Shown one piece after another: positions 1 to 64,000 of a stretch of 64,000 nucleotides of DNA; within the stretch, counting starts at the first letter, position 1, and every line of letters begins with the position of its first letter. This DNA is from Citrus sinensis. Taxonomy: Eukaryota > Streptophyta > Magnoliopsida > Sapindales > Rutaceae. Location: contig NC_068564.1 in assembly GCF_022201045.2 (NCBI RefSeq), forward strand, positions 29,913,001-29,977,000. The letters are read 5' to 3'. The notes under the pieces were generated by a model, which did not search any database, was not told the origin of the DNA, and saw only the letters and a list, made by a program, of their open reading frames with translations. Made by a program: the position numbers and the translations under genes.

Positions 1-931
1 CTTCAATCACTAGTTATCAATGAGATGTAAACAATAATTTTCTGCGTACTTTAGTGAGTTGTATTTAGCTTTTTATTTGTTTTTTCTTTATAGCTAAATC
101 GATGTAATTTGAGTAAAATTTTGTCTTCTAATTACATTTCTCATACTTTTTTAACAATTCGATGAATAATCAAGCTCATCATTTGCTATTGCTCACATAA
201 TAAATTCTTTGTATCAAACTATTTAAAAAAAAAATTGTTCTATCAATTATTCTCAACCAAATTGGCAGTGCTTTTCCTAGTTGACGCACACCCACCATCC
301 AAACTCAACGAAAAATAATAATAATTTAACGCAAAATCTAATCATAACACAGCTACATTTCCAGCAGGTGGAGGCAACAGAGCAAGTAGCAAGCTGGCCC
401 TAGAAAAAGCTGATCATTATTGTTTATTAATCAATTTCCCCGGCCAAGAAAAGTTTGGTAGCTAGCTTGTAAGAAATTAAGTAAAGAAAGCAACGTTAGG
501 CGGGTGAGCCCCTCACTCCCTCTCACTCCTCTTTTTTTTTTTTAATTATCCAATTAGGATTTCGGTAGTTTGCTTTTTTTTTTTGCATATGTATTTCAAT
601 TGATTGTGGTAGTTGGGTCTCCAGCCAAATGCCCTTAAAACTAAAAGTCAAGACTTGCACAATCCCATTTCAATTAAACTCATTGGACAAAACAAAAAAT
701 GAAATAAAATAAAATAAAAAGAAAGTCGCTTAGAATCATCAATGGTTACAACTTTACCAAATGGGAAGAACGGCTACACCAAACTCATCGGTCAATTCTC
801 ATCAAAATATCTCAACTCTCCAATGCGCGAAATTCCAATTGAAAGCTGTCGAGCCAACGTTGTGTAATTTTCCACGTGGAAGAAATGAAAGAAATTTTGT
901 TTCACGTGAGTGCTGACGAAGATACAAAGGA
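1..931. other. intergenic, no gene seen
   Basis: AT-rich non-coding DNA with short A and T runs (for example T runs near 531-542 and 577-585). No open frame with plausible codon content, no RNA gene and no element boundary was found. Confidence 0.6.
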
Positions 932-947
932 GACTCGATCGCAGGCT

Positions 948-1265
948 CTTTTTTTTTTTTTTGAATACTGTTATACACGACTGTAGGTATTACAATTAAT
1001 ATTTATAAACAGATTCTACAATTGGGACTTTCTTCGTGGCGTATACTCCTCTGAAGCGCTGCTCAAATTCTTCAAACCCTCTCAAATATTCGAGGGCTGT
1101 CCACTCTACTCACATTTCGTGAGGAATAGACTGGCTCCACTCAATTATTTGATAATTGAGGAAGGATTGTAACTAAGGCCCATAAATACTTTTATGGAGG
1201 CTCGAACCCTTGCACTCATTATTCTAAGTGCAAGGGTTCTCCCACTGGACCTAAAGCTCATTGGT
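948..1265 (-). mobile_element. tRNA-derived SINE with perfect target-site duplication
   Basis: A 318-bp insertion flanked by a perfect 16-bp direct repeat GACTCGATCGCAGGCT at 932-947 and 1266-1281. Read on the minus strand it opens with Pol III promoter-like boxes: an A-box-like TTTAGGTCCAGTGGG and, about 35 nt on, a B box GGGTTCGAGCCTC. It ends in a poly(A) tail, seen as a T run at 949-962. The boxes, tail and long duplication are the normal signature of a tRNA-derived SINE mobilised by a LINE. It has no coding capacity. The perfect duplication suggests a fairly recent insertion. A diverged relative lies directly beside it at about 1301-1537. Confidence 0.85.
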
Positions 1266-1300
1266 GACTCGATCGCAGGCTTTAAAATGAGATTAACAAT

Positions 1301-1537
1301 TTTTTTTTAATTATGTTATACATTGTTATTATATTACATTAAATATTATAATTAATATTTATAATCATACTATATAATTTAGATTACCGTCATATATTGA
1401 CACACTATCTATACTCAATTAATTGATAATTAAAAATATACTAAAATTAATTTTTATAAAACTCTTATAGAGATTCAACTTCTTACACCCAACATTATAA
1501 GTATAAAACTTCTCTCTTAGACCAAATACATGTTAGT
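1301..1537 (-). mobile_element. older, diverged SINE of the same family
   Basis: Same orientation and same order of segments as the element at 948-1265. A T run at 1301-1309 is followed by a stretch matching TTATACA...ACAATTAATATTTATAA of the younger copy, then an AATTAATTGATAATT segment, a decayed B box (GTTGAATCTC on the minus strand) and a degenerate A box near 1520-1530. It is more AT-rich and shorter than its neighbour. I could not find a clear target duplication, so the ends are approximate. The two lie about 20 bp apart. Confidence 0.6.
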
Positions 1538-1540
1538 GAG

Positions 1541-2686
1541 ATGGGCAAAATTTGAGACCCGACAAAAGAGTTCGAATGAACTCGTGACCGAGCAAACCGA
1601 TGATAAGAACTTTAAATTTTGTTACCTAAATAATGTAGGTATCTTCATATAATATCATGATTAACGGTTGTGCTTTCATCAACTAGAGCGTCAATTTTAA
1701 AACGTTCACTTGGTAGTTAATAATTGGCTGGTTAATAACACTTGCGTTTCTGATCTATAATAATGGACTGAAAAGCTTGATTGGACCACAATCCCAAATA
1801 TATACCCAAAAAATATATATATTTTTTGATGTGTAGAGATTTATTGCGACTTACATTTTAACCGCTCAAATTATCTATTCATTTATTCATTCAAATCTTG
1901 GTGCTATAAAATTATTAAAAACGTGTTCTTTTATGAAGTTATGAAGATTTTTTTTTTTATTTTTTTAATGGTATAACCCTAACATAAGATCCGATGTCCC
2001 CCAATTGAGGCAACCGGGGGAAAAAGAAAAAGAGTGTTATTAGTTGGGACGGTTTTCTGCTTGCAATTGAAGCAAAAGATGGACCAATTAGCTTTGTTTA
2101 GGATCAAAGACTGCTCATGTGAAAATTGTTAATTGCTTTATGAATCATGATGAAAAGGTCGTTGACTCGGTACAGAGCACTAAACATTATTAACGCATAA
2201 AATCTTCTCGTGATATCAGTGCGTCGTTTTTAGATGATTTGTGGGGGGCACCATTCGGGCATTGCAATTTAGTCCGTCCTTACTAAAATCTTTAGTGACT
2301 TTTCTTATACTCCAAGCGTCATCCAATCTTTTGCAGATTTTGCTTTTAATTTGTTGGGAGTTTGATTGTTGAACTTAATGTTGTTGGCTTGTAATTATCC
2401 CTATACACACTAATTATAACCTACTTAAAATCTAAGGTGCGACATCGTACATTAGCTCAAATATATATATATATATAATAAGATCCGAATAAATAAATTT
2501 ATTATGATTCAGATAAATATGTGTATTCTGTTAGGAGACTTAGCATAAGATTTATAAGTATCCAACTCAAAAAACTAATATTGAGTGGAGTGACTTATCT
2601 CTTTATAAATCCAGGTATCTTCCATTTTCTAACTAATTGGGACACAATTCAATAATTTCCCTGGACGAAACTACTGTCGGACTCCG
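1541..2686. other. intergenic, no gene seen
   Basis: AT-rich sequence with a short (TA)n tract near 2461-2477. No coding frame, RNA gene or bounded element is recognisable. Confidence 0.55.
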
Positions 2687-2698
2687 GTCCTTTCATCT

Positions 2699-3027
2699 TT
2701 TTTTTTTTTTTTTTTTTGCTAGAAAGATTTACTTTCATTAACAAAACTTTGAAAACAAGCACATGATTTAAGGAGGGAACGATCTCTTCCAAACACAAGA
2801 TCTGTCACTACCTAGGGCTATCTTAGCTAGTGCATGAGCACTTGCATTACAGTCTCTAGAGATATGTTGAATTTTTGCCCTGTTGTTAAGTGAGTTCATC
2901 TTTTTTTGAATTTTAGCTATATTCCAGAATATTTTCCGTTCTGCTGCTCTGCTTATGGAAGACAAAATCAAAGACTTCTTTGCAATCCGTCTCGACAATT
3001 AGAGGAAGCAAATCAGCTTCCATTGCA
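2699..3027 (-). mobile_element. 5'-truncated LINE fragment: RNase H end plus poly(A)
   Basis: A 329-bp insertion bounded by a perfect 12-bp direct repeat GTCCTTTCATCT (2687-2698 and 3028-3039). The end next to the left repeat is a T run (2699-2717), which is a poly(A) tail on the minus strand. Minus-strand translation gives two out-of-phase pieces that resemble the C-terminal plant LINE-type RNase H (RVT_3) domain: VETDCKEVFDFV, then HISRDCNASAHALAKIAL, and a final PP. The frame changes near 2930, so it is not functional. Truncation within the RNase H domain, a poly(A) tail and a target duplication together indicate a dead-on-arrival LINE insertion. Confidence 0.85.
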
Positions 3028-3292
3028 GTCCTTTCATCTAACACACTTGAATTGTTCCATCACCATATTCTGGTTATTAGAGTCTAGTTTTGATACAACT
3101 TATTGTGGGACTTAACATAAGATTTTTAAGTACCTAATTCAAAAGACTAATCTATTAAATAAAATGACTTACCTCTTTATAGGTCTAAATATATCTCTTT
3201 TTTTTTATTTAATGTGGGACACAACTCAGTATATTATTGTAGACATATAATCAAAATTACTTATTTATTTATAATTCTTTTTCTCGGATAAT

Positions 3293-3343
3293 AACTAGAG
3301 CTTTCCCTATCAAAAAAAAAAAAAAAAAAAAACTAGAGCTTTC
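3293..3343 (+). repeat. 13-bp duplication around a bare poly(A) insertion
   Basis: AACTAGAGCTTTC occurs at 3293-3305 and again at 3331-3343. Between the copies is only CCTATC followed by about 20 A. This looks like a target-site duplication around an extremely truncated retroinsertion, essentially a poly(A) tail. Slippage could also have shaped the A run. Confidence 0.6.
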
Positions 3344-3404
3344 AACTCGGTCCACGTGACACCAATTAACTGCCGCGCGCAATAACTTATCCAGTTATGT
3401 TGTC

Positions 3405-3470
3405 GCAAGAATGCGAGTTGAAAGACACAAGATTTTTGCAAGAATGCGGGTTAAAAGACGCAAGATTTAA
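3405..3470. repeat. 33-bp tandem duplication, two copies
   Basis: A 33-bp unit beginning GCAAGAATGCG starts at 3405 and again at 3438, with a few differences. Non-coding. Confidence 0.7.
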
Positions 3471-5250
3471 ACTCATTTGCAGCGAAATTTCGCATCATGT
3501 TCGCTTTTGTGGCTGATTCAACCTTCGAATTCGAGACGGTGGGTGTGGATCTTGGACTTTCGATTTGTTGTGCTGTGTTCGGATCTGTGCGGTTCGTTTC
3601 TTGCTTTAATTCTCCACCACATTTTTCGGTTGGTCGGTCCACGACCATTTTAATTTTATCCACTTGGTTGTACAAACCTTTAAAAACTCCTTTATCCAAA
3701 AAAAAAAAAAAAAAAAAAGATTTTAAAGATTAAAACTTTAACTTGCCGTATTTTTCAGAGGAGCAATTTTTTTGTCCCATGATAGAGTGAATAGAGATAT
3801 TTAAAAACGAGTTGGGGGAAGTCTAACACGACATGCACGAATCAAATTATCATCCATGATCCACACCTAATATCATTAGGTACGCCGATAATGCGCGTTT
3901 ATTTATTTATTTTTGGTGGGAAAAATTTAGTGTGTACGCAGCATGATTACAATTAAGTTTATGTTTAGTGTCTTGATGACGACGCGTGATTTAATTAATC
4001 AGACGTCACTCTCATACGCAATACCAACATCATGTCTTCGCCTACTTATAAAGCTATCCATGAGAGGTAAGAAGATGAAGCAAGATGCCAAAGTTCCGAG
4101 AATACTTGATATGCACACGGTATTATTCTTGAATCGATACATTCTTATAAATAAATAAATATATATATATATACACACACAAGGGGGCGAAGAGCCATCT
4201 CCTTTAATTTCATGGCTCAGAAAAGATGAATGCGACAGACAAATGCTCCAGGGAACATTTTGACGTCCAAAAAATATTTCTAGTTCCAGTGGGGGCGGGA
4301 ATAGTCAACAAACAATTTATTCTCCAATTTCACGTTGATGCCGACTGACGTATTTGAGGTGCATTCCGTTTGATGGACGCCGAATAATCTGGTCTCTGCA
4401 ACTTGTGATGGAAAGAAAAATCTTTTGGACCATCATTCGATCTAAACAGTTCATTTGGACTACTTGATTTTGACACATTTTTTTTTTCTTAAACTAAATA
4501 ATTTCTCAACGAGAAAAATCCGTTCGATGATCTTAAACTAATTCACTTTTCTTTTCGCATAGATTTATGTAGTTAAAGAGGCTTCGAGGTTTTTTGTTTC
4601 TTTATGTACGTACATTAGCGGAGGTTGAATTTAACAGATTCTGATAAAATTCTGGCGGCAGATCTGTGTAAATATATAGTAATGATATTAACCTTTAAAT
4701 TTGGTGTGTTTTGGACATACTAAATTGGGCTTCGAGTGAATGGAGAAACAACCAGTTTTTCGGTTTACATTTTGGGTTGGGTAATATATATTATTGGCCA
4801 CATTATAGGCAGCTTTGCAAAAAGCCTTAAAGAATTTGGTTGTCGTTTCTAATTAAGCAACTTTTAAAGCTTCTCCTTTTATTATTTTTTATCAACTAAT
4901 TAATTCCCTTTATATTACTTCGACCAACCCCGTACAAAATCAATTATAGAATTAAATTTAAGCTTGTATGAATGTGTGTGCGTGTAAATTTTTTTATTTT
5001 TTTTAAAAAAAGTTATTTTTACCTTTTTGCACTTGATTTCTTTGACCACCCTCCGGGTCTTGGATTTAAAGTTTTTAGAGTGATTGATTGATGATAAAAT
5101 GGGCTTTGACCTCACGAAGCCCATAAGCAGATCTCAACAAACTTTGATTGGAAAAGCCCATAAATAAAACCGATCCATTGGGAGCATTTAATTCACGCAC
5201 GTGGACAACACGAGAAGAGCCTTGCGAGTTTGCGATCCATCAATAATAGA
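3471..5250. other. intergenic, no gene seen
   Basis: AT-rich. Short open frames exist on both strands but lack recognisable domains or exon continuations. There is an A run at 3700-3718 with no detectable target duplication and a small (TA)/(CA) tract near 4159-4181. Nothing else is supported. Confidence 0.55.
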
Positions 5251-5302
5251 CTTTCCAATTCAAAATCGTTTGATTTGATGGTGCTCTCAGGTGCGCGCAC
5301 AG

Positions 5303-5363
5303 AACGGAAAAAGTAACAGAAAAGAATAATAATAATAACGAACAAAAACAAAAACTATCCGTT
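5303..5363 (+). promoter_or_regulatory. two MSA-core (AACGG) motifs upstream of the kinesin gene
   Basis: AACGG lies at 5303-5307, and its complement CCGTT at 5359-5363, a little upstream of the presumed 5' UTR of the kinesin gene. AACGG is the core of the M-phase-specific activator element bound by three-repeat MYB (MYB3R) factors, typical of plant G2/M genes including NACK kinesins. Only the 5-bp core is present, so this is suggestive. Confidence 0.4.
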
Positions 5364-5399
5364 ACTTCTCCTCCTCCTCCCACTCTGTGACTGTGAGTT

Positions 5400-6240
5400 T
5401 CGCCAAAACCCTTTTTGCTATTTCGCCATCTCAATCTCTCAGTTTCTTCACTTCTCTCATGTGTCCGTACGCTCCCAGGCGCCGCTCCGCTGACTAACTT
5501 CTTGAATCACGGCCGTCGTTCTTCAAGAACTCAGCGGCGCTCCTCTCTTGTTCAATCTTTCGATACTTTGACTTCTTTGTAAGTGCTGCATTTTCTTTCG
5601 TTGTTAGCGTTTCTAGTTTCAGGTGATTTTTGTTGCACCGTTAAAACAACCGCCGAAAATGGTATTTAAAAAAAGAAAAAGAAAAAGAAAACTCAAGTCG
5701 TGGAAATTTTATTTTATTTTGGTGCAGTAATTATTCATCGTTTTATTTTTTAATTTTTAATATATTATCTTTCGTTGTATTTTCAAGTGAAAATTTGTTG
5801 AACGTCTAATAAATTTCTTGATGCATTTTCCGATTATGGACGTATCTAACTTATTATTAGCTTGTTTATCATTTCAACGACTTAGTTCTTTTTAAAAAAA
5901 AAAAAAAGTTAAAGGGGAGACATTTAGTTAGAAGTTGAAAATTTACTACAATGAGTTTATTTTTTATTTTCTTGCCGAAGGACATAAATTGCTGATTAAT
6001 TACATGCTACAATTTTCTGTCCTGGAATCACAAAGTTATATTACTTTGTTTGAATCGATTCTTTTGTACATACAAGAATCAGTTGCTAAATTTGAATGAA
6101 GAATCGAAATTCTGTTGTGAACTTTATTTGGGTAGGAATAAGAAGTGAGAATTTTTTCAGCGACAGCAGCAATCATTCTAATGTTACAGTTAATGCTAAT
6201 GTATGACATATTCCATCTTTTGCAGAGGGCATAGTTTAGG
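5400..6240 (+). other. probable 5' leader and leader intron of the kinesin gene
   Basis: A pyrimidine-rich leader is followed by a good donor (CTTCTTT|GTAAGT near 5580) and an acceptor TTTTGCAG at 6218-6225. That leaves a 15-nt leader segment before the ATG at 6241. This is inferred from splice signals only; the transcription start is not determined. Confidence 0.5.
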
Positions 6241-9200
6241 ATGAAGATGGTAGGGACACCAGCTACACCATTATCTAAGATACAGAGGACCCCTGCATCT
6301 ACTCCTGGTGGTCCAAAAGTCCGTGAGGAGAAAATATTGGTAACTGTTCGTATGAGACCTTTGAGCCGGAGAGAGCAAGCTATGTATGACCTTCTTGCAT
6401 GGGATTGCCTTGATAACCACATGATTGTTTTCAAGAGTCCAAGTCATGAACGGCCCATCAACCCCTATACCTTTGGTATTCTTTCATTGTGTTTTTTGCT
6501 AGTTTGTGGTTTAAAGAGCAACCTGAGTTGATGTGACTAAGCTGGATTTTCGTCTGCTGTTATGCAATTCTGGCAGATAAAGTGTTTGATACTACGTGCT
6601 CGACTCAAAAAGTTTACGAAGAAGGGGCTAAGAATGTTGCTTTGTCTGTTCTAACAGGAATTAATGGTAACTACATATTTGTTTAGCTTTTGGCTATCAT
6701 ATGTGAACTTTTCTATGCTTTTGATCTTTTCTTCTGTATATGTTTCTATTCCCTTCTAAAGTTGCACAAATTTATTTTATTTTTGCAGCAACTATTTTTG
6801 CATATGGGCAGACTGGTAGTGGCAAAACATTCACTATGCGAGGAATAGCTGAAAATGCTGTTAATGACATTTACGAACACATAAAAAATGTAAGCTATAA
6901 ATTTTTCCATTTGCGTTAAATATTCTTGGCATCCTGTTGTTTCCAGTTCAAAAGATGCTGTATAGCTTAGCCTTCTGATTTTGGAAATATCATGTGGAAA
7001 CAAATACAGAATGCTACATACATTTTAAAATCACGAATTACATGATTTCTTATGGCATTTTAAGATCTCGTCAGGGAATTGTTATGTATGGAAATCATAA
7101 AAAGTTAGTTCTATTCGCTATTTATTTAGACTGATGATATTAGATAAAATTATTATAATATATTCTAGCATAGTGCAATAGCATAACTTCAAATAATTGG
7201 GATTATATACTAATGAGTTGAATACTCCTTTTCCTTTTCCAATGCTTAATTGTTAAGCTGAGAGTATACTCACTCCCAAAATGTTGCATCATTTAAACTT
7301 CTCAGAACCAAGAGAGGGACTTTATCTTGAAAATTTCTGCTCTGGAGATCTACAATGAGACTGTCATGGACTTGTTGAATTGTGAATCTGGTTCCCTGCG
7401 GCTTCTGGATGATCCTGAGGTATTTAAGTGAACTTTTTTCTTAATTAGAACAGAAATTGCATAAAGTTCTTTCATATTCCAATATTGATTCGTGTTCTTG
7501 ATGCTGTTTCATGCAGAAAGGAACCATTGTGGAAAAGCTAGTTGAAGAAGTTGTTCGGGACAGTCAACATTTGAGGCACTTAATTGGCATTTGTGAAGGT
7601 AACTGAACAATAATGTTTTCTTATAGTTAGAAGGTTTTAGGTATGTTAGTTCCAAATATTTGATGGCTTGTTGTTAGGATTATGTAACTGAGATGCTTGG
7701 CAAATCCGAGGAAGCATTCAAGCTCTTTCTTAAGAATGAAAGCTGTTGACATTCTGTGCTCTTCCTAAACTCTAAGTTGTACCCAGTACCCACCAGAAAA
7801 AGCTTGTCTATTCTATGTAGAGAGTAGAGTACTGTCACATACACTATAATTTTATCCAAAAGAAATTTTCTGTGATTTGTTTTCGATCTCATTTTAGAGT
7901 TAGTGAGAATTGGTTTCTAAATCTCTTACAATTGTTAAGAAAATTAGAACTCATTTTGCTTATGTGGTACAACATTGCTAGAGCCTGTACCTTCTTTCTT
8001 TGTTTATGACCTATAATTGGAAACATCTGTCTCTGCAGCTCAAAGGCAAGTGGGAGAAACTGCTTTAAATGATAACAGCTCAAGATCACATCAGATAATC
8101 AGATTGGTGAGTATTATTAGTGCACCATTTTAATTTTCTTAATATAGCTGGTATTGTAAACTTATTCATTGAACTTCTAAACTATGTCTGCTCCTCGTCT
8201 CTGCATCCTGTTTTTTCAGTGCCCTTCATTTTCTTTTGAGTAAACTTTGAATCTGTAGTCAGAGAATTCTATATATTTTGCTGGTTGTGAACCATACTGC
8301 CTCAGTGCAAGCACTTTTTACTGGTCAAATGGGGGGTCCTTACTTTCTTCGCACATGTTTTCTTCATTCAGTCTACTTATTGCTTTTTTCATCAATTGAA
8401 AAAGAAAATTCACTGACTCACATTATTCATAAGTTTATTGCTGCAATTGTTGGCTATATTACTCAATGAGACTTCGTTTGAGATCTCCCAATGTCCTAAA
8501 GTTTTGCTATTTTCTTTTTGTTCAAACTTCCATTCTTTACAAATCATATAGCTACTTAACATAGGAAATTTGCTTTTCCTGCCTATTCGTTACCTCAAGT
8601 ATGATAAAGGTCATTTATATGATAGGTTCTCAGGCATTTTCCAACTACATCTATTATTTATCTATAACCATGAGTTGTATTTCTTCTTTAGATGAAAATG
8701 CATATTCCTAACATCTTGTGCCGATGGGTCACATTTTATTTCAGACAATTGAGAGCAGTCTCCGGGAAAATTCAGGATGTGTGAAGTCTTTCTTAGCGAG
8801 TTTGGTATGTTATTTTTCCCCTATTTATGCTCTCTTGCCTAGTAGAGATTCATAACCAAAAAAAAAAAAAAGAAAGAATCTCAATCATAGATGGCAGTTC
8901 ATCTAGTTGATTGAAGTGCTGTGACTTTGCAGAACTTAGTAGACCTTGCTGGAAGTGAACGTGCCTCCCAAACAAATGCTGATGGTGTGAGACTCAAGGA
9001 AGGGAGTCATATTAATCGCAGCTTGTTGACGCTCACAACAGTGATCAGAAAGCTGAGGTGAGCTAGTGAAGAACAACCAAACACTGTGAATTTACGTCAG
9101 GGGCTTCAGCTTTTGTATATCCATTTATTCATATTTTCAGCCAGATAGTGATAAGCATCTATAATTATCTTAGTCGCTCTTTGTTCCTCCAAGAAGCATG

Positions 9201-12200
9201 TATTTGAAGTTCAAATTCGGCAAAGATCTAGTAGAATTCTAAATTGTTTTATATCATTATATGTCATTTGTATTGAGTTTTCTTGCATTGTCCTCTGGCT
9301 TATTGAATGGCATAGATTTGATTTAATTTTGGGAAGATCTCATGAAATTTGAGTTTTTGAATCGTTTCTGGTGCCAAAAACTAAAATAATAATAATTGAA
9401 AAAGACCTCTGAGATTCTGAACAATGGGATAGCTGGTATAATCAAGATGTAAAGTTGAACATGTACGAGTCTTGATTATGTTCTTAAAACAACCAAGCAG
9501 ACCATAAGACATTTGATTGATTTGCGTGAATTTAATCGGAGTTAAATGATATTGGTATTTATTTGTTCTTTCTATTTTTTTGGTGATATTTTACCCATAA
9601 CCATGACAATCGGAAATGACAGGCCTTAGATGTATATTTTGGTAGATATTTAAGTTCAGGGATCCCATGTCTTACTCAGTCTTTTCCTGTTTGCAGTGGT
9701 GGAAAAAGAATTGGTCACATACCATACAGAGATTCGAAACTTACTCGAATATTGCAGCACTCACTTGGTGGCAATGCTCGAACAGCCATTATATGTACTA
9801 TCAGTCCTGCTCTGAGCCATGTGGAGCAAACAAGGAATACGCTGTCCTTTGCGACGAGTGCAAAGGAAGTCACTAACAATGCCCAAGTGAACATGGTATA
9901 ATAACTGAGAGAATATACTTCGACACTTCATAGATTTTTATTTTATTTGTTAATATATGACACCGTCTCTAGACTTTCATAAATAGGAATAGGAGTGAGC
10001 CCTCCTTTTCTTTTTCCATCGTTTAGTGAGATTTTCCCATATTATGTCTGTTCATAAACAGCAACCTCAGTATAGTCATGTCACGAAGTATTGTAGTGTC
10101 TGATACTTACTAATCGATGGTCGACCATTGGAAAGTAAAATAACCAGTCTTAATCCGTGATGGTCTATGTCCCTACAGGTTGTTTCAGACAAGAGGCTGG
10201 TGAAGCAATTGCAGAAGGAAGTGGCCAGACTTGAAGCAGAGTTACGAAGTCCGGACCCTTCTTCTTCCTCATGCTTCAGATCTCTGTTAATGGAAAAGGA
10301 TTTGAAGATTCAACAGGTATATGTATTTCATAAGCAATAACACTGAAAAGACAGTTCTTCATATCGAGAGATGATTTGTATTACCTTGGACGATTTGATC
10401 ATAGACAGCTTTGAGACAGATTAAGCAACATTAGCTTATTCACCTTTACATTATATACTGGGAATTTCCATAAATTTGTGTTTTCTAAGTCAATTATCCC
10501 CATATATCTTCAAGAGCATAGATGCTTCCGCACTTTTCTTTTTTGATAAAATGCATATACATGGAATATAATCAACAATATGCTGCTTTCTCATTTTATG
10601 ACTATCACTTTAGTTTGATGTGTATGCTTATTCTTAAGAAAAGTATGGTTGTAATCTTCTCCTTATTAGGAGCAATTATGTGTTTCAATTTCATTTGGAA
10701 ACAAAAGCAATAACTGAAGAGAAATACTTTCTTCGTTCTCTTTTTAATATTTGTTTTCTACTCACTGAACAAATATTTAATTGCAGCTTGAGAGGGAAGT
10801 TAAAGAGCTAAAGCGTCAGAGAGACCTTGCACAACCCCAGTTTGAAAGGAAAGCACACAAGGAACCTAAGGTACGGTAGTAATAATAAAAATCTATTCTA
10901 AATTATTCCCTTCCTCCAACTTAGCTTACTGAACTTGGAGGGTTTGAACCAGTGTGGTCCTTCGACTCAAACAGCAAGGTGTCTTTCTTTTCCTGTTGAG
11001 AATGAATCATTGCCAGAAAAATCTGTCCCAGATACTCAGCCTAGAAATAAAGTTGGAAAACGAGCAATGGTGGGGCAGTCGGTTACTTCAACGGATCCAT
11101 CTATGCTTGTGCATGAAATTCGAAAGCTTGAGCAGCGCCAGAGGCAGCTTGGTGAGGAAGCAAATCGAGCACTTGAAGTACTTCATAATGAGGTTACTTC
11201 CCACAGATTGGGGAGTCGAGAAACTGCTGACACCATAGTGAGGCTGTTGTCTGAAATTAAGGACATACAAGAAGTTAGCACAATTCCTGAAGATATTGTT
11301 ATTGGAAATAAGGCCAACCTGAAGGAAGAGCTCACTCGGTTGAACTCTCAAGGGAGTGCAATTGCATCTTTAGAAAGAAAGCTTGAGAATGTTCAGAAAT
11401 CCATAGACACGCTTGCCTTATCTTTTCCAAATAGTGATGAGACTGTAGAGTTTAAGACGTTCAAGACCCAAATCAAGAAAAAGAAAACTCGCCCTTTCTC
11501 CATGAGCAACAGTGCAAACATGCAAAACATAATACGTTCTCCTTGTTCACCGCTTTCCTCTTCTCGGAAGGTAATGGACCACGAGAATGAGAATAAGGCC
11601 CCTGACAACAGTATCTTGTCTCGTGGCAATACATTACCTCAGTCATTTGCTGATACTCCGCCGAAGAATGATAATGGCAATATCTCATCTAGGGAAGGAA
11701 CTCCTGCATCACAGAAAACAAATTCTGTTGATGTGAAGAAAATGCAGAGGATGTTCAAGAATGCAGCTGAGGAGAATATACGTAGCATTAGATCTTATGT
11801 TACTGAGTTAAAAGAAAGGGTAGCAAAGCTACAATATCAAAAGCAGCTTCTCGTTTGTCAGGTTAGAACCATATATACATGGACTCATTTTCTTATATCT
11901 TTATTTACTATTTCAATCTCAGCAAGATATTCATAATGCTTTTTTGGGTTTGAATTAACGAGCAACATAACATAAGTCAGTGTAGAATCAATTTGGCATA
12001 AAGTTTCTGGCTCTTTCATTCACCCTGGCTCTAATTTTTAACTGTTTTTCCTATCCGAAAAGACTGAAGTATTGTAAAACTCATAAAAAAATTTAAAAGG
12101 CTTTAAGTTTGACTCATGATAATAAATATGAATTATTGTGGACTTTATGATTTTATTATTGATAAACGAAAACAAACTATTCTGGCTATAAATACTTGAT

Positions 12201-12973
12201 TTTGCCTTCACATTAACATATTATAACCAAATTTCATGGACTGGATTAGGTGTTGGAGCTGGAAGCAAATGATGCTGCATCTGAGGAGACAGACATTCCG
12301 AACCCATCTTCCATGCCGTGGCACTTGATGTTTGAGGAGCAGAGAATGCAAATTGTCATGTTATGGCACTTGTGCCATGTTTCAATTATACACCGTACAC
12401 AGTTCTACTTGTTATTCAGGGGAGATCCAACAGATCAGATATACATGGAAGTTGAGCTGAGAAGGTTGACTTGGTTGGAGCAGCATTTCGCAGAGCTTGG
12501 TAATGCAAGTCCGGCACTCTTAGGCGACGAACCTGCAGGTTCCGTGGCATCAAGGTATCTCTGTCATTTTTGTCCTTGTAACTTTTATTAATGCATAAGG
12601 TTCCACATTGACTACTGACAATTTGCTGCTTCATGATGAATGCAGTGTCAAGGCTCTAAAGCAAGAACGGGAATACCTAGCCAAGCGGGTGAGCTCAAAA
12701 CTGACAGCAGAAGAAAGAGAGTTGCTTTACATGAAATGGGACATTCCTCAAGTAGGTAAACAGAGAAGGTTGCAACTGGTAAACAAGCTGTGGACAGACC
12801 CTCTTAACATGCAGAATGTGAAAGAGAGTGCTGAGATCGTCGCACAACTTGTTGGCTTTTGCGAATCCGGTGAGCACGCTAGCAAGGAGATGTTCGAGCT
12901 AAATTTTGCTAACCCTTCTGATAAGAAGACATGGATGGGCTGGAATTTGATTTCAAACTTATTACATCTGTAA
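6241..12973 (+). CDS. NACK2: NACK-type kinesin-7 (cytokinesis motor)
   Basis: Plus-end kinesin of the plant NACK (HINKEL/TETRASPORE) group. These motors carry and activate the NPK1-type MAP kinase kinase kinase at the phragmoplast during cell-plate growth. Exons: 6241-6475, 6577-6666, 6789-6889, 7306-7419, 7517-7598, 8039-8106, 8745-8804, 8933-9057, 9697-9895, 10179-10316, 10787-10870, 10941-11861, 12250-12554, 12646-12973, giving 2850 nt and 949 aa, a normal family length. The motor domain shows the P-loop GQTGSGKT, switch I NSSRSH and switch II DLAGSE. A coiled-coil-rich stalk follows, then the family C-terminal domain ([29 protein letters not shown]). SP/TP sites (SPCSPL, ADTPP, REGTP) are candidate CDK sites. 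A second in-frame ATG at 6247 may be the true start, since relatives begin MVGTP. The motor reads closer to TETRASPORE/NACK2 than to HINKEL, but the subgroup is not certain. Confidence 0.93.
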
Positions 12974-13179
12974 AGAAATAAAAAGCTCCCTAACTTTTTG
13001 ATAACTTCTTAGTTGGTTATGAGCCTTTTGTCACACTCGTCGATGTACATGCAGCATAAGGATTCTGCTAGTAGGTGTCTTGTATGAAAATATGAAAAAA
13101 ATTTGTCACTCTTGTAGGTCAATCTCATTCATCCCAATGAACAATGAAAAGATCCCCATGTTATTTTTGTATTAAATCC

Positions 13180-13395
13180 AATCAATCCATTCACATTTCA
13201 GAAGAAAGAAAATTATCTCCACTTAATTATAGACATTTGGAAAGGAAGAAGATTACTTTCAATCAATTATTGACCAATAATTCTATATTTGAGGAATAAA
13301 ATTAAGTTCTCATATTACAATATTAAGATTCGAACCTAGTGAGAGCAATTGGGTTCTACTGCTCGACCAAAAGGTGATTGGCATCCAATATACCT
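13180..13395 (-). mobile_element. probable diverged SINE of the same family
   Basis: On the minus strand, CCAATCACCTTTTGGTCGAG (A-box region) is followed about 35 nt later by a B box GGTTCGAATCT, and then by scattered segments (TTCCTCAA, TAAGTGGAG, GAAATGTGA) that recur in the same order in the SINE at 948-1265. No clean tail or target duplication was found, so the boundaries are rough. It lies downstream of the kinesin stop. Confidence 0.5.
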
Positions 13396-13682
13396 TATAA
13401 TATTCGTTCTATTTCTTTTCCTCAAACACTAATCCAAAAAAATTATAAAGTTTGAAATCAATAAAGGAAATCAATTATTTAAAATATGACTTGAAAATAA
13501 AATTTCTTTAAGAATAAAAGGATCCATTGATTGATAATTGATTTGATGAAAAGATTTAATTTTATACCTGATTAAATTTGTATTGTTAACTTTTGAAATT
13601 TAAAATTACATTTAATTATTTTAGAAATAGGAAACAGTTACTTTTCAAGACAACCGAAACACCAAAATAATAATAATAATAA

Positions 13683-14374
13683 GGGAAAATATCCACCGTC
13701 CACCCGTTTTTTACACCTTTTTTAAAAATACACAATTCCTTCATTTTTTGGCTAGAATCCACCTAAAGTTACATTTTTTTTCACTTTTCCACTTCCGTTT
13801 GGAATCCGTTAAGAAAACTAACGGAAACTTAAAAAAATGACCATTTTACCCCCAAAACGAAAATTACAATTTCACTTTAAAAATTATAAAAAATAATCAG
13901 ATTAAATCTAATAATTTTCCCCATCGGTCAATAAAGAAATTAATTCCACAACCATCAAATACAGATTTTTAAAAAAAAATATGTCGGTAATTAGAATGCT
14001 AAATTATAACAGTAGTATTAAAAATAGCCCAATCTCACAAACCATCAATTGAATTTAAGATAAGTAAAGTTTTATTATTCATTGAGTTATAATCTCTAGT
14101 AGTTAAGATTTTTTTGTACTTCATTAACGTACCAATAATGATATTCATCATTAAATCTTATTATTTTTGGCATTTTTTAGGGTGAAATTGTAATTTTAGT
14201 TTTGAGGGTAAAATGGTCATTTTTTTAAGTTTCCGTTAGTTTTCTTAACGGATTCCAAACGGAAGTGGAAAAGTGAAAAAAAATATAACTTTAGGTGGAT
14301 TCTAGCCAAAAAATGAAGGAATTGTGTATTTTTGAAAAAGGTGTAAAAAATAGGTGGACGGTGGATATTTTCCC
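13683..14374. mobile_element. Mutator-like MITE with long terminal inverted repeats
   Basis: A 692-bp element starting GGGAAAATATCCACCGTCCA and ending in its complement. The inverted repeat runs about 210-230 bp from each end with few mismatches. It is flanked by TAATAATAA on both sides (13674-13682 and 14375-14383), the 9-bp duplication size of Mutator-like elements. However, the site is a TAA microsatellite, so the duplication cannot be proved. There is no transposase; the centre is AT-rich filler. The right end is 31 bp before the eIF3k TATA box. Confidence 0.88.
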
Positions 14375-14405
14375 TAATAATAATAATAATCGGGAATGAA
14401 GAGGG

Positions 14406-14447
14406 TATAAAAGTCTTTTGACTCCTAAGTTCAGTAGTTAAAACCCT
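14406..14447 (+). promoter_or_regulatory. core promoter of the eIF3k gene: TATA box and telo-box-like motif
   Basis: TATAAAAG at 14406-14413 is followed by an AAACCCT motif near 14441-14447. AAACCCT is the core of the telo box that is common near the start of plant translation-apparatus genes. The distance to the ATG (about 200 bp) fits a short leader. Confidence 0.5.
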
Positions 14448-14607
14448 TTGGCTTTCTGCTTGTTCGCAGTTAAGTTCGTCTCCTACGAAATTACGTAGTG
14501 TTGTAACCGAAGCCTTGTCCGTTGATTATCGTTCTCCCTCGCTTAAGCTAAGTTGGGGTTTCTGAGAAATTCTAAGTTTATCGATCAAACGACACAGTGC
14601 GGAGAAA

Positions 14608-16923
14608 ATGGGAAGAGAGGCTCAACAGCAGCAACAGCAACAGGTTTCATTTACAGTGGAGCAGCTTGTAGCCGTCAATCCCTACAATCCCGACATCCTT
14701 CCCGATCTCGAAAACTACGTTAACGAGCAGGTACCTTTTAATTTTTTCTTGGATACCCTATTTATTTCGTTATTAGTTGATTATCGAAATCGTGATGACT
14801 AGGAGTTGATTTTGGTTGTGCGTTTATTTGCCTCAAGATGGAATAAAGATAAATAAAATTAATTGAGCAATTTGTGACTGTTGCTAATAATTTGTTTCAA
14901 CTTGGCCTTATGTTTATCAGGTCTTGTCACAAACATATAGTCTGGATGCAAATCTTTGCCTTCTTCGTCTTTATCAGGTATCTTCGTTTGGACTTTGTTT
15001 GAGTGAAGATGATTTCCTGTCCGTAACATAACTGATGTGGTGATTCCTTTTGCAGTTTGAACCAGAAAGAATGAGTACCCAAATTGTTGCCCGCATTTTA
15101 ATTAAGGTTTCTTTTAAGCCTTTGCTTGGACCATATTAGAACGGTTCCGCAGCTTATTGGTAGCTTATTGGTGTGTGATGTGTTTCTAATGCTTGTCCTT
15201 CTCTTTTTGTCTACACTTGAGCAGGCTCTTATGGCAATGCCAGCTCCAGATTTCAGTCTCTGTCTCTTTTTGATCCCAGAAAGAGTGGTATTGTTCTATT
15301 CATCTCTTTCTTATGGCTCATGTATAGTATTGCCTATGCGTTAAGACATATTCATTTAAGTTTGATTGAATTAGCATCGCTGTAGGTCACCTCCCAGTAG
15401 TTGTTCCCTATGGACTAGATTACCTACATTAACGCATCTGTATGGTGCATACTTACGATATTTACCCATATATTTAAGCATAGAGTTGGATACTATGTTT
15501 GGTCAGTTCTTTTAGCGTAATGAATGCTTAGACATTGCAAACGCATGTGACATGTCTGTCTGAGTCTATCAGCTGGTGGGTGGCAGGATTTTTGTGTATC
15601 CACTGACAGAAATGTTTTTCCCTGTGTTGATCTTATACTATTTAGTTTCGTCTTCTGGTTATTTATATTAAAACCTATTAATATGTGTTATCAGCAAATG
15701 GAGGATCAATTCAAGACGCTGATTGTCCTCTCTCACTACTTGGAGGTATGCGTTTATTCTATAAGTGTGCCCATGGACCTGCATTCATTAAATGTGACCA
15801 CTCTATACCTGTATCTTCATTTGTAGACAGGAAGGTTCCGCCATTTCTGGGATGAAGCAGCTAAGCATCGTAACATAGTTGAAGCCGTGCCAGGTGATAA
15901 TGGATTGTAATTTGATGATTTCTTGTGTTCTTGTTTGTATTGTTTTTTTAGAATATTTTTATTATTTTGTGGAAACATCTTTGGACTTCTGTTTAATCTG
16001 GATGTACAAAATTTCGAATTACAAAGGGAATCTTGATGGCGCATCTCCAGTTTGAAGTTTTGTTATGGTAGTTTATGTGGTGGCTTGTTCATTTTTACTA
16101 GACAATGTCTTTCATTTGCTTGAAGAGGTATATCTTTAGACAAAAATAGTGCATAGATTGGTGATCCATTTGACAGATCTGACCTGTAAGCCTGTTTGCT
16201 CCATGCTTGGGTAGGAATGTTATGTTGGTCTATGTAGATTGCATTGTACTGGTTTGTTAGTGCATGATGTGGTCTTTCATTTTCCTTATGCTTAAGGCTT
16301 ACTTTCTCAATGTTTTCATGACTTTTGTTGCTTTTTATCCTATTGTCATGTTTGTTTGTTTTTCTATTTGCCTGAGTTGCATCTGCATATGCTGTAGCTG
16401 AAAAGATCATCAAATTGCAGGTTTTGAGCAAGCAATTCAGTCCTTTGCAATTCATGTCCTTTCATTGACATATCAAAAGATTCCAAGGACTGTGCTTGCC
16501 GAGGTATGCATTATTTTGTATCTGGCACAATGTGTTTTAAGGAAGGAATACTGAAAATGTCTTTATCTTGGATTGACTTAATTAATCCATTTAACTGCTT
16601 GAACTTGCTGTTGAGGTCCCTTTGAATCTCTGTCACTATAAAATCAAACTGAATGGTTAATCTGACACAGCCTTTGTTGTTGGCCTTTCTTTTGAATTTC
16701 TGACACTGGATTTTTATAGGCTATCAATCTTAAAGGTCTATCTCTGGACAAATTCCTTGAACACCAGAAGGCAAATTGTGGCTGGATTCTTGAAGGAGAT
16801 CAAAGTACGAGCCAATTGATTGTCCTGCCGCCTAATGAATTTAATCATCCCGAGCTGAAGAAGAATGTTGCTGATAGCATCCCGTTAGAACACATTACCC
16901 GCATATTTCCCATTCTCGGTTGA
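14608..16923 (+). CDS. translation initiation factor 3 subunit K (eIF3k)
   Basis: Small non-core subunit of eIF3, the 40S-binding scaffold of translation initiation in the cytosol. Exons: 14608-14730, 14921-14977, 15056-15106, 15225-15287, 15695-15745, 15827-15893, 16421-16503, 16720-16923, giving 699 nt and 232 aa, the usual size. Recognisable family stretches are VEQLVAVNPYNPDILPDLEN near the N-terminus, LCLLRLYQFEP, FRHFWDEAAKHRNIV and the C-terminal winged-helix part (CSN8/PSMD8/EIF3K family) ending ITRIFPILG. Residues 6-12 are seven glutamines encoded by CAA/CAG, a small length-variable tract. The protein has no signal peptide or membrane segment. A Mutator-like MITE sits directly upstream of the promoter. 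Confidence 0.95.
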
Positions 16924-17335
16924 TTGAAGTTCAAATCCTGGCATTTGGTAAATTTTCATTTGTTTTAACCAGATGCTATAGCACTCTTGCAGTGAATTTT
17001 GGGGACTGCTGTAATCTCTTTTTGTGTTTATGTTGAAAACATAGCCCAAGTGGCTTGGAGGAATTGATGAGACACAATGTTATTATTGGCATTTATTTTC
17101 TCTTACCAATGACGCTTGTTTGAAGAAGCTGACATGTTGGAGACGTAAAAATTCAGTCAGTGAACTTCAATTTCCAGTTAGGTCGATAGATTGCAATACC
17201 ACACGAGGAAAAGTTATAATTTGTGGAATAAAATTGCATGTAAGGTTCTATAATCACAAATGAAGTGCTGAAACTGTTCAATGCAAGTGATGTGCCAACA
17301 ATTTATTCTAGTATGATTATCTTTGGGACTCGACT
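16924..17335. other. eIF3k 3' flank, no gene seen
   Basis: Presumed 3' UTR and spacer. No second gene, element end or RNA gene is visible. Confidence 0.6.
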
Positions 17336-17363
17336 AGCTTACAGATTACAGAATCTGTAAGCT
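17336..17363. repeat. perfect 12-bp hairpin
   Basis: AGCTTACAGATT (17336-17347), loop ACAG, then AATCTGTAAGCT (17352-17363). A related short palindrome GGTACAGA-A-TCTGTACC lies at 17446-17462. The shared ACAGAATCTGTA core suggests one small repeat unit. The role is unknown; it might be a remnant of a short inverted-repeat element. Confidence 0.7.
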
Positions 17364-17559
17364 ACAGACTGCAGCATCAGCCGTTGGATGTGGAGTGAGA
17401 AATTAAACAATAGAAAATGGGATGGTGGGATGACGGGAGATGTTGGGTACAGAATCTGTACCACAGGCAGGTCCTTATCTTTGATGTTCAGGGATTGTAG
17501 GTCTATTAAACCCGCAATTTAATAGCTAATTATAAGTAAAAGGACCAATCAAACAACTC

Positions 17560-17631
17560 GGGCGTTTGGTCTAGTGGTATGATTCTCGCTTTGGGTGCGA
17601 GAGGTCCCGAGTTCGATTCTCGGAACGCCCC
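17560..17631 (+). tRNA. tRNA-Pro (anticodon TGG)
   Basis: 72-nt cloverleaf. The acceptor stem GGGCGTT pairs with AACGCCC, followed by discriminator C. The anticodon stem CTCGC/GCGAG closes the loop TTTGGGT with anticodon TGG. The T arm contains GTTCGATTC. An A box (TGGTCTAGTGG) and B box (GTTCGATTCTC) are present, and there is no intron. Upstream CAA motifs (17547-17556), typical of plant tRNA genes, and a T run at 17647-17653, a Pol III terminator, support an active nuclear gene. Confidence 0.96.
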
Positions 17632-18773
17632 TTAGTTTCTGTTTCATTTTTTTCCTCCTTCTTCCCGGGCTTGATTGCTTCTATGAACCACAAAGATCTT
17701 TAAAATGTTTTATCTTCCATTATGGGAAGTTACCATGTTCTTTTACGCACAACAGTTTCTCTACCTGCAACAACCAAAGTAATCAATAAGAATATTTACC
17801 ATCTTATCGCAGACATTAGGCCAACCAGTTATTCTACTTATCCAAAGCACTAATAACAGACCCGGAAACCCCTGCGTCGCATTTGAATTGATTTTATTTT
17901 ATGTAACAAATGATTACATCATATCAAGGAGATTTATATTCCCAGTTTCCCACTTCAAAAAAGAAAAAAAAAACAAAAAAAAAAGAGGGCGGGTTTTAAA
18001 AAAAAAAAAGAGACTTCCATGCCAAGTTATACGATGCCGAATTAATTTCTAATGTTTTTCCAACTCAAAAGCTTAATTAACAGAGCCAAAAAGAGTAAAG
18101 AGCTTTAAACAAATCTATAAATATGCAAATGCTAGTTCGAACTGTCCCAGAGCCCGAAGGTAGAAGGCATGCCCCCTCCTAAGAACTTAAAGTCAACCCA
18201 ATTAATTTGATCAATAGAAAACAACTGAATTCAACGATATCAAGGATCTAGTATTCGACATTTTTAAAGAAGACATCAGTCCTATTTTTGGCCTTTCTTC
18301 CCAATATTAACTTCAAATTGTTAGTATCAACGTCGACTACAAATAAACATTAAGGAGGGAATAAAGAATCAAGGACCTGAAACTCTAAAAAGGTGGAGCT
18401 CTCTTAGAAAAAAGTAAATATATTTACAAGATTGATGACACCTAGCGACTCCATGAACAGATGGAAAGATTAGAAATTCATGAGCTCCAAAAAGAATTTT
18501 TACTGTTTGCTATTTACTCCTTTGTACTTTGATATCATAATTTGATTGAGGCTTTCAATAGGGGAATAATGCCGTGAGTTGTACGTCAAGACCAAGGAGG
18601 ATTGCTTCTTGCAAAGTGACATTTTCGACATCAGAATGCATAAAATTTCTTTTTCTTACTCCTTGATCCCCACTACTGCTCAGTTAAAACTCTCTGTATC
18701 CATTAGTCAGTGCCTCCGAACACATTTGAGTCAAACAATGGATATTACTAATTCTGGGATTATAAGTTCAACT
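17632..18773. other. spacer and likely 3' UTR of the SAC gene
   Basis: Contains A-rich runs (17955-18010) and no supported coding frame. The part next to 18774 is presumably the minus-strand 3' UTR of the phosphatase gene. Confidence 0.5.
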
Positions 18774-19778
18774 TCAATGGCAGAGTGTCTCTCCAGAGTT
18801 TACCCAGCGTACAAAAGTATCTGAAAATCCCTCAGGAACATTAGAAATCTGTGCATCGTCATATGATAGCTCTGTTCCTGTTCCGGTCTGCTCCCTTACC
18901 TACAGATTACAACATAAAAAATGAGATTAACATGTTGTGCATGGTATAAACACCTGTGTAGCAATTTCTAATAACAACTATTATCCAACAGAATTAATTC
19001 TTTTCATCCTTTGATCATCCACAGTTCTCGATATCAAATTTAAAATTCTGATTTCAATTAATTATCAATGTTTCCCTATCAACTATTCTTTGGAGTTTGG
19101 AGTACAGTTTTATAGACAATAAAAAGCATCAGTAAGAGCAAAATATCTCCCTTGAGTAGCTTTCGTGTAAAATCATTGTACCTAAATGGATCAAGCCAAA
19201 TATCTCTCATGAATTTGATAACAGCACGATTTTTCTTCAACTAATGACGGCTCACGATCAAAACCGTAGATAACTAGTATATTATAATAAAAGCATCTAT
19301 GACATAAAACACAGGACGATGATGTGTTGTATATAAGAGCATCTACCAACCACTCTAATGGTTTAGAGACGATCAGTGTCATCTGAACCTACTTGTTGGC
19401 CACAACAGAGACATATACATTCCACCTTCTTTTTATTCTAGTCATATCATTATAGCCAATTATTAAATCAGGATTAGTATAATGTTGCTTTTTAGCAAAT
19501 TCATATACATTAAAACCCAAATAACAAAAATCTGGGTGTTTCTTCCATGCCTGTCAGGAGCATGATAACAGGAATAAGTTACTGCAGAGCTTCAAAGACA
19601 GATGAATGTTGAGTAAAAAAAGTTTGCTAGCAGAGAAGGGTACTGACCTTCATGCCAGATCCATATTCACTTGTAGATGGGGTTGGTTCTCCCATTATTC
19701 CATTAACATTTTCCATTGATAACCCAGCGATTGGTGAGCTTGTCAGTAACGATGACCTGCAGATTTTTTTTTTTTTGG

Positions 19779-19815
<37 letters not shown>

Positions 19816-22800
19816 AAGGTATAAAAATACATTATTTTTCCATTTCCTTGATATGAATACATTATTTTTTTCCTGTACATAACTATACATACATATATAT
19901 TAGTTATGCAATAGTACATAGTGAGCCAACTCCATGAAATTGGGGTAAGACACATAAAGCTGGTCTATAGCAAGTCATTGGAAAATTATTCCATCCTTAT
20001 GCCTAGTTCTCCGCAATGAAAGGTTGGGTTCAATTCTCTTCGATATCTTCGCAAAATACAAAGATATAAAAGGAGGAAGAAACAATAATGTCTTTAACTC
20101 CATATTAGAAAGGCAAACCATGTGACGGGGTAAACACATGAAACAAAACAAAGGTTTGTTCATGACCATGACATCAGCAAAAGTGTGATGACTATAGTCA
20201 AAACTGCTAATAAAGGGAGAACGAATTGGGTAAATCTGACATGAAAGGTCGAACTCCTATGCCCTTAATAATAGTGATTGCAAAATTACAGATTAATAAC
20301 AGCTTACTTCCCAAAATTTCAAAGCAAAACTCTTAAATTGTGCGAGCTCAATGAAAAAGTACCTTTCATACGGCTCTTCCTCACATGAATTCCCAGAGGA
20401 TGATAGCCAGTCTAAATCGACAAAGTTTGAGGAACTGGACGCATCTCCATGTTCGTAAATATGGTCACTTTCAAAGTATCGATCTCTTTGCACATCTCCA
20501 AAGAGCTGCCTGCGAGGCATTGAGGGAGTATACCTACGCAGAAACAAATTTGAAGCTGATCAACCAAATTAAACAAGAAACTCATTGACATTATCATGTG
20601 GCATAAATCCAACTCAATCCACTCATTAGAATTAACAGTGGCATGGACACAACTGGTTTCAAATTTCATTTAATTGATTAATGAACAATAAGAGAAGACA
20701 AAAGGCTCACAATCTAGAAATGTAATCATACAACCAGACACTTGAGCAAAACATCACGTATCTCTCTCACTATGACACCATATCCTAATAAGAAAAACAG
20801 CTTGGACGTATCTCTCTCACTATGACACCATATCCTAATAAGAAAAACAGCTTGGACGTATCTCTCTCACTATGACACCATATCCTAATAAGAAAAACAG
20901 CTTGGACGTATCTCTCTCACTATGACACCATATCCTAATAAGAAAAACAGCTTGGACGTATCTCTCTCACTATGACACCATATCCTAATAAGAAAAACAG
21001 CTTGGACGACAACATTAGGAAAAATCAATAATGATTACCAAAACTTAAATGGACTGAAATTAAAAGCAAGACACATTCATTACAACAAGAGGAGAAATAG
21101 AGAAGGAAAAGTTGCTTAATTCAACACCCAAAATTATCCAACAAAAACAGAGTAAACTGACCTTGAAAATGCCACATCACTTTCAGAAGTTGATATTTCA
21201 GGTGATGATTCGGAAAGAACATTGTTTCTATTCCGCAACTGATTGGGGAGACCTGAACTTGAAAATTTCTCCTCGTTGACATTTGTGGCTGACATGGGTG
21301 AGCCAGTTTCATGAAGAATGTTTCCATCAGATAGGGATCTTTTGAAAAATGACCTGCAAATATATTAATAATCAGTAAGAGATAAGCTACAAGAATATAA
21401 AACTTAAGACAATATGCATGGCTTGTACTAAAGCAACAAGATAGCCCTAGAAAACATAAGCACACTATACCTCTCTCAACAATTACATATATAGTTCAAG
21501 TTAGTCGCATATAGATCCTAGAGTATCATCCGAATGATCAAACAACCCAGGACAGCAAGTAACAATCCACTCGTTGAGTTACATGACTAATCAGTGTTAC
21601 GCCCCCTAGACTTTCATTGTTTTGACAGAGATTGAGTCCCCAAGAAAAATAATGTGTCTAAAGTTGATTGAAGATAACAACATCACACCAGATAGATGGA
21701 CAAAAGGGACTTCGGGGTAAAACAAATTTCCTAGTAAAAAAGTTCCACCAAAATAAACATCACAAAGTCTCTCACATAAAAACAAATGGAGCCCTAAGAG
21801 TTCTAACATATCCCGATACTGTAACTTACTACAAGGTACCACATCATAGTCCGTACTCATATCTTCATTAGCGCAAAAGAACAGAAGGTGCTGCATATTG
21901 CTAAAATGTAATTGTAAAATTAACAATTCATGTAATCAGCTAACCTTCCATCTTCATCGACATTTGTTTGCCCATTCCTTCCCATACCATAATGCTGGTC
22001 TGAATCCAGCTCCCAGAGTGCAGGTTTATCCTGTTGTGGCTGGAAGTGCCCCAGAAATCTGCAAAAATAAATTTTATCAAAATCATTCATAAGAAAGCAC
22101 ATTGTAAATGCATAACTGAAGGAAAGCCACCTGTGATCAAGCTAATGATTGCATTACCAAACAAGAATTATTTTACACACGAGTTGGTGGAAATATTTGA
22201 TTTAAAAGTTCAAATTCACTTGCAAAAAGGGTTAAGATAATGACTAGCACATACCATAAGGTTTTACCAACGACAGCCAAACTATTCTCAGAAAAGCAAT
22301 ACAAGATAAAACAAACACAGAAAACACAACTAGCTTACACATTAATCGCATCTTGTTTCTCCGCATCCATGTATGCATTGCTATAATACCGTTGAAGAGT
22401 TCTGAAAAACTCTTGGGACTGGGTAGCTGCTCTCCACTGTCCCCTTCTTTCAGAGAATATCTGTGTATGACAAGAAATGTAAATATTAATAAATGGAAGA
22501 CTTGAGTACAGAAATAGTTCTGTCAATGAGAAGATTGACATAAAAGCTCCTAATCATTAAATAAGCCAATCAAAATCACAAAGCTCACCATCAAATCCCC
22601 AAAGAATAATATTTAAGTTAAGGTTTCAGAACATTCAAAGCGGAGGTAAAGTCTGTTTACTTGTCTCTCACTCTCTCTCATTCACACATGCATGACAGTG
22701 ACAGCGAGAGTGCAACATAAAATAAACCATGGAAAGTACTAAAGTAGCTTGTTAAGGAGGATTGCAACTCCTTGAAAAGATATATAGATTTCCATCTCTT

Positions 22801-25800
22801 CTCTTATGTGGAATTTACATCAACCATCAGGCCTTTCATACTCTAATGCTAGTTCAGTCTAGTTATCTTTAAAAATATTAATTACACAAATCAAAGTCAG
22901 ACCAATCAGATGGGAAGAAATTATATCCGTAACCTAGCAGAAACCCTTGTGACTCATACCACTCTGGATTTTTGCCCAGATCCATTTATGTAGTGTTCAA
23001 AATCAATAAATTACTACTCCCACCAGTCATAATTCAAATCTACACAAGTGCTTTCACATAATGGAAGGAGGACAAAACTAATATATACGGAATCTATATG
23101 ATACCACTCTATGTAGATATTAAAGTTTAAAATACTTCCAAGTCTGAAGCACCATTAGAACTTAAATTACCTTATTATGAGCCGCTGAGCCACCGTACTG
23201 ATGTGCTAGTGTGTCACCCATTCTCTCATAGAACCCCATCAAATCATCAGCCAATGGAGCATCCAGGTCAATCTTCGGGTTATCTATAACTCCTAGAGCA
23301 TGAAGTTGGCGTCCAAGAGCAGCCAACCCATAAGCATACTGTGCAACATTTGTACGGTCCAGGCAGTCTATGCAATTGGTCCTCAGCACACCCTTTTGTA
23401 ACATGGGAAGCCTGATAGGATGATTTCCATTAGCAACATTGTTATCTCCACTAAGATTCCTCTCTAACTTGTCAGCATCCTCAATATCATTGGAACAATG
23501 ATTCTGCGGAGACAAGTTGCCGTTGTTGACATTCCTGCATCAGATCAATGCAAAACTCACCATTATTGAACCATAATAAAATTCAAAACAAGAATAATAA
23601 AGAATGAGCAAGACGGCTGAACTCATTGTCCTGATAATTACATTATTGAGCAATGAGACTGACAATTTCAAAACAGATTCACCACATATGGCTTCTCACT
23701 TTTTTAGTGAAAATAACTCGCACATACATATTGACTTCGGAAAGGAAATATTGAAAAATTACATAACATTTTCATTTTTAAACGGATCTATAACTGACCA
23801 TAAAACAGCATTTCAACAGAACGGCAACAAATGTGCCATTACATGCAACCCGAAATTTTAGATCATAGCTTTAATGCTTCATTTAACGGAACAAGCGCCA
23901 CCCATCAAATTAACTTCCAAACAGGAGAGGATTGCTAATGCAATTCTTCCGTGGAAACAATTTTTCTTTTTAAAGAGAACAATGACTAAAACTTCATATG
24001 AATTTGCATCTTACTCAGAAGAAGTCGAGTTTATCAATTCCTCTGGCCTCAAACTTGGAGTTACTCGACAATAAAAGAAACCGGTTAAGGTCAATGCATA
24101 TGTAGCCACCTTCCCCAAAAGTAGTAACACATTTGTTGCTTTGCTGGGAGGAGAAAAAAGAAGCCAATTTTTGCGATCAGAACAAAAAATGTCAAAAGGG
24201 CATCCCTAAACAAAAAAGAAAGGGCAGATATTAAGCTTATAAGACATATACCTTCGAGAGTGTTTGTGTAGATCCCAATGAAGGAACCTCAGGCGGTTTT
24301 CCTCTGATAAGTCTTTGTTAATAAAATCAATTGCATTGGCAAACTCCTGACGAAGAATTGATTCCCGAGGCTTCTTCTCTTGTGTCTGTCAATTGTAGAA
24401 AAACCATAATGAGCAAAATAAGACTAAATAAAATGATTCAAAATCTGATTAGTACATGCATATGAATTATAAGATTAACCGCTTCCACTCTTGTCACTGA
24501 AATTATCTGCAGATCTTTTACTACTTCACAATATGCTTTTACGAAATTTTGTTGTTTAAAAATTGCAATAATGTGGACACCAAATTCGATTGTAACCGAG
24601 ATGTAATGAAAATGGTGATGCAAAACATGAACTGGGAAACCTTGAAAGATGTATAAGCAATTACCTTAATTAAATTCAAGATGATTATAGGGTTTCCATA
24701 TCTCTTGGCAAGATTTTCAAAATGAAGTCTGGTGGCTTCATAATTTTGATCCTTCTTTGACACTGCGAGAGACTATAGAGTTAGAATCAAGAAAAGTATA
24801 GAGCATTAACTCAAAAGCTAAAACAACAGCAAGCACATACATATAATATCTGGTTTAATATTCAAACGAGAGGTTTCCTGTGACCAAAAAAGTGGGATTG
24901 AACCACGGTTTTGGACAACCGAACTTATTTGCATTGGAAAACCTTCAGGAACTTCTTCAAATACAATCTGCTCTGTCTCAACATCATTTGCGACTCTGCC
25001 CTTCTCATTTACACCTCGTTTCAAGTACCTAAAAACAATAAGGACAAAAAAAAATACAAGTTAACTCATACAGGCATTGTGGTTTCAATAACAATTTGCT
25101 TAACCAAACCCAATTCCATCTCACAGAATGACAATCATAGTAAACATCAAGCACCAGGCTATCACTGATGCACCAAATTTTCCAAGAGAAAAAGCATAAT
25201 AGGCTACACCAGTTGGCATCAACCTTCGAAAAGTAATAAACCAAATTCACATTTCTCTAAACAATATAGTCCTAGATATATCTTCAAAGTTCAATCCATC
25301 ATCTACAAACAGAAATGTGATACAAATTTCCAGAACTATGTATGCATTCCCAACCTAGGCACACATACCTGGTACCAGCATAATGTCGTGAACGTCTGGC
25401 AATGAGGGTAAGTTTGAAATCTCGTCCAGATACAGAAAGTGTGGCCTGCATTCACATTGCATGAAGCCATGAGTGAAACATCAATCAATACCAATCTTAA
25501 AAGTGTCACACTTCCTTTGAATAGATGTGAATGCGAAAAAAAAAATTAAAAATCAAATAAAGAAAATCTGGTACATTCAACAGAATTCATAGATGATCAA
25601 CAACTTCAGTTGAACTAATTGCAGGTCAAAACAATATCTTCCAGAGTATACCAGTAAATTAAAAGTCAAAATATATGCCAACAAAACAGCATCATAAGAG
25701 AGGCTAGAAAGAGAAGATAATTGAAATTCTTCTTGTTAAGTTAAAATGATCTCGAGGATATAGATAGTTTACATTCAATAAAACATAATTTCAAAAAATC

Positions 25801-27724
25801 AAAAAAATTAAATATGCAAGTGGATTACAAAGATCCTTCAAAAAATCAAAACAATTAAACATGCAAGTGGATTAAGAAGATCCCAACACAACTGACAACA
25901 GAGGCAATCTTCAAACATTCACATAGCTGATTAGAAAGTTCTCCACTGGACGTACTAAATCCGTCACTTCAGATAGTTTACATAACTAATTATCAAATGA
26001 TCAAATTATCTAAAAAACACCGACCACTGACCTGCTTGAAGAAGCCATAGACCAATGCAACTGTCCACAGAGTATTCTGGAGGTGGTTCCTGATTCCCCG
26101 GGTCAAAAACTCATTCCACACAAACATGGTTTCATAGACGACCTGGCCTGTTTGATTATCATAAAAGTTCTTCTGAAGACTACGCATAATATGGTACGAG
26201 TAGCTGAAAAAGAAGTCCTTCGTAAGATCCACCGTGCATAGAAGCTTCTTGTATCTACGCCATCAATAAAACACAGAATATCAAATCAACCATTAGCCCT
26301 CACAAACACAGGCCAAGGTGGTTCATCAGCAGAATCAGGAAAAGACGAAAAGAAAAGAAAACATGTGACTGAAGTAACTGTGAAAAAATAATTAATTCTT
26401 CCCAATAACACAGTAGTAAGAGATATTCCATCCAAAAATAAATATTTACAAAGCCAAAAAGCTTCCTTCCAAACTCCAAATACAACTTCGCTGGCACTAC
26501 TTTAAACTCAAGCACATCAAATATAATGCCATAACCCATTTGAAGGTTGCCAATACAAACTTCATTCAACTCTATAAACTTTAACCATACAGAAGAATAG
26601 GAAAGACTTCAAAGATAAATTTTAACTGCAAATAATATTCTTGTATACATGAAAATTATTGTGTCTGAATTTATATCTGTAAAGTTCAGAAAGCAATGTA
26701 ACAATAAAGATAACATGTTCAAAGTTCAATTACTAGTTTGCAAAAGGTTAAAGAGGGAAACAGACCTCTTGAAAACTAAAATTTCTACAGAATATGAAAA
26801 GCAAAAGAAAACATTGGACATCTTTCATATCCTGAAGAACGTCTGTGGTTTCTTTCAGGAGTACCATTGAAAATATACATATACATGCAGAAGAGGCAAA
26901 AGACCTGTTTTCATTCATAGAATTAGTAATACTGGACTGGACACTCGAATTTGGAAGTGGAATCATTTCACACTTGGAGACTGCGTATACATTGTGGCCA
27001 CAAATTGCACCAATCCGCCTTCTTTTTGTAATAATCAACATGTAGTAAGGCCCCAAAAACTTAATAAACCCTGTAAAACACACACAAACCACAATTAGCA
27101 TTCCGTTAATATGAACAATTAATTGAAGGACAACAAAGAACATCAACAAATCAACTCACCAACAATTCCGTAACAAGTGGTAACGAATTTCAGTCCACCA
27201 GTAGCTAAGTTCCCTTCGTGTATCCGCCTCAACAACTCAGAACATTCACGTTCAGTGTATGTTGTAGAATCTTCACGAATATTTAACTCCAAAGGATCTA
27301 GCCGGTCAATCTTTAGCACTCTCCAATATGTTCTGCTCTTATCTCTTCCAATCATGTAAAACATCTGTAACATAACAATCATATAAATCCTCACACTCGT
27401 CGGCATTAAATTGATCTACGTAAAAGCATCTTCAGGACAATACACAATTTTAGAAAGTTTTAAACAAGTGTCAAACATACAAGCATCTTCAAGACAATAC
27501 ACAATATTGGAAAGTTTTAAACAAGTGTCAATCTGTCTTATTGGGACTTCAGAATCTATAGCATAATTCAATTTTGAACAAATTACAGCATCACAAGAGA
27601 CAAAATTGAAGAGATCAAAGGAATAAACGGCGAAGGAATATACCGATCGGGTCTCGTAGAGTCTGAATTTTTGCATACAAGGCGACTCAGAGTCCGACGA
27701 GTTTCCATTTTCTGAAGACGCCAT
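18774..27724 (-). CDS. SAC-domain phosphoinositide phosphatase (SAC1-5/FIG4-like)
   Basis: Predicted polyphosphoinositide phosphatase of the plant SAC1-SAC5 group, whose members act on PtdIns(3,5)P2 and shape vacuole and endomembrane traffic. Fifteen exons on the minus strand, from the ATG: 27644-27724, 27160-27364, 26905-27070, 26032-26254, 25369-25445, 24841-25028, 24665-24762, 24252-24385, 23171-23534, 22339-22460, 21945-22058, 21162-21353, 20363-20533, 19648-19756, 18774-18899. Total 2370 nt and 789 aa. The SAC domain fills roughly residues 60-500 ([37 protein letters not shown]), with the catalytic CX5R(T) motif [12 protein letters not shown] near residue 445. The C-terminal third (LFLGHFQP onward) is Ser-rich and typical of the plant group. 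No signal peptide or membrane span was seen. Introns hold several tandem repeats and a 31-nt homopolymer next to a splice site. Confidence 0.95.
19781..19811. repeat. 31-nt G homopolymer next to a splice acceptor
   Basis: Uninterrupted G run on the plus strand, so a C run in the transcript of the SAC gene. It starts 24 nt upstream of the exon at 19648-19756. An A run separates it from TCTGCAG, so it may act as a polypyrimidine tract. The length is probably unreliable in any assembly. Confidence 0.9.
20756..21005. repeat. 50-bp minisatellite, five perfect copies
   Basis: The unit beginning ACGTATCTCTCTCACTATGA starts at 20756, 20806, 20856, 20906 and 20956. All five copies appear identical. 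It lies in an intron of the SAC phosphatase gene. No spacer sequences occur, so it is a plain minisatellite. Confidence 0.95.
25791..25884. repeat. 47-bp tandem duplication in a SAC intron
   Basis: TCAAAAAATCAAA... starts at 25791 and again at 25838. The copies share ATGCAAGTGGATTA and AAGATCC and differ at a few bases. Confidence 0.75.
27424..27537. repeat. 57-bp tandem duplication in SAC intron 1
   Basis: AAGCATCTTCA(G/A)GACAATAC starts at 27424 and again at 27481. The copies are nearly identical through AAGTTTTAAACAAGTGTCAA. Confidence 0.8.
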
Positions 27725-29536
27725 GACTTTAACGCGCCCCTCAATTTTTTCTAATAAAAAAAATTTCTCAGCTCAGAATCAGATCTCCCCCGAGCCACCG
27801 GCTCAGGGAACTTATCACAAGAGCATGCACCAATTTGCTCGGTTTCTTTATTTTAAATTCACCTCAAATGATCACAGCCTTTACATATAATCGAGCTGGG
27901 CTGCTTCAAATACAACATCTCAAATTTAAAAATAAAATTAATAACAAAGCAAAGCTTACACAAAAACTCAAATGAAATTTATTTATACACAGAGCTTATA
28001 TCTTCATTCCCGCTGCTTCCTCACTTCCATCCACGACCAAACAAACAAACAAAAACGAAAATCACACACACAGACACAGCAAATCTCTCTCACTAAACTC
28101 TCGTTAATTAATGATCTTCAATCTAAGAAATATGCAACTAATAATAGTTTATATAAACAAAGCGAAGGTGCTGAAAATGGAATCTTTCAATCTAAATAGA
28201 AAGAAAGATCAAGCTTAGAAAGTCATTATAGGAGGTTCCAGAACAAAGAAAATGTTTTCGAAAAACAAAAAGAGAAAAATAGAGCTTGTGAGGAGGTGCT
28301 ATTGCTAGGAGCTAAAGCTATAATTGATGGTTTTGTAATGTGTTTTTTTTTTTTTTTTTTTTCCTTCCAATCCAAGCTGTTGTTTTTGTTTTTGTTTTTG
28401 TTGAGGGAAAGGGGAAGCAAAGCGAAGCTCAGATCCAAAAACGACTACAACAAATGAAAACCACAACTTCGCTGACCGCTACATCCACATATTTTATCAT
28501 TATTTTTTATATTTTCATAATTCATTAAACTATTAACTTATGTTTTACATATGTACAAGTCATTGTTGTATTTATAAAAAAAAAAAATAACAATAATAAT
28601 TAATTTACTAATAATTAATTTTCTTTTTTTTTTTGGGGGAAATCATTATGGTATTATATAATTGTTGATTTTTCTTTGCTGACCTGGTTAATAATGATTT
28701 CACTTGACAGAACCATAAGGTAACGTAATACTCCAAACAACATTACAATTAATAATTTATGAGTTTACTTGTTCTAAATAATTCTTCAGTTCAAGGTTTT
28801 GAATAATTCCTTTCACTTTGCTTCAGGATAACATACTAGAATAATGTGGTGCATGTGTTATTTATTGAGCATTGACCTGTAATTTTGATATAGCCTTGTT
28901 TTTTTTTAATTATATGAGATAATTGTTAGATTATAATTCATATTACATGATATTATTATTAATATTACATTAAACTGCCCTTAATATTTACAATTAAATA
29001 ATTACTGAGATTATGTTACATTAAAAGGAAAAGATTAGCCTCACAATTATGAGGGCAAAGCTTTGGGCGAGTGGTTGGATATAGTTTTTTATTTTAAAAA
29101 ATTAATTGGACTTAAATAATAACAATAATAAGTTTTTTTTTTTAATAAGAAAAGCTCTAAATTGTGGGGTGGGGTTGCAGTTAGATTTGTCTTGTAATCT
29201 GTTAAATTGCTTTGGATCACAATCAAGCACCGTCTCTCTGTCTCAACAACTCATGAATAAAATTAATTTGGTTTGATCATCAGTCTCATACATTGTGGTT
29301 AATATCATTTAACTCCTTTCATTATATTTTCTGTCAAATTACAAAAAATACCACTATTTTATCCGATCACTCCAAATTCTTATCTAAATATTTAGGAACA
29401 GACACAAAAATATTCGAAGAAAATAGGTATCCTTTATTAAAATGTAACCATTAAGGATTTTTGTTAGCAATTTGTGTTGCTCATAAAAATGAATAATTAT
29501 TAAAAGAATAAAAATTATTTCAAGTAACGACACCTT
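27725..29536. other. SAC gene 5' flank and spacer, no other gene seen
   Basis: Presumed promoter and leader of the minus-strand SAC gene near 27725-28450, including a T run at about 28346-28362. Beyond that the DNA is AT-rich with no gene. A 70-codon minus-strand frame at 28226-28438 is Lys/Asn/Ser-rich low-complexity sequence and not convincing. Confidence 0.5.
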
Positions 29537-29553
29537 AAGTTACGTGTCCATCA

Positions 29554-29845
29554 CAAGCATTGTGAGGGCAGCAGTTCTAGCCCCCCACAAAAGCATTGTG
29601 GGGGCTAAATGTTCTTTATATTTAAAAATTATTTTCCCTTGCGAAATGTAAGTGGAGTATAGACATCCTTCTCCTGTGAGGAGTTATTTGTCTGGGCATG
29701 TACTTCATAGAATTCATTGTAATAATGTAAGTCCCAATCATGTATATCTGATTGTAAATATCAGTGTAATATCTCTGCCACAATAAGCAGTTGTTGTAAA
29801 TATCTGTGTAATGCAGTAATCTAATGATTAATTAGTATTCAAAAA
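29554..29845 (+). mobile_element. retroposed insertion with poly(A) and 17-bp target duplication
   Basis: 292 bp flanked by a perfect 17-bp direct repeat AAGTTACGTGTCCATCA (29537-29553 and 29846-29862). Its right end is an A run. The left end carries an imperfect self-complementary stretch (AGCCCCCCACA...TGTGGGGGCT, 29579-29607). No A or B box and no coding frame is evident, so this could be a truncated LINE 3' end, a non-tRNA SINE or a retrocopied transcript tail. The duplication and tail identify the mechanism, not the source. Confidence 0.8.
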
Positions 29846-29862
29846 AAGTTACGTGTCCATCA

Positions 29863-32800
29863 AAAGCCGTACGGTGATAGTATAGCCTAAAAAGTTTGCA
29901 TCATTATTAGGGTAAATTTTACACCAAAAAATTATTTACGAGAAAATACAAAAAAAAAAAAAGAAAACGATAAAATTCTTGTAAGCCTGGTATCTTATTG
30001 AGGTACTTTCGGTTGGTAATTTGTTTTAAATCGTTTGCTTATAAAAACAAAAAAAATAATTAAGGACATGTTAATTTAATATTATCTACAAAAGCATTAT
30101 AATTATAGCATAACCAGCAGAAAGTCTATCGATTATCGCAAATTTTACCCCAATTATCTTAGCGAGAAAACATCACTTTAGAGAATTGAAGCTTTTTTCC
30201 TTTCTTTCTTTTGATGCCATTTGTAATTTTTTTTTAAAATCTTTTTTTCTGTTTTTAATGGCGTAAGCTTGTTGCTCGATGGTTATAATTAAATTGATAA
30301 TAGGTGTAACTACCAGTAGTTTATGATTCAAGCAGGCAACTCATTGGGCAAGGGATATGAGAAGATCCATAAAATTTGATTTGATTTGATTATTACTAGA
30401 CTTGTTTGAATAATGTAATAGATTGAAGATGGGTAGTGCAGTCATTAAAAACAAAAGCAGGCAGAGAAAGAGGACAGTTGCACCGGGGATTACCAATTTA
30501 ATACATGGCAGTGACAGATGCATCTGCCCACAAATTCATATTTGCCAATTCACATTCGTCACTTTCCCACTCTCCTATACTTACTGTGATTGTGAGAATT
30601 TTTTTTTTTTACATTTTTTTTAAAAGTAATATAAGGTTTATCGTATAGAATTATTCAACTAGAGGTTTTTACTATTTTTAGTACGATCCTTCGATAAAGT
30701 TCATTCATATTAAGCAATCAATAGTGTGATAAATTGCTCCAAAACATTTTAATCAATTTGTAAATCCATCATTTTCTTCAATTATGGAAAGAGTTTTAAA
30801 TTTCAATATTAAAAACTAATTGACGTTATATTTATCACATCTACAATCGCTTTCTTTCTATTATCGCCTCAAATGAATGCAGATACGAACAAATGAAAGT
30901 GGTCAATAAGTAGATAATTTAAAATCATGTGTACAAATTTTATTGATCGATTGAGTCTAATTTAATCATATAGTACTAGACAATTTTCCTTCGAGCGAGA
31001 GTTTAATTAAGTATGTAACACTTATTTTTCACGATAATTTACTTTATTGATATGGATGTTCAGTTGTGACACGTATCAACAATCTTGTAATATAAAATCA
31101 AAAGGAAAAAAATAAAATATTATAACAAAATTATTGTAATAAAAAGATATTAGTGTTTAGTTCTGACTTTTATTTCATATGTGCGGTGTAGAGTTGATAT
31201 TGTTTAGTTATAAAATCGTATTAAATTTTAGTCGAACAACGTTGGTTTAACTTTGAGTTCACATTTTAAAACACGTGAACACATTTTTTCTTACTTTATG
31301 ATGCTATTATAATATGGAAATTACCTTGACCTTATTTTTTAGTTAAATTATACGATATTTACATTCAAAACTATATTGAAAATCTTCTTGATGAATTAGA
31401 AGATCTTAGATATATTTCCAAATCAAGAACAAATTAGAAGCAATTTCAAATATTTTTTAAAATATTAATCCTCACAATACACAACGGCTCAAACCCCCTA
31501 CTCATGTGAATTAAAGAGGACATAATTTACCACTAAGTCATCAAATTGTGAATCACGCTTTTGTTTACAATTAACTGCATGTTAGGTACCAAATTATTGT
31601 ATCTGCCTTGCTTAAATTATTAGAGAGAGGGTGGGGGCGGGGATGGGCCAGAGCTGAAAACAAGTGTGACCTGTCGCTTCAGGGAGTTTAAGTATGTGCC
31701 ATCGAGATTACCAGAAGCCGTGGCATGTACATTTTGTTCCGTTATTAAAATATACATATATTAATTAATTTAATTAAGTGTATCGCAAGTTTGGTTCTTT
31801 TACCTTTACGAAAATTTCATCATCCGGCACGTGGGAATTATTGGGTCAACGAATTGACCACATGATGTTCCTCGCTGATTCATGGAAATTCCCCCGCTTT
31901 TAAGAAATATGACGAAGACGTTCTCATAACAATCATCATAATATTTTGTATTCATGGTATTAAACATTTTAAAATAAGTTATTAGTCATATAATGTTAGG
32001 TAAGGTTATTCGAAGTTTTTAATTTAAAATTTTGATATAAATCTCCAACTATTGATTTTAAATAATTTAATAGTAGATTTTGAAAGTTAAATAATATTTA
32101 ATAATGGTTATTCAATAATAATAATTTATTTAATATTAAATCGCTTGAAATCAATGACTCGAAATTTAAGTAAAAAGATTTATGTTTAAAATAGTCCCAT
32201 CCTATAATATTATATCATAATTACAATAAATAGTTAAATAAATTTGTACAATAAATTTATTTTAGACTTTTTAAATTATCTCTATAGACGCATATCTTTA
32301 ATAAAAGGAATACCCCCCCACCCCTTTTCCCCCCCCCCCCCCCCCAAAAAAAAAAAAATTCAAGTTTTTATTATAACCTTGAGATTTTCATTGTTAACTT
32401 CTAACTTTTCTCATAATGTACAAAATATATCATAAGCATTAAATAACAAAAAAAAAAATCGAGTATAGTAAGCAACTTGAGGTTTTTAACCGATAGTAGT
32501 GATCAATAGACCACGCAACAATTGTGTACCACAACTTTTCTTTTTTCTTTGGCTTAGTAGTGTAACGGGTAAAAGACAAAATCCAAAAAAGGAAAAGGGA
32601 CTTTTGAAGTTATAGAACACGAGTTGCATATGGGTGCGTATCGAAGAACACTACGTAATAGGACAGCTACTGCCATTGACTGCGGCTTCTGTCCAGCTTA
32701 AGACAGCTATATATAAATTGACTTCACCGAGCATCTTAAAGCGGCAATGGGAACGTTCAGTAATTGGAATGAAATTGAATGACTACGTATACGTTAAATT

Positions 32801-32997
32801 CTTTGACCTCTTGGACCAAATTTGATGGTAAGAGAACAAAAATCTTATTGCAAACTTATCTGCCCCTTTTGGTCCAAAGTGAGGCAAAACGGAAAGAGTC
32901 AACTTCAAAGCATACATTCGTGTTAAGAGGCATTGTCGCATACAACGGTTACCGTAACATTTTCCTTTATGCTTCTTAATTATTATTATTATTATTA
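29863..32997. other. long AT-rich spacer, no gene seen
   Basis: No supported coding frame or bounded element. It includes a C run followed by an A run at about 32330-32358 on the plus strand and numerous short AT tracts. The part near 32997 is the presumed 3' end of the GDSL gene. Confidence 0.5.
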
Positions 32998-35439
32998 TTA
33001 CTGGAAATGGTTTCCGTCGGGGCCATCGACTATATCAGCAATTTTGGTTAGTCTACTTTCTCTGTTGAGGAAGAGATCTTCTACGTTGTATGGGCCCACA
33101 GATGAAGGGGGTCCGTTCCATAATGCCTTCGCGAACTGCTCGTGGATTCTTTCAGTTGGGTGAAAAGCATCCCACCAAACATGATCATCAGCTTTTTCAC
33201 ACAACTCGTACTCTGTGATGTTCTTGGTACCGCCGCAGGTGAATATTCCCCTATAAGGTCCGTATCCGCAACAAGCATTCGCTCCATCCTTGAATCCTGA
33301 TCAAACGATGCATCGTTAGATACCACATTGCCAAAGAAATCGAAGTCAAACAAAGCCTGCAATATTTTTTTATTATCTCATGACGTTACAAATTCAATAT
33401 CTGGAATGAGAAAGAGATTGAATTGTCGTTAAGTTAAAAAAATTATCTAAATCTGCATACATCAACTCTTTTGGTGGCACAACTTAATGAGTAAATTATT
33501 GGCTGATTTTACTTTTAAATGAAGAAGACCTTATTCCGTCGATACATGCGAGGACTCTAAATCTAGAAAGAAAATAATAATAATTTACTATCCATTTTCA
33601 ACTTATCTAAAATTGGATTTAATTATTTGAATCCTAATTTAAGTTGGAATCCAATCAAATTCAAAATTGACAAACCAATCAACCAATTTGGATCAAATTG
33701 AGTTTCTACAAAAATCATGGAATCCAAATTTAATATGCCTATCATTTTCTCGGAAAACCAATTAATACACAATTAACCTAACACTCCAGGTGTTAGTCTA
33801 ATATAATAATTACAATAATGGTAACAACAATAATGAAGATGACAATTGACAACGACTATAAGAAGAAGTCAACAATCCATGTGATCCTTATCACAATAAA
33901 ACAATTAATGAACATGAGTTTTCTATAGTCATAGTGAAATATCGATTTCGTTATATATGATAAACCAATTATTCTGAATTTAAAAACAGTAATTATGTTA
34001 AGGGGGGAGGGGGGGGGGGGGGGGGGGGGGGAAACAGCATACGTACCGTACATGGCAGGATGAGTTATTCTATCATCAAGCCAGCTGTAAAAATTGGAGT
34101 TGCAATACTTGAAGCCTTTTAGAATATGTTCAAGGCCCGTGAGGACGGCTGTTAAAGCATTATTATGTGCGAGTGCTAGTGCAGAAGCTGCTTCAAAACA
34201 GCCACCTTCATTGGCTTTGTCAGGGTTCAAAGCTCTAAGTGCTGGCAAGCAACCCAACGGAGATAAGCTGAGAAAAGCAAATTTTCTGCCTCCTTTTTCA
34301 TACAAAACCTGATCGAGAAAATAGCTTAGCAATCAAGCATTTAAGTACAAATTAAGCCATGCAATAACTTAATAACTGTGAGTTTTAGCTTACTTGAATT
34401 GCTTGTGTCAAGTTGCCAATGACCATTCCCACATATGTTTCCGGGTTATAATCTTCTTGCATTTTAGGGTTACCTAAATAGCCACCCATATAATCATTGC
34501 TTCCAATACTAATGAAATAAACTGCTTCTGATATAAGTTCACTTGCTTTTGCTTCTCCCAACTTTTCAACCAAGGACTTTTGCACCACTTCAAAATTCTC
34601 TAATTGTCTTGGAAGGTCAATCACCTGGTAAAAGAATTAAGAATTAAGAAATTAAAGCTCAAAAGGTTTGTGTAGATCATGATTAAGGCTCCGTTTGCTA
34701 ATGTGATTGACAAGCCACAACCGATGTTAAACGAAAGCTCTTATTGTTCAAGTAAAGTGATGCTATTTATATGGAACAATGACTGCAAGATTCTGCTACT
34801 GAACTTTGTAATGTTATGTGCACTTGTGTAGTCGACAGTCGTAGAAAATAATCAGCTCTTTCAAAAATTGCGAGCGAAACACTCTGCCAACACAACAGCC
34901 AAAAAGCTAAAACAGAGGGACCCGATGATTAAGATCATTAGTTGACGGTTTTCTTACCAACCCCTGATGGGTTTCAGGAAGCACACCAGCTCCACCTGAA
35001 GCAAAGTTAACACCATTGCTGCAATCAGCAGCTGGGTCTGAAAATGGTGGAATCAATGGCAACTTTGCATATTCAGCTGTACATATTCATATATACACAA
35101 ATCATGAAGTTAATTAATAAGTTACTAGATAACTTATTCAAATGAAGTATTTGAAAGATCTATATATAAACTTGTACCAATAAAATCAACGATCACGCGG
35201 CCGTCGGAGAATCGTCCTGTTGGTTTGTCAAAGAATCCATTCTGTCCATAGGGCTTGTAATTCGCTTGGTTTTCTGAAGTTGTTTTTATGTAATTATTGT
35301 TTCCTGGATCAACTGTGGAGTCTCCAAAAATGAACAAGGCAGCATTTGATGAGCTTCCTGAAGCACTGAGACTTAGTAACAGTGACAGGATTACACAAAC
35401 AGGGGAGGATTCTGATGAGTGGAAAATTAGCCTTGCCAT
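32998..35439 (-). CDS. secreted GDSL-type esterase/lipase
   Basis: SGNH-family hydrolase acting on ester bonds of lipids or cell-wall polymers; the substrate cannot be told from sequence. Exons from the ATG: 35178-35439, 34958-35076, 34394-34624, 34047-34308, 32998-33296, giving 1173 nt and 390 aa, normal for the family. The N-terminal roughly 30 residues are a signal peptide ([16 protein letters not shown]). Block [16 protein letters not shown] carries the nucleophile Ser, block II is [10 protein letters not shown], block III is GSNDY, and block [10 protein letters not shown] supplies the catalytic Asp and His. I chose the ATG at 35439 because no upstream in-frame ATG occurs before a stop. 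The stop codon is the first of seven consecutive TAA triplets. A 23-nt homopolymer lies near the donor of the fourth exon. Confidence 0.95.
34009..34031. repeat. 23-nt G homopolymer in the last GDSL intron
   Basis: Preceded by GGGGGGA at 34002-34008. On the transcript it is a C run beginning about 16 nt inside the intron, after the donor at 34045-34046. Confidence 0.9.
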
Positions 35440-36893
35440 TGGGAGCAAAAAAAATGCAGCTTCCGAACTAAGATTTGCTAGTGCTTAATTATATCATGTT
35501 CAGGCTAGGCGATTCTTCCATAGTAGTGTTGTGATATCCTCGCGCATATTCTGTGAATCTATCGGTGCTACTTCGTTTATCTCCGCATATAGAGCATTGT
35601 ATTTTTCACCATCCTATTTGTCCTTGTATGACATCGATCTAACTTCTAAGAATTATCTGTTTAATTTAAGATTGTTAAAGCTCATGCAGTCTGTCGACCG
35701 TGTCGTGTTTGTCTTGTATCACTTTCTTATCGTATTAAATTTAGGTAAATCTAAACACAAATTATTTAATAATCGTGTCAAAATATTGAAACCTTAACCA
35801 ATACATAAAATAAATAGGTTACCCAACAACATGCTTAATATGTATATATTTAACAAAATTCACACACACACACAAACATATATAAATGTTCTGATCCGGA
35901 ACTTTGATACGATCATTTAATAGTCATGTCACAATATTGAAAACCTAACCTGACATTGAAAATAAATAAGTTATCTAAGTGCGGAAAATTTTAAAAAAAT
36001 CGTGAAGTTTAAGAGGCTTAAAATTTTTAAAGTGCACATAAACTATGTGCTTTAAAGTCTTGGACCGAATCGGGACATTTCTCAAGTGTGGGCGCTTTCA
36101 TTTTTTTTTAATACAGAGACGCTCTTAAGCCGTGGGATTTAATAAACTTATTTTTTTAATAAACTATGAAGTCGTGTGGTTTAATATCATTAAAAAATAA
36201 CTCTCTTAAACTACATGACTTAAAAACTTGTCCGCATGAAAAAAATAAAATAAAGGCGTCCACACTAGTAAAAAATACACACACACACACACACAACATA
36301 TTTTATTGATATTATAAAACATACATATCTACCAAAATATCATACAATTAAATTATTGAAGTTTTAATTATATATATGCAAATAATATTATATATCGATA
36401 TTATTAAATATTCATGTCTATCGATATTATTTAATATTCACGTCTATCGATATTTTACACATTTACATTATTGAGGTTCTAAATCTATATAAAATTTTAT
36501 AAATGAAGCAATACATGTTAATTCTTCCAAAAAAATAAAAAATAAAAAGAGAAAAGTATAACCTATATTTAAGTTTTTATAATAAAAACCTACAAATTAG
36601 TTGAAAAAAGAAAAATAATGATGTCATTGGTCGGATACATGGATAAAAAACTTTAACCCTAATCCGATATGAAAAAAAAAAATCACATCAACCCCAGCAC
36701 AACTCATTTAATAATTGTGTCAAATTTGATTATCCATATCTATTTTTTCGTATCATACTCGTGTCAGGTAATTGGATCGTGTTAAATTTTGCTAACTATA
36801 GTCCTAGGCAACAAACTAGATAGTTATAGTGCATATATTAAATTCAAACTCATCATGTATGCCTAAAAAAATATATGATATTTTGGCCTTGTT
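35440..36893. other. GDSL promoter side and spacer, no gene seen
   Basis: Probable promoter of the minus-strand GDSL gene, then AT-rich DNA with an (AC)n tract near 36277-36295 and a 26-bp tandem repeat (TATCGATATTATT...) from 36393 to 36454, about 2.4 copies. No coding frame with recognisable content. Confidence 0.55.
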
Positions 36894-37152
36894 TAGTATT
36901 AAGATGTTGTAATTTTTAAGTTATAAATGTTGAAAAAAAATGTAATTGCAAAATAAAAGTTAATAATATGTAGTAAATATAATTTTTAAATAATAATTTT
37001 GACAAAATTAGTAAAAATATAAAAGATTTTTTATCATACAAGTATAAAATCAAATCAACTTATCTTCCAATCTAAAATAAGTAATGTTTAGTAAATATTT
37101 TAGTATTGTAATTTTTAAATTACAATTGTCCAATCTCAATCTCAAATGTGAC
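36894..37152. mobile_element. AT-rich MITE, copy A of a 260-bp family
   Basis: Starts GGCCTTGTTTAGTATT and shares its whole length and order of segments (ATAAAAGTTAAT, CAAATCAA, TTTAAATTA) with the element at 59555-59812. The ends are degenerate and no target duplication was confirmed. The GGCC...TTGGTATT tip is common in hAT-like MITEs. Boundaries are approximate. Confidence 0.5.
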
Positions 37153-37522
37153 CTTATGCTCACAATTCATAAATAACCATTATAAGTCATAAAAAGAAAA
37201 AAAATTGTAATAAATTTTAAAAATTTATAATCAATAGCATTTGAGTTTCTTGAATTTAAAGTAGGGGTAACAATTACTCTTACCAGAAAAATAGCTGGTA
37301 ATAAACATTAAACTATTATTCCATCAATGCATTTTTAGTGACTGAGTTTATTTTGAGTTATTCATAGGAATAAGACTTTCTATGAAATTTATTCGACTCT
37401 AATTGTACAGATGTAATAGTCAATGCATATGTATTATTATTTTTTAAAAAATCGATAATTAACGATTACTAATTAAGCTATCCATTTATTTTTGCGATTT
37501 GGAAAAAAATATGAATAACTAA

Positions 37523-39662
37523 GGGCCCGTTTGGTATTGTTTTTGAATTTGTATTTTTTGAAAATAAAAATGAGAATGAAAATGATGTTTTGCAGTGCTG
37601 TATTTTAAATTTAAATATGCGTCTGGTATCATTTTCTGTATCCTGTATTTTAAAACTGAAAACAGTAATATGCGTTTGGTAGACACATTTAAGAGGATAA
37701 AAACAGTGAATATGTGTTTGGTAATATCATTTTCAAAAACAGTTTTTATTAAATATTTAAGTGATATTTATGAATAAAAAGTAATTGTTTAACTAATACA
37801 TACACAACCATTCCACAAATAGTTTAAACAAAATAATTATAAAAAATTACACGATAATAAAATTTGAGTATAAGAATTAATTAAAAAATGTCTATATTGT
37901 CATTATTTTTACACTAATTAAGATATTATAACACATGATTTAAACATAATAATTATAAAAAATTACATGATGGACATCATGCATTACATGTATACTCATG
38001 CTATATTGCAATTCTATTTCCTATACCATTCATCTCTGCAATTCAGATTTCATATCAAATCATTCATTGAAAAGAATTAAAATACAACAATATGTAATTT
38101 ACAATATTCACATTTAATCAATGGCGAATACAACAACAAGTTATTTACAAATCCAGAGCTTGGGACCATGCCCTTAGTATTGCTTGCTGCGATGGAAGGC
38201 CCTGCCTCAGTCTCACTTGCCATTGTGACTTCGTTTGGGTTTCAGGTGCTTTGTCGAATGCAATAACTACCTATGAAGTGAGGGTGGTTGGTAGACATTA
38301 GCCATCAAGTAAAAAGTGCTTGTTTAGCAAAGAAGATGCAAAAGCACAACAGTTCCAAACATAACATAAAGCCAACACAAAACCAAATTGTCCAAAACAC
38401 AGAGCTGAAAATAATATATGGTATATGTATACATAGGTGCCCAGTGTATTTCATATCCAATCACAACCATTTTGCAGTAATTTCAACTAAGTATCTGCCA
38501 TTTGAATTAATCAAGCCTATTTGACAGAAGTCATTCTTTCTATCCCCAGACAACTCTATTTCAACCTTCAACTATTAATTGCTTCTTAGTATGGTATAAT
38601 AAAACAAACGAATCATATGAGCTAGCAAACAAATACCAGTTTATTTGAGGATGGCTTCACTAATATTGCAGGCAAAACATTTCCAGCTATTCCAATTGTA
38701 AGACACAAACAGGAAAGCAAAAACCAAATCCCATAACTAGAAGTATAAAAAATCTTGCCAAAATATTTACTAAACCCACGACTGTAACTTGCTTTCTCAT
38801 AACTCAGCAACAAAGATACCACCACCAAATCCCACATCCATTATAAGAGACAGAACCAAAGCAAAAATGAAACATTTCTTCTTCATGGACGACATTGCCA
38901 TTTCCACTCTCATTATTTCTCTTAAACTACTTTTCTTTTCTTGTTCCTTAAAAGCAGAGACAAGTAAAGCTTGGAAATATAAGAATAATGAAATCACATG
39001 CACAAAATAAATAATAATTACTCAAAATTTACCCAAATAGAAGAATAATACCAGTGAGCCAATGTCGATTCTCAACATATATGCTCCGATCTCTTTATAG
39101 GAGCAACTTGAGAGAGAGAGAGAGCAGCAGTGGCACCAGCACCAGTCGACGAGACAGAGCAGAGATGCAGCAGCACCACCACCACCATCCGAGACGGAGC
39201 ATAGACGCATCAGTAGCAGCATCACCAGCTATTCGTCAAGAGAGACACAACAGCAGCAGCAGCACCAGTCGATCCTTAAAAGAGAAGCCGTAGCAGCAGC
39301 ACCACCACCAATCGAGAGAAGCTGGGACACGACAGCAGTCGATTCTGGTTGAAGAACCGTGATGGAGAGGGAGACAGCTGTGACGAATCGTGGTTGAAGA
39401 ACTCTGACAGAGAGAGAGATGTGAATTTCTATCGGGATAAGGAGATTAGACTTGGGTTTTGTTTTGCAATTTCTTTTGTGATATAATTTGTGATTCAACT
39501 GAGAACGTGTTAAACACGTTCTCAGTTTTATAACAATAAAAAAGAATATGAATTATTTGTTTTATAATTCATTTTTGGATCCAGCCCACCAAACAAGAAT
39601 TACATCTGTATCCTCAAAACGAAAATGAAAACAGGACCCTGAAAATGATACCAAACGGGCCC
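37523..39662. mobile_element. PIF/Harbinger-like element, non-autonomous
   Basis: 2140 bp. The first 15 bases GGGCCCGTTTGGTAT are the exact complement of the last 15, and a TAA triplet flanks both ends (37520-37522, 39663-39665). A 3-bp TAA/TTA duplication and GGG-type tips fit PIF/Harbinger. No transposase is visible. A short minus-strand frame starting at 38223 (MASETEAGPS...) could be a remnant N-terminus but is unproven. The part at 39110-39320 is rich in CAG/CAC triplets. A perfect 15-bp-arm hairpin is at 39497-39527. The element ends 289 bp before the SMU2 start codon. Confidence 0.82.
39497..39527. repeat. perfect inverted repeat, 15-bp arms, 1-nt centre
   Basis: AACTGAGAACGTGTT, A, then AACACGTTCTCAGTT, inside the Harbinger-like element near its right end. 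It could be a subterminal transposase-binding or hairpin structure. Confidence 0.9.
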
Positions 39663-39905
39663 TAAAAAAACCCGAAAACAAAACGGTATCCTTCAATGGC
39701 AGAGAAGAGACAGGAAACTGATGTCATCCCTTATTCTCTCATGTAACCACACGTGGAGGTGGGGCAATTGCTTGGATTACCTCATAAGCATAAGCATAAC
39801 CATGTCACAGAAATTAACCGTAAAAGGCCAGGGGCATTTATGTAATTCGATATTCGCTCCAAAATCCTCTCTGCTCAAACTGTAACTACCCTTTTCCAAT
39901 ACTCT

Positions 39906-39914
39906 AAACCCTAA
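39906..39914 (+). promoter_or_regulatory. telo box AAACCCTAA before the SMU2 start
   Basis: An exact telo-box motif 38 bp before the ATG, followed by another CTAACCTAA. This motif is frequent near transcription starts of plant housekeeping and ribosomal genes. Confidence 0.45.
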
Positions 39915-39951
39915 CCTAAATATCGTTAACAAAATTGAATAATTTTCTCCA

Positions 39952-42900
39952 ATGACTTCTGGAAAGAAATACTACAAGGAAAAAATCGCTCGACGAAAGT
40001 AATAATTTCCGAAATTTTCAATTTTTTTAAACTGATGCAACAATTTTATTTTTTATTTTTGTTTTTTTAATGGAAGCTGCAAAATTTGTACAGAGATGAG
40101 AAACCCGAGGAACCGGAGCAGCCGAAATATCGGGACCGAGCTAAGGAGCGAAGAGAGGATCAGAACCCAGATTATGAACCTACAGAATTGGGCTCATTTC
40201 ACGCCGTCGCTCCTCCTGGCAACGTTGATCTCCGGTACCTCAAATTATTGTCCTTTTTATGTAGTGAATTTAACGGTGGATTTGTATTTTTTTTTTTAAT
40301 GCTCTTATGATTGTTGGATTAATCTTTGCAGGTTGGCTGATGCACAAAAGCTTTCCATCGAGAAGAGCAAGTACCTTGGAGGTTTGTGTTTCAATAATTG
40401 TTATCTTTAGATATCAGATTTGTGTATGTACGATACGATATAGCATATGTACATCGGTTTTCATCTTTAGGTTCCATTAGAAACCCAGTTATGTGATTCT
40501 GTGGATGGAAAAGCTTATCTTTTGCTGTACCCTCAATTGAATATGCTGTAAGCTCCATCACAATACCATGTCTTGTTATGATGTATAAGAGCTCTGCTAA
40601 GATGTTGAGTGATAATTTGTTGATTAATTTTTGGTGAGTGTTAGGGAATGGAGCTGTGTTGGAGCCTCATACACTATTTGTTAAACCATTTATTTATTTA
40701 TCTATTTTCCTGAAGAAAATTGATGTATGTTGTCCAGGCGACGTGGAGCACACTCATTTGGTCAAGGGGTTGGATTATGCGCTGCTTAACAAAGTGAGAA
40801 GTGAGATTGACAAGAAACCTGATGCTGGGGATGATACTGATGGAAAGTCTAGGTAACTGAATTTGATCAACTATCTTTCAATCATATATTTGAGTTTTTG
40901 TTTTAATTCACTATCTAATAAGTCTTATATTATGTGCTTCAACTTTGGCATCTGTTGCACAATGGTTGAAGTTCCACCTTTTGGAATCTGGAACTCATTG
41001 GTAGGATTAATTTTCATTTTTTGTAGTTACATAGATTAATAATTATTTTGGTATGTTTTATACAATGGAAGCTAATACTTCTGTTGATTTATTGAATCTT
41101 TCCCGTCCCCATATGTTAGGTTATAAAGTTGATGTTCATTGTCTTGCACAATCTTCTACTTTATAGCCCCTATTGTGTAATATGTAGCTGCAGAAAAAGC
41201 GTATCAAGCATTATACTGATATACAGTATTTTAACAATGGCTGCTTTGAGTTATGAGATTTAGGCTCCAGCTGGGACTGCTGCGCAGAGGCAGCACGCAT
41301 CAGTACCAAACAAGGCCTTAGTTTATGATAGATTATAGCACCGTTTTTATGTCTGAGATCCAGGGGCACAAAATTTTCTCAAACATAATCATGCTTTTAA
41401 TTGTGTATTTTCCTCTTTATGATGTGGCTTATTGATATATGATTGTCATTTTTTGACAGAACTTCGAAGGAAGATCAACAATTGTCATTTCGCACTGCAA
41501 TGGCTAAGGTGCATTATCAGGGATATTATAGCTATGGAAATGTTTTGCTTATCTAGCAAAAGAGTTTTAGTATTTGAGTAGCATATATTTATTTTTTATT
41601 TATCTCTTGTTCCCTTTTTTCAGTCGGTGTATCAATGGATAGTCAAGCCTCAAACTGTTATGAAGACAAATGAGATGTTCCTCCCAGGTCGAATGTCATT
41701 TATTTTTAACACGGTATGCCTCTTTCTATCTCTTTTATGGTTACTGTGCTTAGGGTAGACCATTAGTTGGGTCCCAATTGACATTGTGGTCTGTTATGGA
41801 AGCCCCAAGAGATTGGTTATTAGAGTTGTGAGTTTGATCATTTTGAGCTGAAAAGAATCGGTATAGGCGCTTCCTTGGACGTTGCCCCATTTTCCTATTT
41901 TTGAACATCCTTAAGTGTATAATGTTTATAAGAAGTACAAGAAACTTGTATGGATGTTTTGAGCTTCTAGATCGAGTTATTCCTGGTTGAACTGCATTTA
42001 TCTTGCTTATGAGGCTATTAGCTCTTTGTATTCGTCTAGGTGTGGAGGCATCACTGTTGTAGGATATGTAATGGTGCTATAATTGTTTGGCTTTTATATT
42101 TTTGTGTACTATGGAGTCTTCTTGGACCACATGGTGCATGATACAGTCAAACATATATTTGCATGGTTTATCCCGTGGATTTGAGATATTCTTGATTTGT
42201 GAAGCTCTGGCTTATTTCAATTGTACCCTTACTGTCCCTTGTATGTATTAATGGGGGAATAGAAAAGGTCATCTAAATTTTCTGATTGTAGTCTCCAGAG
42301 AATCCTAATTTACTTTTTAAAAAAAAAATAAATTTAAGCTACAAAAATGCAAGAACTGTAAGGTGACGTAGCAAGGGTGTGCTCATTTTCTTCTGACCGA
42401 TTGTTGAAGTGTCATGCTAATTTTCTGACTGAACTCTTTTTCTCTTTGCCTTTGTAGGAGGGTGGATACTCTAATGACATACCAACCACCTTGCATAGAA
42501 GTAAAGCTGATTGTCCTGTTCCAGATGTATGTTGACCTTTTCTCTGATTCTTTTGGTATCCCTTTAATCTGTCATATTTATACTGCCAAATAGTTTTGCT
42601 GATTTTGATTTCTGTTTACTGTACAGGAAATGGTTACTGTCAGCGTTGATGGTTCTGTGCTAGACCGAATTGCAAAAATTATGACATATCTACGCCTTGG
42701 ATCATCTGGGAAGGTTCTCAAGAAGAAAAAGAAGGAAAGAGACGTGAAAGGTGTGATTCTCTTTGAACTCTCAGTCATAAAGTAGGCAGATAATTTTTCT
42801 TTTAAAATGTCCGATTATTATTATCCTTTGAGCGATTTAAGTCCACAATAGAATAGGGTTTATTCTTTTTGACTAAGCTCAAAGACGTCATGTTATAGTC

Positions 42901-44829
42901 CTCTGCACTCTGTTTCAAATCCTTGTTGAGGAAGAAAACATTTTTTTGCTGCTGTTTTATCAGATTATTCTGTACCTTCTCGCATGGGCACTCTGAGTTG
43001 ATTTGAATTTTGAATATTTACATCAGCAGCGCATTCTTCATTGCACTTCTGGTGTTGTTTACTTGATGTGATTCTGGCTGCTAGAATTCCTTATTTGGTT
43101 ATGATGGAGAAAGAAACCAGTCTATATTGGAAGTTTGGGCATGCTATTTTCTGTTCTTTATGATATTGTGCAAACTATCATCTCCAATCTATTTATTTGT
43201 GCAATAAATTTATTTGTGTCACTGTTGCCTAATTTTCAGTTACAGGAAAGACTTCAACTGTAGTTAACGAATATGATGAAGAGGATAAGCCATCGAAAGC
43301 TAATAGTGGAATACCTAATGGTAAAACTGAAAAAGAGATCCTGCCACCACCTCCGCCACCTCCCAAGAAAAATCATGTTGATTCGAGAGAGAAACAAGGC
43401 CCAATTGTTGCTAGATCAGAAGAAGATGATATATTTGTTGGGGCAGGCACTGACTATACAGTTCCTGGTAAAGACATGAACCAAAGCCCTGTTTCTGAGG
43501 ATATGGAGGAGTCTCCTCGAAATAAGGAAAAGGTTTCCTACTTCTCTGAATCTGTGTATGGTCCAGTCCCTCCTGCCGAGCCTCCTCTGGCCTGGCAAGA
43601 TACGGTAGGTTGATCCTCATAATCTTTCATCTTTCAAGTTTGCAAGCAAATGAGGCAGAAATTGGGACCTATGTCCTAAGGCCCAAGTGTTTGAAAGTAA
43701 ATGGAAAAATAAACTTCGGATGATACAATTACACTCTTCAATTTTTGTCTTGTTGTTACTATTTCTGCCTTTGTTGCACTGATGTATTTTTTCTTGTCTT
43801 CGTCTATCTGGACTCCGAATCAGAATGGATATGATGCCATGCAAGCACAAGCTTTGGCTGGTGGCTACCAGGGAGAGTGGCAGGACTATCAATATGCTGA
43901 GCAATTGGCTTATCCCGAACAATACCTCCAGCCGGATATGCAGACTTATGAGATGCAAGCAGGTTTAAATATGCCACAAGATCCACGCTTCATGACTCAA
44001 GAAGAGAAGGACCGGGGCCTGGGATCTGTCTTCAAGCGGGATGATCAGAGGCTTCAACAATTGAGAGAGAAAGATGCCCGAGAAAAGGATCCTAACTTCA
44101 TCTCTGAGAGTTATTCTGAATGTTACCCGGGTTATCAAGAGTATAACCGTGAAATTGTGGACAGTGATGATGAAGATGACTTGTCTAAAATGGATATGGG
44201 TGGAAGGGTAAGTATTCCTTTCTGAAGTAACACAAAGTTTGATTCTCTTCTCATGCACATGCATAAGCAGCATCTGTTTTTCTCTCTCTTTTATTTGAAT
44301 TAACATGGGAAGTATTCTTAAGCATTAAAGAAGATGCGCAATATGGCCTTCAACCCATAGTAATAAGTAAAGCATAAAGGAGTTAATAAGGCTTGTGTGG
44401 AGCTATGCTTTGGTGTGACTAAACAACATTGTTCTTGATCATCTCTTTATAGAATGATTACTAATTTTTTTTTCTTTTTTCGGGTAAAAGAAGTAATCTC
44501 TGAGAATAACAGTTGTTCTGTTTCTAATACATTGTCTGAATACTTCTTAACAGGCAAAGGGTCGTCTTCATCGGTGGGACTTTGAAACAGAAGAGGAATG
44601 GGCAACATACAATGAGCAGAAGGAAGCTATGCCGAAAGCTGCCTTTCAATTTGGTGTGAAGATGCAAGATGGTCGGAAGACACGGAAACAGAACAAAGAT
44701 CAGAAGCTAACCAATGAGCTTCACAAGATTAATAAAATTCTAGCAAGAAAGAAAATGGAGAAGGATACTAACGGTGAAGGTGGCCATTATGATGATGATG
44801 TACAACCTGGGAAGAAGCCTCGAGTATGA
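39952..44829 (+). CDS. SMU2: RED-family splicing factor (SMU2/IK homologue)
   Basis: Nuclear spliceosome-associated protein that partners with SMU1 and is needed for activation and splice-site choice. Exons: 39952-39998, 40094-40234, 40332-40381, 40738-40852, 41460-41508, 41624-41713, 42458-42526, 42627-42750, 43240-43604, 43824-44207, 44554-44829, giving 1710 nt and 569 aa, close to plant SMU2. The acceptor at 40093 joins phase-correctly into KDEKPEEPEQPKYRDRAKER. The RED N-terminal domain covers about residues 15-235 (HTHLVKGLDYALLNKVR, NEMFLPGRMSFIFNT, a basic KKKKKER patch). The middle is acidic and proline-rich with a run of seven prolines. The RED C-terminal region ends in a lysine-rich tail (HKINKILARKKMEKD...KKPRV). 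Confidence 0.95.
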
Positions 44830-45900
44830 AGATTGGCAGTTTAATTGACACTAATATGTAATTGGGAAAGTATTCTCTGTAAGTTACAAGTTTGCAATGT
44901 TTCTTAGTTACAGTGCTGTATGAAAATAATTATTTTTATTCAATTTCCTTTTTAACTGGGCTGTAAAATAGATACTGTGTTATATGGTTATTAGTTTTAT
45001 TGTTTGGGGTACCCATAAACTAAAAGAATTAAAATGAGAAAGGGAACAACAAAATGCGTAAATTTTAAATAGCATTAGAAAATTTATAGAATTAATCTCC
45101 CCACCCCCCCCCTCACAATCTAAAGCACTTTGAAATGTTTTGAAAAATCAATTGGCGGTTTCTTTATTAGCTTTTAAAGATGAAGCTAGGAATAGGAGCC
45201 TAGGTTGCTCGTCCCAGAGCATTTTATTTCATAGAACTGTCATTTTTCACCTAAATATGACAAATCTCAAAAGAACTTTCTTGCTTGTTTACTTATAGAG
45301 GGGAGCACTTAACACCCTTTTAATTCTTAAAATATCCTCAATTTAATTCATAAAATACAAATTCATATATGAAAATTAATCAGTTTCTTGTAAAATTTTA
45401 CTTGAAAAAGTATTTTCTTTAAACTTTTTATTAATAAAATAAGTAAAATGTTAAATTATTTTCCTTTTATTATATCGTTTTTATCTCTACAATTCTAAAC
45501 TCCTATAATTTAAAAAAATCCTAAAATCTTAAATTATTTTCTTTTTATTATATGTTTCTATATTCATAATTATGAAATCTTAAATTTTTTTCAATAAATT
45601 TTTTAATTAAAATATAAAATATAAAAATAAATTATAAAAATTTGCTAAAAAACTTATTTAAGTGTTTAATTGAATTCCTATTCAAAATTTAAAAAAAAAA
45701 ATTCAATTAATGCCTTTGGTCATTCAAATAATTTCAATTGAAAAGGAGTTTTACAAAGACACACTCGTAGTCTCTTACTTTTATTCCAGGCCCAGAGCTT
45801 TTCTGGGGTTTATTAAGTCAAACGGCGATAGGAGGACCAAGCCCATGTGGCTATCCACCTAATATTGTGCAATCAAACGGTGAGCCTTTTTAATCACGTC
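44830..45900. other. SMU2 3' flank and spacer, no gene seen
   Basis: Presumed 3' UTR followed by very AT-rich DNA with a short C run near 45102-45112. No gene or bounded repeat. Confidence 0.55.
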
Positions 45901-45907
45901 CGAAGGG

Positions 45908-46628
45908 GTGAAAACAGAATTCATTGGGGTGTTTATAGAAAAACCGAGTAATCATTATCTTAAATTAAATGACTTACGTGCGCCAGAATTGATTCAACAA
46001 CTATTTTCCCAAGGACTCTTCGTGTTTTTGGCTTCTTCATATCATCATCTTCTTTGTTTTATTCTAGGTGTCATTGAAGTCGCAGATTATTGAAATCAAG
46101 AACTCGTATTAGAATCCATAATATACACAGACGAAGGTATGACTTATGAGAATTAATCACTCTCAGATGGCTATTTCTTCTTCTTCCCTTTTTTTCTTTC
46201 CCTCTTGTGCGATGCAGTTGTTATCGATAACCCTAGAAGAGAGTAACATTCAGAAACACTAATTAATTAGTTTTTTTTTTTTTTTGGGGGGGGGGGGGGG
46301 TGTAATTTTCTGCTTTATCTCCTTATATAATTCGTTTTTTAGCATCTATGGTAATTGCATGATTGGCAGGATACGGATCGCAAAAATTATACCCATTTTC
46401 GATTAATTTAATTGGCCCTACTAGTTGCTTGGCCAATTTATTTATTCATTTATTTTCTGCACAGTTGATATTGTTAAAGTTTGTGAACAAACAAGCAAAA
46501 TTGACATTCTTATCGAAGCGTTATTTTGCTGGCATCATTGAATTAATAAGTTTTTCTCTTTTTTGCTGCTGAGTAGGATACTTATTTGTATTCGCAGTAA
46601 TCTTGTGTGGCTGGTGATCATTGATTGC
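45908..46628 (+). other. probable 5' leader with intron of the FYVE-SYLF gene
   Basis: A candidate non-coding exon ends at 46136 (GACGAAG|GTATGA), and an acceptor TTCGCAG at 46590-46596 lies 32 nt before the first ATG. The intron contains a T run and then a G run near 46271-46301. Inferred from splice signals only. Confidence 0.45.
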
Positions 46629-49127
46629 ATGTCGTGGGCATGTATGGCGACAAATAATGGAAGAGTTTTGTATTCTTCTCTTTCTAAGCTCGAGAAAAAG
46701 GAGAATGTTAAAGTGAGTTACGATGATGATTATGGTGATTCTGTTTGGGGGGTGCCAGAAGGCAAAAAACCTTACCCAACAGTCTCAAATTCCACGAAAG
46801 AAGATTATATGTATCAGTTTCCACTTGAATCTGATGACGTTATTGATGGCGGATATGATTCAAGTGATGATCAATGTACTGATATTCTAAGAAATAATAT
46901 GCCTCCAGAGGTAAATCTGAAAAATGTGCTGAGTGGAATATTTGCAATCATAACCGGGCAAAACAAAACTCCAAGCGATTGCATGAATCAGCAAGAGAGC
47001 AGTTCCAATGTTTCGTTTTTTGGATCTGGGAAGAATGGCGATACATATTTGCACTCATCGGTTTACATTCCAAGTGCTCCACCACTTCTTGAGCCAGATG
47101 GGGTTAGATATATTGCTTACAAAGAGGTGCTCGAAGCTGAACCCCCCGAGTGGCTTCCTGATAGTTCCACTACAGTTTGCATGCAGTGCACTGCTCCTTT
47201 TACTGCGCTTACTCGTGGTAGACATCACTGTCGGTTTTGTGGAGGGGTTTTCTGTAGAATTTGTACTAAGGGAAGGTGTCTGTTGCCTGTGAGGTTTAGA
47301 GAGCGGAATCCACAAAGGGTGTGTGATGCTTGTTATGATAGACTTGATCCTTTACAAGGTGTTCTTATTAATACAATTAGCAATGCTGTGCAAGCGGCAA
47401 AACATGATGTGGTGGATTGGACATGTACAAGGGGATGGCTGAACCTTCCAGTTGGTTTGTCAATGGAATATGAGATATATAAGGCCTCTAATACATTGAG
47501 AAGCTACTGCCAGGTGAATTTTGATTTCATCAAAGTTTAATTACTATGAATGTCTTGTTTAGTGCAAAGTTGTTTGAACTTACGATGAGTTTCCCGCTTG
47601 GGAGTTTGGTTTTTGCGTTGGAAGTTTCTTTCTTGTTAAAATCTTTGGTGCTTCAGCATACAAAGATAACTACACTTCTCTCAGTATATTATGAGAGCCA
47701 TGTTTCTGTTTGATGTTGTTATGAAGCATTCTGATAGTATTTGTTGGTATGAACAGGTTGCGGAGTCAAATCCTGAGAGATCAATACCCTTAGCGGTTCT
47801 GAACGGGGCCAAGGGTCTGGCAATTCTAACAGTTGCTAAAGCTGGTGTACTAGTTTCTTACAAACTTGGCACTGGTTTGGTTGTTGCTAGAAGGTCAGAT
47901 GGTTCCTGGTCTGCTCCATCAGCTATATTATCAGTTGGTTTAGGATGGGGCGCTCAGGTAAATTCACATGTGTTTTACTAACTGAAAGAGGTTCCACTAT
48001 GAGTTATTTATATCAATTTATTTTGTATATTCCTTTGAATATTTTGTTCTGGTAATAAATTTTGTTTCTTGTCTTTTGGTTCTCTAGATTGGGGGGGAGC
48101 TCATGGACTTCATAGTTGTGCTCCATGATTCAAAAGCTGTAAAAACGTTTTGCAGTCGATTGCATTTTTCTCTTGGTGCTGGTTGCAGTGCTGCAGCAGG
48201 GCCTATTGGGAGAGTGCTGGAAGCAGATCTTCGTGCTGGAGAGAGAGGTTCTGGCATGTGCTATACTTACAGTTGTAGCAAAGGTATTGTTTCCTGAATG
48301 GCTTTGGCTACATCTCTTAGGATTCTGCTTTATGAATTACCATAGCCAGTTGCCTTCTCTTTGTGATTGTCTGACATAGTTAAAAATTTCCTCATAAAAA
48401 TTTGAGATTTCGGGACAGTTCAAATTCATCACTGGAAGAGCAGTCCTTGGGGTATTCTTGAATTTGAGAACAGACCGAGCACTCTGTTCTACATAAAATT
48501 TGAAATTTATCTTAAAACCTGCTAGATATTTCTGTATAGTGCTGAAATATGCTTATTTTGGATTACCACTACATGCCTTCATGGTCAATATGTGAACCGC
48601 CATTGTGTAAGAACAGCAAGTTATGAAAATTGGATTTGCTTGGCTAGATGCTGGCTTTTAGAATATTACATTTTATGTGAAATACTTGATGTATGACCCA
48701 TTCTGCTGGGTACTTGTTAGGAATAAAAGAGAGGTAAAATAAGATAGTCTTGTTTTAATCCAAATTATATCTCCTTATCAAAAAAGGTCCAAGTTATATC
48801 TCAATGTGTCATGTAAAGTTTAAACAAGGCATGTGGTTGAGATTTCAAATTACTGTAGGTAAGGAGGTAGCTTTCATCTTTATTCCCAGAAGTTAAGTTT
48901 TGGGAGATTTAGTAACACCATATATTGCTGCAAAATTATCAGGGGCTTTCGTTGGAGTGTCGCTGGAAGGGAACATTGTTGCGACAAGGATGGATACCAA
49001 TCTACGGTTTTATGGGGATCCTTATTTGACTACGGCAGACATTCTTCTTGGGACAGTGGACCGGCCAAAGGCGGCTGAACCACTGTATGCTGCGCTTGAA
49101 GGACTTTATTCCAGTCTAAGCCACTAG
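46629..49127 (+). CDS. FYVE zinc finger plus SYLF (Ysc84-like) domain protein
   Basis: Predicted endosomal lipid-binding protein. Exons: 46629-47513, 47757-47957, 48088-48283, 48943-49127, giving 1467 nt and 488 aa. The N-terminal part is acidic and probably unstructured. The FYVE domain at about residues 175-245 shows WLPD, RGRHHCRFCGGVFC and a final RVCDACYDRL, which predict PtdIns(3)P binding and four CXXC-type zinc pairs. The C-terminal SYLF domain, about residues 300-488 (PLAVLNGAKGLAILTVAKAG, GLGWGAQIGGELMDFIVVL, GAFVGVSLEGNIVATR), binds membranes and phosphoinositides in yeast Ysc84 and animal SH3YL1. There is no SH3 domain, as in the plant group. A second ATG at 46644 is an alternative start. 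Confidence 0.93.
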
Positions 49128-50293
49128 TCCTCATTGCTTTGTGGCATATCTCTGCTGCATGTGAAGCTACATATCCATCACTACCTGGTGAGGCTTTGTA
49201 TGTAGAGAAACGCTTAATCCTAAAATTTATTTCTCTTCTGCAATATGTAATCATAGAACAAAAATTCATGGGGTGACTCACATTATATTTGTACAAAGGA
49301 ACAGTTTAAAGGGATGAATTAAAGTTGTACATATTTCTTTCTTCTTTTCATTTTCACTTGATTGCTGTATTGTGTGACAAATTCACAAGTCACTATAATG
49401 TACATAAATATTGGAATTTGTAATTGCATGCTAACAATTGTATCATTGATTTTTGTTCAATGGTCCATCATGGCTAGGTCGCCATATGAAGCATTATATT
49501 CCTGGCAAGAGAAGTTGTTATCAATCGTTACCCCTCTAATAAAGTCCTCTTGATTTTTGGGTCCTCTATTGGCAGCTAGTTCTTGGGACAGCGTAACGCG
49601 AGGCAATTTCCAGTTGTCCTCCCCGTTTCATTAGAAGGTGGAAGAAACAAAAAAAATTCAAAAATAGTATAGTTTTACCCAGTTTCAAAAGTTTCAGTCT
49701 AGTAGGAGCATCTACAATTGATTTGCTTCCAATTTCATTTAAGCCTAAATGTCAGCCGGGGTATTAACAATTTGTGGTCTAATAAACATGGATTAATTGA
49801 TGATGCTCTGTTCTGCTATGATCAGCGACAATAGAAGGGGGGGTGGGGAAGCCCTATGTAAAGTAATGATAGTTAATTAGTCAGTTCATAACTAAAACTT
49901 TAAAGAAAAGCTTCGACTGAACACGGTTTCTTTAAAAAGGTAATCTTTATGGGGGGCCCCAATGTTCTATTTTCTGTACATGATGAAATTGAAATCTTGG
50001 GTGCTCGCTTGTGTAGTTTTGTTCATTTGGACGGTTTAGATGAGCTGAATAGCTAGGTATTTCTGTCAGTCGATATCAAGCAGTTGGCCAGCATCCCAGA
50101 TTCTTTGGGAAACCAATAGCTTTCTCCGATGCCTTAAACTTAGAGAGGAAGTCATTAATGTTCTTATGCTGAATCAGAAGAGCATTAATCCAAAAGGAAA
50201 AAGTAAAAAGATTGCTCAAATAAATAAAAGTAACAGCATGGCATTATTTATAAACGTTCATTAATAGCCGGTTATACAGGAAATTAAGGCATA
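49128..50293. other. FYVE-SYLF 3' flank and spacer before the RBR array
   Basis: Presumed 3' UTR of the upstream gene and promoter of RBR copy 1. No other gene. Some G-rich runs occur near 49840. Confidence 0.5.
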
Positions 50294-52371
50294 ATGGGTA
50301 ACAAGATTGGCACGTTATTGACCAAAAGCAAGCTCAAAAAGCACAGGAAAGAAATGGAGGTAGTGACTTCAAAGGTGACTTAGGTGTAGTTTGTTTTTTT
50401 GTCTGAAATCTGAATAGACCTGAATTAGTCTGAATTCTGAATAGGTCTGAATGTCTGAATCTGAATAATATGTTTGTTTTTTTGTCTGAATCTCGAAAAA
50501 TAAGTATTAAGTTATTTGTTTTATTCAACTTAAAAAGCTGAAAATATGTACTTTTACATTTGTATCCTTATTAAATTTGAATGCCAAATAAATAATATAT
50601 TAAATACCACAATATTTTAACATTTATAAGTAAAACTATATTCAAGTGAATACATAATTATTTTAGAATTTTAATATATAAAATACCATAAATTTCAAAT
50701 TTTATCATATATAATATAAGAAGGAAAAAACATGGATATTTTTATGTGGGGTAAATATCTATAGGTGAGTTTTATGATAGACATGAAAAATAAATTATAA
50801 AACAGGGATATTTTTGACATTAGTAAGTAATTGACTTAATTCAGATTTCTCTATTAAGTAAAAAGCCAAAAAAATTAGCTTATTTTATTAAGTCAAAATT
50901 ATCTTAAAAGTCTCATTAAGTTATAAAAACAAACACCTCTAATTAACTTAATTAATTAAGTTAAGGCACTTTAAGTCATTAAGTTAAAAAACAAACGCCA
51001 CCTTACTCTGAGGTGAATGAAGAGCTTGAAGAAGCTTACTTGACTCCAAAATCACATGAGAGTCAGCTGACAGATGAAGAAACAGTTAATCTTGGAAAAA
51101 GGCGGTCTTCAAATGCTGAAACTGATGATGGGACTCCATCTTTTGTTTGTGAAATCTGTGTCGAATCGAGGTCACTTTATGACTCATTCAATGTAAAGGG
51201 CTGTTCCCATTTTAACTGTACTTCATGTGTTGTCCGCTACATAGCTTCCAAGCTTGAAGACAACATAACAAATATTTCTTGCCCGCAATTGGGTTGTGAA
51301 GCAAGGCTAGAGTTTGAGGACTGCCGTTTGATCCTTCCTGATGATGTGTTTGCCAGATGGGGACTTGCTCTATGTGAGTCTGCACTTGTTGGTCATAAAA
51401 AGTTCTACTGTCCGTATAAAGACTGCTCAATCATGTTGATCGATGAAGAAGAAGCTATCAGACAATCAAATTGTCCTCAGTGTAGGAGACTATTCTGCGT
51501 GCAGTGTAAGGTTCCTTGGCATTCGGAGTTTGATTGTTCCCAGTTTCAGAAATTGCAGAATCGCGGTGAGGATGACATGGTGGTTTCTTTAGCAAAGAAG
51601 AAGAAGTGGAAGAGGTGCCCAAATTGCAATTACTTTGTGGAAAGATCAGCCGGCTGCTTTTATATGAAGTGCAGGTCTGCTTATAATTTTCTGTTCAGAC
51701 TAATACCTGAATTTGGTTTATAGTATTTTACTTGATGATACCATTGAGGGTCCTAGCAAGCTTGGTCGCAAGTTTATTACACATAAATTTCTGTGTTGTC
51801 ATCGTAATTTTTTTATGCTTGAAAACTTTTGACTCATATGTTTCACTATATATATAGACACACACATATCTTTTCATCCATTCAACCACCACAATTATAT
51901 TTATGTCATTTTATTCAAGGTGCTTCTCATTTTGAGAAGCACATGTGGTTTCCAAATAATCATATGTAGTATATCTTTTCTAAAATTTGTATTTGCAACA
52001 AAAAGACATTCAGCGATGAATTTGTTAAATCACACGGTTTCTAAACATCACTATGTAATGCATTTAAATTGTACAGTTTTAAAGACAAATAATTTTACGT
52101 GTGTGTGTGTCTTGAGGAATTTTTTGACTTAAAAACCCTAGACTTATGTTCTCTGCTGGCAAGTGTCAGTTACTTGTCTTTGGTTTCTGTACTCAAATTC
52201 CTGAAAAAATTTAGCTCTGCTTCTACCAAAACTAACCATATTGTGCAGTTGAATTGATTTCTTTGTTCTGCTTCCATAAATCAATGCAGGTGCGGGAATG
52301 CGTTCTGCTACGACTGTGGAGCTCGCTTAATTACTACTACTCGGTGCCCCGGTTGTAATCATCAGAATTAA
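50294..52371 (+). CDS. RBR-type E3 ubiquitin ligase, copy 1, coding exon split by a MITE
   Basis: RING1-IBR-RING2 ligase of the compact plant type. Coding parts: 50294-50382, then a 620-bp MITE with its TTA duplication (50383-51005), 51006-51674 and 52290-52371. Without the MITE these sum to 840 nt, 279 aa, starting MGNKIGTLLTKSKLKK. As it stands, the piece after the MITE has no ATG: it opens at GTG 51013, with an in-frame stop upstream inside the element. Unspliced translation from 50294 stops at TAG 50381-50383. RING1 (CEIC...GCSHFNC), IBR (YCPYKDC...CPQC...FCVQC) and RING2 (CPNCNYFVERSAGCFYMKC) keep their zinc ligands and the catalytic Cys in SAGC. Splicing 50374 to 51013 would also be in frame (274 aa). 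A copia element lies in the 3' UTR. Confidence 0.8.
50383..51002. mobile_element. 620-bp PIF/Harbinger-like MITE inside RBR copy 1
   Basis: The left tip GGTGTAGTTTGTTTTTTT matches the complement of the right tip (GGTGGCGTTTGTTTTTTAA) at 16 of the 18 compared bases. A TTA triplet flanks both sides (50380-50382, 51003-51005). The interior is AT-rich with repeated TCTGAAT units on the left and TTAAGT units on the right, and has no coding content. The TTA duplication suits PIF/Harbinger; no 8-bp hAT-type duplication is present. Confidence 0.88.
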
Positions 52372-52453
52372 CATGAACCAAAGAACCGTTTATATTTTGA
52401 AGACATCATTGCATGATGGGTTCTCTTTTTCGTTTCTTGAAACGGATAGTTAG

Positions 52454-52782
52454 TTTTAGAATTAATAGGTTGTTTGGCAAGTGAGAAAGTGAAAGAAAAT
52501 TAACAAAGAAACTTTAACTGAATTGATTTATTATTGATTAAAAACTCAAGCTTAACACTGAAAACGTGTTAGCAAGTATTTATAGTTACATTAAGCTGAA
52601 AACTAAAAACAGAGCTAATCGTTTGCTGTATTAACAAACTAATCCAACTTCCAATCATAACAAGCCAGCTGGATAATCTGTTACAGCTTTAGCAACTACC
52701 CAATCTAGCTCAGCAGCTTCATCTGCAGCTTATACACGTCACCAGCTAAGCTAGTACAGCAGCTTCAGCTATACTCTTAACA
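52454..52782 (-). repeat. 3' LTR of the copia element
   Basis: 329 bp. On the minus strand it starts TGTTAAGAG and ends AATTCTAAAA, so the 3' tip is not the usual CA. It differs from the other LTR at two positions, near 52680 and 52715. Confidence 0.95.
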
Positions 52783-52795
52783 TCCCCCCTCAAGC

Positions 52796-55700
52796 TCAGC
52801 CTAGTGATGTGAGGGTGAGCTTGTCTCTGAGATAATGAAAAGGATGATAGGCTAAAGCTTTAGTAAGGATATCAGCTGAGTTATGAGAACTAGGAACATA
52901 GCTGATCTGAAAGTTTTGATTAGCAACCTTCTCTCGCAAGAAATGAACATCCAGCTCAATGTGTTTAGTTCGAGAGTGGAATTTCGGATTGCTTGCTAAG
53001 GCAGCTGCACTTTGGTTATCACACCAAATGACAGGAGTAGAGACTAGAGAAATGCCAATTTCAGTCAACAAGGACTTGAGCCACAAAACTTCAGATGCAG
53101 CCATTGCTAGAGCTCGATATTCAGATTCAGTGCTGGACCTGGACACTACTCCTTGTTTCTTAGAACACCAAGAAATCATATTGGGGCCAAAGTAAACACA
53201 GTACCCAGCAATTGATTTTCTGTCATCCCTATCAGCTGCCCAGTCTGCATCACTGAAACAGTCGATGTGCAAGGGACCTTGATGAGAATACTGTAACCCC
53301 ATATGCATTGTACCCTTTAGATATCTAAGAATCCTTTTGCATGCTTGCCAGTGATTAATGGTTGGAGCAACTAGAAATTGGCTGAGTTTATTCACTGAAA
53401 ATGCTATCTCGGGTCTGGTCAGGGTAGCATACTGGAGAGCTCCAATTGTGCTTCTATACAAAGTGGCATCAGCAAAAAGCTCACTATCAGTTTTAGTAAG
53501 TGGAACATTTGCAGCCATTGGAGTGGAACAGGGAGTACAATCTTGCATCTTAACCTTGGTAAGTAAATCAGCAATATACTTTGACTGAGAGAGATGCAGG
53601 CCTGTATCAGTTTTGGTGACCTGAATGCCCAGAAAAAAATGCAGTTCTCCAAGGTCTTTTAAAGCAAATGTAGTCTGTAGATTGATAATGACTTGCTGAA
53701 TTTGTGCAGAGTTTGATCCTGTTACAATAATATCATCCACATAGACTAATACCAACAAGAGATGACCTTGAATCTTTTGGAAAAAGAGAGAATTGTCAGA
53801 CTTGGAATTCTGGAAGCCCCATTGTTGAGTTAATACTGTTTTTAATCTATCAAACCAAGCTCTGGGAGCTTGTTTGAGGCCATATAATGTCTTTTGAAGT
53901 TTACAGATGTGTGTAGGTTTGGATGGATCCACAAAACCTTCAGGTTGTTGCATATATACTTCTTCAGTAAGATATCCATTAAGAAAGGCATTATTAATGT
54001 CAACTTATCTCAGTGACCAGTGATTAAGAACAGCCAAGCTCAGAACAAGTTTAACTGTAGAAGCCTTCACCACTGGACTGAAGGTCTCATTGTAATCAAT
54101 GCCTTGAGTTTGGTGGAAACCCTTTGCTACAAGTCTGGCTTTGAACCTTGAGATACTGCCATCGGCATTGTGTTTAATCCTAAACACCCACTTGTTACCT
54201 ACAACTTTGACTGGATATGTAGGCTGAACAAGTGTCCAGGTTTGATTATTAACTAAGGCATGATATTCTTCTTTCATTGCCTGTAGCCATTTTGGATCTT
54301 TGAGGGCAGCAGAGACTGTGAGTGGTTCTGTGGATTTAGGATCACACTGAACTAGATAGGCCTTTTTTGGTTTGAATATTCCCATTTTGGATCGAGTAAG
54401 CATGGGATGCCCATCAGTGGATTGAGAAGGTGGAGATAGATGATGAATAGGTTGAGAAGGTGAATGATGATATATAGGACTGGGAATATGAGACAGGGGC
54501 TGATTTTCAGAGCTGAATAAATGTGAGTTGGAGGCTGAATCAGTTGCTGAAGGTGTAGATTGAGAGGGTGATCTATCAAGTTGTGCAGCAGTCTGTGATA
54601 AGGTAAAAGAAACAAAAGGGTTTGAAGAACCAGATTCTTGCAAAGAATTGTAATATGATTTTGCAGAGAAATTTTCAGCTGACTTGAAGGGAAAAGATGA
54701 CTCATCAAAAATAACATGATTACTGATATACACCCTGCCAGAAGGATGAAGACACTGATATCCTTTGTGAAGGGAGCTATAGCCAAGAAAGACACATTTT
54801 CCACTTCTAAACTGGAGTTTATGATGATTGTAAGGTCTGAGATAAGGGTAGCAAGAGCAACCAAAGACTTTCATGAATGTATAATCTGGTGATTTATGAA
54901 AAAGTTTCTCAAAAGGTGATTGATTGTTGAGAACAGGTGTAGGAAGTCTATTAATAAGGTATGTGGCTGTATGGAATGCATTCCACCAGAATTTGAGTGG
55001 CATGTGAGCTTGAGCAAGAAGTGTAAGGCCTGTTTCAACAATATGCCTATGTTTCCTCTCTATTCTCCCATTTTGATGATGGATATAAGGGCAGGGATGT
55101 CTAAATTGGATACCCTGATCAGAAAGATATGACACAAAAGGCCTGAATTCTCCACCCCAATCAGTTTGCAAACATTTAATTTTCAAGTTCAGGCAATTTT
55201 CAATCATGTTTTTGAATTCAATAAAGGCTGACAAGGTTTTGGATTTTGCAGTGAGAGGAAAGATCCAAGTGTATCGAGTGTAGTCATCTAAGATGGACAG
55301 ATAGTAGGTGTAACCTTGTGAAGAGGTAATGGGAGCTGGTCCCCAAAGGTCAGCATGTAGTAATTCAAGGGGCTGAGTGGTTGAAGTTTCAATGGAGGGA
55401 AAATGCTGCATATGACACTTGCCTAGTTGACAGGCATCACAGAACTGTGTTTTGATATCTTTGGGAAGAATAAAATTTGAGTTCAGGCATTTCATGATCT
55501 GTTTTAAGGCATGAGTAGTTGGATGACCCATTCTTTTGTGCAGTAAACTATAATCAACATGCTTGTTATATGAAGCAAAGTGAGCCATATGGACATTCTT
55601 ATTGATTTGAGAATTATTTACAAGCATATAAGAGTGAAACTTAGTATCAAAGGAACTAATTGAGTAAACATAGACATTGGAGCTGCTGGAAATGTATTAA

Positions 55701-57378
55701 AAACAGACTCAGAAGTGGTTGACACTGGGAACACTGAACTGGAGTTATCACAGACTACATTTAGGCTTGAAACTTGATAAAGACCTCCTCTAGCAATCCC
55801 CTTGAGCAATGTGATTCTTGAATTCTTGTCCTTAACAAAACAAACATGGTTGTAAAACTCAATAAAAACACTGTTATCAGCAAGCAATTTGGAAACACTA
55901 ATAAGGTTTTTAGTAATTTTAGGGACATGCAGAACATGATTTAGGTATATAGGTATTGTAGTCAAGGTTTTAACAGCAACAAAACCAACATTATGAATAG
56001 GCAGCCCCATACCATTTCCTACATGTAGTTTTTCAAGGCCATGGTAAATTGAGCACTTAGAAAGTATACCTGCATCTTGAGCAATGTGATTTGTTGCTCC
56101 AGAGTCAAGGTACCAGGCTGGATAAGCTACATTGCTGAAGTTTGTCAATTGTGCAGAGGGAGAGACATTATGAGGAATGCCATAATTTCCAGCATACATG
56201 TTTGCTGTTGGAACACCAGTATAATCACCATTTGCACTTGGAAAGTCAAAGGCACCTTGAGGATTCATGAATCCTGGATTCTGATAGGCAACATAGCCAA
56301 AGAAAGGTCCAGTCGGTCCAGCTTGCCTGGGAAAGTTGGGTCTGAATCCAGATCCAAAAGCAGAATTGTTGTATCTAGAACCTCTACCAAAATAATTCTG
56401 ATTATTTCCAGGGAAACCTCTATAATTTTGACCTCCACCTCTTGGCCTGAAACCACCAAAGCTTTTGTTTCTAGGAATAAACCCTTGATTGAATCTATGT
56501 TTGCACTTATAAGCTCCATGGCCTGGAATGTAACAGATTTGACACACAACATCTCTTCCAGGACCAGTATTCATGTTCTGGTTGTTATCATAAACACCAA
56601 AATTTCCAGCACCTACATTTTTCTGATTATATCCAGATCTATTATAACCTTGGCTTTTCTGAGCAAAATTTGCTGTCATATCATGCTGAGGTTCATTATG
56701 TGATTTTCCTTTGCTCATTTCCAACCTAGTTTCATGACTAAGTAACATAGAGTACACCTCTTCAGCAGTAAGTGTCTCTTTTTCCAGTCTAGTAAGTATA
56801 TTTGTGACTAAGGATTCATAGTTTTCATCCAATCCAGTAAGCAAGTGCATAATCAGTTCATTCGAAGTAATTGGATTACCTCTAATGGCCAAGCTATCAA
56901 CAATTTTCTTCATCTTGTTGAAGTAATCACTGATGGAGAGTGATCCTTTCTTTGTTGATTAAATCTGCATCTTTAAAGGCAGATATCTTGCTTTGGATTG
57001 TGACATGAAGATTCCAGCAAGCATCTCCCAAAGTTCAAGTGATGTTTCACAATTGATCACCATGATCAATACATTGTCCACCATTGACGAAAGCAGCCAG
57101 CTCTGCAGAAGTTTGTCAGTTTTCATCCATAAGATATACTCTGTATTTTCCTGCTTCTGTGATGTTCCAGCTCCAGATCTTTGAAGTTCTTGAATAGAAT
57201 CAGTGAGATAACGTTCTGGACACACACTCTCACCATTGATAAAGCTCTCAAGTCCATTGGCGATGATCGATGTTCTAACATGAGCTTTCCACACCAAGTA
57301 GTTTGATCTATCGAGTTTTGCAGGTTGAACAAAGTTGAATGAAAGTGATGAGGAAACTATATGATTAGATCCTGACAT
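52796..57378 (-). pseudogene. copia gag-pol, broken by two stops and a frameshift
   Basis: One gag-pol reading frame, now in pieces. In order: gag with a CCHC knuckle (CQICYIPGHGAYKC), protease (LDSGATNH), integrase (HKRMGH...FCDACQLG zinc part; DLWGP, QTDWGGEF and an IERKHR glutamate), reverse transcriptase with YVDD, and RNase H (SDADWAAD, STESEYRAL), ending at the TGA 52796-52798. Breaks: TAA at 56959-56961 within gag, a one-base-type frame change at about 55640-55700 between protease and integrase, and TAA at 54005-54007 in the RT, just before a VDINNAFLNG-like segment. The likely gag start is the ATG at 57376-57378. An earlier ATG overlaps the LTR edge and primer site. The element could not make a complete polyprotein itself. 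Confidence 0.93.
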
Positions 57379-57398
57379 AGGTGTTAGCTCTGATACCA

Positions 57399-57727
57399 TT
57401 TTAGAATTAATAGGTTGTTTGGCAAGTGAGAAAGTGAAAGAAAATTAACAAAGAAACTTTAACTGAATTGATTTATTATTGATTAAAAACTCAAGCTTAA
57501 CACTGAAAACGTGTTAGCAAGTATTTATAGTTACATTAAGCTGAAAACTAAAAACAGAGCTAATCGTTTGCTGTATTAACAAACTAATCCAACTTCCAAT
57601 CATAACAAGCCAGCTGGATAATCTATTACAGCTTTAGCAACTACCCAATCCAGCTCAGCAGCTTCATCTGCAGCTTATACACGTCACCAGCTAAGCTAGT
57701 ACAGCAGCTTCAGCTATACTCTTAACA
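57399..57727 (-). repeat. 5' LTR of the copia element
   Basis: 329 bp, directly followed on the minus strand by the initiator-tRNA primer-binding site. Two substitutions distinguish it from the 3' LTR (0.6%). Confidence 0.95.
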
Positions 57728-57732
57728 GTTAG

Positions 57733-58431
57733 TAGTGAACTTACCTGAAATGATTGGTTATATAGAAATTAACGAAAAACTAGAATTTCATATGGCGTTG
57801 TTGGTGGAGAGATTGCTGTTTTGAGATGGCATTGAGTAAAAGTGAATAGAGTTTTTACTCATTATCTGTGTCGATAACTTTGAATTTTTAGTTTTTTGTA
57901 TATAAATACTTGCAGCAAATGCAATTTCAAGACTGTACAGGGATTAGAATTCTCTCATTATTTCATTTGTCAACAGATAATTAGAATTTTAATTCCACTA
58001 AAACATGTCAATTTAATTTATTTAACATTGAGAAAATTATTTCGTTTTCCTGAATCTTTTTTCTTAATAATCTTTCTCTAAAAAATAAATAAAATTTTCA
58101 ATCTTATCAGATAGATCAAGTGATGTGACATTATTAATCATCCTACGAATGAACAAATTTCAGTTCAATACTCTGGACATAGATTAAATAGGGATACTTT
58201 CCAGTGGAGTGTTTATTAGTATTATTACTCATAAATTAGTAAAGGTAGAAACTTACTGGATAGAAGGTCATTCTCATGTATCAGGATACGTGGTGAAAAA
58301 TTACAAAATAAAGAATTTTCCATTCTGAATTCAATCGTACTGGAAACGCAAAACTGAAAAATAGGGTTGAAGGCTTTTAAAGTTGAAGAAGGCGCAAAAC
58401 ACAATCTCCGTAAAATTAACGAAAAAAAAAG
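57733..58431. other. spacer between copia element and RBR copy 2
   Basis: AT-rich. The last roughly 130 bp (GAATTTTCCATTCTGAATTC onward) resemble the leader of RBR copy 3 near 63450-63545, so this is the ancestral 5' UTR and promoter of copy 2. Confidence 0.55.
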
Positions 58432-60141
58432 ATGCACAAAATTAAGACACCCCAAATGAAGCCCACTCCACCGCATGGCACAACAAAGAACACTGCAATT
58501 TCCATTGAGCAGTGCAATGAACAAAGAGGCCTACAATCGGCTCAAAACCTCATTAATCTGGAAGACTACTACGATGACGACGACGACTTGCATGTACTCA
58601 ATTTTCTGCCTAACGACACTCATTTTGGGAAAAGAAAGAGACCATTTTCGGTTCATCCAATGACTGATAATGGGCAGTCTTCAAATTCCAAAAATAACGA
58701 TCCTTCTTCTTTTGTTTGAGAGATTTGCATGGAGCCCAAGTCAACAAATGAGCTGTTTAGCATCGAGTTTTGTTCTTATTCTTACTGCACTGATTGTATT
58801 GTCAAGTACGTGGACTCAAAGCTGCGAGAAAGCATTACATCAATCCGCTGCCCCGTAACAGAGTGCAAGGGCGGCGTGTTAGAGCCAGAGTTCTGACGCA
58901 AGATAGTCCCAAAAGAAGTGTCTGATCGATGGGGCAATGCTTTGTGTGAGGGTGTAATTAATGGGGCTGAAAAGTTTTATTGCCCTTTCAAAGATTGCTC
59001 TGCGCTGTTGATTAATGATGGACTAAAGAATATGAAGGAATCAAAGCGTCCTTATTGTAAACGAATGTTTTGTGCTCAGTGTAAGGTTCCTTGGCATGCA
59101 GGGATGAGGTGTGAAAAGTTTCGGAAGTTGAATAAGAACGAGAAAAATAGTGAAGACATGGAGTTGATAAAGTTAGCGGAGGAAAAGAAGTGGAAGCGGT
59201 GCCCTCATTGCAATTACTCTGTGTAAAGATCAGCTGGTTGCTTATATAGGATGAGCAGGTCCTCTTTATTTTCTTCGGCGATTTTCTTTTTCTTTTTCTT
59301 TTTTTTAATATGACATTACAGATGCAAATGATTTTAGGTTTTGTTGTTAGTTTAAAAACGATAATGATGGGGACATATAAGATAAAAATTTTGGTATATA
59401 TGTAACCCTTCAATAGACGATAATGATAATGGAAAAAAAAAAACTTGCAAAAATGTATAATCTTAGGTTCATTTGATTCGCTGCCACTAGTCAAGTATTG
59501 CCATTGCCATTTATTAATTTGGAGTAACATTTAACAGTTTTGCTATCATATATCGGCCATGCTTGGTATATTGACATGTCATAGATTATAAGTTGGAGCG
59601 GTGTGAAAAAAAAAAAAATTATGAAATAAAAGTTAATTGTGCATATTAAAATATAATTTTAGCAAAAATGATAAAGACATTATTATTTTTTTATTTTAAA
59701 AGTAATAGATCAAATCAATTTAACTTTTAAATCATAACAATTAATATTTACCAAATAACTTAGTGTTGTATCTTTTAAATTATAATTTTCCAACTTCAAA
59801 TACCAAACAAGATTTAAGAATGTTCATTACTTAGTTGTGAAAATTTGCAAGAACTTTTATTTCTTTGAGACCCTCATGTGATTAATTCCAAATTATACCA
59901 TACAAATATAGTTTAATACTCAGTCTCTCACCACTTTTTTTTTTTTAAAAAAAAAAATTCCCTTTCTATCACCGACGTTGATCTTAGGTGTGGAACTGCA
60001 TTTTGCTACGAGTGCAAACAATCATTTGATCATCGCGAGTATAATTGTGCTTGCGATTCAAATTTCACCCTTAGAGGTATCCTTCACAATTTTACTTGCT
60101 TCTGCAGGCACTTGGAGAAGGCGATAGAATGTTCAAAGTAA
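58432..60141 (+). pseudogene. RBR E3 ligase, copy 2, decayed
   Basis: Same two-exon plan as copy 1: 58432-59258, then 59988-60141. In-frame stops are TGA at 58717-58719 (in place of the first RING1 Cys), TGA at 58894-58896 (where copy 1 has the Cys of FEDC) and TAA at 59224-59226 (in place of Glu in the RING2 segment). Further ligand losses are a RING1 His to Tyr (CSYSYC), an IBR Cys to Arg (SKRPYC) and a RING2 Cys to Ser (LYRMSR). The N-terminal acidic segment (NLEDYYDDDDDLHVLNFLP) closely matches copy 3. The second exon encodes RCGTAFCYECK and a longer tail than copy 1. It cannot encode a working ligase. Confidence 0.92.
59555..59812. mobile_element. AT-rich MITE, copy B, in the intron of RBR copy 2
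   Basis: Begins GGCCATGCTTGGTATA and ends near AATACCAAACAAG, so the tips are partly inverted (TTGGTAT). It aligns along its length with the element at 36894-37152. No exact target duplication was found. Confidence 0.55.
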
Positions 60142-61416
60142 TAATGTTCTATTTTTTGATGAAATACGAGTTCCAAATGAGTTAATCTCGCGAATATGGA
60201 GAAAGTAGTGAATAATTTCCATTTTCCATAATTCAATTAATTTTATGTATCAAAGAGTTAATTCAAAAAGTATTATTTGGTTACCATCGCAATTTGAACC
60301 CAGAAACTGAAATTTACATATATAAATATTTAAACAAATTAAATTTTTTTTGCTCAAATTCATTGCAAAATTTATTGTTTTAAATCTCCACTTCTCCTTC
60401 AATATACTTGCTTGATGGTTCGAGTATAAGATTTACTTGAAAAATTGTATCAAACAGAGTCTGATCTCGTCATTTTCCTCAACCCACTTGGTTTAACGGT
60501 GAGTTCGCTTTTCGAAATGCTAATTTCAATGTGAGATTAATTCTGGGGCCGATCGAATTGAGTGTTTTAATAATTTTTTTTTTTAATTTTCACCCTTTCA
60601 TGTCGCATTTGTTTGTAGAACTCAAATGAACAAATAATGAAAAATTAAATGATGTGGAATGTATTAGTTGGATTCTTGTCAATTGAGCGTCTATATAATT
60701 ATGATAAAATTCTAATCAAATAGCACTTTGATTAATTTTTTGTAGTAAAAGCAAGACTGCAAGAACTCAAATGTTTGTATAAATTATTCTTTACTCGAGT
60801 GTTGGGCACCTCTTCATCTTATTTTTAGTTGAGTCATAGAGTTTTCGAATCACTTCTTGTGATTTGTAGAGGAAAATCAATTTGATATTATTTTATTTAT
60901 ATGTTTTGACTTTAAATAAGGAAAAATGAAATTTTTTCCGACTTTCTTTTAAAAGCATGAGGCGGCAAGTTTATTTGTGTTTGATTATGGAAAACATTGG
61001 GATTGAGTGATCTTAATTAAAATGAAACGAAAAGTGCAAATAGAGTGGCCAAAGTCTAAAAATATATATTTATTTTTAGCGAAAAATTAAATATTGATCA
61101 TAAATAAGTAAAAAATTAATAACTAAAATGACTTTAAATAATTTATTTACAATTTGCCTTAATTATATTGTTGTAAGTATATGTTACAACTCTTAAAATT
61201 AGTTTGTTGAATAATTTTATTAGTATTTGAAATAAATAAAGTAATATTACCAAAAATAAAATAAATAAAATTAAAGTTAAAGTAATTCAACAATAATTTT
61301 ATTATTGTAAAGAGCGCACAATAATTAAATTAATTTTTTTATAATCAATTTATGAGTGTGTGTAAACTGTAAAGTAAATAACTACATTCAATATTGCCAT
61401 CCAATATTTATTTACA
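60142..61416. other. spacer, no gene seen
   Basis: AT-rich. A GGTTCGAGTAT near 60414 resembles a Pol III B box, but no tRNA or SINE body could be built around it. Confidence 0.5.
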
Positions 61417-63372
61417 GGGTTCCTCTATAATGCTGTAATTTTTTTACAGCATCAATAATATTTTTAATTGTGTACCATTGGATTTAATCAATGGTACACA
61501 ATATTTGTAGTAAAAAAATATATAATGGTAAACGGTTAACAAACATGTAAGGGATGGAGAATTTTATAAAATAACTATGATCATCCTTAGAGTTTGAAAT
61601 AATTTCATTTAAATAGTATATTTTATTTAAAATTATTTTTCAATCCTCCTTTAAATTTGAAATGTGATAATTTTTTTTAAATAAATCTTCCAAAATATAT
61701 TACCATTAAGTATAAAATATAATAGTAGGTTATTTAACACAAATCAAATAAATAAGTTGCAATTGTAAAATTTATATATGATATAATAGTAATAAATAAC
61801 ACAACTAAGTACATATAATTAAGTAAATGTCATAGTTACATCAATAAACTCATTGTTGAGATTGCTTGTAACATAAAAATTTCTTGATCACACATGTTTT
61901 AATAAAATTTAATATCATATATTAAAATACTCATTATTTTATATAATATTAAGGGTCATTGTGTAATTGATCATGAAGTATGTATTATTTTTAACACCTA
62001 TTTAACATACTTATTCTCTGAACTTTATATTTATCTTACAATTAATATCCTTACATGATAGGAATTTTAAGTTTTATAAGCCTATATATTTTCATTTTAT
62101 TTTCAAATATCACTTTGTTAATTTCATAAAAGTTAAATCTAATATATATTCCTAATGAGCTTTAGTTTATGAATCGTGAATGATTATTTTATTGATATCT
62201 TTTGACTGTAATTATAAAATTTTATGTTATTAAGAGTCATTACTTTTGTTATGATAATTAATAGTGACAATAAATAAAATATTGCCTCCAATAATATTTA
62301 CGTGGAAAAAAAAGTGAAAGAAAATCATTTATATTTTTAGATTTTTATTGACATTGTAGGAAATTATCTCAGCCTTATAAAATTTAACTTTCACAAGCTT
62401 GTTTTCATTTTATTTTCAAATGTCAATTTGTTAATTTCAGAAAAGTTAAATCTAACACATATTCCTAATTAACTTTAGTTTATGAATAATGAAAGATTAT
62501 TTTATTGTTATTCTTTGATAGTAATTATAAATTTTTTATGCTACGAAGAGTCATTACTTTTATTATGATAATTAATAATGACAATAAATAAAATATTACA
62601 TCAAATAATATTTAATGGACAAATTGAGGAAAAAAAATCATTGTATGTTTTTATATTTCCATTATAAAGCTATGGTTTGGGATACTTTAACTTATAATTT
62701 TGGCACAATATTTGAGCCACTAATATCTCATAGTCTAATGGTTGATATTGAAAGTCAAAGCAACATTTCATAATGTTATATCCTCCACCATTGAATTGCA
62801 TGAAATAAATAGTTTAATTTTTTGATAAAAATTTAAATCAAAATATTTCACACTCTATAGTTATATAGACATATATATTTTTCAATAATAATTGGTGAAT
62901 AAAATATTTCTCATTTGTTGTGACTCATTTAGTATTATTAATAAAACACATATAAAATAGTTTATTGCAATGCTTTCTATTATCATTATTGTTTAGGTAT
63001 TAATGGTTTGTAATTAAATTCATACAATACAAATTATTACAAGACTTTGTGTTAAATAACCTACTTGATATTATATTTTATACTTAATGGTAACTGATTT
63101 TGGAAGATTTATTTAAAAGAGATTATCATATTACAAATTTAAAGGAGGGCTAAAAAGTAATTTTAAATAAAATATACTATTTAAATGAAATTGTTTCAAA
63201 CTCTAAGTATGGTCACAATTATTTTACAAAAATTATCCACCCCTTAAACTGTTACCATTATTTTTAAATTATTTTTTTAATACAAATATTATATACCATT
63301 GATTAAATTTAATGATTCACAATTAATATATTATTAATGTTGTAAAAAAAATTACAGCATCACAAATAAACC
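61417..63372. mobile_element. Mutator-like element with long terminal inverted repeats
   Basis: 1956 bp with a perfect 9-bp duplication TTATTTACA at 61408-61416 and 63373-63381. The first roughly 330 bases (GGGTTCCTCTATAATGCTGT...) match the complement of the last roughly 330 (GGTTTATTTGTGATGCTGT...) at about 80% by eye, including a shared GATGCTGTAATTTTTTT-like stretch and AGTATATTTTATTTAAAATTA. A 9-bp duplication with long inverted repeats fits Mutator-like elements. The interior has no coding frame but holds a direct duplication. It ends about 200 bp before the ATG of RBR copy 3. Confidence 0.87.
62091..62614. repeat. diverged direct duplication inside the Mutator-like element
   Basis: A segment of about 210 bp (62091-62302) starting TTTTCATTTTATTTTCAAAT recurs at about 62403-62614, offset by about 312 bp. 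Both contain AAAAGTTAAATCTAA and GAGTCATTACTTTT in the same order. Confidence 0.8.
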
Positions 63373-63575
63373 TTATTTACATTCTCCATTTGGTAAAGTG
63401 AAATAATGAAGATTCTCTCCGACGCAGCGTACAGTTACATTACCAATTTCAGAATTTTCCTTATTGAATTCAATCGTAACTGGAGTTTGCGTTTAGAGGT
63501 ATAGAATAGCTAATAGCAATCTTAAACCTGAAAAGTAGGGTTTTTGAGTTGATTAAAGCCAAAAAGAAACTCAAG

Positions 63576-64000
63576 ATGGACACACAGAAGATTCCCCGAC
63601 TTGAGATTTTGGAAGATGATGATGATGAAGTTATTATCACACACAGTTCACGAAAGGGCTCAACGAAGAAAACTGCAATTTCAGTTGAGCAGTACGATGA
63701 AGACAGAGACATCCAGTTGGTTCTCATGGCTTCTCTTAGTGACGACTTCATTAATCTTGATGATTACTATGATGATGACGAGTTGCATATACTTAACTTC
63801 GTGCCTCAAAATACACCTTTCGGTAAAGCAAAGAAACCCTTTTCAAGTCGTTCGGTGACTGAAAAAGGGCAGTGTTCAAATTCCAAAAACGAAGTCACAA
63901 TCGAAGAAAGAATTGAAACTTCTTTTATCTGTGACATTTGCGTGGAACCCAAATCAACAGATGAGTCTTTTAGCATCAAGGGCTGCTCTCATTCTTACTG
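63576..64000 (+). CDS. RBR-type E3 ubiquitin ligase, copy 3, N-terminal part (runs off the edge)
   Basis: Open from the ATG at 63576 to the window end (141 codons) with no stop. The acidic N-terminal region (EILEDDDDEV, then NLDDYYDDDELHILNFVP) aligns with copy 2. It leads into an intact RING1 start: ICDICVEPK, then KGCSHSY at the edge. Unlike copy 2, the first zinc ligands (CDIC) and the Cys and His of GCSH are present, so this is the best candidate for the functional member of the array. The leader resembles that of copy 2. A Mutator-like element ends about 200 bp upstream, so the promoter is at least partly bounded by it. IBR and RING2 lie outside the window. Confidence 0.88.
   Translation, partial: MDTQKIPRLEILEDDDDEVIITHSSRKGSTKKTAISVEQYDEDRDIQLVLMASLSDDFINLDDYYDDDELHILNFVPQNTPFGKAKKPFSSRSVTEKGQCSNSKNEVTIEERIETSFICDICVEPKSTDESFSIKGCSHSY

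Follow-up and report, generated by a model that had tools for sequence, protein, structure and literature searches.

In maize, an exonic transposon, Ds, is removed by splicing. Removal of exonic transposable elements by splicing is also reported, with RNA evidence, for Evelknievel in CMT1 (PMC6238269) and for ONSEN (PMC12112155). A review records cases of MITEs inserted in plant exons (PMC12595863) and describes, among others, dTstu1, a Stowaway MITE located in the first exon of a flavonoid hydroxylase gene of potato, associated with loss of expression and with a visible phenotype, and able to excise. Introners are non-autonomous elements that become introns, and in one family (Florenciella) both splice sites derive from the sequence into which the element inserts; among animals and land plants, the same broad survey reports Introners in two groups only, both of them animals, and none in land plants (PMC9860276).

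The locus described here belongs to Citrus sinensis and lies in a window of 64,000 nucleotides (C9:29913001-29977000), while the genome searched comprises 299.7 Mb in 11 contigs, nine of which are large. It carries a MITE in an exon of a gene for an RBR ubiquitin ligase and resembles Evelknievel, ONSEN and Ds in that a transposon sits in a coding exon, from which its removal through host or element sites is possible. In contrast to Evelknievel and ONSEN, whose published accounts include RNA evidence, the window MITE is a candidate for such removal, and both splice sites proposed for it belong to the host, outside the element. As with Introners, a non-autonomous element is the possible source of an intron; however, Introners act at many loci (PMC9860276), whereas here a single copy of a family is concerned, a candidate read from the DNA. 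The position in the first exon is shared with dTstu1, which differs in its Stowaway affiliation, visible phenotype and excision (PMC12595863). The element is similar to other PIF/Harbinger MITEs, such as the DTH elements reported in Citrus (PMC6466647) and mPing in rice (PMC12595863), in its 3-bp TTA/TAA target site duplication (TSD), short terminal inverted repeats and hundreds of copies, and also in that longer, transposase-bearing loci have an end in common with it (one end of the MITE, sought within the flanks of those loci); at 620 bp, it is longer than the mean of 431 bp given for Citrus PIF/Harbinger (DTH) MITEs (PMC6466647). A literature search on RING-between-RING ligases and Citrus returned, by title, nothing on this gene; among the works listed for MITEs and intronization there was only minor-intron work, and for MITEs, coding exons and Ds1 only work on sorghum. 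The phenomenon is already of known kinds and nothing in it is new in kind.

The interrupted gene

The coordinates of the locus are collected in Table 1. An earlier note on this DNA had described a 620-bp inverted-repeat element with a TTA duplication and had interpreted it as a MITE in a coding exon of an RBR ligase gene. Both points are confirmed, with exact limits and TTA on both sides; the ends form a 23-nt inverted repeat, 83% complementary, which takes in a few target bases. The insertion is genuine and far exceeds what chance could produce: at 39 other loci the sequence matches that of the element at 94–96%. A pattern for the empty site, allowing at most three mismatches, had no match in the plant's own genome and its reversed control had two. 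It is extremely unlikely that the insertion is an artefact of the assembly and absent from the plant: a single assembly carries the observation, but the exact TSD, the family-typical ends and six private differences among 40 aligned copies speak for a genuine insertion.

Table 1. Features of the interrupted RBR locus (window positions).
Feature	Position	Strand	Remarks
Upstream coding piece, exon 1	50294-50380	+	29-codon frame from ATG, begins MGN
Donor of the earlier note, AAG/GTGACT	50375-50376	+	phase 0, host sequence; top-scoring donor scanned
Left TSD, TTA	50380-50382	.	
MITE, PIF/Harbinger (Tourist-like), 620 bp	50383-51002	.	77.9% A+T
Right TSD, TTA	51003-51005	.	
Rest of exon 1	51006-51674	+	linker, RING1, IBR, first half of RING2; frame open between 51013 and the donor
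Acceptor of the earlier note, CTCTGAG/GTG	51011-51012	+	host sequence, GAG class
Alternative frame-keeping acceptor, GAGTCAG/CTG	51065-51066	+	scores better with donor 50375
Ordinary intron	51675-52289	+	TGCAG/GTCTGC ... ATGCAG/GTGC
Exon 2	52290-52371	+	RING2 end and stop codon (52369-52371)
Retrotransposon, taken to be Copia-type	52454-57727	-	LTRs 52454-52782 and 57399-57727

The predicted product belongs to the RBR E3 ubiquitin ligases, with the order RING1-IBR-RING2 and a RING2 that would be completed by exon 2. Among the Pfam models, IBR (PF01485) is matched with an E value of 2.3e-12, while the matches to the RING models stay below the cut-offs. Among solved sequences, ARIH2 and ARIH1 come closest; the alignment with ARIH2 spans 39–221 and places the Cys of "AGC" under the Cys of "GGC" in RING2, which we take to be the catalytic cysteine. 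Beyond the insertion, the gene has an open frame, ordinary intron sites and a complete RING2, and a GT following TGCAG at the end of exon 1 is found in several RBR paralogues too.

The 29-codon frame that starts at the ATG at 50294 is closed by a TAG at 50381–50383, formed by two bases of the TSD and the first base of the MITE, and the nearest in-frame stop upstream of this ATG is at 50285. As the earlier note had proposed, the upstream frame and the RING-containing frame join without a shift once the MITE and one TTA are taken out, both pieces being in register. Its further claim that the downstream piece has no ATG of its own holds up to RING1, as the downstream frame reaches its first in-frame ATG only at 51433, past RING1 and within the IBR domain. 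A start codon inside the MITE was also considered and dropped, the last in-frame stretch of the element before 51013 containing no ATG.

It is plausible that the ATG at 50294 is the true start and that 50294–50380 encodes the true N-terminus. This position is supported because 8 of the 29 other loci of the family (L025–L028, L030 and L037–L039, the last three alike) also open with MGN in an open frame upstream; moreover, this ATG is preceded by A at -3 and followed by G at +4, the downstream piece offers no other in-frame ATG before RING1, and in two loci further along the same array, L017 and L018, the frame of exon 1 runs from an ATG through RING1 and IBR with no intron. Against these observations stands the reading in which the frame at 50294 is not the real N-terminus: the gene would have another start or have been broken beforehand, with the MITE lying in a leader or in a dead gene. 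In its favor, the two N-terminal pieces, compared by tblastn with the 30 family loci, matched beyond chance their own locus only, with no homology past MGN, so that homology does not prove this frame to be coding; agreement in register with the RBR frame is expected by chance in one case out of three; and L020 and L021 meet a stop upstream of RING1 before any ATG, making an upstream exon possible in parts of the family. In view of the features of the ATG and of the array neighbors, this reading is judged very unlikely. A DNA search of the genome with the upstream 433 bp found its own locus only, and the RBR exon had no relative among viral contigs, so that no outside orthologue is provided.

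Transposon family and age of the insertions

The family search was performed with 801 bases of the region as query and 40 of 980 candidates were scored, giving 43 matches: the locus itself, the 39 copies already mentioned, two pieces of a copy that one of these interrupts, and a weaker match. The alignment of the window copy with the 39 others therefore represents the best-matching copies and no random sample, and within it the mean pairwise difference is 3.9%. The left end of the MITE, with up to three mismatches, occurs at least 306 times in the genome, while the reversed control pattern has no occurrence. The TSDs are readable in 38 of the 40 copies, that of the window included; 36 are identical triplets, 34 of which are TTA/TAA and two other matching triplets, while two are mismatched and a further two copies are unparsed. 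The ends of the family are GGTGGCGTTTG / CAAACGCCACC. One copy nested within another of the same family is present at L046 (C8:24159900-24161400).

Several features by which PIF/Harbinger MITEs are recognized were found, namely the 3-bp TTA/TAA TSD, terminal inverted repeats and the presence of a short, homogeneous element in many copies. A search of the genome with the Harbinger transposase model PF13359, in which 150 of 232 candidates were scored, gave at least 146 matches. Thirty of these loci were examined for the MITE; in two of them, L094 and L099, positions 1–349 of the MITE are found at 92.6% beside the transposase match, and the stretch common to both loci shows 8 differences in 823 positions. 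L096 matches positions 1–192 at 73.6% and L092 has a match of 25 bases, while the other 26 loci had no match to the MITE at E <= 1e-3. L094 and L099 are likely relatives of the autonomous source of the MITE, which is most readily interpreted as a deletion derivative of PIF/Harbinger because of its TSDs, its copy number and the transposase loci carrying its left end.

The window MITE differs from the family consensus at 15 of 620 positions, without indels, and six of these differences are private among the 40 aligned copies. The six are probably an upper bound for the changes that occurred after insertion, because the family has at least 306 copies and only 40 were aligned. With the substitution rate of 5.62e-9 used for Citrus in PMC6466647, the age of the insertion would be about 1.7 million years from the six private changes and about 4.3 million years from all 15, both values being rough.

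The locus has undergone two insertions, since the MITE is accompanied by an adjoining retrotransposon that begins 82 bp past the RBR stop codon. The latter, presumably of the Copia type on the basis of its domain order, has matches to RVT_2, integrase and GAG-pre-integrase, the first of which is divided between two open frames. There are 2 differences between its LTRs in 329 positions, and GTTAG flanks both sides; the element is young, its age being roughly estimated at about half a million years.

Splice sites around the element

The earlier note had drawn attention to a GT-AG pair at 50375/51012, in the same phase on both sides, the use of which would delete the whole MITE and keep the frame. 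The pair is present in phase 0, and splicing would remove 638 nt (620 + 3 + 15) with the loss of five residues. A pre-existing intron between these sites was rejected: without the MITE it would be only 15 nt long. When all GT dinucleotides at 50297–50699 were combined with all AG dinucleotides at 50700–51149, 21 frame-keeping, stop-free pairs were found in the scanned range; in the scores of an approximate plant matrix, the best is 50375 with 51066, the pair of the earlier note is fourth, and the second-best donor is GAG/GTAGTG at 50360.

A rival reading is that splicing through host sites removes the whole MITE as a new A+T-rich intron and that the ligase is still made, either by 50375 to 51012, with five residues lost, or by 50375 to 51066, with more of the linker lost and the RBR domain untouched, the second being the more likely variant. 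The 21 pairs are consistent with this possibility, as are the otherwise open gene and the A+T content of the MITE compared with that of the exon (57.9%), given that plant introns favor A+T-rich sequence. The cases of Evelknievel in Arabidopsis CMT1 and of ONSEN in an exon are the published precedents. However, the acceptor at 51012 is of the GAG class, the least used in Arabidopsis, where the order at position -3 of acceptors is reported as C >= T > A > G (PMC2375911). In addition, the scores of 51012 and 51066 are both negative with the approximate matrix, and acceptors within the MITE score higher (2.44 at 50805, against -1.47 and -4.39 for the two frame-keeping host acceptors), so that several of them would compete with the host sites.

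The site was compared with 184 simulated insertions, obtained by putting this MITE in either orientation into TTA/TAA sites within exons from 14 of the RBR loci. In all 184, at least one frame-keeping GT-AG pair lay no more than 80 bases from the ends, with a median of 20.5 pairs per insertion in this range compared with 13 at the real site. The best pair scored at least as well as the pair of the earlier note in 161/184 insertions, and equalled or exceeded the best pair of the real site in 119/184; these comparisons of scores depend on the matrix, but the presence of frame-keeping pairs does not. The site is, therefore, not specially suited to splicing, and its sites are no better than chance surroundings, considering the GAG acceptor and the 161 simulated insertions that do as well or better. 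Because frame-keeping pairs accompany all the simulated insertions, the pair at 50375/51012 is no sign of rescue, and the proposal of a transposon-derived intron is not supported, owing also to the GAG acceptor and to the higher score of the CAG at 51066. More generally, frame-keeping GT-AG pairs near an exonic MITE are the rule in the simulations and should not be read as rescue.

Rescue of the ligase by splicing through host sites is regarded as unlikely. It is likewise unlikely that the MITE is a young working intron, from 50375 to 51066 or 51012, with the linker before RING1 trimmed and the ligase alive. If the MITE were spliced, it would represent a datable case, caught in the act, of a land plant gaining an intron from a DNA transposon.

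Fate of the gene

The insertion of the MITE most likely made this RBR copy a null or pseudogene allele, by an ordinary insertional knock-out. A PIF/Harbinger MITE has landed at a TTA target within coding exon 1 of this RBR gene, and the primary transcript would carry a stop after 29 codons, upstream of the ordinary intron. Such a transcript would be expected to yield no RBR protein and would probably be a target of nonsense-mediated decay, while splicing across the MITE, if any, would be incidental and would occur through host sites. The earlier note had left the gene as either knocked out or rescued by splicing; the first part of this statement is favored, and the rescue intron is not supported by the sequence.

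The state of the exon downstream of the element bears on this question. In a neutral simulation of the 223 codons from 51013 at 1.0–2.4% divergence, the probability of acquiring no stop and no indel was 0.21–0.53, and that of also keeping the 20 cysteines from RING1 on was 0.07–0.35, depending on age and indel rate. The open exon mildly favors function or a young insertion and mildly disfavors a dead gene.

The gene is the outermost member of a tandem array of relatives. At the nucleotide level, five other loci are related to it, three on C9 within 24 kb and two on C5, while at the protein level there are 30 matches, its own locus included; 10 of the 30 contain stops, some of which could reflect a match running into an intron. 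The loss of one RBR copy would be an ordinary event, because the gene belongs to a tandem array and to a family with frequent broken copies, and the knock-out would be a further instance of a tandem gene family losing a copy to a MITE. The next member of the array, at window positions 58675–59265, is 48% identical over 196 residues and has three internal stops, and is probably a pseudogene. Another tandem RBR cluster is located at C3:36426657-36471947 (L025–L031 and L033), and MGN is found in the open frame upstream of RING1 in five of its eight members.
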